Below the pieces are notes generated by a model, which worked only from the letters and a program-made list of their open reading frames with translations, made no database searches and was not told the origin of the DNA. Of a DNA stretch of 64,000 bases, positions 1-64,000 are shown in pieces. The stretch covers positions 1-64,000 of the forward strand of contig JADHYV010000083.1 of the NCBI GenBank assembly GCA_027604705.1, read 5' to 3'. Both the position numbers and the translations under genes were made by a program. This DNA is from Allomyces arbusculus. Lineage: Eukaryota > Blastocladiomycota > Blastocladiomycetes > Blastocladiales > Blastocladiaceae. The stretch's first letter is position 1. Every line of letters starts with the position of its first letter.

Positions 1-780
1 TAGGTTGGGACATTGTCCTACATACGGAGTATGACACTTCATGTGGCATACGGAGTATGGGGACAGTGTCCTATACCGTAGGTATAGGACAGCACGCATC
101 CTCGCCATTGCCTTGGCCACACGCGCAGCATCGCTCGAACAAGATGCAATCTCGTCATGGCACGCGCATTCTTCGCCATTGCCTCGGCCACACGCACAGC
201 ATCACTCGATCAAGGCGCAACCTCGCTGGCCACATCCAAACCTTGTGCGCGGTGAGATCCATTTGGAAGTGATGTAAATATATGCACAGATGATGAGTAT
301 CATTCTTGTGCTGCAGCAGCGCGTCAGTCTCATTCGGTTAGATTGGTCCAATGCGCATGCAGAAGCAAATTTTTGATCAAGCAGTAAGCGCTCCGGCAAA
401 GCGCAAATTTCCGTACCAGTGGTATCTGTTTTATGGGGCCCTTGCTGCAAATCGTGACATGAATGCAACAGCAAGTTTTCACGAAACGTGACTGGCGGAT
501 TTGTTTTGGATGGCCGGACGTAAATTGATAAATGTTTTCTTGCTGGATTGAGGGGCCTATGACACGTCTGCACACCAAATGGGGATGACCGTTACTACAT
601 CAGCAAATTGCTCGGTGGCCGTTCCGCTCCATTCCATTGCGGGACGGAGCCATATTCGACCGCTCCATGAAATCACGCCAGTTTTCACATGACTTGAACC
701 ATCAATTCTTGTCGACAAGTCTATTTCTCGCGAAACATTGAGACCAAAGACCGCCAGAATTCCGGTCCACCCCCCCCCCC
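1..780. other. Left-edge intergenic DNA
   Basis: Apart from the 71-bp tandem duplication near the left end, no gene can be supported here. Short open frames exist on both strands but have no recognisable motif, no splice sites that join them, and no family resemblance. The region ends in the poly-C run at 770-784. Confidence 0.4.
92..229. repeat. Imperfect 71-bp tandem duplication
   Basis: Two head-to-tail copies can be aligned with a period of 71 bp: the word gccattgcc starts at 104 and again at 175, and the flanking cggccacacgc and cagcatc words follow at the same spacing. The copies differ at several bases, so the duplication is not fresh. No coding role is visible. Confidence 0.7.
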
Positions 781-784
781 CCCC
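770..784. repeat. Poly-C run of 15
   Basis: An uninterrupted run of 15 C. Similar 14-16 base homopolymer runs occur at 19416-19431, 25070-25083, 28642-28656 and 56619-56633, so long mononucleotide runs are tolerated in this genome outside exons. Confidence 0.85.
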
Positions 785-1131
785 AATCCCGCGGAAACTC
801 TGGATCCACCAGCTCGGCCACTCCACGTCTTCAGCCCGCCAATCACATCCACGCACTTGATCCCTTTCTCGTGCAATTTCACGACTGCGTGCTGGCTGCC
901 GCTCGTCTCCGTGGCAGCACAGCACGACCAGGCAAGGCCCATCGCGAGATCGCGCACGTTGTCAAGCTGCGAGGGAAAATCGCGCCGCTGCATGATGAAG
1001 TTGAGTGAGTGCGCAATTCAGAAGTGGAACGGCATGTGCAGGTCGAGCAGGATGACGGAGAATGGAGCACGGTCAGTGGTGGCCACAGAAAGGCTGCTGG
1101 CCGTGGTGAACGTGTCGTTGGTCGTGGTCAT
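780..1131 (-). pseudogene. Rhodanese-like domain, decayed
   Basis: On the minus strand one frame, starting at a possible ATG at 1131, reads like a single-domain rhodanese. There is an ILLDLH segment (the usual LLDvR position), then an IAHSLNF segment where rhodaneses have the H-I-x-G-S-x-N stretch. After that come a cysteine-bearing loop SCCAATE where the active-site loop should be, and the GG-x-x-x-W signature (IGGLKTW). The frame is interrupted by TGA at 1018-1020, inside the domain, and I could not find a convincing intron that removes it. The active-site loop is also irregular. I read it as a relic of a small rhodanese or Ych1-type protein. A sequencing error at the TGA is the main alternative. 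Confidence 0.4.
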
Positions 1132-2475
1132 TCGGTTGGACGCGGCGGAGGTGGTCGAATGGCGGCAGGAGTGGCAAGTGCCACGGCTGTGGTTTGTTGG
1201 AGTCGCTATCCGCCGCGCGTGCAGGCCACACACTGGATGCGTGCAATGGCCGGAATCATTATGACGGACTTCGCCTATCCACATCCCCCGTTAGCGGGGT
1301 GGATCACAGCGTTGTAGGTGGCGCGCGCCAACCCGCACCGAGCTACAACGTCTGAAGTGGCAGGCGGCCACTCATCTTTCAAAAGTGCCTATGCTCTGGA
1401 GCTCGGTTGATGCATTTCACGTCCATGCCTTGATGAGTTGAAAGCCGTGCTTAGAACACTGTTTGCGACACTCTCCACCCAGTGTTGTGATATTCGTGGC
1501 AAATCTTCATCTGGGCGTAAAATGGAGTCCTTGAGCTAAGTCCCGAGATGAGATTTTTCCCGAGGTTTAGACATCCCCTGCTTCGAATCAAATTAACAGA
1601 AAGAAACATGGAATTTCATGGGTGCTCCCACACAATTCACACAAGGAGAGTGATCGCGACGCAGATCGCTCCAGTTGCAATCAGCCCACACCAATACACA
1701 CTGACGCTGCCCTGGCCGCGCTGCCTTCGTGTATGCATCGCTCAGCAAGTTGCGTGGACCAAGACCAGCGCAGTGACTGGTGGCACAAGCGAGTAGAGCA
1801 CAGACTGCCGTCACGCTCAATTGACAAGGCCTGTGCAAATTCACCAACTGTGAGCCCCAGCATAGAGCGCACTTGTTGCGCAAAAGGTTGCACTTGCTCT
1901 GGTGACGCCATTATCTTGCTCTCAACTACGGTGAAGATGCCAGCAGTCAGCGTCAACATGGACAGTGCATGCTGCGTGGCGTGTTTCGGTACGTACGCCA
2001 GTCGCAGTGGCGGCAAAGTGGATCCATCAAGTTGCATTGCAAAAACCTCGGGTCAGCCCTGCCGCAACCCAAGAGATACCTCGGGTCCTGTGTTGACGGT
2101 CCCGACGAGAATTCTCTTCGAGACGTCTCGCAGAGATGGGCCATAACGTTCTTTCTAACGGGCCACACAAAAACCTCGGGTCGGGACTTCGCTAAAGGTC
2201 CCGAATTTGTGGCGGTGTCCTCACTGCCTTTCTTGGTTATCACAGGACGAAGTGTGGCGTGTGCCATTTGATGCTCCTACTAATTTCAAACTAGCAAATC
2301 TCCAGTTCTCCCGAGCGAATCGCGCACGGATCGTGGACACCCGGCTGACAGAAATCATGGCCGCGCACACACCCGCACCAATTCCAGCGCGTAGCACAAA
2401 GCTCATTTTAGATTCACACCCGAAACACACGCCCCTGCGAGGCCTCAGGCCCCGGCGCCGACCGCGCCACGCACA
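1132..2475. other. Intergenic DNA with one unexplained ORF
   Basis: The best open frame is 2037-1681 on the minus strand (118 codons from an ATG), with a plausible amino-acid composition in its first half but no family I recognise. Three copies of the word acctcgggtc lie at about 2044, 2080 and 2172. Nothing else can be supported. Confidence 0.3.
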
Positions 2476-3905
2476 TTATGCCGACGCGTCTGACGCGTAC
2501 CCGCTGTCGGTGACCGGCGCGCGATGATCGCGCCCACGCACGACAAGTGGCGGCACGAGCACGGCCTCGAGGGCCACGACGCTGTCGTCGTCGTCGTCGC
2601 TTTCCGCGACCGCCACTTTCGCGAACCCGGCAGCTCTCCTTGGCGCGAGGCACGCGGGCCACACCGACGACGTCGGCGGCGCAGCAGCGGCTTCTGCGGC
2701 CTTGGACCGTGCCGACGTCCACTTCTTGACGCACACGGGCACGAGCGCGACCACTGCAACCAGGGCCAGTTCAGCGAGCCATGCGGGTTGCCAGAGATCG
2801 TTGATCGAAGACAGTTCTGAAACGAGTGCGCCAGCCTGGGTCGTGACGATCGTGTACGGCGCGAGTCCGACGAGCGCGGTCCAAAAGAACGGCCAGAGAT
2901 CGATGCCCAAAAAGGGGGCGGCGAGGTTCAGTGCCCAGCTCGGGGTCAGCGGGAAGAGGCGCAGGAAGAGCAGGTAGTAGACGAGCGATCCTTGTTGCCG
3001 TTCTTCGCGCACGCACCGCGCGAGATGCGCGAATTTGCCGCGGCCGTTGCGCAGGAGGCGCCGCCGGACGACGGACGCGCCGAGGAGCGAGGAGAGGAGG
3101 TAGCATCCGGACGCGCCGGTGGCCGTCAGCAGGACCGTCAGGAGGGACCCGGAGACGGGGCCGTAAAGGGCGCCGGCGATCAGGTTCTACGAGTTGGAGG
3201 AGAGCGTGTCAGGGAAGATGGTCTCATTACAGAGTGAGACGGGGTGTGACGTGTATGTACCAGAAACACGGCGCCCGGGATCGACCACATTTGCTTGAAG
3301 AGGTAGAGCACTGTCAAGAGCGTCACGACGTGCAGCGCGTTCTGAGTCGAGTACTCGCGCAGGACGGCCACGACATCTGGAGCGGGTTTCAGCGTGGATT
3401 GGTGAGACAGGACGCTCACTCTCCACCTTCAAGACAACCCTTCGGCAGCACACAACGCACCCTGCACGTCCTCGAGCGACGTCACTTCCAGGTCCAGGCT
3501 ATTGCCCGACGCGAGCGGCGGCAGTGTCACGACCGCTGCGACCAGGAACCCGAGCGACGCAGCAAATAACGCAACCACGGCCACGATGCGGAGCACCATG
3601 CCGTACCGCGCCTCGGAATCGGCCGCCGACTCGTCGAGACACTCGAGGTCCCGGTCATCCTCGCCCTCGTCGTCCTCGTCGCAGTCGCAGTCGGACGTCT
3701 CCAAGTCGGTTGATGCCGGCGACTTGGTCACGGCCGCGGCATGCACCATGCTTTTGCCCGCGGCGGCAATATCGGCGGTCGTCATGAGCAGGAACGCTTC
3801 GCTGTCGTTGGAATCGCGCGCAGCGGCGGCGGCGGCGGCGGCGGCGGCGGCAGCTGATGTTGGTGGGCGCGCGGCCGAGAAGGGAGCAAGGAGCGAGGCC
3901 CACAT
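2476..3905 (-). CDS. TMEM41: TMEM41-like VTT-domain membrane protein
   Basis: Three exons, 3905-3461, 3376-3261 and 3186-2476, give 423 residues; the introns are 84 bp (GTGCGT) and 74 bp (GTACAT) and both restore frame. After an acidic, alanine-rich N-terminus (poly-Ala from a GCC/GCG run) comes a membrane segment at about residues 103-129. The VTT domain follows, with the family hallmarks WSIPGAVFL, a Gly-rich turn near GASGCYLL, and FLRLFPLTPSWALNL. TMEM41B-type proteins are ER scramblases acting in autophagosome formation and lipid mobilisation. The C-terminal tail is acidic and low in complexity, longer than in animal TMEM41. Whether it is closer to TMEM41A, TMEM41B or the Tvp38/TMEM64 branch cannot be settled by eye; the proline pattern favours TMEM41. 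Confidence 0.8.
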
Positions 3906-6507
3906 TGTTGGTGCAGCTGGCGGCGGTTGCAGGCTCTCGCTGATTCGGGCTCGCGTTTAGCAGGCGGCAATGGCGCTTGACGGCGGCGAAGCGGACAAGC
4001 TGCCCGGGGGCGGACAGGCGGACAGCGCAAGCAAGCAACCAAGGATCGTTCTCGATGCGATCGAGAACGAAATGCGCGCAAGGGCACAGGGGGTTCGAAT
4101 GCGGTGCGGTGTGGTCGTGCAGGTGACAGGGAGCGGTGGCGGTGCCGCACGGGTCGGGCCGAGATCCTTGTTGTCGGTTGTTGTCGGCGAAGCAACAAGG
4201 CAAGGGAGCGAGTTCGATGGTCGGTGGTCGACGGTCGATGGTCGATGGAGTGGGTGGATTGTGTTGCTGAGCTGACAGACTTGAGCAGCTCCCTCGCCAC
4301 GGCGGGGCCTGCTGCATTTGTAGCTCGCGCGTGGGGTGCGGGCAGTCGCTGACATCGATGCGGGCGCGCGCGCGCGGGCCGCGATGGTGAGTTTTCTTCC
4401 TTTCCTGCGCGGCTGTTGTGGTGGAGGATGCCGACCTACCGTGCGCCGACGGTTCGGTGCGGCTGGTGCGCGCGCTCGCCTCGGTTCTCGAACTTCCCGG
4501 CGGGCGCGCCGACGCGCCCTGCCTTGTGGCTTCCATCACCATCGCGGGCGCACATGCGCACGACATCGGGATGCGCGCTGCCCTTGGCCGAGTCTGTTGG
4601 ATGATGTGAGCAATAATTAGACACTGGAACAAGCGCTCTCCAAGAGCGAAGGGTTGCAGGGTTGCCGACACCCGCCAAGGCCCACGGTAATCCCACGGCG
4701 CCAGGGATTTCCCGGCGGGGCGCCTCACCCTTGGCCAGGGGTGCCAAGACACGATTTACTTCCCAACGCGCTTGAAGGAGCTGGATGCGCTTGTTCGCCC
4801 GGACTCGCGAGGTTGCGATCACACGCCAGGCCGCGTCGACCTGCACCTGCACGGGCGCCACTTTCATTTATTCCGCATCAAGAGTGGCAGCTGTGATTAG
4901 TGCCCCCGTGGTCAGTAACAGCGCGCGGGGTCGCGCGCGCATCGTGGGCGGCGTCGGCCAAGGATGCCGGCGGACGCGGGCGCCAGTGCCAGGGTGGCGG
5001 GCATGGCATGGACACGCGTGGGTATTTCTTGGCGCTCGTCTAGAAAATGTACAAGCGGGGGCGGCTGCAGCACGCGTTTGCTGCCGCCACAGCTGGCTGG
5101 CGGGTGGACAAAGTCAGCATCACCGAGCAGGCGTCTGTCGCGCGCCGCGGCGCGCGTCCTCCTAACCGCTCATGATGCACAGGATGATCGTTCTCCACCG
5201 TCGCGTCCACGGCGATTCAGGCCGCTCGAGGCGCTGGGTGAGGGAAGCAACTTGAAGCCGAGCGCACGGTCGAGCAGCACGATGACGGAATCCGCAACGT
5301 CAACCAACTCTGGAGGCTCGTACATCAAGCTCGTCGTTCCTGCTGACGCGCCCGTATCAGTTGAACGAGGCGTGTGCAGCCATTCTGATCCGAAATAATA
5401 ACAACAGGCGCACCACGCGCCGCCTAAAGAGTCTCTGGTCTGATTACGTCGTCGTCGTCGTGACGGTAATCGTGGTGCCGCCCGCAGCGTGGCGCCATGA
5501 CGTAGTGCTGTTGTTTTGCGGGGTGAAGAACACGGCCAGGAGCAACAGCAACTCGATGTCGGGCAGGTCGGGCGCCGTCGAACAATACGCAATGACGGAA
5601 CCCATAACATCGAACTCTGTCGCAGGCAGACGATCAGGTCACTGGACCTGCTGGCGTGCTCGTTCGGAAACGAGACGCACATCAATGTCTCCTGCATTTG
5701 ATCTGAAACAACAACGGCCATGCGCCGTATTCTCTTCTGACCCGGGGTGGCAACGCTGGCCAGTGTGGTGACGGTAACTGTGGTGTCATTTGCGTGGCGT
5801 CCATGATGTGCTGGCGTGTATTCAGTGGTGTCGTTTTAGCGGGGTTGAGGGAATTTGGTGGACAATCGGGACAAGGCTGATGAAGGCACAACGAGTGACG
5901 TTGACACTGATTGGCCGCGGAGTGTTCCAGAACAAAAGGCACCAGCCCAGCAGCAACCGGGATGCGGGACACCAAAGTGAGAGACTTGCAAGCCCGATCC
6001 GGTCCTTCCGCCGATGTAAACCTGCTGATCCGCACGCCGGCATCTCTTAACATCCCTTGCGCACCCCGACGGAAGCGAGTTTCAGTCCACCTCAATTCCC
6101 GCCGGAGTTGTTCGGTCTGGACCTCGACCGTCCGTCCCGTCCGCGCGCAAGGCGGTCGGGAAGACGGTGTGGCGCTTCCCCTGTTGTTTGGTTCCGGTTC
6201 GTCGACATCCGCTGGAATCGCGTTGGAATCGCGCTGGAATCGCATCTAGTGTGAGCGCATAGTATCCGCTGGAAGCGGTCTCCCGCTGATCAAGTCCGCT
6301 TACATCAGTCAGCATCGGACCGCAATCCACCTCAAACGGCTCTTACGCCATGCGCTGGACTTGCTCACGCAAAAAGGGATTGGAAGCTGGTACCAGTGAC
6401 AAGTCCGCAGAAAGGTCGACTGTATCCATGAAAACAGCAACGAAATCGAAAGAAGATCAAAAAAGACGTATAAGACACACCAGAAATCAACATCCAACTC
6501 CACTCGC
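3906..6507. other. Long intergenic region, 2.6 kb
   Basis: This gap lies upstream of the TMEM41-like gene and downstream of RPA49. The open frames are GC-rich shadows without motifs. A ggtcgatgg-type simple repeat sits at about 4215-4248, and three 11-bp units lie at 6211-6243. The stretch gggttcgaatg near 4088 resembles a tRNA B box but has no cloverleaf around it. I see no gene. Confidence 0.4.
6211..6243. repeat. Three 11-bp tandem units
   Basis: The unit gctggaatcgc is present three times without spacing; the middle copy has one substitution (gttggaatcgc). It is a small intergenic minisatellite. Confidence 0.8.
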
Positions 6508-8114
6508 TCACCGCTTGGCCTTCCCGCCGCTCTGCACCGACAAATCCTTGAGCTTGAGCGGCGTAGACAAGGTCGCGCGGCGGTACTTTTTCCCGTGCTC
6601 AGCCGGCAGCCCGAGCACGGCCATTTGCGAGTTCGACATGGACGCGACCGTCGCGCCGACGGCCTGCGCGACCTGCATGAGCTGCGAGGCCGACTGGTTG
6701 AAGAGCGGGACCAAGTCATCGAGCGTCACGGCAAACGACTCCAAGTGCAGGGCGACGACCATCGCATAGCATGCGAGTTTGGTCTTGGACTGTGGCGAGA
6801 CGGTCGCGCGCGTCTGACCATTCGGTTTCGCGACCTGGTGGCAGAACTGCGCCGTCATATCGAACGCCACGTTCGATGGGCACTTGAGATACTTGCTCAG
6901 ATCCGTGTGCGACCGCACCTGCGCGTCCTTGGCATTCATCATCTTGACGAGGTAGTGCAGGTAGAGGTAGAGCACCATGCGCAGGACCACGGGCGCGGCT
7001 GGTTTCACGTTGGGCGTCACGTTGCGCAGCGTGCCCAACAGACCGCGCGCAATGAACTCGGGCACCGACTCTTCCAGGACGTTCGTCACGACATCGGCCA
7101 GGTCGCTGTTGGGCTTGACGGCCGCCGCCAGCTTCTTGGCCACGCCCTCAAGCGCGATGCGCGACGACTTCAGCAACAACTTATCGATCGGGTAGGCGAG
7201 CGCCGGATCGTCGGTCTCCGTGTCGTGTGGCGGACGCGGGTCTGCGAGGCTGTCGAAAGTGACGGGTTCGGCCGCGACGGCCTCGGCCATGGCCACGTCG
7301 CTCTCGCCAACGGCCGCTTGCAGCGCCGTCGACGAGGCGTCGAGCGAGTCGGTGTTGACAAGATTGCGCTCGATGGCACGAATCTGTTGCCGCCGCGCCT
7401 TGGTGCCAAACACCTCGCCGAGCTGGTTCTTGGCGTCCAAGTACTGTTGTGATGTTGGCAGGACGCAGAGGTCAGCAGCGCTTCGTCGTAGTCGGCGGCA
7501 GAATCCGCCGAGTAGAGCGCAAGGACACGCACGTTGGACCGATCAATCCGCTGCGCGTCAGTGGAATCGACGCCGTAAACGCGCTGCTGCAGCATGAGTG
7601 GTGCCGGAGCCGGAACAAACGATGCCGTCTTGTCCCCCGGCCGCACGACCGCCAAGTACTCGTCGTAGCCAGCCTCACGCGCGCGCGCGCGCATCCACTC
7701 GGCCGACTCGCCATAGTTATCCGCGCGCAGCTGCACAAACTCGCCGTCCGAGACGACGGCGCGGTACTGGTGCTCGCCGCGCTTGGGCTTGTGCACACCG
7801 CACAGCGTAAACTCGCGGCCGTCCGGGAGGTTCAGGCCGTTCTTGTGCACGCGGTAGGCAATGCAAGCGTCGTCGTCGTTCTCCTCGACGTCGGCAAAGT
7901 CGAACGTGATCGCAATCGACCCAGTGGACGGGGTCGAGAAATCGGCCAAGTCTGACTCGGCGTGGAGGGCGCCGTTAAATGGGATGAGAACGGGGGTTGC
8001 CGACGTGTCGATGGCCTGTTCGGGTGCCGCGCCCTGCTTGGCGGCTTTGGCCGCGCGCGCCTTGGCCTTGGTCGCCTTGGCTTGCAGGATGGCCTGCTGC
8101 GTTTTGGAGGACAT
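6508..8114 (-). CDS. RPA49: RNA polymerase I subunit A49 (RPA49/POLR1E)
   Basis: Two exons, 8114-7533 and 7443-6508, give 505 residues. The 89-bp intron (GTGCGT...CAG) joins ...RSN to YLDAKNQLGEVFGTKARR, restoring the conserved LGEVFGTKKARK-type segment that begins the A49 linker. The N-terminal half is the dimerisation region that pairs with A34.5. The C-terminal half holds the tandem winged-helix region. A49 is a stalk-side subunit of Pol I, acting in the nucleolus in initiation and elongation of rRNA. The start at 8114 was chosen because the longer frame upstream is basic and non-conserved. A Lys/Ala-rich stretch follows the start methionine. RRP9, another nucleolar gene, lies elsewhere in the window. 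Confidence 0.85.
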
Positions 8115-8415
8115 GGTGGCGGCGACGACGGCAGGTGAAAGTGCCGTAAGCGGTACTGCTGAACGCGGCCGGCGAAGGTGGTGCCGTCGTCCTGCAATAG
8201 TGCTTGACAGCTGCGAATGGCCGGCAAGCGTGGACGGTGAGATTGCGTCCACCTCACATGACGTGGCATGACCTTGTTACCAAACGCTGATGCGGGATGT
8301 GAGACGTTTGAGTCATTGACTGGTCGAGAGTCAGCCGGCAGCGCCCCAACCGTGGCCAAGGTCGCGAGTTTGCCAATGTTGCCGTTTGCAAAGAGTACCA
8401 GCGCCATCGTCGACC
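8115..8415. promoter_or_regulatory. Divergent promoter region RPA49 / crotonase
   Basis: 301 bp separate the two start codons, so both promoters must lie here. No clear TATA box is visible; GC-rich words dominate. Confidence 0.5.
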
Positions 8416-9744
8416 ATGATCCGCTCCGTGGCCAGCTCGCTCCTTGCTCGCAGCATTGCCCGCACCGCGGTCGTGCCCGCCGTGGCACGTTCGCGGTGGG
8501 CCCGGTTCTCATCGACGGTCGCCAAGGATGGTAAATACCGGCAAATCCTCCCCAAATCGACGACCCAGGCATTGAATACTGGTGGAAAAGGTCTCATGTT
8601 GCTCCGGATATACGTTGAACGCGATGGTTAGAGCCGTTCCTGAAAGTGACGCGCGACACGCTGCCCGACGGCCAGTTTTCGGGCGTCGTGCAGGTTAAGT
8701 TCAATCGGCCCAAGTCGCTCAACGCGCTCACGCACGCCATGGGGCTCGAGTTTTCCCAGACCATGAAGGAGCTCGCGAGTACGTCGGTTGCGTGGGCTAT
8801 GCGCCCACTCTCGCGCGCGGCTCAAGCGGTGTGATCGACTTGTGACGCCGGCGCTGACCATAATCGCGTCGATGCAAACAGAGGACAAGTCGGTCCGCGC
8901 TATGATCCTGTCGGGCGAAGGCCGCGCCTTCTCAGCCGGTACGACGACTTGCGCCTTTCACGAGCAAGCTGCGACCGTGGATTTGACGTGCGGAATTTAG
9001 GTGGTGACCTCGACTTCCTTGACGCGCGTGCCGAGGCCTCGCCTGTGGCCAACACCGAGGTGATGCGCGAATTCTACTCGTTGTTCCTGTCGGTGCGCAG
9101 CGTGCCGTTCCCGACGATCGCTGGTCCGTAACTGCTGCACCACGCTTGTTGATGAACGGAGCGCTGATATACTGTGACTTCACCTTAGCCATCAACGGCC
9201 CCGCCATCGGCGCCGGTTTCTGCCTCGCGCTCGCGTGCGACCTGCGGTACGTTCTCCACCACGACCCGCCCCCTCACGACCCCCACCCGCTAACCTCTCC
9301 GCCCGCTCCTACCCATCCAGCCTGGCCACGGCCGACGCTAAGGTTGGGCTCAATTTCGTCAAGCTCGGGATCCCCGCGGGAATGGGCGCGCAAACTACCG
9401 TCGAAATGCTTGCCGGCCCGCAAGTTGCCGCTCGCCTTTTGCTCACGGGCGACATTCTCACCGGCGCCGAAGCGCAGCAGCTCGGTCTGGTTCTCGCGAC
9501 GCATGCGACCCCAACCGACTTGGTGGACCACGCGACGGCACTCGCACGATCGATGGCATCCGCGAGTCCTGTGGCGGTGCGGCTCACGACACAGTCGCTG
9601 CGGCTGCGCATCAACGAGGCGCTCGAACGCGGGTTGAAGCGCGAGGCCGATACGCAGGCGATTGCGTACGCGTCCAAAGACTTTAAGGTCGGGATGAAGG
9701 CGATTCGTGCCAAGGCGGCGCCGGTGTTTGAGAACGTAGAGTAG
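8416..9744 (+). CDS. Mitochondrial enoyl-CoA hydratase/isomerase family protein
   Basis: Six exons, 8416-8530, 8632-8778, 8882-8938, 9001-9123, 9189-9246 and 9321-9744, give 307 residues; the introns are 62-103 bp. The first 35 residues are rich in Arg, Ser and Ala with no acids, a typical matrix-targeting peptide. The crotonase fold is clear: FNRPKSLNAL, the oxyanion-hole stretch SGEGRAFSAGGDL, then INGPAIGAGF and LACDLRLA, and NFVKLGIPAGMGA. Against rat mitochondrial hydratase, aligned from memory, the positions of Glu144 and Glu164 hold Cys and Phe, so ordinary hydratase chemistry is doubtful. The NFVKLGI-PAGMG pattern resembles a bacterial-like enoyl-CoA hydratase/isomerase subgroup. The substrate is unknown; a role in acyl-CoA metabolism is inference. 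Confidence 0.8.
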
Positions 9745-10703
9745 AGTACGGTTTGGATTGATGGTTTTATTCACTGCACATGCGTGGTAACTTCTGTCGA
9801 AGTGGTCGTGGAAGTTGTGCGTGCAAGGTCGTGCAGGTCCACCTCATCACACATCGAGGCTGCCAGCCCCAAAGGCTGCGATTTGTAGTGCGAGGCGACA
9901 GAGGAGCGGCGAAGCTTGCGGGTGGAGCGCGAGCTAGCGGGGAGGCTTTTCCTGTGTTTCTTTCGTTGAGCGGCTGGCCTGTCAACTCGACATAATCTGA
10001 AGGCGGTGACCACCAGAACTGGTCCCTGCCGCCATCGACATCAAATTTATGATCAATCACACACATGCACACTCCTTCACCCGCACAAAACAGCATCGCT
10101 CAGACTCTCTCTCCCAAACCGAGAAAGCAAAATGGACATGCGCAAAATTGGTCAGCGTTGCAGTTCACTGGTTTACCAACTGCGCGTTTCCTTAGCGCGT
10201 CCCGTTGTGTGAGAGCGAGAGTTGAGGGTCTAGAAATACGTTGTCTTTCGCCTCGTTCATCACAGCTCCGCCCACCTGCGGTCCGTTTCCTGCTGGGTGG
10301 CTGGCGAGGCGCGCTTCCCCCGCGCGCGGGCAAGCGTGTCAACCACCAAAACTCGACGCCGGCCTGCTCAGCAACTTCGGCCATTCATCGGTCGCCCTCC
10401 TTGACGACCTGACGCCTCATCTCAAGAACGCAGCAGCAACTGCAGCAAGAGCTTAACCGACAGCTCCGCCCACTTCAAGTTGGCCTTGCTGCGTGCGCGT
10501 GTCTCGTCCTCTCTCCCCTTCCCCGCATCGCACGCCCGTGTGATCGCGCCCGTTCTGCTCTGTTCGCCGGCCATTGAGCAAGTGATCACAAGCGCGGCCA
10601 CCGCTCTTGCAAGTGTGCTCTACGGACCACTCTCGCTCGTTTGCTCTTCGACTTCCCTCACTTATTTGCTCCACAACGCACCCGACCCGCAACCGCGCCA
10701 AGC
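9745..10703. other. Upstream region of the first GH26-like gene
   Basis: It holds no supported gene. A minus-strand frame at 10013-9771 (80 codons, Arg/Ser-rich) overlaps the 3' side of the crotonase gene's terminator region and has no known family. The promoter of the GH26-like gene must lie in the right half, which is C-rich. Confidence 0.4.
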
Positions 10704-12367
10704 ATGTCCTCGAACATTGGTGCCGGTGGCCTGCTCCCCGGCAAAGTCGCTGTGGTCAAACCCGGTCTCGCATTGTGGAAACGCGTGCTGATCGGGCTCG
10801 TCGCGCTCGTCGCGCTCGCGGCCGCGACCATCGCGATCCTGCACGCAGCCAACGTCGACATGCCGTTCTGGCATGCGCGGAAAGCCGACGCCGACTCGGG
10901 CTCTGCGACGCCCACGGCGACCAACACGGGCGACGCGTCGGCCACGTCGACAAGTACGACGACGACGACCGCGACCCCGACGCCGACGGCAACGCCCGTT
11001 ACGCCCCCCGAGAACGGCGTTCTGTTTGGCGCACATATCTGGGGCGACGGCATCGATTGGGCGCCCAAGTCGCCCGAGGAGTGGAATGGATTGGCGGGTA
11101 CGTTATGCTGTGGCGTGTCAGAGGAGGGATGGCGCGCTTGCCCGGCCGCAATGGCGCTTCGGTGGTTAGGATGGCGCTTGCCGCTCCTGAGCACCGGTTC
11201 ACGAAACCGCAGCTGACCACGTTCCCATCGGTATTAATCATAGGCCGCCAGGGCGCCGGGTTCGGCGCGTTCGTCTACGTCGACACCGAGACCGGGCTCA
11301 AGGACCCGTCCTCGGTTCTCGGCTACGCCGACAAGGTCAAAGCCGTGAACGGCTTTCTGATGCTGACCGTGGAGCCGATGGTGGGCGGGCTCGACATGAT
11401 GACCGACGCCGTGATCAACAAGACCGTCGACATCCTCGCCGAAATCAATCTCAAGAAGTATGTCCCGATTTTGCTGCGGTTCGCGCACGAAATGAACGGC
11501 GCCTGGTACCTGTGGGGCCAAAAGCCCGTCAAGTACCGCGAGACCTGGATTCGGTTCGCAAAAGCCGTCAAGGCGCGCGCGCCCGCAACGAGTTTGGTGT
11601 TTAGTCCGAATACGCCCGTGGGTTACCCGTGGTCCGGCGGGACGGCGGCACCGAAGGGGTCCGCGGATTATCAGGCCATGGATACGAATGGCGACGGGGT
11701 CGTGGATGATAAGGACGATCCGTTTGGGCCGTATTTCCCGGGGGAGGAGGTACGCGGCGACGTTTTGGATCTTGTCCACCCACTCGCTGGATCAGAACGC
11801 TAACCACCGCATCAACTCTGTGATTGCTAGTGGGTCGACTGGATCTCGCTCTCGGTCTTCCATTTCGGCACCTATCCGTGGGGCACCAACACCTACCCGA
11901 ACGCCGACGACGTCTCCAAATTCCTCTTCAACAAGTGGTCAATTGTCGCGCTCGCTAAGCAGTACAAGAAGCCGTTTGGCGTGTTCGAGTGCGGCGCCGT
12001 CTATTACCCGCTCGGCAAGACGCCCGACACGACCTACTCGGCCGTCGCGCGCCGACTCGGGTCAACCGACTTGACCGCGGTCCAGGTGAACGCGGCGCTC
12101 AAGCGCGAGTGGTTCCGGCAACTGGTTGGCAACGACGCGCGCGCCCAGTCGAACGTGAAATTGGTCATGTGGTTCGAAGTGGCCAAGACGGAAGAGGGCG
12201 GACAGGTGCGCGATTTCACCATGTTCAGGGACCCGGAAGTCGCGCGCCAGTTTCGCGTTGATTTCGCGAATTATGCGTTGGTTGGGGCCCCAGGGAACGG
12301 CACGGCCGCGGGGAACGGGACCGTGGCGGCGGGGAACGCGACGGCGACGGCGGCGAGTAAGAGCTGA
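10704..12367 (+). CDS. GH26-like glycosidase, type II membrane protein (copy A)
   Basis: Three exons, 10704-11097, 11244-11749 and 11831-12367, give 478 residues; the introns are 146 and 81 bp. A short basic cytosolic N-terminus is followed by one membrane helix (about residues 28-50) and a Ser/Thr/Pro linker, then the catalytic domain. Family GH26 (beta-mannanases and relatives) is suggested by RFAHEMNGAWY, where Glu214 would be the acid/base. GVFECG places Glu353 as the candidate nucleophile, and MWFEVAK follows near the end. A calcium-loop-like motif, DTNGDGVVDDKD, interrupts the fold after YPWSGG. The product is probably surface or cell-wall directed. A related gene lies inverted at 19536-21424 and shares both intron positions. 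Substrate specificity cannot be read from the sequence. Confidence 0.75.
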
Positions 12368-14741
12368 GGGGGTGAAGTTGGGTGGAGAAGGATGGGGGGG
12401 AGGAGAGGGCGTGTTTTGAAACATTTGCATTGGTATTGCGCGTATAATACACATGACTCCGTTTTGCATCGCTGGCACAACGGCGTGGACAATGTGGGAG
12501 AGAAATTTCGACTAGGATCGCGCCCTGATGTGAGCGCGACGCCTCGAGTAAGAGCGTGGTGCGGCCAGATTGCCGGCCTGGTAACGGCGCACCTCCTTCA
12601 AGCGGAAGACCAAGACGTTTCGCGGCCAAGGGATTAGATCTAAAGAGGATGAGGCCCAACCACCACGTATTGTCGCATCCCTCAACGATTCCAAAGTGAC
12701 CGAGATCGGTATCATCATGGGGAATCCAGGGTCGACGACCACGCACGTAGATGCGCGTGTCGGCCAGTGTGGCCGATGGGACGAGACATGCGTCGTGCAC
12801 ACGAATCGTTCCACCATGGCATCTCCCGCGAGGAAGCCGCTCGCGTTCCCAGGTTCAGCGTCGTGCTGCCGCGCCCGCGTGGGTCATCTCCGCCATCCAG
12901 CACGAATGATTGTATGCAAGGGAGCGCGGGGAGTGGTCTGCACCTCGGCTGCCGTCACCGACAGAAGGAGACTGAAGGAGGGAGGCTGGACGATCACGCC
13001 ACTGTTGAGCGCGTCGCGCCAGTTTGGAATGACGATGCGCGGCGAATGCATGGCTCCAAACGGCACCAGACCAGACGCTTCCAACTGGCGCGCACCGCGG
13101 TACACACACGCGTCGTCGCTCTCCATGGACTGGTCCCTGCACGACCGGAACTCGCTCGCGCTGTCAAGCGGCTCGGGTCGCACAATACGCGCGCGCACAC
13201 GTTCTCGCGTCGCGATGCAACAGATTGTCGCGCCGCCTGCTGCGCAGCTACATGCGCGCGCGTGCAGACGCCCGGATTCGGCACGAGAGAGTGCGCGCCG
13301 CCTCTGGCAGATCACAGGAGTGCGAACACATTGACCATCCAACTCGGCAAAAATGATCGCGCGATTCCCTCGTCGATTATACCTGCCCATCACCGCCCAG
13401 TCGATGGGATGGCAGGGCGGTGAAGACTGGTGCAACTGCAAGCGAAACGAGTCACGATGGTGGCGTGTGAGCCGGTGTGGAGGAAGTCGCGAAATGACGC
13501 CGCGGTGCGGTCTCAGCGCGCCACGCCTAGGCGACCGTGGAAGATCTTGACCGGGGCGGGCGGGGCCGTGCACGCGCTGCGCTGCGGCGAGCATGTGTCG
13601 GGCGATGCCAACCGCCGCGGATCACATGTTGCAGTGTTGCAGCGGGAGGGCACAGGGGCCGCGTGAGTGCCCTCGCCTCGAAAAGGCGCTCATGCCGAGA
13701 CCGTTGGCGATCCGGATTCGGCGCGTGCTTGGTGCAGCCTGGTATCAATTTCGCTGTCGGGCACTGGAACTGTCGCTTCTGCGGCGGCAACTCGGTCGTG
13801 GGTTGCGCGCGTTGCCCATTGCGGCATCCATTGATCCGTTCGTTCGGCTGGCTGGCCGTCGACTTTCCACGGCGCCCGTGCGGCGCAACGGTGGGCCGGC
13901 CGTGGTGGCGACACGGCAGGGCCATGGCGCAGACCGACCGCAGGGCGACTGAGCACGACCAGCGCGCATGGCAACCCGTTCGGTCGCACTGCGGCAGATT
14001 GCACAGAGTGACGTGGCGCGGCAACCACACCTCGGCGATCGCGCTGGCAGCGTTGGCGACGAAGGCGAGAGGGGCCCGGCGATGCGACTGGGCCAGGCGG
14101 GGCACGCCTTGGCATGTGACCGCCGTGGCTCCGATCGCCGAATTGAGTTTTCGTTTGCGGGGAGGCGCGCAACTGAGCGATGGAGACGCAACGCCGCGCA
14201 ACCATGACCAACCTCGACTGACACGACCGCGCGCTACCACCCGGCGCCGGCACGACGACGACGAGCGAACGTGGGACGTGCGGGGGGGTGGCACGCGCAG
14301 GGCCGGTCGGCGAGGCCGTCGGTGCAGCGCCGGTCCAGGGCGCGCACGCTCTCTCTCTCGGCTCGTCGAGTCTCCCAGCCGTGCAACGATCGTAGTTTGC
14401 TGCTTGGCGGCGTCGCTTCTGTCCGCCCCCCCCTTGCCCCCCGCTCCACCGACGCGCCCGCGGTTCGCACGCGCGACGCTCCAGCATCCGCCTGTCGCCC
14501 AGCGCCCTTCCGCCCGACGACGACGGCGGCCGTGAAGCGCGCGCGACCCCACCGACGCTTCGCAGCCCTGCCCGTGCGCCCTGCCCACGAGCGCACGAGC
14601 CGCGCGCACCACCGATCCATCGCAGCACGGCAGCTCCACCCCACTCCAGACCCCGCCCTCGCCTCGCTCGCACGCAAGCGTCGGCTGCCTCGTCGACCCT
14701 GACCGCGACCCGGACGGGGGCCCCCTTGCGCGCGCGCGCCC
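12368..14741. other. Intergenic 2.4 kb with unexplained minus-strand open frames
   Basis: On the minus strand, frames around 13594-12884 and 12800-12500 have locally coding-like composition (for example RIYVRGRRPWIPHDD and GVIVQPPSFSLLL). I could neither join them with convincing introns nor recognise a family. They may be a divergent gene, a relic, or chance in GC-rich DNA. The right half is upstream DNA of the zinc-finger gene and holds only shadows. Confidence 0.3.
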
Positions 14742-17550
14742 ATGTGGCCCTCACCCGCTGCTGCCGCTGCTGCTCAGGCGGGCTTCCACGCGCGCCCACC
14801 CACCACCACCTCCTCCTCCTCGGCCGCCCAGCCGCCCAGCAGCAGCAATACCAACAGCAGCAGCAAGCCCATGGACCCACACCCGCCACGGTCCGGCACC
14901 GACAGTGCCCCGCCGCACGTGGCTCTGCCGCCGCCGCACATGCTCGCCGCCATGATGATGCCGCCGCCCGCGCACATGCCGCGGTCGACGACCGCTGCTG
15001 GCCTGCCCCTGCTCTCGACAACCGCGACGACGGCACCCATGTCGATGTCGATGCCCACGACGGCCGTCGGCAGTGCTGCCGCTGCCGCCATGGCCGAATG
15101 GACGAGTTTCGGGCTCACCGACGCCGGGTCCAGTTCCCCGCCCGCGGCGGGCGCGCCCATGTCGCCGTCCTCGCCCGACGCGTTGCTCTACCCGCTGCCC
15201 GTGTCTTCGTCCTCGCCGTCGCCGTCCTCGGCCACGTCCACGACCCGCGCACCGCCCACGTCAAGTTCGACCGTGATGCCGACGCCGTTCACCCCGCTCG
15301 TGCACGACCTCGCCGAAGCCTCGCTCGAGTCGCCCGATATGGCGGCACTCGCCAGCCCGCCGGCCGCGCTCGCCGACGTGGCGCTCGTCTCGCCCGCACT
15401 CAACGATGCACCTGACTTGAGTCGTGACGAGCTGCCGGTCCCTGCCATTCTGGCTGCGCCCGCGCCCGTGGCCGTGACCACGCTCCGCGAAAGCGTTGCG
15501 GACAGGGCGGTCCCGACCTCGGCCGACATGGGTGCGGACGACCGCGAGTTCCGTCCGCAACCGAGCGGTGCCGACGATGGCGAGGACGGTAGCGACGACG
15601 ACGGCGGCAAGTTTGGCGACGGCGCGTTTGAACGCAGCACGCGGCGTCGCACGCGTCGCGCGTCGGCCAATGGCAGTCCCGAGGCGCACGTCGAGTCGGG
15701 ACCTGCCGCGACTACGACTGGATCAGTGTCGGGGAGCGGCAGTTCAGCGGGTGGCACGACTTCGACGGCGACGACCGGGACGACGCGCACGACGGGGTCG
15801 CGCCGCAACCGTGAGAAGCGGCACATGTGCACGCACGACGGGTGCGGCAAGTCGTTTTCGTCAACGTACGTTTCGCTGGGAGTTGGCCTTTGATGGTGTG
15901 GTTGATGGCATGAACTCTGACGCGCGTCGTACGTGTTTCCGTGTTTGTGTGTTTGTAGCGGCCATCTTCACCGCCACCAGAAATCGGTGCACGCAACCGA
16001 GAAGCCCTTCTCCTGCAACTTCCCCGGGTGCACGGCCCAGTTCGCGCGCAACGATAATCGGTTGCAGCACGTACATATTTTCCGATTTCCACTCACTCGC
16101 GAAAGCGATTTGCAAGCTGACCGTTTCGTTCGCTTTTTTTGTGTAGTACCGCACGCACTTCGCGCCGCGCCGGTCATTCAAAAACGCCGGCCTGCCGAAA
16201 ATCCCGCCGCTGCCAGACCCGGCCTATGTCTCCAAAACGCCGCGCCGCGGGCGGCAGCTGTCCGGCCGCGTCCTCTACCCGCCGCCGTCCACTGACCAAT
16301 CCACCCCCACCCCCACTGCCGGCGGGCCCGCTGCAGCGTCACCCGCAACTTCGTCCACCCCGGCATCTCCCGCCATCAACGGCGACAACGCCGGGTTCCC
16401 GGACCACGACCATCCCCACCACCACGCGCCGCCGCACCCTGCGGCGTCGCACGACGCGGACGACCGCGGACGCCGCGACGACCCCTACCCGGCGCCACAC
16501 GGGTACGTCCCGCCACCGCACTACCCACCCCCACCGCCGCGGCACGGACACGCGCCGCACGCGCCCTCGCCACACACGCCCTACCCGCCGTACTTCTCCG
16601 ACGCCGACCAGGCGGCGGCTGCCGCGGTCTTGATGCGCGTCGGCGCGTACCGCGCGGCTGCCGCGGCCGCGGGGGCGTTCCCGCCACCGCCGCCACCACC
16701 GCAGCACCGGGCGGTGGGGCCGTATCACGACGTCGCCGACCCGATGTGTTACCCGCGCGCCGCCAACGGCGGTGCGGGGGAGCACGCGGACGCGGCGAAT
16801 GGGGACGCCGGGTCGAGTTCCGTCCCGCCACCGCCGCCGCAGTCGTCCTCGTCACCGCAGTCCGCAGCGGCAGCAGCGGCAGCCGCACGGTCGACCAAGC
16901 GCCGCCGTGTCGGCCCGTTGCCGCTGAGCGCCCCGCCGCCGAGTCTGTTCCCGGACGTCCCGGCGCACGACGACCCCCCCCACCACCACCACCACCACGA
17001 GTCCAAGCAGCCCGATGACCTCGCGGGCTCCGCCCCGCCACGCGGGTCCGCGACCCCGCACGTGCGCGACGACGCGCGGTACCCGAACGCAAACCCCTCC
17101 GCCGCTGCGCGGGACTTCTACCCGCCCCCACCGCCGCCCTCCGGACCGCCGCACATGCACCCGGCGGCCGCAGCGGCGGCGGCTGCGGTTGCGGCCGCCG
17201 TGACTGGCATGTACCCGGCGTACGACTGGCATCCGGGGCGGTACTGGCCGCCACCTCCGCCACCACCGCACGCGCCGCCGGCCCAAAGGGTGGAGGACGG
17301 TGGGCCGAGATCGGCAGCAGCGGCGGCCGCGGCCGCGGCCGCGTGGTACTCGCAGTACCCGCCGCGGTACCACCCGTACGCGAATGCGGCGGCCGCGGCG
17401 GCTGCGGCGGTGGCCGCACTGAGCGGGAACGGGAGTGGGAGTGGGGGGTGGAGAGGGAGTGGGGCAGGAGGAGAGCAAGGGGAACGAGGGACGGAGAGGG
17501 GAGGTGCAGAAGGGACGCCCGCGGCGCCGGGGACGCCGAGGGCAGAGTGA
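14742..17550 (+). CDS. Two-finger C2H2 transcription factor, Nrg1-like fingers
   Basis: Three exons, 14742-15865, 15959-16070 and 16147-17550, give 879 residues; the introns are 93 and 76 bp and both fall inside the finger region. Finger 1 is C-x4-C-x12-H-x4-H and reads CGKSFSSTGHLHRH. Finger 2 is C-x4-C-x12-H-x3-H with ARNDNRLQHYRTH, which resembles the second finger of yeast Nrg1/Nrg2 (SRxDNxxQHYRTH). The fingers sit near residues 360-415. Before them lie Ser/Ala/Pro-rich and acidic stretches; after them comes a 460-residue tail of Pro, His and poly-Ala runs. A nuclear regulator is likely, but whether it represses glucose-type genes as Nrg1 does is inference. It lies between the two GH26-like genes. 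Confidence 0.75.
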
Positions 17551-19535
17551 GGAAAGGAGAGGAGGGGATGAGGTAATGGAAGGAAGTTTTTTTTGCTGTA
17601 CCTTGTCGTCGGAAACGTGCCGCGGGAGGGACTGCTTGGCGCGTGCTTTGTTTGCTTGCATGCACCCACCACCTTCGCTGATTCGGGTGCGCGCGCACTG
17701 GTCGACGCGTCCATCGCTGACGCGAGCGCGCAGTGGCCCGGCTGACGTCGAGCCGGCGGTGCCAGCACTGGACGACGGGAACGAGGTTGGTCTGGCTTGC
17801 CCGCGCTATATGCGTGGTGCCCGGACTGCGGGCTTCGCTGCCAATGCCACTGAATGGGCGTGGCGGATTTACCAGAGGCGCCCCTTCACAGGCAATGTTT
17901 GACTTCATTGCGAAGAGCGTGCGCCGCCGTCGTGGGCTCCAGAAATGACGAGCCTTTCCATTAAACGAGCACTTTGAATTCCATGGCTATCAACGCTCGT
18001 AGTCACTAGCGCTTGGATGTACCTATACTCTCGTGCTGGTTTTGGGTGCTTGGGGTCGCCGCGTTGGCTAGAACAAATTGGGTGTTGTGTCAGGCAGAGT
18101 GGACACGCAATATGCATTTCCAGGAGAAAGAAATGGTCATGAACACCGAGACCGAGCAGTGGAGTGATGGGCAGGAAAGCGATCAAGATATGTGTTTGTG
18201 CCTTTCTTGCTGTGAGCGCATCCATGGTAGGCGTTGATTGACGGCTGAAAGGATTGGAAACCACGTAATCAGATTCGCACTGAGGACATGATGCGTCTTC
18301 GTTATCTTGAGAACAGCGTCAACATCGCGAAACCACCAGCGCTGGTTACCAGATGTCCGCACACGACGTGTTCCGAGTTATTTTCATCATGACTGGACAG
18401 GTTGCTCCAGTCAACAGCGATCGCTCAAAACGCTTTGGAACCAGCCGAAATTCAGCTATAGTGTCATATTTTAGTATACGAGTTCTCGTCTCATTAGAAG
18501 CGGTGAAGAGTATGCACGGCGACGTCCAAAGAGGAAGCGATGAGTGCTGTTTGTTGTTTAAGTGGTGCGACAACCATTGTGGACGACTTACCCCTCGCAG
18601 TTGGCCAAACCATCCTCCCCGACCGTCCGCATGCACCTCATAAACTTAGAACGTCTCCAGCGAAGCCTTGCCCTCCTCGCTTGATAAGATCGCACGGTGA
18701 TGCCTTTGATGCATAAGAACCGTGTTCAATATCCAGTAACAACAACCATCCTGCTTATCCCATCACAATCCCCAGCAGTTCTTGGACTCATCAAATGCTG
18801 ATGGACAAAACCCAACACACAATTTCTTGTCTCGTGCTGGCTGCCCGCGTGAATCCAGCCAATTGGGGAACATGGCCAGACCCACTTCCTTGCTGCACAT
18901 TCGTGAATTATCACGGCGGGCACAATTGATCAAATCCAATGGCTTGCTCCCTGGGGCGGGGACGTCCATTGAACGTTGTTTAAGCCGCGCCAAGGCAACG
19001 AGCCAGTGCCACTTGTGGACATCGAGCTAGTACTGGATGTTCCAGATGGGTCAGATAGTTGTTGATTGGACTCCACCAGGCCAAACGAACCGGGTTCTTG
19101 TCAATGTACTGTTGGCCGTGCGCTGTAATGGACGGAGAGCTGATTTCTTTGTCGAGACCAGCAATAATGCCATTGATCTTCCCCTGTTCATGGTGCCAGT
19201 CCACGGCCGCACTAAGGCGATGAGCAGCTGATTGTGGTCAAAACCGATAAGAAGACTGTCCACCGTTTTAGAATCAATAGGTGTTGCCTTTCCGCTGTGT
19301 TCTCTTCCACAACCGCGGTCAGCTGATAGTTTTCAAACGGAGGAGGCAATGGAAGAGCGCAATGGATTATGTTCAAACGAAAGCAGAACTTTAGGGCACA
19401 TCTATTTCATGTCGCAAAAAAAAAAAAAAAACAATGAACCATACGGAAAGGTACATCACAGCACTCGCTTCGCACCACAAAACACGGAATTCGCAAATCT
19501 GCACGGATGCGCATCATCGTCGCAGCGCTCCCTGA
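17551..19535. other. Intergenic 2 kb, lower GC, possible relics
   Basis: Base composition drops from about 18.0 to 19.5 kb compared with the flanking genes. Minus-strand frames at 19263-19051, 19204-18980 and 18993-18763 look coding-like by composition but belong to no family I know and are not joined by obvious introns. A frame at 18264-17905 minus is hydrophobic. A poly-A run of 16 lies at 19416-19431. No gene is called. Confidence 0.35.
19416..19431. repeat. Poly-A run of 16
   Basis: An uninterrupted A run downstream of the second GH26-like gene's stop. No retroposon body or target-site duplication was recognised next to it. Confidence 0.8.
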
Positions 19536-21424
19536 CTACCCACCGAGTGCGAGCGCGTAGGACCCGAGGTCGCCCTTGACGCGCGCGGCTACATCGCCAT
19601 CCCTCGTCAGCGCAAAGTCGCGGACGAGCCCGCCCTCTTCAGTCTTGAGCACCTCGAACCACATGAGCAGTGCGATCTTGGACCGCGCGCGCTGCGCCGA
19701 GTCGAGCAGGAGCTTGAGCCACGCGCGCTTGATCGCCGCGTCAATTGCCGTCGCCGGCACATTGGCCGGTGCCGGTGCCGGGTCGGCCGTGGGCGTGGGC
19801 GTCGCTGGCTTGGTAGGCTCGCCCGGCTTGGCCGGCTCCACGACAATCGGTGTCGGCTTGGACGAATCCGCCTTGGTCGACGTCGTCTTGGTGCTGCTGG
19901 GTTTAGCGGGCGGATCCGGATTGGTGCCGTTGGTCGACACTTGCCGCTTGCGCAGTTGTGCGGCAACGGCCGACTTGGTGCCAGCCGGCGTGTTGCCCTT
20001 GGGGTAGTACGAAGCGCCGCCTTCAAAGACACCAAAGGGCTTGTTGTACTTGTTCGCGAATGCAACAATCGAGCCTTGCCGGTTGAACAGGAAATTGTCG
20101 GCCATTTCGGACGTCGGGAGCTCGTTGTTGCCCCACGTGTTGCCGTACCAAAACGCCGACACGCCGATCCAGTCGACCCACTAGAAGCGGCAGCAATGAT
20201 CAGGTCAGTTGCGGCAACGGCAGAAACGATTGAGGGTGAAGAGGCACGTACGTCGGACCCCGGGTAGTACGGCAGGAACGGATCGTCGAGCGCATTGACG
20301 GTGCCGTCGCCATTGGTGTCCATGGCGCGGTAGTCGGCCGAGCCGGGCTTGGCGCCAAACGACCCGGACCACGGGTATCCCAAAGGTGCGTTGGGAGCCC
20401 ACACGAGCGTCGTCGACGGCGCCTTGGCACGAACAGCCTTGGCGAACCGGATCCACGTCGACTTGTACTTGTCGGGCTGTTGCGACCACGAGTACCAGAT
20501 GCCTATCGTGTGAGACGCAGGAGTTGGTCAGCGTCGGGGTGGTCGTTGCGTGGCGAGGCTGGAATCACGTGCGCACCGTTCATTTCGTGCGCGAACCGCA
20601 CAAACAACGGCAGCCCGTACTTGGTGTTGATGGTCTGCAGGAGCTCGGCGATCTTGTCGTTGACAGAGTCGGTCATCATGTCAAGGCCGCCGGGCGTCGG
20701 CTCGACGGTCAGCATCATGAACGTGGCCTTGGCCGCACGCACTTGTTCAGCGTGCTTGAGGATCGCGTCCGGGTCGCGCAGGCCCGAGTTGGCATCGACA
20801 TAGACAAATGCGGAGAAGCCCGACGCCGTGATACCTATTGATTTGCATGCTGGTCAGGACTTGACCCATGATCCACAGCGAATTCAGAGAAAATAAGCGC
20901 AACGAACCGAGCTTCGAATTAAATTCACTCGGCGACGGCGGGAACCAGTCGGCGCCGTCCCCCCACACGTGAGCACCAAAGTAGACGCCCTTGGACGACG
21001 GCATGATGGGCGTCGGACTCGGCGGGACCACAGTCGTTGACGTGCTCGTTGTCGAGGTAGTATCGGCCGTACTTGAGCTCGTGTCCGTGGGGCCGGCCGT
21101 CGAGGTCGGTACGGTGCCCGCCTCGTCCTTGTTGACGGGCCAAAACGGCAACGATACTTTGGCAGCATGCAGGATCAAAATTGTCGCGCCGGCGAGCACG
21201 ACGAGCGCCGCGGTCGCAAGCGCGGCGCGCTTGATCCATAATGTCGATTTACCGGCCGCGGCGGCCGCGGATTTGGTCCCGGCCACGGTGGCCATGCTGG
21301 TGCGTGCAGTCGAAGCTTCAAGCCGGTGCGGGGTCGGCGCAGCAGGGTCGTCGGCGGGCGTCAGGGGCACCCACGAATATGCAGCGGCAGCACCAGCGGG
21401 GGCGGGCGTGCTGGAGTGGCCCAT
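19536..21424 (-). CDS. GH26-like glycosidase, type II membrane protein (copy B)
   Basis: Four exons, 21424-20908, 20834-20577, 20502-20252 and 20180-19536, give 556 residues; the introns are 73, 74 and 71 bp. The layout matches copy A: a cytosolic N-terminus, one membrane helix, a Ser/Thr linker, then the catalytic domain with RFAHEMNG (Glu256), the calcium-loop-like DTNGDGTVNALD, and GVFEGG (Glu395). Both candidate catalytic residues sit at the same offset from the shared introns as in copy A. Differences are an extra intron directly after HEMN and a Pro/Lys/Thr-rich insertion of about 70 residues after the nucleophile loop. The two genes are inverted paralogues about 7 kb apart. Confidence 0.75.
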
Positions 21425-21741
21425 GGTCGTGCTGCTCGTGCTTGCGTGCTGTGGGCTCAGTCGTTAATTTCGCCACACCACGCAAACTGGCAAATTTGCA
21501 CTGTTGTTCCTGCGCAGGCTGGCAGCGCTGCGGGCGGCGTCGCCTTGGTGGCCGTCGGCCTCGATTTGGCAAGCGCCGCTTGCGTCGAGGCGGAACCAGC
21601 AGAAGCCGGAAGCGTACGAGCGACGTCGCATCACGCAGATCCACGTCAGGGCCGCTTGCTGAGACAGCAACTTGCGCAGCCATGAGAAACACGATCGCAA
21701 ACTGTGCACACGCGCGATCACAACCAACCAGCACCACGGTC
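21425..21741. promoter_or_regulatory. Divergent promoter region GH26 copy B / IND1
   Basis: 317 bp lie between the two start codons. No TATA or other clear element is seen. An in-frame ATG for IND1 at 21682 would shorten the gap. Confidence 0.45.
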
Positions 21742-23110
21742 ATGACCAGCAACACAGTTAACGCACTTCGTGCAGTCCTTGTGCGATCGACGCGCGCGCT
21801 CTCGACGAGCACGCTCCACCGGCATGCGGGCTGGCACGCCGGACCCAAGGTTCAATGAGCGTCGCACCGTCAATCCCTGCCAGCCAAAAGTGCGACCACC
21901 AACACCGGCATGACGATGAACACTAGACGGGCCTTCCGGTCAACGACCCGCGGTTCAAGCCCAACGAGGCGCGCATGAAACAGGGTTTGCCGCAGCGCCG
22001 ACCAATCGACGGGGTCAAGCACATTGTCGCCGTGTCGTCGGGCAAGGGCGGCGTCGGCAAGTCGACAACGGCCGGTACGCTTCCCGCGCACCCGAATGGC
22101 AAATTTTGGGGTGGAGAAGCAGCATGCTGACGCGAGCATTCGCGTAGTCAACCTTGCGCTTGGACTCGCCAATCTCAAGCAGCGCGTCGGGATCCTCGAT
22201 GTTGATTTGTACGGGCCGTCGATCCCGAGGCTCATGAACCTGCGCGACACGACGCCCGAGCTCGATCCGCGTACGTGATCGTGACATCTCCGACAGTGCG
22301 CGACCAACTTTCTCACCAGCAGAACCAGAGAATCGTCTGATCCCCCTCTCCAACTACGGCGTGCAGTGTATGAGCATGGGGTTCTTGGTCAAGGAAGAGG
22401 ACCCGATCGTGTGGCGCGGTTTAATGGTTTGTTTTTTTTCTACTGGATTGCCTCTGGCATCCCTCGCAAACTGATGCGCCGACTCCCACCAGGTCATGAA
22501 AGCACTCGATCAGCTCCTGCGGCAAGTGGTCTGGGACAACGTTGACGTGCTGGTCGTCGATATGCCGCCAGGCACGGGCGACACGCAGCTCTCGCTGACG
22601 CAGCAAGTGCCGCTTTCGGGTATGTGTGCTCACGGATTCAAAGCAACCGCGCGGGGGTAGGTAGCTGACGCGGGCATGGGTCGTAGGTGCTGTGATTGTC
22701 TCGACGCCGCAGGATATTGCGCTGCTCGACGTGACCAAGGGCATTAACATGTTCAAGAAAGTCGAGGTTCCGGTACGACGTCGTCTCATATGCTCACCTT
22801 CGTCCGGCCAACCGCAATGTACTCACCCATCTTCGCCCATCATCTGTCGCAGATTCTCGGGCTCGTCGAGAACATGAGCCACTTCATCTGCCCCAACTGC
22901 CGGCACGAGTCTCACATTTTCGGTCACCCGACCAATCTCGATGACAAGGCGCGCGCACTGGGCATCGATGTGATTGGCCGGATCCCGCTCACCGAGCAGG
23001 TTTGCAAGCTGTCGGACGCGGGGAAACCTGTCGTCCTGGCTGCGCGCGACGGCGACGAGGCCAAGGCCTACATGGCACTCGCGGAATCGGTCTTGAATAA
23101 ACTACGCTGA
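21742..23110 (+). CDS. IND1: IND1/NUBPL, mitochondrial P-loop Fe-S factor for complex I
   Basis: Seven exons, 21742-21849, 21927-22074, 22148-22270, 22329-22426, 22493-22619, 22687-22772 and 22853-23110, give 315 residues; the introns are 58-80 bp. An Arg/Ser-rich start is followed by [16 protein letters not shown] (the deviant Walker A of Mrp/NBP35 ATPases), then DVDLYGPS and MPPGTGD. The C-x-x-C pair in FICPNCRH binds a 4Fe-4S cluster at the dimer interface. In Yarrowia and humans this protein delivers Fe-S clusters to respiratory complex I, and its presence fits NDUFA8 nearby. The start at 21742 gives the better targeting peptide; the in-frame ATG at 21682 is possible. Confidence 0.88.
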
Positions 23111-23372
23111 AAATGTAGGAGCCCGCTCTGTTTTGAGATGATGGTGTTGAAAAAGACCACCCTACGCCCTCTAATGTCCAAGGCCTCGGTCCAAAATATC
23201 ATGCCTTCGCACACCACGCCTGGCCCAATCCACGCTGGTGTAATTGCTGACCTGACAAGCGTCGTGTTGTATTTCACAAAGTTGACTGGGCCTTGACGCG
23301 TTTGCCTTGCTTCCTTGGGCGTCCACTCGCCCGAACCGCAACCGCGCATCCGATCCAAACCACTCCATCCCT

Positions 23373-24326
23373 TCATTCGCGCACGGCCTTGACCACATCG
23401 TTATACAAATCCCACCGCTTCTGCTTACGCACCGGAATTTGCTCGCGGAACGCACTCACCACCTCCGGGTCCACATCCGCGACCACCGTCCCCTCGCTCG
23501 CACCGGCATCCACAACCACCGTTCCGCGCGGATCGACCACCATCGAGTGCCCGTACGCCACGTAACCCGCGCCTTCATCCCGCGCCGGTGAGCACAGCGC
23601 CACATAACACTGGTTGTCCACCGCGCGAGCGCGCGCCAACAGTTCCCAGTGCAGCGGGCCCGTGGTCATGTTGAACGCGCCAGGGAAAATCAGCACGTCG
23701 GCGCCCGCGCGGGACATGGCGAGCGAGAGTTCCGGGAACCGGATGTCGTAGCAGATGGCGATCCCGAGCGTGCCCAAAGGCGTCGGGACGGTCGTGATTT
23801 TCGGACCTGGCGAGAGGACCAGCGATTCCTTGAAGGTGATTTTCCCGGGGACGTCGATGTCGAACAGGTGCGCCTTGCGGTGGATGTCGAGCAGCGTGCC
23901 TGGTGTCATTCATTTCACGTCAGTATCGTGGATACAGAGAAGACACCAAGAAATTATCGTTGCGAGCGTACCTTCCGGCGACCACACCGTACAAGTATTG
24001 AAATACTTCCCTTCGTGCTCGCCCCGCGCGCGTTCCGGAATCGACCCGCCCACGAGGTACACTCCCGCGTCTTTTGCGGCGGCTGCGAGCGCCTGGCACG
24101 ATTCGCCGGACGGCACGTCCTCGGCGTAGGCCGCAAAGTGCTGCGTGCCATAAGGCGAGTTGAAGCATTCAGGCAAGACCACCACATTCGCGCCCTGTTG
24201 TGCGGCCGCCAGGATTGAGGAGCGCGCGCGCGTCAGGTTGGCCGACTTGTTGGAGGACACAGCCAGCTGGATCAAAGCGATCCGGAAGGCGCGCAGCGCG
24301 GTGGGAGTCGCGGACGCGGCGGTCAT
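23373..24326 (-). CDS. NIT2: Omega-amidase NIT2 (nitrilase superfamily)
   Basis: Two exons, 24326-23972 and 23899-23373, with a 72-bp GTACGC intron, give 293 residues. The Glu-Lys-Cys triad of the nitrilase fold is visible: Glu in [11 protein letters not shown], Lys in [10 protein letters not shown], and Cys in [13 protein letters not shown]2 hydrolyses alpha-ketoglutaramate and alpha-ketosuccinamate, clearing by-products of glutamine and asparagine transamination. The spliced length is near the family norm (about 276-300). The 3' end converges on IND1 across 262 bp, and the 5' end is divergent from IFT25. Confidence 0.88.
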
Positions 24327-24657
24327 TGTTGGAGGTTGGGTGGACGTGGTTGGTGCGGCGCGGCAGAGAGTCGACACTCGGTCCGACGTTTGGCAGTGGG
24401 TCAGTCGCGAGCGAGTACGGCGCGCGAGCTGGTCGAAGTCGGCAGAGGGGATAATCAAACGCGAGTGACGAGCGGTTGGGCAGCAAGAGGTGCAGCTGTG
24501 TGCGGTGGGCCGCGACTCACGTTGTGATGGCTGTGACGGCCGCATCACGCTGCAGCTCCACCGCACGCGACGATCACATCCAGCTTGGCACGCCAGCCGT
24601 CGACGTCGCTGCTGAACTAAACCAACCGGCACATATTTGCCTTCAACCCCGCTACAA
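24327..24657. promoter_or_regulatory. Divergent promoter region NIT2 / IFT25
   Basis: 331 bp lie between the start codons. No obvious TATA box or RFX-type X-box was found by eye, though a motif search for ciliary promoter elements would be informative. Confidence 0.4.
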
Positions 24658-25216
24658 ATGAACCGCACCCAACCGCTCGCCTCCGCGCGCGTCGTGTTTG
24701 CCAGCTCCCAGGACGACCGGTTCCCGCCGGCCAACATGCTCGACGGGTGCGCCGACCTGCATCCTCACCTACGCTCCCGCTTGCACCTCAGTCTGATCCA
24801 CCGCGCCAGCAGCAACCCGCGCACCTTCTGGTCCTCGACGGGCCTGTACCCGCAAGACCTGATCTTCGAGCTCGATCCGCCTGCGACCCCGGCCAAACTC
24901 GTCGTGCACACGGCCAAAGTCAAGGCGCTCTCAGTCGCAGCCTGCCCGGCCGGCGCATTGGATGCGGGGGGCGATTTGGATCCGTTCGATACGCTGGTTG
25001 CGATTGGTACGTCGTCGGTTAGGATCGTCCACCGGGAATTAGGAAGTTCACGATGTAATGTGTGTGTGTGGGGGGGGGGGGGGTGCAGATATGCCGGAGA
25101 ATAATACAGCGACAGCGATTCCGCTCAAGCTGTCGCGCGCCGTGTCACATGTGCGCGTCACGGTAAATGAAGGGTATAGCGATTACTGCGCCGTGTTTAG
25201 CGTTGTCTTGGAGTAG
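24658..25216 (+). CDS. IFT25: Intraflagellar transport protein IFT25 (HSPB11)
   Basis: Three short exons, 24658-24746, 24810-25006 and 25089-25216, give 137 residues; the introns are 63 and 82 bp. Splicing joins NMLDG to [17 protein letters not shown], reproducing the IFT25 hallmark (P-x-N-x-x-D-G...TFW-x-T-TG-x-x-P-Q). The last exon, DMPEN...[10 protein letters not shown], matches the C-terminal beta-strands of the galactose-binding-like fold. IFT25 pairs with IFT27 in the IFT-B complex. It is normally about 140 residues, as here. Because all exons are short, unspliced reading frames hide this gene. The second intron holds a run of 14 G ending four bases before the acceptor AG. It implies a flagellated life stage. 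Confidence 0.82.
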
Positions 25217-25553
25217 TCGCGACAGTGGCGATGCGGTGAGGTTGGGACTTGGAAAGGGGAACTGGAATGATTCGTGAGGTAAGCAAGACATGATTTTGGT
25301 GTGGTTGGATGAGCTGATTGAGATTCCAGTCTCGAAGACTGAAGAGCAAGGGCCTGAAGTAACCACGAAGCGAGCAGGATCGACCAGGCACTGCCGCACG
25401 CGCGACTTGGTATTCGACAGAATGGAGACTGACGACGACGAGACGGCCCAATCGCGGACACCTGCTAATAATGTATTACTCTGTTTTGGTGGGGTAGGGC
25501 CCGCGGGGGAAGGAGCAGCAAAGCGGACAACGCGACGACAGAGCATGGGCCGC
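25217..25553. other. Short convergent gap IFT25 / NDUFA8
   Basis: 337 bp between the two stop codons. It must contain both 3' UTRs; I see nothing else. Confidence 0.5.
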
Positions 25554-26139
25554 TCAGTAGTCGAAAATGGGCCTCGACTTGAGGTGGATCGGCTCCTCGC
25601 CCTTCGGGGTATCCGGAATGTGCTTCGAGAGGCCCTGTTGTGTGGCGAAGAATTGGGGTCAGCGGTACGGGTGCGGGGACTCAGGCAGGCGGAAGCAGGC
25701 AGAAAACGAACCAGCTTGTCAAAGACGCACTGGTTGAAGGCGCGCTCCTCGGCGCGGCACCGGTTGAGCTCGTGGTTCTTGTTGTCGAGGCAGGTCCAGT
25801 GCGCCTTGAACTGGTCGCCGCAGTTGGCCTTGAGCTTGGCGAGGCTAATTGCGGGAGCCGATCAGCGTCTGATCCACATCAGGACCGCATCGCAGCAAAG
25901 AAAACGCACAGGTCGATGGTGCAGCGCGTGACCTTGCGGCCCTCCTTGAGGCAGTGGCGCGGGTCGGCGTTCTCGGCCTTGCACAGCATAAAGTCCTCAT
26001 TGTACTCCTTGCAAAAAGCGCCAATGAAGAAGGCGGCCGAGGTCAGCGGCGCCGACGACGCGCCGACCTCCGGGAACGAGGCGCCGGGCTGCGTGTAGGT
26101 GCCGCGCGAGAAGAGCGGCGTGTTGTCCGGGTTGCTCAT
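25554..26139 (-). CDS. NDUFA8: Complex I subunit NDUFA8 (PGIV/19 kDa)
   Basis: Three exons, 26139-25910, 25844-25712 and 25634-25554, give 147 residues; the introns are 65 bp (GTGCGT) and 77 bp (GTTCGT). Four C-x9-C motifs in two coiled-coil-helix pairs are exact: CKEYNEDFMLC, CLKEGRKVTRC, CGDQFKAHWTC and CRAEERAFNQC. The tail after FDKLG (KHIPDTPKG...PIH) matches fungal NDUFA8. The protein sits on the intermembrane-space face of respiratory complex I and is imported by the Mia40 route, so no cleavable presequence is needed. The initiator ATG at 26139 gives a short, family-like N-terminus. With IND1 nearby, this shows that complex I is retained. Confidence 0.9.
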
Positions 26140-26829
26140 GGTCGTGGGTTGGTCGCTGCTGGCTACACGATGGTGGTGGGCGGGCGGAGGCCGGGCCGGG
26201 TGGGTTGGCACGGCGGGGGCCGAGGTCGCATCGCGCGGGCGTTAGCGAGGCAGTTGAAGCATGGCGGCGGGTTGCAGCGAGTCGCGGTGGGCGCGCACCA
26301 GGTCGGGGACGGCGGCGGGCGGGCGCGATGGGCCGGCTCGGTGGTGGTGCAAGCTCGAGTGCGCACGGGCCAGGCCGGGCTCGACAGGTGCCAGGTGGGG
26401 TCACGTTGTGCGATGCGGGTGCGTAAAGTGTCTCGCGCGCGTGTCTCGCAGCGGTGAGTGCCGATGGCACCGCAGCACGTGGCGACGCGTGGCCGGCGTT
26501 CACCGCACCGCCGCGGTGTGCGTCGCGCTGCGCCGTCGACCAAGCGACTGCCTGCCGGCCCTTGACGACGCGGAGCACGACGACGGCGAGCGCACCGGCC
26601 AACCTTGCCGCCGCACCGCATCCTAACCGCCGGCATTGACGCGCGCGGCCCTCGCTCACGCACGGCGCGCCATGGACCCGAGCCCACCACGGCGCCCACC
26701 GACCAACCACCAACAACCTCGAATCTGAGCGCGCCCCTGCCGTCGCGCCCCTGCCGTCGCGCCCCTGCCCAGGACCCCGGCAAGGCAACTTTGTAATACA
26801 GCCACTCTTCAGCAACCAAGTCGCTGGCC
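26140..26829. promoter_or_regulatory. Divergent promoter region NDUFA8 / ERF4
   Basis: 690 bp of GC-rich DNA lie between the two start codons, with one 14-bp minisatellite. No gene and no clear TATA box are visible. Long open frames cross it on both strands but have no motif. Confidence 0.45.
26731..26770. repeat. 14-bp minisatellite, 2.8 copies
   Basis: The unit gcgcccctgccgtc is repeated at 26731, 26745 and, incompletely, at 26759. The copies are identical, suggesting a recent expansion just upstream of the ERF4 gene. Confidence 0.85.
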
Positions 26830-28704
26830 ATGGCGACGCAGCCCGACTACCCGCCCACCGTCCACCTCGGCACACGCCGCCCCGTCACGCCCGACGCCGC
26901 ACGCAGACGCCGTGCCGTCGTTCACGCCCCCGGCTCGACCACCACCACGACCGTGCAGGCCCCTCCAGTCCCGCGTGCAGACGCTCCGCCGCCGCCGCCC
27001 GTCAGTCTCGCGCTGCCCCTTGCGCCTTACCCGTGGCTCACGCCCCCGCCAACCTTCACGTCCACGTCAACGACGTCCGACCGCCACCACGCGGCCGCCG
27101 ACGCGCACCGGCCGGTCCTGCCATTCCCGTACCCGCCGCTCCCGCCGCCGCCCCCCGCGCCTTCGGCAGCGACCGGCGGGCCCTCGCTGAGCCTCTCAGC
27201 CGGGTCCACGCTCGCTAACAACAATTCGAGTGCCGCGAGCTTGACTTTACCCGCGCTCGCCGACCTCGGCAGCAGCACGCCGCTGCACCCGCTGGCCGCA
27301 CCACGCGCACCGCGCTCCACGTCGACCCCCGCCGTGATCCCGCTCGTTTCCCGCCCGAAAACCCCTGGAGGCATCCCGCCGCCCATTCCGATCAAGGACA
27401 CGCACTGGGTCGCTCCCGCACCGGATATCGCGCGGTACCATTCGGCTCCAACCGTTCCGCGGGTTGCGACGGGATCGCCCGACCGCCGCCTGGTCCCCGC
27501 GCGCGACCACGTCCGGATTATGCGCTCGGGTACCCCACCGTTACCACGACCGACATTACCAAATCCGCATCACGTCGAGGACGACGACGACGACAACGAC
27601 GCCGACGTTTCCGCGATGCCCGCCATCTCCTCCTTACCCACGCGGTCCGCCGCTGACGAGCGCGCACGGCTCATGCACGCCTCTCCCGGCGGCGTTCCAC
27701 CGTCTGGCATTCCACCTGCCGCTGAACCCCCGCGCCCGCGCCAGGATACGGCGACTTCCGCATTGGAACTGGCCATGATGGCCAATGCCGCTGTCGCCAC
27801 CACCTCGGCCCCCTCGGCGCCAACCTCCGACACGTCGACCGCCGTGGCCCCGTCGGTCCCCGACTACGCACTCCGCGTGCCCGTCGTCTACCGCTGGACG
27901 TTCCACGACCTCGCCTCGCCCGCACACTACGCGGGCGGGTGCGTGCCGTTCACCCTGCCCATGTACCCGCACGCGCCACCCACGCTCGTGCCCGTGCGGC
28001 CGCGCATGTTCCGGCTCGACCGCGATTGGAGCCGGTCCGGCGAACACCCGAGTTTTAGGAAACTGTCGACGGTGTTTGGCGACATGGCCGCGACGTTGGA
28101 TGAGATCAGGGCAGGTGCCCTCGCGGCGGCACCGGCGGGGATGTCCGCGCATGCGGTCCAGTTGGCCAAGGTCGTGGCGAAACACTTAGGGCACCCGTCG
28201 CCGTTTGGCGATGGGAATGGGTCCGCCGTTGGGTCGAGCAGTTCAGTGAGCGGGAGGCCCGAGGATGATTACGTGAAAGACGTGGACGATGCCGTGGAGA
28301 GGATTAATGGCATGTTGTTGCATGGGGATCGGGTCAGCAGGAGAGGGGTGTTGGATACGGTCCTGGGGGTACTGACGGGATGGGCGCACCATTTGTGCTT
28401 GCCCGTGCCCTACGAGTCGGTACGTGTTATCTTGACTGGGCGCAGAGGAAGTGAATGGATGATTGACGCGATCTCGCGTTCTCTAGGTCGTCGACGAGGT
28501 GGAACGGTTCCTCGACCGCGTCAACACCAAGCTGTTCCACCCGCGGAAACTCCACTTGCGCAACCCGTTTGACAATGGGCTCATGTTTGTACGTTGACCG
28601 GCTGGACCCGCGTTGCTCGACTTTTTTGTCACCGTCCCTAACCCCCCCCCCCCCCCTCATTGCTCTCACTCTTGTAGCTGGAGATTGAAGTCCTTGACCG
28701 ATGA
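26830..28704 (+). CDS. ERF4: Erf4/Golga7-type palmitoyltransferase partner with long N-terminal extension
   Basis: Three exons, 26830-28419, 28487-28588 and 28678-28704, give 572 residues; the introns are 67 and 89 bp, and the last exon is only 27 nt. Residues 1 to about 345 are Pro/Ala/Thr-rich and look disordered. The rest is the Erf4 domain: a conserved RxDRDWS-like start, a helical middle, and VNTKLFHPRKLHLRNP...LEIEVLDR, which aligns with human GOLGA7 (NEKIYAPQGLLL...IEITIYED). Erf4 binds and stabilises the DHHC enzyme Erf2, which palmitoylates Ras at the ER/Golgi. The second intron has a C15 run, so long-read or cDNA support would be wanted there. The total is far longer than Golga7 (137) or yeast Erf4 (237). 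Confidence 0.72.
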
Positions 28705-28985
28705 CCCCCCTCGTGCTCATTTGCCCATTCATTCCGGTCGCTCCGCTTTTTTGAAATCGTGTGATTTGGCCGTGCTGGCGCGGCGCGCAACCCCATCTGT
28801 CCACTTGTCTGCTGCCCTCTCCCTCCCTCTTTCTACCCGCGATGCCCTTTTTGCCCTCACCACCTCTCGCGCCGTGCGCCTCATCCACCACCTCATCCCC
28901 CTGTCTGGTATTGCGAGTCCTCAATCCCAATCGAATGCAATCCGTTCACTCCCCACCCAGTCCGTTTCTCAATCCCACCACGCGA

Positions 28986-31900
28986 TCAGTCCCACCGCCA
29001 CAGTCCGTCCCATTCGACCGGTACCATCCCCGGCTCCTCGACCGCGCGCCTGCACCGATCAATCATGACCGCGGCCGGCCCGTCGTCGGGCATCAGCGAC
29101 TTACATTTCCGGAAATACGTGAGCGCCGCATCAAAGTTGCGTAACCGGTACTCGCCGAGCCCCAGTTCGTAGCAAATGAACCCCGTGCGCCGGTCATTGT
29201 CCATCATCTGGTTGACCGCGGCGATCACGTCGTAGACGGGCGTCAATGGCGTCGTGGGCACGTCCCCAACACCGTCGGCCGTGTCGGTCGGGTTGGCGGC
29301 CGAACTGCTGCCGGGCATCGAGACGAGATCGACTTCGCGCAACTCGTAGTACCGCTTCGCGCACTCGTGCGTCGCCGCGTCCATCAAGAGCGGCGCGCCG
29401 TAAACTCGGGCTGCGGCATCCACTTTGGCCACCAGGTGGACCGGCTCGCCGACCGCGGCGAAGGTCACCGGGTGAACGCCCGCGAGCGTGCCCGTGACGA
29501 GCCCGGACGCGAGCGCCGCGGTCGCGCGGACACGCACGTGCGGGTATCCCAACGCCGCGAGTTTTGCAGGCAAGCGGGTGGCGAGGGTGGATAGGGTGAG
29601 TAAGGAGGCTTGGATCGCGCGCGACGCGTCGTCGGGGCAGGCCATGGGCAGGCCGAAGATAATGTAGACCTTGTCGCTGTCAAATCCAGTCGGTCAGTGG
29701 CCGTGTCCATGCGCCGGTCAAGGAGAGAGAGAGAGAGAGTGCGTACTTCGCCGTCGGCAACACACTCCCGCCGTACCCCCTCGCGGCCTCGGCCACCGCC
29801 GCATAATACTCCGTCAGCACGGCGCCGACCTGCGCGGGTGCCAGCATCAGCGCCAACATACTGAACCCGGCCAAGTTCACGACGACCGCCGTCGCCTGAT
29901 CACGGCACCCAGACTCGAAAGCCGTGGGGTCCTTGACGAGCGCGAGCGCCACGTGTTCCGCGAAAAGTGTCGATCGCCAGCTCGCGGCCTGGCGCGCCGC
30001 GGACGCGTGCCGAATGACCACGATGGCCTCGTCGGGAACGGTGGAGGAGGGGGTGATCACGTAGTCGATGTACCCGAGGGGTGGCGAGGGGGGAGTGGTG
30101 GTGGTGGGGGAGGAGGTTGGGTCGTACCGCGACGGCGGGTGGAGGGGGTAGAGCGAGTTGCATCGGAGCGTGCGGGTAGAGAGGGCGGACGTGAGGTCGT
30201 CGTAGAAAACGGCGTGTCGCGTGTCGATCGAGTGCGGGACCGGTTGATCGTGGTGCACCGAGAACAGCATGAACGATGCGCCCGTGAAAACTTCACTCTG
30301 GAGAAAATGGGCCGTTACCACTGGACGCGCGCCGTGTTGCGATCGATGCACGGTTCAGGCAACGTACGATCCACAAGTCCTTGGTCACGCGAAACGCGAC
30401 CGCATCCTGCGCGGCCAACGTATCTAACGCACGATCAGCCTGTTTCCGGAGCGCGAGCATTTCCAAGTTGGTAGCGTGCGTGCGTTGCGCGCGGTAGATC
30501 AGGACGGCGATCAGTGGCGACAGCGCGACGAGGTTGTCGAGGTCTTGCTTGATAAAGTACTGGTAGTCGGGTACTTTCTGCAACGGCCGGAGGCGAAGAC
30601 GAGTGAGCAGCGCGCTGACGGCGCCGAAAGGAATGGGATGGCCGACGTACATTCTGCGTGCTGATCACGCCCTTGACTTGCCCATCCCCCTGGTGCCCGA
30701 AAATCGGGACCAGCAGCAAGTTGCGCACACCACGCGCGCGGTAGCCTGGCTGCGTCATCGCTACACCAATGAACTTCTCGTCAGTCTTCCCATCCAATCC
30801 ACTTCACCAACCCCACCCGCCAACGTACCATGTGCAACCATCACCGGTTCTCCCCTCCTGACCCGCACCGCCTCCGCCGCATCCACATCCAGCGTCGCCA
30901 TATCCAGGACCACTGCCACCTTCTCGGCTCCGACCAACCGGGCAATACTCGTTTCCGCCATTTTCAGCAACCCCGACAACGTCTCCGCCTGACTCATCCC
31001 CTGCAAGTCCGCCAAAATCGCACGCAGCTGGTGCGCGCGGTGGTCCCGCTCGTTCTCGGCGCGCGCCTCGGCCAGAATCAGCCGCCACGTCGCGAGCGTC
31101 GACTGCATCACGAATTCGTCCTCGACGTCGAAAAAGGGCGCAGCCGTCGGGCCCGCTGGTATTGGCGCGGTGGGGGCTGCGGCGCGGGCGTTCGAGGGAC
31201 GTTTCGACTCGCGTCGCGTCGTCGCGGGGATTGCCACTTCTGGTGCGGACGGCGCGGCAGGCCCGCCGCCGCTTTTGTTGATCACCTCAATCACCGCGGC
31301 CAGTTCCCCGGCCTCATTCACGATCGCCGCCGATAGGAAACTGTGCGTCCCTGGCGGGTACAGCTCGTGGCACGCGTTCGTGAACAGGTCCGATGCGGTC
31401 GCGTGGAAGACGTTCAACAGCGCCGTCCCCGCGTGGTCTGCGTGGTGCGCGTACCCGAAGATCATGGATGCGTGCACTTGCGTCCCCGGCGCGAGCCAGT
31501 TGGAACATTCGACGGACGCGATCGGCGCGGCCGAGTCCGAATCCGAGTCGGACGGGCGCAGGGTGGTGGAATTCGAGGTGGGGGTGGAAGAAAGTCGGGT
31601 GAACGAGTAGATCGTAAAGAGTTGCGCGCCGAGCATTGTCGAGATGGACGACATCAGATCGGTCCCAGCGCCGTGAATGTCGGCGCTCGCCGACGCCCGA
31701 TTGAGTGCCGTAAGCGTGGCCTCGAGTTTCGCGCACCTTGCCGCGGTCAGGTCGGCGACGCGACGGATCGTCGCCGGGTCGTGCGCGAGTAGGGCGTCGG
31801 AGCGGGCCAGCTGCGGGTCCGGGAACAGTTTCAGATACATGTTGGCGTTGGTAATGGCCGGGTTGGTCGGGGCGCGAGGCGGCGGGGACGACGGGTCGAG

Positions 31901-32680
31901 GGCAGAAGGACGTGGGGGTGGGGAAGCTGGGTCGCCGTCAGAGTGCAGGTTGGAAAAAGACAGGGAGACGCGGTTGTAGTTGGCGCGCGCGAGCATCGAG
32001 TGCGTGTCGGGCGGGTGCACGTGTACGGGCGCGTTGGCCGTTGTGCCCTAGCGATGCGACGCGTCAATCACCCACTGCTGTCGAAAGCTCCAGAACGCGA
32101 AAAACGACATACATACATTCGTACTCAACTTGAGATTCAGCTCCTTGCATATCTTCTCCACCTGCGGTTTCCCGCACTGCGCGAGAATCCCGCGCAGAAA
32201 AACGCCCTTGTCCTGGTCTGACAACCGCGCAAACGTATTCCAGGCCGCCTGAATCCCGTGCATGACCGTCTCCGGATCAGCAACCATCCCCGCCGCCGCG
32301 CTGTCGCTGGTATCCGATGCTGGTGGGGCCGAGAGAACGGCCACGTGCTTGGCTCTTGCCAAACTCGTCTCGTCGTCCAAAATGTCGCGCGCGAACCGCA
32401 GTTCGAGCGGCTCGAGCTTTGTCGGGCCGGTGGATTTCGAGGAGGGCGAGGATTGCAGCGCGCGTGGAGGGCTCTTGATGGTGGACCGCCGTGGAGTCGT
32501 GGTCGAGGGGGATAGGTTCGTCGTGGATTTCATGGTTGCGGCGGCCGAAGGAGCCGTGGAGAGGCCCTGCGTCAGGTGGCCCTTGCGCAACATCGAGAAT
32601 AGGCGCGGCCCCTTGACGTCGTCGGGCGACAGGTCGTTGGCGAACAGGTCGACCGACTGGCGCTGATTGGATTGGTTCAT
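28986..32680 (-). CDS. GAF-domain protein with divergent class III nucleotidyl cyclase domain
   Basis: Six exons, 32680-32117, 32047-30829, 30760-30651, 30577-30368, 30297-29747 and 29676-28986, give 1114 residues; the introns are 68-73 bp. Two GAF modules are recognisable, about residues 315-450 (ending AAVIEVINKSGG) and 535-665 (RNLLLVPIFG...GVISTQN). The class III cyclase domain spans about 815-1000: VVVNLAGFS at the first metal site, TANDKVYIIFG at the second, then AAVGEPVHLVAKVD. Relative to active cyclases, the first metal Asp is Asn, and the transition-state Asn/Arg pair reads His/Lys. The C-terminal TPR-like tail (DGPAAVMIDRC...EWDGLW) is the kind found behind bacterial-type adenylate cyclases. 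It may be a regulatory or inactive cyclase, or act as half of a heterodimer. Soluble; no membrane segment is seen. Confidence 0.75.
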
Positions 32681-33030
32681 GGTGGTGCTGATTCCGACTG
32701 CGAGAAGGCTGCGCTGATCGTGCAACGCGGCGGGCGCGGGGACGCCGCGGCGACAGAGTCAACGTCGTGCTAGGATCGCTTGCAGCGAGTCAGGAGCGAC
32801 GCGGAGAACTTGGTGTTGCGGCATGCAAGACCGAGTAACGGCACGATCAACGACGACAATCGGCGGTGGCGGTGAGCAGGACCACCGCGGTCACGTCATG
32901 GTCATGCCTTCGAATCCACCGCATCCACCGCAGATCACCTGCTCGTCGTCTCTGCATCGTCGTTGCCGACGAATCTCTCCTTGACCAGTTGCGCCCCGGG
33001 CCTGCAACTTCTCGCAATTGCTCGACCAAG
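32681..33030. promoter_or_regulatory. Divergent promoter region GAF-cyclase / WDR5
   Basis: 350 bp lie between the start codons; no specific element was recognised. Confidence 0.45.
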
Positions 33031-34236
33031 ATGACGCCGGGCCATGACCCGATGCTCGTCGACGGTGACGGCGCCAACGCCGCCTCGGCCGCATCCAACC
33101 CGATTGCCGATGCCGCACCACGCTACAAAATCAAGTTCACGCTCAAGGGCCACACCAAGGCTATTTCCGTCGTGAAAGTCTCTCCCGACGGCCAGTGGAT
33201 CGCCTCTGGGTCGGCCGACAAGGTAGGGACACCGGCTAGGCGCTTCCCATCGGACCACTTACCGACTCAACGATTTGGCCCCAACCTAGACGGTCAAGAT
33301 CTGGTCGGCCATTGACGGCCGGTTCGAACGCACGCTCGTCGGTCACGCCCAGGGCGTCAACGACCTCGCCTGGTCCAATACCAGCCAGCACCTGGCGACC
33401 GCATCCGACGACGCGCGCGTCCGTCTCTTCACGCTCGACGGCCAGTGCCTGCGCGTCCTCGAAGGCCACACGGCGCAAGTATTTTGCCTCGCCTTCCACC
33501 CACAGGGCCACCTGCTCGCGTCAGGCTCGTTTGACGAGACCGTGCGAATCTGGAATGCGCAAACGGGCGAGTGCGTGCGCATCTTGCCCGCGCACTCGGA
33601 CCCGGTTTCGACGATTGATTTCTCGCCCGACGGCACGCTGCTGGCCTCGGCGTCGTACGACGGCCTCGTGCGCGTCTGGGACGCACGGACGGGACTGTGC
33701 TTGAAGACGCTGGTCGCGGCCGGAGACGATAACCCGCCCGTCGGGTGCGCGCGGTTCGCGCCGAATGGCAAGTACTTGGCGGTTGCCTCGCTCGATTCGA
33801 CGGTGCGGTTGTGGAACGTGCATAATGCGACGATTGTTCGCGAGTGGAAGGGGCACAAAAATGAGCGGTTTTGCTTATTTTTGGCGTTTCGCGTGCGGGG
33901 GCATTCGCCCGCGGATGCAGCGAGTATTGGCGTGCTGTGCGGGTCCGAGGACCACAGGGTCTACTTGTGGGACGTACAGTCGGAGCAGATGGTCGCGCAA
34001 ATGCATGGTCATACGGGTACGTTTTCGTTGCTCGGTCATGTCACTGCATCGGTGTGCGTATCCTGAACAATTCGGTTTCGATAGATGCGGTCCTGGCCAT
34101 CGACTACTCGCCATCACGCGACATGATCGTGTCCGGCGGCCTCGACCACGACAAGACGGTCAAGGTCTGGTACCCGGTACACGACGCGCCGTCAGAAACA
34201 CCACGGCCGCCATCGGCTGCTGATGTGGCCATGTAG
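33031..34236 (+). CDS. WDR5: WDR5/Swd3, WD40 subunit of the COMPASS H3K4 methyltransferase
   Basis: Three exons, 33031-33222, 33290-34016 and 34085-34236, give 356 residues; the introns are 67 and 68 bp. Seven WD repeats fill the protein. The diagnostic order is present: [19 protein letters not shown], the GHxxGVxDLAWS repeat, [14 protein letters not shown], and [13 protein letters not shown], which mirrors WDR5's TGHKNEKYCIF. The end reads [10 protein letters not shown], as in WDR5 (LENDKTIKLW). WDR5 scaffolds SET1/MLL complexes in the nucleus. The N-terminal 35 residues are Ala/Asp-rich. The start was chosen at the ATG nearest to the first repeat. It converges on PTEN with only 122 bp between stops. 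Confidence 0.85.
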
Positions 34237-34358
34237 TCGTGGCGCAAAATGTACAGTTATTCTTGCTCATGGAATCCTGTCTGTCGCTCGCACAACCAAA
34301 GCGCCATCCACCCCATCCATCTATACCAAACTCCCATTTCCGCAACCCATACGTCCGC

Positions 34359-36962
34359 TCATACCCCGGACACTCCCTCCACTCGCCGCTCACTCTCACC
34401 CCGTTCCACCTCCGCCGACGGCTTCCTCTTGACCGTTCCCTCCAAGTCCACCTCCCCCTTTCCATCCAACACCCTATTCACCGTCACTTCCGGCTCGTCG
34501 ATCGTCAGACACCCCACTCCCACCTCTCCCCCCTCCAGCTCGTCGTCCTCATCACTATCCTCATCCACATCCGCATCGTCCACAAAACTGACCAGCGAAT
34601 GCTCGCTCGACTGCGCCGACGGATGCGATCGGCGACGTGGTGGCAACACGGGCAATGGCCCACCGAATGATCCGGACCGCGACGCGCGCCCCTGCGTCGG
34701 CGGCGGTGGGGTCGCTCCGGGACGCGCATGCCCGCGTGGGGAGTGGTGAATCGTCGCATACGGGTGGTGTGCGACGTGCTGGTGGTGATGGTTCAGCGCA
34801 TGCAGCGCGTGGTAATGCGCGTGCGGCGCGGCGGCGTGCGGCGCCGGTAGTGGTGGGGAAGGGCGGTCGGTCAGCGGCAGTGGCGGCGGCGGCACGGCGG
34901 TGCCGTCGCATCTGCCGCTCGGTCTAGTGGCGGCAGGCTCGTGGTTGTCACTGTCGGTATCCGCCGCGACCCCACCGCCGTCAATTTCGTTGAGCGTGTT
35001 TCTTGACGCGACAATCGTTTCGAGCACCTTCCCGCCGGCGTCGGCATGCGTCGCCGTGGGTCTCGGATCCTTTCCATCCCACGGCATATCCGACCCGTCC
35101 ACCCTAGGCGCCGACGTCGGCGACGCGATCCCACCGCTGCTCCCAATCCCCACGGGCGGCCCTTCGCCCGACGCCGACCGCGCCAGCTTCCCCGTCCGAG
35201 ACAACGACAGCCCCTTGAGCGCGCGGCGCAGCGTCCCAATCGCGCCAGTCGACGTGGCCGCGCCGCCGCCGCCGCCGCCGCCGCCGACGTCCGGGCTCGG
35301 CGGCCCGGACAACCCCAACGCCAACGACGCGGCCGACGCCGAACTTTTCATTTCGGTCGACCAAGTCTTGTCCACACCCCTTGGCGTGGCTGTTGGGGAC
35401 ATGGGCGACAGAGCGGGCGCCGAAACTGCCGCGTCCAATGGCGTGGGGCGGTACGTCGTGACCACGGGCGCCGGAAACCCGGCCCCCCGTCGGGCACCGC
35501 GTACGGGCATGCCGGCGCCGGCCGTTGCAGCGGCAGCTTTCGTCGAAGGATCCGCGGTCGTCGCTGCCGCCGCCGCGAGTTCCGCGTCGGGCTCCTGCAG
35601 CGCGAGCACGACGGCAAACTCGGCATTCACGATCTTATGGTGCTTGTCCTTGTGCAGCTTATCGATTTCGGCCTTTGCCAACACCGTTTCCGGTATCGTC
35701 GTGAAAAACGTGTTGAACCAGAAATGGAACGGCTTTTCCTTGCCGAACTTCTCGGCGAGCTCGAATTGCAAGTGCATGCGCACGTCGCCCATGAGCCGGC
35801 ACGGGTGTGGTAGCGGCACGGCCGCGGTGGAGGGCGGGATGTCGTCGTAGGGATCGATGGGGTCAAGGATGACGGGCAGGTTCTTGAATGCGAACACGCG
35901 TTGGCCGTTCGAGTAGGCGGCGACGGTCACTTGCATGCCCGAGTGCGTGTCACTGAGGGCGGCGGCGGTCGCCGCGCCGGGGGGCGCGCGGAGGGTTATG
36001 CGCGTGAGGTACCGCTCGGTGGGAGTGTAGGTAAGGTGGTCGCGTAAACAGAGGTGCCAGTAGTTGATATACCGCTGCTGGCTTGGGATCGTGACGCCCT
36101 AGAGTGCGCAGGACGAGGGATGAGATGCGCGAGCGAGCGCGGCGCACGGTACTCTGGGCGATGCGCGTCGACGGCACCGTAGAGACAAACGTACATGGCC
36201 GTTGTGCGTCCTTGCGCGCCCGTAAAACTCCATGGCCGAGTTCGGGTCCTTGGAGTGACCAGAAAACAGCAGGTAGGCGCAAATCATGACGCCCGTGCGG
36301 CCTTTTCCGGCTTTACAGTGCACGGCCGCGACATTGGCCGCGTCCGCGTCGAGCCACGTCTGCACGCTGCGGCAGAACACTTCGATTAGCTCGAATGGCG
36401 GCGCGTTGTGGTCCTCGAATGGAATATGCTCGACTAGCACACGAGAAACACAGTCAGGGCGTGGCGATGATGCGTGTGAATGAACTGAGCGATGGATAAC
36501 CAGTACCTCGGCCGTAAAACTTGGCGGAGTCGTAGCACCGCTCGGAGCACCTTGAGCAACGGAAATGAGCGACGCATGGCGGGAGAGACGGCGTGAAAAG
36601 GCGTACAGATTATAGACCTTGTAGTGGTCCCTGTGCTTGAGGTCCAAGAACCTACCGACGGGGACGGTAAGCGGCAGCCAACTGGTGGACAAGAAAGCCG
36701 GTGCGATGGAGAAGACAGCCCCGTACTTGACGACCTCGTGCAGCGGATTTCGGTAGAGCCCCTCGACGCTCTCTGACGGGTACCCCATGGCAATGATGCG
36801 ATCGGTAATGTCTAGCAAGGGCCCAAAATTCGTCAGGAACTGCGTTCTGGAACGGGCGAAAGCGCGCAGGAGCGGTAACCCACAGGCGAGATCCAAGTCG
36901 AACCCGTCGCCGCGAAATCGCCGCTTCTTCTTGGAGACAGCCGTTCGTATCGGGTTGAGCAT
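34359..36962 (-). CDS. PTEN: PTEN lipid phosphatase with long C-terminal tail
   Basis: Six exons, 36962-36884, 36811-36727, 36651-36607, 36550-36507, 36433-36195 and 36098-34359, give 743 residues; the introns are 56-96 bp. The N-terminal SKKKRRF is the PIP2-binding motif. The phosphatase domain holds FEDHNAPP (Asp92) and the P-loop HCKAGKGRTG, whose Cys124 and Arg130 fall on the same numbers as in human PTEN. GVTIPSQQRYINYW leads into the C2 domain, which includes KPFHFWFNTFF. PTEN dephosphorylates PtdIns(3,4,5)P3 at the plasma membrane. From about residue 345 a 400-residue low-complexity tail (Ala, Pro, Gly, Ser, His, acidic clusters) follows, against about 50 residues in animals. The tail does not end in the PDZ ligand of human PTEN. 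Confidence 0.9.
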
Positions 36963-37731
36963 AGTTGCAGTGGCGTGAATGGACCGCGATGCCGAGTACG
37001 GTGGTGACGTTGAGAGCGGGGTACAACGCCACGAGGTCAGGCTGCGGTTATTACGGCTGACAATATTGAACCATCAGGAGGCAAAGCCCTGGTCAGCCAT
37101 GTCGGTGCCGCGCGAGATGCTGAAGTCCATGCCGACGTGGATCATGAAGTACTTGCAGCTCAGAGATGAGCTTGCAGCTCGACAGCCGGGGACGCTGCGG
37201 CGAATCGGCCGCAATAGGCTGGTCCAAGAGGGTCGGCCGTTTGGGTTGCGGTGCTCCACGTCTCCTTGACGGTTCCGGGCCGGAGCCTGGTCGGGTTCCC
37301 GTTCAGCAAAGTCGCGATTGCACCGAGTCGCGATCCAAGGTGCGCGATGATGGGCCGTGCTCTGTCATGATCACATCGGCCGCTGGCGAGGCGCTCAAGT
37401 CGACGAACAATGCGGTTGGCGACTTCGCATCACGTGACCGCGTATATCACCGTGTTTTTGTGGTGTGTGTCCGTAGTCGTTGACTGCTCGCGTCGATCCC
37501 TCCAGCAGCAGCTGCACCCGCACGAGCCCTGCATCGCACCTGCTGCAACGCCGTGCACACTCTCCACTTTTCGCAATTCGACCAGCTGCGCCATTTGACC
37601 TGTGCGCTATTGGACCACGCTCGCCAACCAATAGACCAGCCTGCAAAGTCGCCAGCTCGCTCGACCCCCGCACCCTCATCCTGCCGTGATCTGCACCAAG
37701 ATCCATCAACCGGCCACCACAACCGCGAACC
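36963..37731. promoter_or_regulatory. Divergent promoter region PTEN / RAB28
   Basis: 769 bp between the start codons. No gene is visible; short frames lack motifs. CAACGCCGTGC-like GC-rich words and moderately AT-rich patches alternate. Confidence 0.4.
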
Positions 37732-38673
37732 ATGTCGGTCCCATACAAGACGCGCGAACAATGGGCGCGTACCGTCAAGATCGTCCTTCTCGGCGACGCC
37801 GCGACCGGCAAAACGTCCCTCGTCAACCGTTTCTGCTCGGACCGGTTCACGATCCACTACACTCCAACCCCTGGGCTCGAAGTCGCCGAGAAAGTCGTCA
37901 AGTTACCGGGCAACATTCCGTGCCTGATCCAGATCTGGGACGTGGCCGGCAACATGCTGACCTCGCGCGGACTCGCGTCGGCGCTGCACGACGCAGACGC
38001 CGTCCTGCTCGTCTACGACGTGACGATTCCGAGCACGTACAAGGCCGTTAGGCAGTGGCTGACCATGGTCGAGGCGATTTGTGGGGATGCGAGCGTGCAG
38101 GGGCTCGGGATGGCGGGGAGGGCGCGGCCCGGGGCGGCGGACGCCCTCGTGCACCACCATTTTCATCATCGGAATGGGAACGCAGGTGGGGTTACGGGCG
38201 TGGGGGTCGCAACGGTCGGCGCGACGCTCGTGGGAGGCGCCGTAGGTGTAGGAGTCAGTGGGGTCGGGAATTCGGGCAATAACGGTAACAAGAGCGTCGG
38301 TGCGAGGACACGCGTGCCGCTCGTGTGTCTTGTCGGGACCAAGAGTACGATCTTGCTTCCTCTCACGCGCATTTTCTCCACCTTCACTGACTTCGTGCCA
38401 GCCGACGCGACCAACCTACGGATGGTCACCCCGCAACAACACTTGCTACTCGTCGACGAATTCGACCTGCTCTCCTACTTTACGTCGGCGCGCGTTGCCG
38501 AGACCGTCTACACTATGTTTCTCGAGATTGCCGGCCGATTGTTGGGTGTTGCGCGCGACGAGGTACAAGTCAAGACGATTGCGCGCCGGCTTTCGGCGGC
38601 CTCGCTCGTGCAGTTGTCGGGCATGGGCAAGCGCAAGCGCAACCAAGTGGTGCGACAATGCATGATTCAGTGA
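37732..38673 (+). CDS. RAB28: RAB28-like small GTPase with CAAX end
   Basis: Two exons, 37732-38344 and 38402-38673, give 294 residues. The 57-bp intron is a multiple of three with no stop, so an unspliced reading looks intact but lacks a proper G4 motif. Removing it gives VGTKTD, the (N/T)KxD motif. G1 is GDAATGKT; G3 is WDVAG, with Asn where Gln61 usually lies. LPGNIP..IQIWD and LGVARDE near the end match RAB28, as does the C-terminal CMIQ, a prenylation box like human RAB28's CAVQ. A Gly/Val/His-rich insertion of about 65 residues sits before the G4 motif. RAB28 is a cargo of the BBSome and intraflagellar transport in cilia. Confidence 0.78.
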   Translation: MSVPYKTREQWARTVKIVLLGDAATGKTSLVNRFCSDRFTIHYTPTPGLEVAEKVVKLPGNIPCLIQIWDVAGNMLTSRGLASALHDADAVLLVYDVTIPSTYKAVRQWLTMVEAICGDASVQGLGMAGRARPGAADALVHHHFHHRNGNAGGVTGVGVATVGATLVGGAVGVGVSGVGNSGNNGNKSVGARTRVPLVCLVGTKSTILLPLTRIFSTFTDFVPADATNLRMVTPQQHLLLVDEFDLLSYFTSARVAETVYTMFLEIAGRLLGVARDEVQVKTIARRLSAASLVQLSGMGKRKRNQVVRQCMIQ

Positions 38674-38847
38674 GGTGCGAAACTCGAACGGACTGTGGGG
38701 GAGGAAGGGACTGGGGGACGATGGCATACATGATCCTTTTGCACACCAACCGTCGTGTTTCCACAGAAGATTGTAAAGAAATTTACCCGAAAAGGTTTTT
38801 CACTATTTGGTCTCCCTAACACACGCCCACTCGCTCGCACACCGCGC

Positions 38848-40619
38848 TCACCGCCCGCGATTACTCTTGCCCTTAGCCTTCGCTGCTCCTACTGGTGCCG
38901 CGTTCGGCTTGGCATCCACGACGGGCGTAAACCGCACCGAATACACGACGTTCCGTGCCTTCTGCACCTTCCACCACCGGCCATCCTTGTGCTCCTGGCC
39001 CGTCGCCGCATACACGGTAATCCCATGATCCGCCAAGTCTGAGACGTGTCGCGGCCGATCGCCCGACGCGTCGTCGAGCGCAGTGCACGGCGGCGGGTAC
39101 TCGACGGGCTCGACGACCGACAAGCCATTGACGCACCCGGGCACTGTCACCGACGAGACGAGCGAGAAGGTCATACTGCCCTTATCGATCCGCCAGCACT
39201 TGACCTCGCCGCTCCACGACGCCGAGAAAAAGAGATCTGAGAACTTGATCCCGGCGAGCGCCGTGACCCAGTACGGTTTACTCGGCAACTTGGCCTCGTC
39301 GTCGGCGGGAGTCCGCGGCAAGGTCCCGTGCGCGAGCTTGACGGAATGGACGGCCTTTTTCTTGTTGGTGCTCCACAGCGACAGCGTGCCGTTATCGTCG
39401 CCCGAGACAAACAGGTCGTCCGTCACCAAGTAGACGCAATCAAGCGACCCGTGCGTTGTCTGCGACCCGCGAAATACGAGTTGCGCCTCGTCGATAATCT
39501 TCCACAACCGCATCGTCTTGTCTCGCCCGCCGGCCGTCACACACCGTTCCTTGGAGAGCGCGTCGATGGCGGTAATCGCCTCCTGGTGCCCAAACAACGT
39601 CTCGACATACGTCATTTCGTCCAGGTTCCACGTCTTGACGGTGCGGTCGCGCGAGGACGAGTACAAGTCGCACGCCGATCCGCGGCGGAACACGAGGCCC
39701 GTGACCGCGTCGCGGTGCGACGTGAACGCGCGCACGTGCCGCACGTCGTCGACAGTCCAAATATTGATGCGGCCGTCGTTGCCGCCGGTCGCGACGTACT
39801 TGGAAGAGACGGCGAGACAGTTGATTTCGCGCGCGTGCCCGACGACCGACGCGGGCGCCTTCTTTTGTAGACCGAGCACAACCTTTTCCTTGGCCATGGT
39901 TGCGGCGTTCCACTTGATCAGGGTGCCGTCCTTGCCGCCAGTGAAGATGAATCGGCAGTCGGGCGTGGCGGCGACACAGGTCACGGCGAGCTGGTGGCCG
40001 CGCGGGAATTTGGTGGTCGTGGATGGCGGGTGCGCAGTGTATTGCCGCGCGAGGTGCCGCCAGAGACGGCCTTTGGCTTCGAGCTAAGGGGAGTAAAGCA
40101 GGTTAGTGAGCTGCGAGCACGAACAGGCGGCGAATTTGGAGCGAAAACGCGTACCGCGCTGTCGCGCAGCTGCCCTGAAATCAGTTCCTCGGCATCGTCG
40201 CTGTCGTCCATGTCCATGTCCATGTACTCGGCGCGACGTGCTACGTTCACCCACGACGCATCGATCAGTCCCTCGTGTCAATGTCTCGCTACAGCACGAA
40301 GGGATGGCTTACCTGCATCGCTCTTGACCTGATCAATATACGCCTTGGCCAACCGCAGTCGCTTCTCCGCGGCCGTCTCGTCACGGTCGTCGTCACTTCC
40401 CGCATCATCGTCGTCCGAGGCGAGATTGCGGTCAATGTCGTCGCCGCTGCCGACGGTATCATTGTCGGACGCGAGTTCCTCGTCGCGTTTCGCTTTTTTG
40501 CTGGGCTTGCCCCCCGCCTTGGCGGGTGCGGCTTTCGCGGGTCGCTTGCGCGCGGTCTTGGCATTGCCACCAAAGGCCGGACCGCCGCCGTCCGACAAAA
40601 AGAACGAGTCCTTGGCCAT
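38848..40619 (-). CDS. RRP9: RRP9/U3-55K, WD40 protein of the U3 snoRNP
   Basis: Three exons, 40619-40329, 40271-40155 and 40083-38848, give 547 residues. A Lys-rich and acidic N-terminus (KPSKKAKR, then DDDD clusters) precedes DETAAEKRLRLAKAYIDQ, typical of Rrp9. The WD repeats carry GHQEAITAIDALSKERCVTAGGRDKTMRLWK, a near-exact family signature, here quoted as the key words AIDALSKE and VTAGGRDKT. RRP9 recognises the U3 box B/C motif in the nucleolus for 18S rRNA processing. The first junction is less certain: a GTAAG donor at 40312 would leave an intron of only 41 bp and break frame, so I used the GTCAAG donor at 40328 (57-bp intron). Confidence 0.82.
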
Positions 40620-41250
40620 GGAGTGGGATCGGGTTGTTGGGTTGGTTGGGTGGTGGTGGCGGGTTGGTGGGCGGCGGGCGCGAGGACGTTGATGACGTGG
40701 ATGGTGCGGGAAGTCGTGGGCAGTGCGCCCGTGCTGTTGCTGGATCAGCGTCAATGGCTGGTGGGTGCTGGCGGTGCGGAGCGATCAGACGAGCGCGGTG
40801 GTTGTTTGGAATGGTCACGCCCTTTCGCGTGATGCGTTGGTATGGGAGAGACAATGAAAACTGATGAATGATGTCAAACAAGAAGGTGCCCGAGATTTCC
40901 CGAGGTGTGATGTGGTTGGGGCAAAATGGCTATTTTACAGTGCCACGCCACGTGATAAGAGCAATTTCACAGCTGCGCGCGTCGACTCGCAAGTGATCAC
41001 GCCTGGTCGCGGTTCGCTCCACTTTGCATCGGCACTTCTTGGCTGCAACCGCCAACCACCCCCGAGCCGCGGCCACGCCTTCCTCTCTCTCTCCTGCGAG
41101 CCCTTGTGCCCGACGAGAACAGGACTGGCAACCAAAACTCAACCACGGCGTCAACTGCCCGAGCCGCTGCCAGCAACGACCTCGCGCCCGCTCCGCCCTC
41201 CCGCCCAGCTCGCCGAATCCTCGCTTCACGCACGCACGCTACCAACCATT
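40620..41250. promoter_or_regulatory. Divergent promoter region RRP9 / ETFDH
   Basis: 631 bp between the start codons; the right half is C-rich, as upstream of other genes here. No TATA box is obvious. Confidence 0.4.
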
Positions 41251-43177
41251 ATGCTCTCGGCTCTGCGCAGCACCATGCCGCGCGCCGGCGCCGTCACGCG
41301 CATCGCCGTCTGCTTTGCGCCGCGCGCCGCGGCCTTCCACGCGGGCCGCCCGCTCGCGCGCGCGTCGGCCGTCGACGAAGTCGAGCGCTTTGTCGACAAC
41401 ACCGACGTCCTGATTGTCGGTGCCGGTCCCGCAGGTCTCTCGGCCGCGATCCGGTTCAAGCAGCTCGCGAATGACGCGGGCAAGGACTTGCGCGTCATGG
41501 TGATTGAAAAGGGCGCCGAAGTCGGTGCGTACCCCACCACCTGCACTGCGCCCCGTCGGTCGTGTCCGGAACGATGGATACTGACCGGTCCGCACCGAAC
41601 TAGGCGCACACATGCTTTCCGGCAACGTGCTCGAGCCGCGCGCGCTCAACGAGCTGATCCCGGACTGGAAGGCCAAGGGCGCGCCGCTCAACACGCCCGT
41701 CTCGCGTGACAAAATGTCGTTCCTGACCAAGACCTCGGCGATCCCGATTCCGCACCCGCCGCAAATGCACAACCAGGGCAACTACATTATCTCGCTCAAC
41801 CAGTTTGTCCGGTGGCTCGGCGAACAGGCCGAGGAACTCGGCGTCGAAGTTTACCCGGGGTTCGCGGGCGCCAAGCCGTTGCTCTCGGCCGACGGGCAGC
41901 ACGTCGTGGGCGTGCAGGTCGGCGATGTCGGGATTGGCAAGGACGGTAACCCGACTGATAACTACGAGCCAGGCATGCAGATTCGCGCGCCCGTGACGAT
42001 TTTCGCCGAAGGGTGCCACGGGTCGTTGACGAAGCAAATGATTCGCCACTTCAAGCTGCGCGACGAAGGCAAGTTCCAGACGTACGGGATCGGGCTCAAG
42101 GAAGTGTGGGAAGTGCCCAAGGAGAACCACGAAATGGGCCTGGTCGCGCACTCGATTGGCTGGCCGACCGATTTCAAGACCTACCAGGGGTCGTTCCTTT
42201 ACCACTGGACTGACGCGCCCGAGAACGGCCGGTACCTCGTCTCGCTCGGCATGGTCGTCGGGCTCGACTACTGGAACGTGAACCTGCGGCCCTACATGGA
42301 GTTCCAGCGGTGGAAGCACCACCCGACGATTGCCAAGGTGCTGCAAGGCGGCACCTGCATCTCGTACGGCGCGCGCGCGCTCAATGAAGGAGGCCTCCAG
42401 TCGCTCCCGCGGCTCGCGTTCCCTGGCGGTGCCCTCGTCGGCTGTGCCGCCGGGTTCATGAACGTGCCCAAGATCAAGGGCACGCACACGGCCATGAAGT
42501 CGGGTATGCTCGCGGCCGAGGCCGCTTTCGCGGAGTTGCAGGACAAAGAGTCAGTCGCTGCCGAGGAAGAGCCCGCCGTGGAGCCGCTGCACCTGCAATC
42601 TTACCAGACGGCTTTCGAGAAATCGTGGATTTACGACGAACTCTACCAGGTGCGCAACGTGCGCCCGTCGTTCCACAACCCGCTCGGTCTCTACGGCGGG
42701 ATTATGTGGTCCGGGCTCGACACGCTCTTCCTCAAGGGCCGCGTGCCCTTCACCTTCTCGCACGGCGCGCCGGACCACACGACGTTGTTGCCCAAGTCCG
42801 AGTGCCCGCCGATTGAGTACCCGAAACCCGACGGCGTGCTGTCGTTTGACTTGCTCGAGAACGTTGCGCGCACGGGCACCAACCACAACCATAACCAGCC
42901 CGCGCACTTGCGCCCGCGCGACCCGGAGGTGCAGGTCAAGCAGAACCTGCCCAAGTACGACGGGCCCGAGGCCAAGTTCTGCCCCGCGGGCGTCTACGAG
43001 TACGTCGAGACGGAGCAGCCCTACACGCTGTCGGACGGCACGCAGGCCAACAAGAAATTTGTGATCAATGCGCAAAACTGCATTCACTGCAAGACGTGCG
43101 ATATCAAGGACCCGGCGCAGAACATTGATTGGACGACGCCCGAGGGGTCGGGTGGCCCGAACTACGTCTTGACGTAA
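41251..43177 (+). CDS. ETFDH: Electron transfer flavoprotein-ubiquinone oxidoreductase
   Basis: Two exons, 41251-41524 and 41604-43177, give 615 residues; the intron is 79 bp. An Arg/Ala-rich matrix-targeting peptide precedes the FAD-binding [18 protein letters not shown]. The ubiquinone-binding and membrane-surface region follows ([16 protein letters not shown]). The C-terminal ferredoxin-like 4Fe-4S domain holds CPAGVYE and [13 protein letters not shown]. The enzyme passes electrons from ETF to ubiquinone at the inner mitochondrial membrane and serves fatty-acid and amino-acid oxidation. The length is normal for the family (about 610-630). Confidence 0.93.
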
Positions 43178-44179
43178 GTTAGTTGGTCGATTGCGTTGTG
43201 CCGTGTCGTCTCTTAGCGTACCCCTTTCCTTTTTTGTGGCTCGTTTCGTTCGCTTCTGTATATTCTTGGACACGCGAATAGGACGTGTCGTCGGCTTGAT
43301 GCCGTAGTTAATTTTGACCGGCCCATCCTTCTTTTTGATTCAGCATGTGCGTGAGCGCGGCGCCTGAGATCGCGGTGAGAGCGTGCGTGGAACAGGGAGG
43401 TGTCGACGCTCCAATGGGTCGGATTAATGTCATACTGTCTCTCCCACTCCATCTTTTCATGATTTCGACAATAACCAACTAATTAACCGATCCAGGTGGT
43501 GATGTTTCATTCGCATCTCGATGTTTGGTCCCAAGGCTGCCCCCTTCACCACTGAGATGTGTTCATTTGCACGACAGCTGACAGTTGCGTTGACATAATC
43601 TCGGTTGTGACAACGCTGTTACCGAAAACTTACACTTCCAAGCATTGATCGCCGCTCTGTTGTCCTCGCATTATTTCAACCCGTCGAACTAGGTCCCATG
43701 CATACTCAGAGTAAAGCCGTACTCAGAGTCAAAGTCGTGGCCTCTAGAACACCATGCCAAGGAAGCAATCGTAAGGGCTGCAACCTTGATGTTCGAAGTA
43801 TTGACTCTTCCCTTCACGCCTTTGGTGCTCGTGTGACTGGCCAGAAGCGTGTCGACCATGGTCGCGCAGTCCTGACCAAATGAATCACGCCAAACATTTG
43901 ATGCCCTCAAAATTCAGATTTCAGACTATATTTATTCTTGTCGCCATTACTGAGGCAGCTGGTAAGAGCAAGACAACCGCCTTACAAGGCAAGTCTCCCT
44001 CGCCCTTCCCACGCCACGCTCCCCAGCGCCCAGGTGTTGCGTGCCAGACCAAGATCTGAAAAATGTTCCATAGAGTGCGCTCACCACAGACCGGACGAGT
44101 GTAAGGTGCTGCGACATCCATTTCGCTTGGGCTCCCTTTGCCAAACGTACATCCCCTCGTCCATCAACCACCCTTCACA
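43178..44179. other. Intergenic 1 kb between ETFDH and the GRDP-like gene
   Basis: It holds no supported gene. Composition is less GC-rich than the flanking exons. A minus-strand frame at 43452-43213 has basic composition and no known family. The promoter of the GRDP-like gene must lie at the right end. Confidence 0.4.
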
Positions 44180-45882
44180 ATGTCGGCCGCTGCCGCAACT
44201 GCCCCGGCCAACCATCCCAGGCCCTCCGCTGATGTCGCTGTGCAAAACGCGCTCTCAGCATTGTCGACGCTGCCCGACCATATCTTGTCGACGATCCTGT
44301 CCGCTGTCAACACGAGCGTCAAGAGTGATGGCAAGGTGGACAAAGTGGCTTTTGGCAAACTCGTCGACGTGATTGGAGAGCAGTCTGCAAGCGCTGTTTC
44401 GCGCGACTCGGTTCTGGCACACACGTTCCTGCTCGTCACGTTCCACCACAAACTGCTGGATGGCAACAGCGAGATCAATGATCTGTAGGTGCTATTTTCC
44501 TGCCCGATTGGTGAATTTGCTGAAGGCTGGTGCGCTTTCTGACTTGGTGACTGTTGGTCATTCTAATTAGTGCGGTTCTCTGCGCCGCTGAGCTGCGCTA
44601 CGACGCGTACATGAAGGCGCTCGTCACGGCCGTGGCCAAGGACGCGTCGTTCATTAAGAACGTGCCGCTACCGCCCGTCGACGTGGCCATGTTCTGGCAC
44701 GCGCACATGGTACGGATTGCCATTTGATTGGTTCGGCGAGCTCATATGCTGCCCGGCGAATGAGGTTCTGATGTTGATGGCGCATCTATCTCTTCCCTTG
44801 TCTAGTTGAGTCCAATCCGCTACGCGGACGACGTTCATCGGTTCTACAGTCCTGACCTGATGCAAATTTCATTCCCGCTCATGCGCCTGGTACGTCGTGG
44901 ACGTTTCTCACGAAAAGGGACGGCTCGTTAGCTGTGGAGCAGAAACTCACAAGCACTAACCAAATTTACATGATAGGTGAAGGTGCAAATGGGCCAAAAC
45001 AGCGACGATCTTGCGTTTTCGCGCCAGTTTTGGGCTGAGCACCTGCCCGCCGACATGCCGTACGACCTGACGCTGGCCGACGTTGACCAGACCAAGGCCG
45101 TGGGCAAGGTCGTGTGCCCGCAGTGCATGGTCGAGCAAATGTGGCCAATGGCCGATTATGCGGCGTTCCGCTTGCACGGGCAGGAACAGTCGTGCAAATC
45201 GTGCACCGCGTCGTTCACGGCGGAGCATGTCGCAGTGAGCCGGTTCCTGACGCTGGTCATGCGCGTCCCGGCGATGCGCTTGGCCGGGACGTTGATGCAC
45301 CCAAAGACGCTCATGATTACCGGCACGCACCGCGGCATCATGCACGATCTTGTCGAGCTGTTTGACAAGGACCTGTGGGCCTTGCACATGGCCGCCCTCC
45401 CGACGCTGCCGACCTGGGCCGACGTCAAGACGCGCGTCTTTGCGCCGATCATGGCGGCCAAGGCCGACGCCCTCGTCATGCCCGAGAACAAGGCGCAGCT
45501 CATGCAGGTGCTCAAGGCCCACGAGGACGTGACCATGGGCCCGTGGTCGATGGACATGATTCGCGCCGTGCGTCGCCAGAGCCGGTTCTCGGCCAAGGTC
45601 GCGGCGATTGCGACCCAGGGCGCGTGTGCCCTGCACCATTTCCACACCGAGGCGCTCGTGCAGTACCCCAAGTTCTTGGGCGCAATTGCCACGCAGCCCA
45701 AGCATGGGTCGGTGCCGACGCTGGCCATTGACCTGGCATGGCACACGCATCAGCTGCACCCAGCCATTTACGCGCAGCAGACGTGCGCACTCACAGGCAG
45801 GGTCATCAACCACGACGACTCGGACGACAAGGTGTCCGAGGCTCAGGTCGCCGAGGGTGCGCAGGCTATGCCCGGCATGTGA
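44180..45882 (+). CDS. GRDP-like protein (DUF1399 family)
   Basis: Four exons, 44180-44484, 44571-44709, 44806-44889 and 44977-45882, give 477 residues; the introns are 86, 96 and 87 bp. The family hallmarks are both there: VDVAMFWHAHMLSPIRY and, near the end, AIDLAWHTHQLHP. A CPQC...CKSC pair lies between them. Glycine-rich-domain-protein-like (GRDP) families are found in fungi and plants; their biochemical role is poorly known. The 3' end is uncertain. The TGA at 45880 is followed in the same frame by 87 further open codons with coding-like usage. Alternatively a 128-bp intron from 45857 would lead to a short Ser/Gly-rich tail ending at 46043. Confidence 0.72.
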
Positions 45883-46357
45883 TGCGCGCTCTTTGACGAT
45901 GACTATTATGCGCCCATGGTGCCGTACGCAATGGGGACCAAGTTTGCCGCGATTGAAATGGACCCGGCCGCGGTTTTCGGCCAGTGTCACGCTCGTCTTC
46001 ATCAGTCTGCCGCGGTGGAGGAGGACCAGGCAGCGGCTTTTAACGGCCGGTGCGATTTGAGTGCCAAGCTGGAGTCACGGGTCGCTGGTTGCTACGACTC
46101 CAGGTGTCGGCACTCCTGCTTTTGGAGTGCCAAGATGGAGTCTTGAGGCGCTGATTTTTTCAACACCGGGTGCACGCAAAACTGCATTTAGAGTGTTATG
46201 AAATGAAAAGCCACATTTGCTGGCCGTAGCCATGTGTCGACGCGTTGGTTGTCTGTGATTGAGACTGTACGGATGGCGCGAATTGGACGAGCAAAAACGA
46301 ACAATTCATTCTAAGTGTATCAGCCGTTCCCGTCGCAGTTTTCCACATCTCCTCATT
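45883..46357. other. Convergent gap GRDP-like / FAM161-like
   Basis: 475 bp between stop codons. The first part stays open in the GRDP frame (see that entry); it then holds three related 18-bp words and an AT-rich stretch with the presumed poly-A sites. Confidence 0.5.
46059..46142. repeat. Three related 18-bp words, two direct and one inverted
   Basis: The word gagtgccaagctggagtc (46059-46076) recurs as gagtgccaagatggagtc (46125-46142). Between them, 46096-46115 is an imperfect inverted copy (gactcc...cggcactc). RNA from this stretch could fold as a stem with either direct copy. Confidence 0.7.
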
Positions 46358-49273
46358 CTAAGTCGCCATCGTTTCCCGCGCCGGATCCATGGGCTTGAGC
46401 GTGTTCACGTTGACGCCGTGCTTGGCCATGATCGAGCCAACGCCTACACAATCCGCAGCAGGTCGTCAGTCGCCAATCGTCGTCGAGCATGGCAAACTGC
46501 GCCAACCCACGTACTCTCATGCACCAGTTTCTTGGCACGGCTCTCCAAGTCGGCTTTCTGAAACGCAAACGGCCGTGCCATGACGCGCATCTCCATATCC
46601 TCGAGGAACTGCCGGTACCGGTCCTCGCCCTCGCTTGACGGCGACCCTACGCGCACGTACTGGAAATGAGTCCCCACCGTGCCGCACCCCGACCAAGACA
46701 AGGACCAACGTACCCGCGCCCGTCCTCATTTCCCCCTTGGCCTCCTTCATCCTCGCCTCCTCCTCGAGGGCCGCCTGCACCTGCCGCTGCACCGCCGCGC
46801 GCCGCGCCATCCGGACCCCGCGCTCCTCCCGCTCCTCGCGCTCCCGCCTCTCCCGCTCCTCCTGCGCGCGAATCCGTGCCTGCACTTTCAATGTCGACGA
46901 CCGCGTGGGTTTCGGTTCCGGCGGCGGCGGCGTTGCCGGCGCCGCGGGCGTCCGTTTCACTGGGGTCGGACTCAGCGCAGCGCGCACTTTCGCGAGCGTC
47001 TTGCGTTTCCGGTCCTCGAGCAGCCGTTGGTGCGCCTCGACGCCCGGGAAGGGAGTGGTGACGTGCCGCGCGGCCAGGCGCGCGCGAATCGCGGCTTTGC
47101 GCGCGGCTAGCGCCGCGGCGTGCTCTTCTTGCGCGCGGGAGAAGTCGGGGACGGTTGGGTTAGTAATAGGGTGGAAAGTGCATTCGCGCACGTCGGGTGG
47201 GGGTGAGGGGGCGCGTCGGGCTACAGTGGGAGGGAGGTGAGTGAGGTGGGATTGAGAGGGCGGGGCGGGAAGGATGGGGCATACGTGGTCGTGCCGCAGC
47301 GGCGCGGTTCGAGAGGTCACGCGCGACGTGCTGTTGCCGGCGGAGAGAGGGCGAGTCGGCGCGGTCGAGCTTGGCCTGTTCACGGGCGAGTTTGGCGTCG
47401 AGTTCTTGCTGCGAAGCCTTGCATTCTTCGCGCTGTGGGCAGGACGGGTTCGATCAGGTCAGCGGAGCGCAATGGCCAGCGAATCGTGAGAACACACGCA
47501 CTCGTTTCTTGAGCATCTCCGAATACTCAAACTTGAACGGCGTCAGCTGCGTCTGGAGCATGGCCACGTACTCCTGGTGGTGTCGTTCGCGCCGGGCGCG
47601 GTCGGCCTGCATCATTTGGTGGAACCTGTGCATTCGTGAATTTCCCGCCATATCACATCCACGCAGTCGAGCCAGAACAGCACGTACTTTGGCACGAGCG
47701 ACGACGCCGGAACCGCGCGTGCGCGAAAGTTTGTCGCGTCGCGATCCACGCCCTTCACGGGCGTTGACGGTGCTGTCGACGACGGGCGAGGCGACTTCGG
47801 CGTCCTCGGCGGCGTCGGGTTCACGAGCGTCTTGGCCGACGTCGGCGACGCTTCCAATGAAGTGGGGTTGCCGAGCCCCGCCTTCTTCATCTGCTTGATG
47901 CGCGACTTCCAGTTCTGGATCGCTGACAGCGCCGCTGCAGACGACCCCGTCCCCTTCCCCGGCTCATCATCCCCCTCGTCCGTAATCCTCAACGCCGGCA
48001 AATCGCGCGAGGCGCTCCTGCTCGCGCGCGCCGAGACCGTCGGCACGTGCAGCGTGACCGCCGGCTCACTATCCAGTGCGAGCGCTTTCGAAGCGGCTAC
48101 AGCCAAAATCGGGCTCGATCCAGACGGCGACGGCGGTGCCGCGGGGATTAGGTACCCCGACGCGCTCGCCGTCTTGGCGAGTGCCACCGGCTGCAGAAGC
48201 GCGTGCGCGCTTTGCATGAGCGCGGCGTAATCGGTCGTGTGGGGTTCCCCACAGGACGGGCTGCGTGACATGACGCGTGATGGGCCGATTGAGACAAGGC
48301 GCGAGTGCGGCATGGACGCGTCCGAGTCGTGACGGCTTGTCGTGATGCTAGGGGCGACGGTGGTGGGTTTTTTCCACAGCCGCAGGACCTTATCGACAGC
48401 GGCCTGTTCCTTGGGGGAGAGCGACGGGTCTTTGGCAGCGAGCGATGGCGACTTGGTGGGGGTCCTTGACGTGCGCGCGCGGTCGCGGTCACGGCCAGGC
48501 GATGACGGTGTGCTGTGTGCGTGGACGGAAGATGACGGCCTCCGCCACTTGTTGATTACGCTGAGCAGCAAATCCCTTTCCTTGGCATCGAGCCGGTCAG
48601 ATCGACCGCGATCCTTGCGCTGCTGCGGACTTGCTGGCAGCGACCGCGTCCCCGCAAGCGCGCGCTTCGTTGTCGGCTCGGGGCTGCTCCGCTCCGTCGT
48701 TCCCGTGCGGTTCGTCGCGTCCGACGCCAAGTCGCGCGCGGGGGTTCTGCGCCCGCCAAGAACATCGACTCCAGACCCGCGCCACGCGGCCCGCGGCGGT
48801 ATTGCTCTTCTTGCCTCAACGGCAGCCGCGTCGCGTTCAGCGTCCGCTGCACGGTGCACCGCCGCAACCTCCCCATTGCGGCGCATCTCCCACAACACCT
48901 GCTCGATAATCTGATCCAACGACTCCCCCTTGCCCTCCTGCCGCCCGCGATGCACCAAGAACTCGAGCATTTCGACGCGTTCTGCCGCGGGCAGGGTGCC
49001 CAATCCGCCGTGCGCTTTCCCAATCAATCCGTGCGCGCGCTTGAGGATGTCAATGTGCTGCAACTGCTCTTCGAGCGTCTCGACTGCTTGTGCGAACCGC
49101 GGCAGGCCCGCGCGAAGGGCAGCTTGTTGCGCGGCGAGCGCGTCGGCGGCGACACGGGCCGCATGGTCAGCGGCAGCGCGGGCCGCGGCGGCGGCAGCGG
49201 TCACGGATGGGTGCTCGACACGCCGGCCGGAGACGCAGAAAGGGAGCGGTGGGTCGGTGGTTCGGCTGACCAT
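46358..49273 (-). CDS. FAM161: FAM161-like basal-body/centriole protein
   Basis: Six exons, 49273-47688, 47625-47502, 47432-47285, 47220-46714, 46646-46515 and 46443-46358, give 860 residues; all five introns (62-71 bp) restore frame. The N-terminal 520 residues are coiled-coil and Ser/Pro-rich. FRARAVPASSL resembles the FAM161 FKARPxP box, and TPFKFEY follows. Later FHPITNPTVPDF, a long Arg/Glu coiled coil, and RYRQFLEDMEMRVMARPFAFQ resemble the C-terminal FAM161 segment (REYQRELEE...RPLLFE). FAM161A belongs to the inner scaffold of centrioles and connecting cilia. The assignment rests on short motifs in the right order, so it is moderate. An upstream ATG at 49420 in the same frame is possible. 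Confidence 0.55.
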
Positions 49274-50047
49274 GGCGCGGGGAGAGGCGCGGGCCGCAAG
49301 GTACGAGGTGGAGAGTGTGCTGAGAGTCGGGTGCAGCAAGTTGCAAGCGGTCAGGGCATCGTTATTGTATAGTTTTTTCTTGCACGTCGAAGTCGACGAA
49401 GTTGGACTTTGGAGTGACAAGATCAGAGATCACGACATGCGTTGGAAAGCTGATGCTGAGTGTCAAGCTTGTTAATGACCACTATCGACGCGCGTATGCA
49501 TGGCGAAACCCGAAACTCGAGCGAGCCCAGCTTCGCCAGTGACGCGGACTAGCCACGTGTGCCACGCCTCGAAGCAGGTACCCGGCGCAAATTTGCGATC
49601 AAGCTGCGTGGCGCTGAGCACTGCAACGAGCACAACGTCTTCTTCGAGCGATCCCTTTTCGCTTGCACAGCGCCTTCGTTCGTCCACAAACGCGTCCGAT
49701 GCCCAGCCAGCCCCACCAGGTCGGCCGCCAACCGCCACCAGCACACTGCGGACGCCTCGTCGCCGATGGTCGGTGAGCACAGGCACTCACGCCCTTCGCC
49801 CGCGCTTGAACGAGACCGACGCGCCCAACGATGCCTCACGCGACGACTTTTTGGCATTCGGGAAGCACCGACACTCCTTCTCCACCAGCTCTCTCCCTCC
49901 CCACGGTCCTAATCCTCGAGAAAGGCGACTGGGCACGGTGCTGCGGTGTGGCCGTGTTTGCTCGTAGTTCGTCTGCTGCTGCAACCTTCAAGAACTCAAT
50001 CCGCAACGATCCGCGCAAATCCGAAGCGAATGGGCACCGAATCAACG
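49274..50047. promoter_or_regulatory. Divergent promoter region FAM161-like / kelch protein
   Basis: 774 bp between the start codons with no supported gene. Open frames across it on both strands are mutually overlapping shadows. Confidence 0.4.
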
Positions 50048-51824
50048 ATGCGGCCAGCCAGCACTGGCGTGTTGCTCGGCGCAACCATGATCGCGGTCAT
50101 GCTCACGGCAGCCGCTCAAGTCATCATGGCGGCCCCGACGTCCTCGTTCACTGTGTCGTCGTCACAGGCCGTGTACGGCAGCAGCTGCGCGTACCTCGAC
50201 ACGACTAAGCGACTCTACTCGATTGGCGGGTACATTGGCCGTACGCACATTCCTGGTCGGCACGGGCTTGCTGAATTACGAGTGATGTGACAGCTGATGC
50301 GTGTTGATTTCGACAGAAACGGGCGAGTCCGACGCGGCCAAGCTTGGCGTGACCGGCGGCATCTACTCGCTCGACCTCTCCAAGAACTTTTCCGTGTCGT
50401 CGCCGCCACTGACGGGCCATGGCACGCTCGACGGCATCGACGCTCAACACGGGCTCGTGCAATCAGTCGCCGCGGTTCTGCCCGACAACCGCATCATCAT
50501 TGCGGGCGGGCGCATCCAACCCAACGCGAGCGTCGACGGAGACCCGAACCCCGCCGTTTACGCGTTCGACGCAGCATCGTCGGCATCCACCAAGATTGCC
50601 ACGTCGCGACTCAAGGTGCCTATGTACCACGCGTTGCCCGGGTCGGCCGCAGTCCGGATTGACGGCGTCAAGACGCTCCTGATCACGGCGGGCATGGAGC
50701 TCACGGGGCCGTTCAACGACGTCAGCTGGGTGTTTTCCGTGTCTGACACGGGCAGTATCACGAACACGTCAGCGACGGCCAACGCTCCCCCGGGCCGCCG
50801 GCTCGCGACCATGCATCGGCTCAACGCGACGCACCACCTGCTCTCGGGCGGCTCCGGGACTGGCGGGTACCACAGGGACATTTGGGTATTTGACGAGTCT
50901 AAGACGACCTGGGCCAAGTCGTCGTTTACGATGCCGATGGCGACCGACCACCACCGGATCATCGTCTACCAGGATCGGTACTGGATCCGGCTGGGCGGGT
51001 TCACGGGTGAGGAGAATTATGAGCTCATCACCTACTACGACACGACTACGGGGACCACGGCCAAGGGCACGATCGTGAACCCGGGCGACGGCCCGCCCTC
51101 GATTGGCGCTGGGTGCACGCACTTGGTCGGGAACACAATTGTCTACCTCGGCGGGCGCGAGTCGGCCGACGATAACGGCCACGTGCTGGGTAAGATGGCG
51201 TCGACTGTGAATTTGCTCGCTATCGAACCTGCCGGGTCGGGCAACTCGGGCCTGCAGTTCCGGTGGATCAATTCCTACGCGCCGCCGTCGAACGCATCGT
51301 CGACTGACTCGAAGCCGTCAGCCGGTGGGACGTCGAAGCCAGGCGCGAATGGCTCGGATTCTTCTTCTTCGTCGTCATCGTCGTCGTCGTCCGGGTTCGG
51401 TACGGGCGCGATTATTGGAGCTGTCGTGGGCACGTTGGCGGCCGTCGGTTTGGCCTTTCTCGCGTACCGGTGGTTCGCAGCGCGGCGCCAGGTGTCGGTG
51501 CCGGTGGAGACCAAGCCAAACGGCTCGATGCCAGCTACTGCCCCGGAAAAAGCGATGCCGTCGCATGATCGCGCCCCTGTCATCGTCCCGGCACACGAAA
51601 TCGTCGCGGCACCCGTCATCGTTGCGGAAAGCGCGCCCACTGCAGCCTTGGTGCCCAAGCTTGCGGCTCCAGTGGAAGATCCGCTTTTGCTGCCGCCCGC
51701 GACTCCGCAAGCACGGCCAGGTGCGCCCGCACCAAGCGTGCGGGATTCTGGATTGGTGAGTGTCAATGGTGTGGGGCATTTGATGGCACCAGGAGAGCTG
51801 AGCATGGAGCGGTCGACGGGTTAG
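50048..51824 (+). CDS. Kelch-repeat type I membrane protein
   Basis: Two exons, 50048-50240 and 50317-51824, give 566 residues; the intron is 76 bp (GTACGC). The N-terminus is a signal peptide (about residues 1-30, ending near VIMAAP). The ectodomain has kelch-type blades with GG and W or Y signatures: YSIGGYIG, RIIIAGGR, HLLSGGSGTGGYHRDIWVFD, YWIRLGGF and TIVYLGG. A Ser-rich stalk leads to a single helix (about residues 449-471) and a Pro/Ala-rich cytosolic tail. No cysteine or tyrosine radical-copper site of galactose oxidase was recognised, so an enzyme is unlikely. The partner and role are unknown. An in-frame ATG at 50030 would add six residues. Confidence 0.7.
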
Positions 51825-53662
51825 AAGGGGTCCTTTTGTAAACATCAACCTCGGAGCTGTGGTACATGTTAACGTAAAAACATTGTGTTTGCCATACCTG
51901 CGCATTCCACTGAGCTGCTCTGCCCATTAAGTGCACTTTCGACGCATGTTTTAGCTGAGGACCCCAGGCCAGAAACAGATCAAAGCACGTCACAGCGCGA
52001 AACGGATATCAGCTCGACTAAGTTGCAGCCACGACCAGGCGCCACGTCCGCTTCTGGTGTGCATCTTGTTACATTGTTATCAAGGCCTTGGTGAATAATT
52101 GGCCCTGCAAGAAACCATTAGCGCTGTGCTCACGCTCACCTTGGTCGTGGATCTTACTTCCCCTCACGTGGCTGCAACTCTGTGCCGCCGTCGAGGATTT
52201 CTGAATAAGTGTCACATGCCGTTTACAGAAGCAACTGGACGCACCTCAACGTGGCCAAGCAGTTGTATTCGTTCAAAGGGGCAACCTCCAAGCTCGTTGT
52301 TGTTGACCCTGCTTTCCTCACGAGCATCAATGCAGCGCCGTGACCTGAAGTGTCCGGCTAATTCAAACAGTGCGGTATCATGGTCACAGTTAGGGCCACA
52401 ATCATAGACCAGGAGTGAGACCGCTCATGATTGCGCAAGGGCGCAGCAAATGCGTCTTACTTGAAAACACGATTGTAGTCTCTCAGAGCGACGCGATCAC
52501 AGTCCGCTGTCTGCCCCATCATGATCTGCAGCGCTCCTTGAGCCGCAATGTGATCATGCACGATGGATCACAGTCACTGCCACCAGCACCGTTGATTCTC
52601 ATCGCAAAGGGGCACGATCACTGGGCTCGTCTGCTCCCACCTGCGGATCCGCAACTGCGCTGAAGACCACATCCCAGCAACCGTGAGCGACGTCGGGTGC
52701 CTGATGGGCCGTGTCAAAGTGAAGTCGAATCAGATGCTGACAACTGTGCGGGTTTCTTTAACCCTTCTTGGTCCCGTCTTTTCACTGGAATCTATTGTTT
52801 ATCGCGCCGTCGACATTCTCCACCCCGCACCCTTCCACTTTGGTGGTCCAGATAAGTTCATGGTGGCACCCCTGGCGTTCCCTGTGCAACACCTGCACAC
52901 CCACCACTGTCCCCAGTGCACCGCGTAGGCTGCGGGCTGACAGCCACACATCGCGCTGCGTCGTGCGGGGGGTTTGCCCCGTTTTTTGGCTCTTGCTGAC
53001 GCGGAACGATCGGGAATCGGTGCCAGTTTCGTTTGGCATCTGACATGACATCAGAGCGTTCATTCAAAAAGCAAGGCATCAGGTGACACGCGCGCGCAAA
53101 AGCGCTATGTCCGCTCCTCCAGCCAGCCTGGGCCCCTCCCTGTCTCAAGTCTGCTTTTGGTTGTTTTTTGATGCATGTCCGCCCCCGGGGAACAATGTCG
53201 CCACCAAAAACCGAAGTCCAAAAGTGACCCTGGCGGCGTTCCACCACACCATCCCCCATATTTCATCAGTCTCGCGGTGCGCGCGCCGACGCCGACGGTT
53301 TTGCCTCTTGGTGACGACGACGACGCCTTCACAATAAACATCGCCGGCGCGCGCCGTGGAGTACGTGAGCCGGCAGCCGAGAGCTGCAAGCGCCTTCCCC
53401 GCGGGTCCTCCTTTAGCCGCTGCAGGCCAAGAGCTCTGACGACAGACTGAACGCGCCGCGCCATCGTATAAAAACTGTCCACCAACCCCCGCCGCACACC
53501 CCGCTTTGCGCGCTCTCTCCTCTTCTCTTTGACGAACCGAACCTGCTCGTGTCGACCTGATCCGCACCTGTCCATTCGGATCCGCAGCTCCAGGCACCAG
53601 CAGCACCAGCACCCGTATCAACCCGCTGCAAACCGACCGCCAACTAGCAGCTGTTCTTTACC
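51825..53662. other. Intergenic 1.8 kb upstream of the acyl-CoA synthetase gene
   Basis: No gene is supported. The left part (about 52.0-52.9 kb) is less GC-rich with short frames only. The right end carries the TATA box at 53467-53473 and a C-rich leader before the start codon. Confidence 0.45.
53467..53473 (+). promoter_or_regulatory. TATA box of the acyl-CoA synthetase gene
   Basis: TATAAAA lies 190 bp upstream of the ATG at 53663, in otherwise GC-rich DNA, followed by a C-rich region suited to a leader. It is the clearest plus-strand TATA box in the window. Confidence 0.5.
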
Positions 53663-56195
53663 ATGTCCGCCGCCGACCTCGTTACACCCATTGTCGCCGG
53701 CGTCGTTTCCACGACTGTCGTCGCCGCGACAGTCTACGCGACACGCGCCAAGGCCGCCGCAGCCGCCGCCGAGCCCGCCGAGGACGGCCCACAAGTCATC
53801 TACGAGCACCCGCTCTCGCATGTGATCCCGGCGACGCAGCCGGGCGAGTCCTACACGGTCCGGCACTGGCGCGCGCGTGAGGAGATGCAGTCCGAGCCGC
53901 CGTGCGATGAGGAGAATGGCGGGATCCGGTTGCGCACGCTTACGGACGTGATGCTGCACGTTCGCTCGCACCATCCGCACAAGCTCGCACTCGGTCGCCG
54001 CCGCCTGCGCCACATTCACGAGGAGGAAAAGGTCGTGACCAAGATCGTCGCCGGTAAGGAGGTGTCGCAGACCAAGACGTGGCTCTACTACGAGATGGGG
54101 CCGTACGAATGGATGTCAGCCGATGAGGCCGCGTCGACGTCGGCCAAGATTGGTGCCGGGCTCGTTGAGCTTGGGATCAAGCCCAAGCACGACCGTCTGT
54201 GCCTGTTTGCCGCGACGTCGTACGTCTTTTGCTTGTTCTGTCGTTGAATGGGCTGGGTTCGCAGAACTGATCAGTTGAACTGGTAACTGTTATTGCTAGC
54301 CGCGACTGGATGCTCGTCGCGCACGCGTGCTTCTCGCAGGCCATCACCATCACGACCGCCTACGATACGCTCGGCGCGTCGGGTCTGCTGCACTCGCTCA
54401 ACGAGGCCGAGGTGCCCGCCGTCTTCTGCAACAACACGCACATCCCGACCATTCTCAAGATCGCGCCGCAGGCAAAGTACCTGCGTCTCGTTATCTACGA
54501 CGGCGAGATTACGGCCGCGCAGGCCGAGCAGGTCATTGCCGCGCACACCGCCGGCGACCACCAGCTGCGTTTCGTCTCGCTCGACTCGGTGATTGCCGAG
54601 GGCACGCTGCATCCGATCCCGCGCACGCACCCGGACCCGGAGGACCTGGCGTGCATCATGTACACGTCAGGGAGTACCGGTGCGCCCAAGGGTGTCGAGA
54701 TCACGCACAAGAACGTGATTGCCGCCATGGCCGGGATTCACGGGTCGTTTGGCCACTTGCTCAACGATACGGACGAGATGTATTTGGCGTACTTGCCGTG
54801 CGCGCACGTACGTTTTGTTTTTGCTCATGACGCTCGTTTCTAGCTCATGGTTGGATATGGAGAACTGAGGCTGTCTTCGCACCTCTTCCTCAGGTTCTCG
54901 AGTTTGCGATTGAGACGTACGCCCTGTGGCGCGGTATCTCGCTCGGGTACGGCTCGCCTAAGACGCTCACGGATGCGTCGATGCGCAACTGCGTGGGCGA
55001 CATCAAGGGTTCGTTTGTCTTTACGCCATCTCTTCTGCCCCTCCTCGAACACTATCTCATACTTCTCTAACGACAAAAGAGCTGAAACCAACGATTCTCG
55101 CGGGTGTGCCGGCCGTCTGGGACTCGATCAAGAAGGGTGTCGAGAACAAGCTGCGCGCGATGCCGCGCCCGATTCAAGCGGCCTTCAACGCCGCCGTCAA
55201 GCTTAAGCAAATGTCGCTGATTCGCGGCATGAACGTGAACCTCGAACTGATGGACTCGGTCCTGTTTGGCGCGATCAAGGCCGAGACGGGTGGCCGGTTG
55301 CGCACGGGTGTCGCGGGCGGTGCGCCGCTGTCGGCCGACACGCAGCTCTTCATTTCGGCCGTGATTTGCCCGCTCCTGCAGGGCTACGGTCTGACCGAAT
55401 CGCTCGGCATGTCAGCGGTGCGCGTACCCGAGTACGGGTTTGCGACGCGCAATATCGGCGTGCCGATGCCCGACTGCGAATTCAAGCTGGTCGATGTGCC
55501 CGAGGCTGGTTATGTCGCGACGGGGAACCCGCCTAAGGGCGAGCTGTGGATTCGTGGGCCCGCCGTGTCGAGCGGGTACTTCAAGCAGCCCGAGTTGACG
55601 GCCGAGACGTTCACCGAGGACGGGTGGCTCAAGACGGGCGATATCGCCATGATCAACCCACACGACCATACCTTGACAATTATCGACCGTCGCAAGAACC
55701 TCGTCAAGCTCTCGAACGGTGAGTACATCGCGCTCGAGCGGCTCGAGTCCATCTACGCGGCCAGTCATTACCTGGCCAAGCTGTGCATTTACGGTACGCT
55801 CCGCTTCCCTCTCGTTGACACCAAGAGCCCTCTCTGATTACTCTCCACCGCATTCCCCACCCCTAGGCGACTCGGAACACTCGTTTGCGATCGCGATTGG
55901 TGTCCCACACCCGCCGGCGATCAAGGCCCTGGCCGCATCGCAGGGCATCAACGTGGCCGGCATGTCGTGGGAGCAGCTGTGCCAGTCGGATGTGGTCAAG
56001 GCCGCGGTCGTCAAGGACCTCGCCGCGATTGCCAAGGCGAACGCGCTAGCGCCCGCCGAGATTCCGCGCGCCGTGATCCTGGGCGACGAGGAATGGACCC
56101 CGCAGAACCAGCTGCTCACGGCGGCCATGAAGCTGCAGCGCCGCAACGTCGTGGCCAAATTCAAGGCCGAGATTGATGCAATTTACGCCGCGTAA
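53663..56195 (+). CDS. FAA1: Long-chain acyl-CoA synthetase
   Basis: Five exons, 53663-54219, 54300-54807, 54894-55008, 55080-55793 and 55867-56195, give 740 residues; the introns are 71-86 bp. An N-terminal hydrophobic helix (about residues 7-26) anchors it. The AMP-binding signature YTSGSTGAPKG, the GYGLTES motif, DGWLKTGDIA and the hinge DRRKNLVKL are all intact. The insert with a KTWLYYEMGPYEWMS segment is the one seen in yeast Faa1/Faa4-type enzymes. It activates long-chain fatty acids with ATP and CoA at ER, lipid droplet or peroxisome membranes. It feeds beta-oxidation, as ETF-QO and the crotonase in this window also do. The paralogue class (Faa1, Faa2 or ACSL) is not resolved. Confidence 0.9.
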
Positions 56196-57066
56196 GGCTC
56201 CGTTATTTCCTTTGCTCGTTCCTCGCTCTGCGGTTGAAAATACGGTTGGTAACCGGCTGCTGTTGTCGTCCTCCTGCGCGCCCTCCCCAACTCACTTTTT
56301 GTTTTATGTTTGCTTGTTCGGCCTGCGCGTATCGCGGTGTGCCGTTGAAACTGGATCCCCCCCTTTGGTGAAATGTGGTCAAATCTGTTTTGTATTTGGT
56401 GCATTCTTGGTTCTGCCCTCCTTCTTTCCCACCTCGTCCCCGTCTTCGGCCCTAGGCAGAGCTGACCGAGTCCGTCGACACAACCATGACGAGATCCGTT
56501 CGTTGCTGTAGTTCGGCCGAGGGTACGGTTGATGGACTTGGAACGGGGTGGACGAATCTTTTGTGTGCCTTTGAACGTGCAACGAAGACGAACGTAAAAA
56601 AAACAATGAAATTGAAATCCCCCCCCCCCCCCCTACCCCATAACATTGAAATGAAGTGCCAGCAGAAGAACGCGTCCGCCGCTCGTTCGGCGAGCGAGCG
56701 AGCGATCGCATGATATAGCTGTAACGCACGTTGGGGATGGAATAATGGAGCCCAGTGCTTCGTGATAAGCTGATGCGAAGGCGCATTGGGAACTTAAATG
56801 GAAGCTGGTAGTGAGAGGTATCATGATATACACGCACGAGACGACATGTCTGACAGCGTCCACGGCGTCGAACGGATCTCTGAAAGCGTTAGAGCCCGCT
56901 CTCCTAACATGAAAAATATAGCAAAGGCTTACGGCCAGAACAATCGCGCGCACAAGGAAATACATTATTTGCAAGCGAAAATAGAACACGCCCAGCGACC
57001 CGACAGCGCTAGCGCGCCGCGAGGACGGACCTAGGAAATGCACCTAGCCCCACTTGACAAACGAGC
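56196..57066. other. Convergent gap acyl-CoA synthetase / EFL
   Basis: 871 bp between stop codons, less GC-rich than the exons, with a C15 run at 56619-56633. Both 3' UTRs lie here; no gene is seen. Confidence 0.5.
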
Positions 57067-58655
57067 TTACTTGTGCTCCACAGCGACAACCTTGCCGAGC
57101 ATGACGGCCGTGTTGCCATCGAGGAAGGCAATACGCGACAGACCCTCGCAGTTCTGGAACGAGTCGACAACGAGCGGCTGGATGGGCTCGAAGACGACCT
57201 CGGCGGCCTCGTTGGCCTTGAGCGAGTGCGGGCCCTCCATCTTTTTGCGACCGGTCTCCTTGCCGATCTTCCAGTTGATCTTGGTGATCTTGCAGGCCGA
57301 GCGACCGCAGCGGACGAAGCCGATGGGCGAGTAGCCGGGCTTGACCTCCGAGGGGATGTCGAGCGTCTGGACCTGGGCGGTGAACGACTTGACGGCCTTG
57401 AGCGTCGAGTCCTCCTTGTAGATCATGACGTCACCGACGCGGGGCATGTTGTTCTTGTCGAGACCCTTGATGTTCATGCCGACGTTGTCGCCAGTCTCAC
57501 CCTTCTCGACCTTCTTGTGGTGCATCTCGACCGTGAAGACCTTGCCGGCGCACGGCGTGGCCGACGTGTGCGTGGGCAGGAAGACGACATCCTTGTTGGT
57601 CGTGACGATACCCTGCTCGACACGGCCGGCAAGCACATCTCCGACACCCTTGATCTTGTAGATACCCGAGATAGGCACGCGCATGGCGGCCGTCGACTTG
57701 CGCGGCGGCAGCTCGGCGAAGTCGTTGAGGGCGTTGAGCAGCGTCACGATCATGATGTCCTTGCCCGAGAGCGACTTGACCTTCTGGCCGTTCCACCACG
57801 TCATCTTGTCCGACTTCTTGAGCAGGTTGTCACCCATCCAGCCCGAGATCGGGATGACCGGGACCGAACCCTCGACGAAGTCCTTCTTCCAGCCCGTCTT
57901 GACGAGCATGTCCTTCATCTCAGCGGCGATTTCGTCGTAGCGCTCCTTCTTGTAGGGACCAGCCGGGTCCGAGTCCATCTTGTTGACACCGACAACGAGC
58001 TGCTTGACACCGAGCAGGTTGAGCAGGCGAGCGTGCTGGCGCGTCTGGCCCTGGATTTCGCCGGCCTTGTGGTCACCCTTCTGGATGGCCGTCGTGAAGT
58101 TACCGTCGGCGGGGACCATGAGCAGGGCGACATCGGCCTGAGCGGCACCCGAGATCATGTTCTTGATGAAATCGCGGTGACCGGGCGCGTCAATGATGGT
58201 GTAGTGCCAGCGGTCCGTGAAGAACTCCTTGGTCGTGCACGCGATCGTGACACCACGGGCGCGCTCCTCCTTCTGACGGTCCATGTAGAACGCGAAGGCG
58301 AACGACGACTTGCCGAGGGCATCGGCCTCCTGGCGGAGCTTCTCCATCTCACGCTCGGGGATACCTTTTGATTGAGGAAACGGCGTGGGTCAGGAACGAT
58401 CGCTCGGAGTGCGATGGGCGATGGAGAGAGGGACGGCATCGAGCACGGGCCGTCCACGCGCGCGAGCACCATCGACCAATGACACCGACGACCGTGCGTC
58501 ACAGCCCCCCCTCACCAAGAATTTGAACGCGCGTGCGAGCCAGAAGGAGCACACATACCGCCAAGCTCGAAGAGCAGACGGCCCGTCGTGGTCGACTTGC
58601 CCGAGTCGACGTGACCGCAGATGACGATCGAAAGATGCGGCTTGCCCTGCGACAT
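57067..58655 (-). CDS. EFL: EFL, elongation factor-like GTPase (replaces EF-1alpha)
   Basis: Two exons, 58655-58559 and 58364-57067, give 464 residues; the 194-bp intron is the longest in the window. It has the translational GTPase motifs [21 protein letters not shown] and NKMD. It is EFL and not EF-1alpha: [18 protein letters not shown] replaces the GHLIYKCGGID stretch. [19 protein letters not shown] replaces the AWVLDKLKAERERGITID type. The extra [20 protein letters not shown] insertion (key word HKAGEIQGQ) and [16 protein letters not shown] are also EFL marks. EFL is thought to deliver aminoacyl-tRNA to the ribosome in lineages that lost EF-1alpha. Strong codon bias and a TATA box just upstream fit high expression. 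Confidence 0.92.
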
Positions 58656-59152
58656 GGTGAATAGGTTGCTGCTCTTGGTGGGATGCGAGAGAGGGAGAGC
58701 ACGTCGGGCCGCGGGTGCGTGCCGGGATTTATACGTTGGCGGGCCAGTGTGTGGGTTTGCGCGTCCACGTCCTTCTCGCTCGTTCTTGCTTGCATGTGTG
58801 GCGACAAGCTTGCAAGAAGGGCCCCACGCCCAGGGCTTTGCCGCGTGGGGCGTCGGTGCACGTGCCACGCACTTTTCCGCAACCAATCATCTCAAGCAGG
58901 TCACGAGACGGGTTGCCAGCCCCGCGTCCAACTCATTTTGAAGAGACAGGTGACTCGCTTTAAGAGAAACGACATGAGTGACGGGTTTCTGAGCCATTGT
59001 TTCTCACCGCAGATTTTTTGACTGATCGCGTCCTGAGAAGAACATCGTCGCAACAGTCATTTTGCTTCAACGCCCAAAGACGTACCACGCCCGACTGCAA
59101 ATTGGGCCTCACGCACACACCGCGCTGCAAGCAATCCGAAACACTCAGCAGC
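58656..59152. promoter_or_regulatory. Divergent promoter region EFL / small membrane protein
   Basis: 497 bp holding the EFL TATA box on the minus strand. No clear element for the plus-strand gene is visible. Confidence 0.4.
58727..58733 (-). promoter_or_regulatory. TATA box of EFL
   Basis: On the minus strand TATAAAT lies about 72 bp upstream of the EFL ATG (58655), inside GC-rich DNA. Position and sequence are those of a strong core promoter. Confidence 0.55.
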
Positions 59153-59439
59153 ATGGGTATCCTTCGCGGCCCCAAGCTCAGCGACCGCCAGTTCCGGTGG
59201 CTCACGGTAATTGTGAGGTAAAATGAACGACCATCGAGACTTCGCAAGATGTCGCCATTGCTGCAGCAAACCAACACGATGCTGATTCAAATGGCACAAC
59301 ACAATGAACGTATACCAGCGTCCCAATCCTCGTCGTGTCGACCAAGATTTTGATCGAGCGCACATTTTTCGGCGCCGAGCAGCGGAAGCGTGTCACACCC
59401 GGCTTGCTGCCGAACCCGCACAAGGACCTGGCCGAGTAA
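59153..59439 (+). CDS. 61-residue single-helix membrane protein, unknown family
   Basis: Two exons, 59153-59217 and 59319-59439, joined across a 101-bp intron (donor AG/GTAAAA, acceptor ACCAG) in correct phase (2 then 1). The product begins MGILRGPKLSDRQFRW, continues as a hydrophobic helix (about residues 17-35), then turns basic (GAEQRKR) and ends PGLLPNPHKDLAE. Codon use in both exons is GC-rich at third positions, like neighbouring genes. I do not recognise the family. A short basic N-terminus, one helix and a polar tail are common in small mitochondrial inner-membrane or respiratory accessory proteins, but that is only a suggestion. Its exons are too short to stand out unspliced. It is divergent from EFL with 497 bp between starts. 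Confidence 0.5.
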
Positions 59440-60566
59440 CCGACGATACTTGCCGGGCCGCAACAGATGTGGCGAATTATATCGACGTGAAATGCATCAA
59501 CCGTTTGATTTCTGATCAGTGTCGCGCGAGCTATGGAAACGATGCCGGCGCGCCGAGTTGTCTGCTTTGAACAAGTGGACAAGCAAGGCTCTATCCTGCA
59601 TCTCATTACTCAATACTACCCGATCCACTTGTTCGACAAACCATCAGTCGAAAATGAAGCTGCCTTGGACCGCCGACGTTGTCCACCCGCTGATTTGCTG
59701 CTCCCCCCTTGTTCAGCGCCGCTCACCCGACTGAATTAAGGCGATGTTCCCCGCTGCTGCGCGCGCGCATTCATATCCTCTTTCTTCATCGTGAACCAAT
59801 GCATTTCTGCTGCGTCTCGTAACAGCGTCAGATCCGCGCCTGCGCGTGAACCGCACTCGGAGCTTCTGCGCGCCCACGCACGCATGTCGTTGGAAGCCAC
59901 CGCAGTGTCCTAAATCCTAAAGAGGACTTGATTGAGTCTTCGTTGGTGCTGAATGGGTTGCAATCGATGTGATGAATTGCCAACATGGAACAAAACGACA
60001 ATCACGGTTTGTGGCCTTTCGGGAGAGGCTGCGTTTGACCATTGAAAACCAACAGGTCAGGGGCAATGGGCTCAAACCTGCGGGCGCTGTGACATCTATG
60101 TCCACTTTTGTGACGCGGCCTCGCAACGCCGTCTGGAAAACGCTTGGTCACGTCAACGAGCGGCTTCTTTTTGTTTAGTGCCATTGCCAACAAGGGATTG
60201 CACCAAAGGCCACGCTGGATATGGAAATGGGTTTAAGCGCTGCCGCGTTTCCAGACGCCAATTGAGCAGACAGGAGCCCCCAAACAGAATCACTAGTTCG
60301 CCGACATTGTCCACCCGGCGATCCCTCAATGCGCGTACTCGTTCAAAATCATTCTCTCGAGCAGGCTGACCGCGACAGCATTGGACGCATGATCTTCAGC
60401 AACCGCGCTCACACCCCATCACTTTTGGCGCCAAACGATGCGTGCCGGAGACTGCTCTTGCAATCATCAGAGATTTAATACTCTTGTGCACGTCACATTC
60501 TGCACTCTCACGCTCTGCACGCCCATCGTGACCTAACTCATACTCGATGCAACCAATCATTTAATT
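59440..60566. other. Intergenic 1.1 kb
   Basis: No supported gene. The words gccgacgttgtccaccc (near 59673) and gccgacattgtccaccc (near 60300) form a short dispersed direct repeat with one mismatch. Otherwise I see nothing. Confidence 0.4.
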
Positions 60567-60911
60567 CTACGCACTTAAGCACTTCACACACTCGACACAG
60601 CACCACCCACAACAGAACCCGAGCGCCGAACAGTTATAGAACCACATGCACGACGAGCACGCCGACTTTCCGGCGCCGTCTGCCGTCGCGGGTGCGGTCG
60701 CGCGTGTGGCGGGTTTTGAGGTGTCGTCACTGGCAGATGCAGCTTGCGGGTATGCGGCACTGGACGGGAGTTGCGGCGGGACCGACGAGTACGTTGGCGG
60801 CGGCGGCTGCATCGCGGTCGCGTTGGTGGATGGGGCGGTCGCTGAGTTGGCCAGTTGCGATTTCGTGTCGACGAGCGGCGCCATGGTGTTGGTTGTCGCA
60901 GGGTCCGACAT
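60567..60911 (-). CDS. Small Pro-rich protein with cysteine-rich C-terminus
   Basis: A single-exon frame of 114 residues from an ATG at 60911. The first 80 residues are Ala/Ser/Thr/Pro-rich with a PPPPTYSSVPP stretch. The last 30 hold nine cysteines, including CC pairs separated by aromatic residues (GFCCGWCC). The layout of a PPPxY-type head and a short Cys-rich, hydrophobic tail recalls CYSTM (cysteine-rich transmembrane module) stress proteins found in fungi and plants, but the match is by eye only. It could also be a chance ORF; in favour is the ordered end with the stop directly after the Cys cluster. Confidence 0.4.
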   Translation of the reverse strand: MSDPATTNTMAPLVDTKSQLANSATAPSTNATAMQPPPPTYSSVPPQLPSSAAYPQAASASDDTSKPATRATAPATADGAGKSACSSCMWFYNCSALGFCCGWCCVECVKCLSA

Positions 60912-62200
60912 CTTCTTGGTTGTGATTATTCGGGTCGCAGAGCGATGCGTTGTTGAATGACGTGCGTTTGATGATCACGGTCGTGTCCTCCTGGGTCAGG
61001 GTCGTTTCGGGAGCAGACTTGACGCGGGATTGACGGGAGTAGGGGCGCAAGCAAAATGCGAGGGAGAGAAATTGCTGTTTCGCGTGCGACGCGTGAGCGC
61101 TTTGGGAGGTGTCTGCGCGCTTTGTTGCAACCAGCTCGTTCTCCGGGGCGCGCCTGCCCCCGCGCCGGACACGCCATGTCAATCAGGGCGCGCGTGGCGA
61201 CATCGAGCGCGTGTCGGAGCGTCTGGTCCGGGGGTGGCGCGTGGGACACTGATTCGAGAACCCCTTGGTGGGGCTTGCGCCCAAAATGCCAAAGGCCATT
61301 TCGGACCGCTGGCTGGATTGATGGCGAGTTTCTAATTGGATTTGCCCACATCCTGGCCAAATCGTCGGGATGTGACTTTCATGGTCACCGACATTGACGA
61401 TCGGTCACAGCAGCGTCACCAGCGGTGCTAAATTGACACTGAGCTCATTGATTGGCGATGATGGCTCTCTTTGATTGTGTTCCGTGCATTCACGACATGC
61501 CAAACAAAGTATGAGCAGCGCGATCAAAAGAAACGGACTGGCCATTAACCAACTGAATGAATCGCGCGGTCAAGTATCATTCGCATGCACGACACAAGCA
61601 TGCACGATGTCGTACGTTGCCCCAATACACGTCGCCCAAGCATGAACCAGCGCGATCACGCCCATGATCAGGACGGCCGCTCGCGTCGCACGCGAATTGG
61701 GACGCGAAAAGTGCGTGCGGCACGACCAGACCGTCGACACCCAGCAACGCTGACGCATTTGAGTCATTTGACCACGTTATTCCCGCTTGGCACCGCGTCG
61801 CGCTGTTCGTCCCTCCTCCTGACGGTGCACGACCCGCGCCGCAGTTCCCCGACCACTTGCAGCTGTCGTGCGCGTGCGGCGAGTCCTATTTCGTTAGATC
61901 GTCCGTCTGGACGCCGCGTGTCCGCCATCACGCCGGCGAGCGTCGGTTCTGGCGGCAGCGGGTTGGGCACGCCCACACTCAGATCGCTTTGTGCGGCGCG
62001 ACTTGATGCGAGTTGCACGCTATGCCACAGTCGACATTTTGCCTTGCCTCGCTCATGATGTCCCCTCACTTTTGGCGTTTGGTTTCCTTCAATTTTTTTT
62101 ACTGCAGCGTTTCTTGCCAAAGTCGCTTGGCTGCGGGTAAGGCTCTCCTTGCCGTGGACACTGACGAGGTTGCATCTTCGTGTACCTCCCTACTCAGAGC
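60912..62200. other. Intergenic 1.3 kb
   Basis: No supported gene. Short frames on both strands have no motifs. The last 200 bp may already belong to the decayed leucine-rich-repeat ORF to the right, since ANLRILAS-like words appear in another frame. Confidence 0.4.
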
Positions 62201-62239
62201 CAACCTCCGCATTCTTGCTAGCGGATCGGCTCGTGTCAG

Positions 62240-63334
62240 TCGCTCGTTGTTCTGGAGCTGGAACACCTGGGTATCGAAGCCAACGTGGACGCGGTTCTGG
62301 GTCCCTTCCTCCGCAATTTCTCACCACGGCTCGAGTTATTGCTGCTGGCCTCTCGAAAGACGTCCCCGATGCGGTTGAAGTTAGCGCCTTCACAGGGCGC
62401 ATCCGGGGCATCGCTCCCTTTGCGGCTCTCAGCGTTGTCTCTCAACCTAAACTTTCTGGGCTATCACAAGCGGCATTCGGCGTTCTTTGATTCGTTTCTT
62501 GATGCGCTGCTTTGAAACTCGACCATCTGCCTGAAACGGCTATCCGTCGGCGTAAAATGGAGCTCACCCTCACGAATGGAGCGGTTCCGGCAGTCTCTCC
62601 TGTCACGTCCCCGTGGCTCGATCTGCAACCTTGATATGAGAGGTATGGGCAAGACTTTGAGCTCCATGCTCGACAGCGTCGTTCGAGCTGGTGAGAGCCG
62701 ATCCCTTTCTGCCCTGAGCCTTCGAGATGGCGATCTGTCACTTTCACAGGCTGAACTGGACGTTGCCATGTCGATTGGGCGTTTTCCGAACCTGACGTCG
62801 CTGCGGTTGCCAAAAATGCAAATTGATGCGCGCAGCCTGGCTGCTCTTGACTGCATCGCTCTGTCAAACCTAATTCAGCTTGCTGAGCTTGATCTGAGCG
62901 ACAATTTAATCCGTGACGCAGGGATGACAACGCTTGCTCCAGCGCTCACCCTGCTCAAGCGGTTGACGCGGCTCGATCTGTCATATACTCAACTGACGGA
63001 TGCTGGAATGGTCGAGCTGTCCGAAGTTGCGCTGCCACGCCTTGTGTCGCTTCGTGCGCTCCATTTGGATTCTGTTGTGCTGGCATCATGATCAACTGCA
63101 GTGTTGATGGAGGCATTGCCACCGCACGTTCGATTTCTGAGCATATTCGCGTACGGAGGCGATGAAGACGATGTTGATGTTCTGTTTATTGTGCTCGTGG
63201 ATCGTCACGATCGTGTCATCCAGTTTGGCGTGGATCCCATTTTTGCCTGTGAGTGGCCGATTCATTCAACCATTGCTGGGCACGAAGACGTGCAACGGGC
63301 GAGCGATGGAGATATCACCTTTGTGCCGATTTGA
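62240..63334 (+). pseudogene. Leucine-rich-repeat protein, decayed
   Basis: One plus-strand frame reads as ribonuclease-inhibitor-type leucine-rich repeats from about 62240 to 63334. Clear repeats are LTSLRLPKMQIDARSL, LAELDLSDNLIRDAGM, LTRLDLSYTQLTDAGM and LVSLRALHLDS. The frame is closed by TGA at 62513-62515 and again at 63089-63091, yet coding-like sequence continues in frame after each. No introns that remove them were evident. Each could be a C-to-T change in CGA, but that is inference. An active gene with unseen introns, or sequencing error, is the alternative. Composition is less GC-rich than in the other genes. Confidence 0.5.
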
Positions 63335-63541
63335 TGTGGAAAGTACCGTTTTGAATTTGGCGTGTCGCTGCACATGTACCTTCATTGTTGTTCTCAAACG
63401 TCCGCTCGTCCAATCTGACCCGATGTAAGTCTGGCGCAGAACATGAGCACGCATCAAGAATGATTTGTCGTCAGGATATAAGATTTCTCGCCTGCTGAAA
63501 GCGCTCGTGCAAGCAGCAAGACTTGACGAATTCCCTCCCGT

Positions 63542-63898
63542 CTATTCAAAGAAGTAGATCTCAGCCGGAATCTGCTTGGTCTCCACGCGCACGCCCTGGG
63601 GTGCGCCCATGTCATCACTTTTAATCTGGCGCTCGGTGCAAGTGTGCCCCAGGATCATGCTCCCCCACCGAATGACACGGCTCTTGACGAATCGACTCGC
63701 GCTTGAATTGCTGCAGGTCATGGCCACCGACCGCGGCATGGCAGCCACCACGGTTACAAAAGATGTGATGCTGCGGAAACTCAACAGCAGCTCGCGCAGA
63801 TTGACGAGCTGCGGCAGAGCGACCGATGCAAATAAGCCAAGCCCAAAAGTCGAAAACTCGCTCTGCGAAAGCCAGCTTGCCACGTCGACACAATGCAA
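63542..63898 (-). pseudogene. Second leucine-rich-repeat fragment, inverted
   Basis: A minus-strand open frame of 118 codons contains VALPQLVNLRELLLS followed by FVTVVAAMP. This resembles VALPRLVSLRALHLDS followed by VLMEALPPH in the plus-strand LRR ORF. The two are probably paralogous fragments in opposite orientation. The rest of the repeat array may lie beyond the right edge of the window or be lost. The frame ends in IYFFE. Confidence 0.4.
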
Positions 63899-64000
63899 GT
63901 GCGCAACCTGCCCAGATCCTCTGACACTGACGTTAAAATGAATTGGGAACCGAGCTCCTGGTCAATTCTGATAATTTATGCAAACTTTGGATATTCCACC

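Follow-up and report, generated by a model that had tools for sequence, protein, structure and literature searches.

An EFL gene pair beside two divergent EF-1alpha-derived paralogs in the genome of Allomyces arbusculus

Among the closest described systems, EFL was reported in 2006 from the expressed sequences of Blastocladiella emersonii (PMC1550239), and a degrading eEF1A was described in Allomyces macrogynus in 2014 (Atkinson et al., PMC3938643). In Spizellomyces punctatus and Basidiobolus ranarum, EFL stands beside a divergent EF-1alpha, for which a remodelling to auxiliary roles was proposed (Kamikawa et al. 2013, PMC3699394). The occurrence of EFL together with undetected eEF1B-alpha is also a pattern reported by Atkinson et al.

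We analysed a 64,000-nucleotide stretch of the Allomyces arbusculus genome, here called the window, in which an initial annotation had recognized an EFL gene “instead of EF-1alpha”, and we compared this locus with the rest of the assembly and with the systems above.

The EFL gene in the window

The gene is encoded on the minus strand at exactly the annotated coordinates, and our model gives it a single intron and a protein of 464 residues (Table 1). The four stretches that the initial annotation had quoted as EFL-specific were all located in the predicted translation, one of them (GRLLFELGG) with its last codon split by the intron. Besides the genes recognized by Pfam in the window, an open reading frame at 19607-20404 was noticed by eye to contain a stretch resembling the glycosyl hydrolase family 26 piece. 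Positions 56619-56633, which lie downstream of EFL, are 15 consecutive C, and the intron of the C17 gene described below has a comparable stretch of C. The G+C content of the window was 54-72% in 2-kb steps, and an Rfam scan of the 64-kb window gave nothing at gathering scores.

Table 1 Features of the window and related genes elsewhere in the genome (G000, this assembly; C, contig).
Feature	Position	Strand	Basis
EFL gene, ATG to stop	window 57067..58655	minus	gene model and 464-aa translation, diagnostic sites, tree and AU tests
EFL exon 1, 97 nt, P-loop GHVDSGKST	window 58559..58655	minus	gene model
EFL intron, 194 nt, GTATGT...CAAAAG (GT...AG)	window 58365..58558	minus	gene model; splice predicted
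EFL exon 2 with stop codon	window 57067..58364	minus	gene model, ORF translation
TATA-like box TATAAATC, 78 nt 5' of ATG	window 58726..58733	minus	sequence and motif scan; putative function
RNA polymerase I subunit A49	window 6508-7440		Pfam
Glycosyl hydrolase family 26 piece	window 10607-11803		Pfam
Ras-family GTPase	window 37732-38673		Pfam
ETF-ubiquinone oxidoreductase	window 41612-43177		Pfam
Second EFL gene, identical 464-aa protein	G000:C47:111969-110382	minus	genome search, alignment
EF-1alpha derivative C4, 2 exons, 485 aa	G000:C4:770387-768830	minus	spliced model
EF-1alpha derivative C17, 2 exons, 665 aa	G000:C17:96638-98731	plus	spliced model

The diagnostic sites of the protein were read in an alignment to yeast eEF1A, taking the EFL/eEF1A differences listed in section 4 of Atkinson et al. 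(PMC3938643) as criteria for EFL sites. The window protein carries the EFL state at both D35 (P) and T106 (A) of yeast eEF1A. Between G2 and G3 it has ACTTKE in place of DIALWK, which agrees in five of six letters, the final one being different, with the EFL consensus aCTTKA given in the same source. In domain II, S, G and K replace Q249, D250 and G255, so that QDVYKIGG is changed to SGIYKIKG, and in domain III FVRCGRS stands for DCHTAHI and GN for MR. The C-terminus is short, ending level with residue 442 of the 458-residue yeast chain; this comparison rests on the yeast chain length, as the aligned yeast row itself stops at 444. The GTPase motifs are intact (G1 GHVDSGKS, G3 DAPGHRD, G4 NKMD).

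The best solved relatives of the window protein by sequence are eEF1A chains, which its exon-2 open reading frame matches at 1.9e-87, far beyond chance, and none of the best 60 solved chains listed is named EFL. These matches would fit a divergent EF-1alpha rather than EFL, and a divergent Hbs1 or eRF3 also has to be considered. However, the protein stayed below the 540.1-bit cut-off of TIGR00483, the EF-1 alpha equivalog profile (345.5 bits for exon 2, 392.1 bits for the spliced protein), and an IQ-TREE tree placed it outside the EF-1alpha group (support 99/97), Hbs1 (100/99) and eRF3 (100/100). The tree had 12 rows, five proteins of this genome and seven references; no other EFL was among the references, so that the tree tested only the exclusion from other clades, and the position of the window protein itself, adjoining Hbs1 plus eRF3, was weakly supported (74/85). 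AU tests rejected the joining of EFL to yeast and rabbit EF-1alpha (p 0.0053), to the C4 and C17 proteins (p 0.0045), to Hbs1 (p 0.0085) and to eRF3 (p 0.0124), and did not reject a sister relationship of EFL to the four EF-1alpha rows together (p 0.105). The same genome also has a separate Hbs1 on contig C124 (443 bits to Hbs1) and a separate eRF3 on contig C96 (617 bits to eRF3). When EFL was searched against other genomes' contigs, its sole relative was one Lokiarchaeota aEF1A with 35% identity, which was taken as the outgroup, and it had no relative among the viral contigs searched. At the present sampling, the tree, the AU tests and the diagnostic residues thus refute the placement inside EF-1alpha, Hbs1 or eRF3 by which the identification was to stand or fall, and the chance that the protein belongs to one of these families seems to us negligible. 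As judged from its sequence, the window gene is a genuine EFL.

The rhodopsin-guanylyl cyclase fusion is a light receptor of flagellated fungi. Elsewhere in the genome we observed two rhodopsin genes with downstream guanylyl cyclase domains (G000:C7:515350-516000 and G000:C15:369892-370536). The best solved matches to the cyclase piece of one of them were 6sir, 6ao9, 6aoa and 5oyh, two of which are named as rhodopsin/guanylyl cyclase fusions. The fusion is known in Blastocladiomycota (PMC4046227) and also in Chytridiomycota and Sanchytriomycota (PMC9616733), and because of this wider occurrence it was dropped as a marker of Blastocladiomycota only. The predicted fusions place the organism among the zoosporic fungi and, taken with the G+C content of the window, make Blastocladiomycota its most probable phylum.

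The second EFL copy and codon usage

The two EFL genes of the assembly differ at 24 of 1395 nucleotides (stop counted), all in third codon positions, giving a dN of 0 and a dS of 0.079, and a 110-nt stretch around exon 1 is 98% identical. The intron of the second copy (193 nt) shares its position with that of the window gene and is largely diverged in sequence. Blastn gave no match between the two introns, while their alignment scored above 299 of 300 mononucleotide shuffles. For the 300 nt upstream of the genes none of 300 such shuffles scored as high, and for the 300 nt downstream 299 of 300 did, indicating no similarity there. Some old similarity may therefore remain in the introns and promoters, or the scores may reflect a composition effect.

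An allelic copy or a large segmental duplication was rejected as the origin of the second gene, because a blastn comparison (E up to 1e-5) of the 50 kb of contig C47 surrounding it with the 64-kb window matched in only two stretches, which are the EFL exons with a few flanking bases. Codon bias alone was likewise rejected as the cause of the near-identity: independent draws from the pair's own codon usage would be expected to differ at ~114 of 464 codons, and 24 were seen. The exons thus look homogenised, for which gene conversion would be the simplest account.

The EFL genes have effective codon numbers of 26.6 and 26.2. The values of ten other sequences, which were hand-picked rather than random and include gene pieces (171 codons for eRF3), span 32.3-45.4; the EF-1alpha derivatives C4 (38.4) and C17 (44.6) are within these ten. 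Together with the copy number and what is known of the family, this codon bias suggests that EFL is the main elongation factor of the organism. The initial annotation had come to the same view from a strong TATA box. That box adds little; in the motif scan the second copy has only CATAAACT at -83. The view is supported by the codon bias, the two gene copies and the undetected eEF1B-alpha.

Conventional EF-1alpha, its exchange factor and two derived paralogs

A genome-wide search for canonical EF-1alpha had been proposed as a check of its replacement by EFL. TIGR00483 gave 22 matches in the genome, scored exon by exon, with none over the cut-off, and the best two were the EFL genes. Since a split gene could miss a cut-off set for the whole protein, the genome was also searched with yeast eEF1A. 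This search gave 18 matches. Two of them, each a 30-residue piece of EFL exon 1, had 58 and 60% identity; apart from them the highest identity was 51%, in C4. Yeast and rabbit eEF1A are 81-87% identical per domain in our alignment, and a conventional EF-1alpha should therefore have stood out. By both searches none was found in the assembly, which consists of 197 contigs, may be incomplete, and could hide split genes from an exon-by-exon search. Among the translational GTPase matches, classification covered EFL, C4, C17:96638-98731, eRF3, Hbs1 and seven scanned pieces: an EF-Tu on C3 (672 bits, where the cut-off is 522), EF-G on C19 and C44, EF-2 type on C15:31257, C1:362416 and C43, and a piece on C17:292696 with SelB-like as its best assignment.

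We could not detect eEF1B-alpha either. The EF1_GNE profile (PF00736) had no match in the genome and did match in four archaeal controls. The yeast eEF1B-alpha domain, identical to 1f60_B, had no match up to E 1, while the similar-sized control domains of eIF1A and eIF5A gave two matches each in the same genome. EF1G, which had no match in this genome or in any control genome, is uninformative alone. The missing eEF1B-alpha, to be read as an absence from the assembly and not as proof of loss, fits a trait associated with EFL.

Absence of EF-1alpha is an associated, non-universal trait and does not define the EFL family. In this genome the clean loss implied by “EFL instead of EF-1alpha” was not borne out: a conventional EF-1alpha is lacking from the matches, but two divergent EF-1alpha-derived genes, C4 and C17, persist beside EFL. 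The genome is thus one of those that Kamikawa et al. 2013 (PMC3699394) call “dual-EF”.

The best solved relative of C4 was rabbit eEF1A with 418.7 bits (archaeal EF1A 327, Hbs1 212, eRF3 195) and that of C17 was yeast eEF1A with 199.6 bits (archaeal EF1A 139). The C17 exons were joined over a 96-nt GC-AG intron, which would bring a TGA into frame if left unspliced. The intron position is common to both genes, between KTG and the tLM(E/Q)AID stretch. In the 12-row tree C4 and C17 form a sister pair (100/99) that falls with the EF-1alphas of yeast and rabbit (99/97); their own branches are 0.45 and 1.13 long, on a common stem of 0.47. Both carry the opisthokont-specific insertion, where GWSRQSKDGTVKTG and GWRRDGKLGEKTG occupy columns that are empty in archaeal EF1A, so that the fungus's own EF-1alpha is their most likely ancestor.

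Neither protein has the intact G1-G4 motifs of a conventional elongation factor. In C4, which is 44-51% identical to yeast eEF1A per domain, the P-loop, DVPGH and NKMD are preserved, but RERGIT of switch I is replaced except for one alignable Thr and the SGW motif reads AGV. The TIGR00483 score of C4 was 420 bits against the cut-off of 540.1. C17 has lost switch I, has DTRGS for DAPGH, so that the GTPase His is gone, and contains long low-complexity insertions rich in proline and serine.

The spliced frames of C4 and C17 have no internal stop over 485 and 665 codons, although stops are rare anyway in such G+C-rich DNA. Over 431 codons the two genes differ at codon positions 1/2/3 by 0.43/0.36/0.55, with the third position nearest to saturation, versus 0.69/0.74/0.64 expected for unrelated sequences. 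Among 348 columns with the same residue in yeast and rabbit, 42 residues common to C4 and C17 depart from the canonical letter. We read the codon-position pattern and these common residues as signs that the proteins remained constrained after their departure from canonical EF-1alpha; the codon-position pattern disfavours neutral decay.

Function of EFL and fate of EF-1alpha

Taking these observations together, we consider it highly probable that EFL, which is encoded by the window gene and its second copy, took over aminoacyl-tRNA delivery, and that the EF-1alpha derivatives no longer elongate and keep a side function. EFL-GTP would bind aminoacyl-tRNA and dock it in the A site, and the intact DAPGHRD/NKMD GTPase core would hydrolyse the GTP. 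Recharging would proceed without eEF1B-alpha, either by self-exchange or through another exchange factor, while C4 and C17 would have given up elongation and retained only a side function of EF-1alpha.

Two other fates of the derivatives have to be weighed. They may be dying, functionless relics, as proposed for Allomyces by Atkinson et al. (PMC3938643), and the long branches after the shared stem, the GC donor required by C17, its lost GTPase His and its long insertions all point that way. This is possible but rather unlikely in our view, as the spliced frames are open, the genes differ less at the first two codon positions than at the third, and the two proteins share non-canonical residues. 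The same constraint, together with a C4 frame that is open over its spliced length, the similarity of C4 to yeast eEF1A in every domain and its retained P-loop, DxxGH and NKMD, could instead indicate a functionally dual fungus, in which a divergent paralog, most likely C4, still delivers some or special aminoacyl-tRNAs beside EFL. Against this stand the replaced RERGIT consensus and the AGV of C4, its ordinary codon bias and the undetected eEF1B-alpha that would have to recharge it, and we regard such a division of labour as improbable.

Within the favoured reading, in which EFL elongates and the derivatives do not, a more specific history can be proposed, and the chances for and against it appear to us evenly balanced. 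After the takeover by EFL and the loss of eEF1B, EF-1alpha would have been remodelled and then duplicated, and both copies would have been kept under selection for a non-elongation task, C17 as a pseudo-GTPase without switch I and the catalytic His. If this is true, C4 and C17 are a natural case in which the side functions of EF-1alpha have been uncoupled from translation, and the pair would offer two natural derivatives for studying these roles apart from elongation.

The finding of EFL is well founded and, for these fungi, largely unremarkable; the useful correction it brings is that EF-1alpha was remodelled rather than simply replaced. Because EFL of Blastocladiella and a decaying eEF1A of Allomyces had already been published (PMC1550239, PMC3938643), the present case is of a known kind; the expectation that it would add a data point on EFL/EF-1alpha exchange holds in that one more fungal genome is added, to a group already known. 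The modestly new part is a duplicated and, by its sequence signatures, apparently still constrained EF-1alpha pair, of which we found no report for a blastoclad in the open-licence literature searched. The case, with EFL doubled, eEF1B-alpha undetected and EF-1alpha turned into two paralogs but not erased, is consistent with two published models, the ratchet (Atkinson et al.) and the remodelling of EF-1alpha (Kamikawa et al.).

Relative to eEF1A (yeast 1f60, rabbit 5lzs), EFL is a three-domain GTPase of the same kind with G1, G3 and G4 intact, but its identity is 43% at most and, in the window protein, the patches that Atkinson et al. name as contacts with eEF1B-alpha bear EFL letters. The EFLs of B. 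emersonii and other fungi belong to the same protein family (PMC1550239, PMC3938643). Compared by published description, the present assembly differs from B. emersonii in that it contains two EFL genes for one identical protein as well as two divergent EF-1alpha paralogs. EFL together with a divergent EF-1alpha that carries the opisthokont insertion is also described for Spizellomyces punctatus and Basidiobolus ranarum (PMC3699394), whereas two EF-1alpha-derived paralogs are present here. Allomyces macrogynus is alike in having EFL and a decaying EF-1alpha (PMC3938643), and, on the same descriptive basis, the present case differs in the signs that C4 and C17 have stayed under coding constraint.
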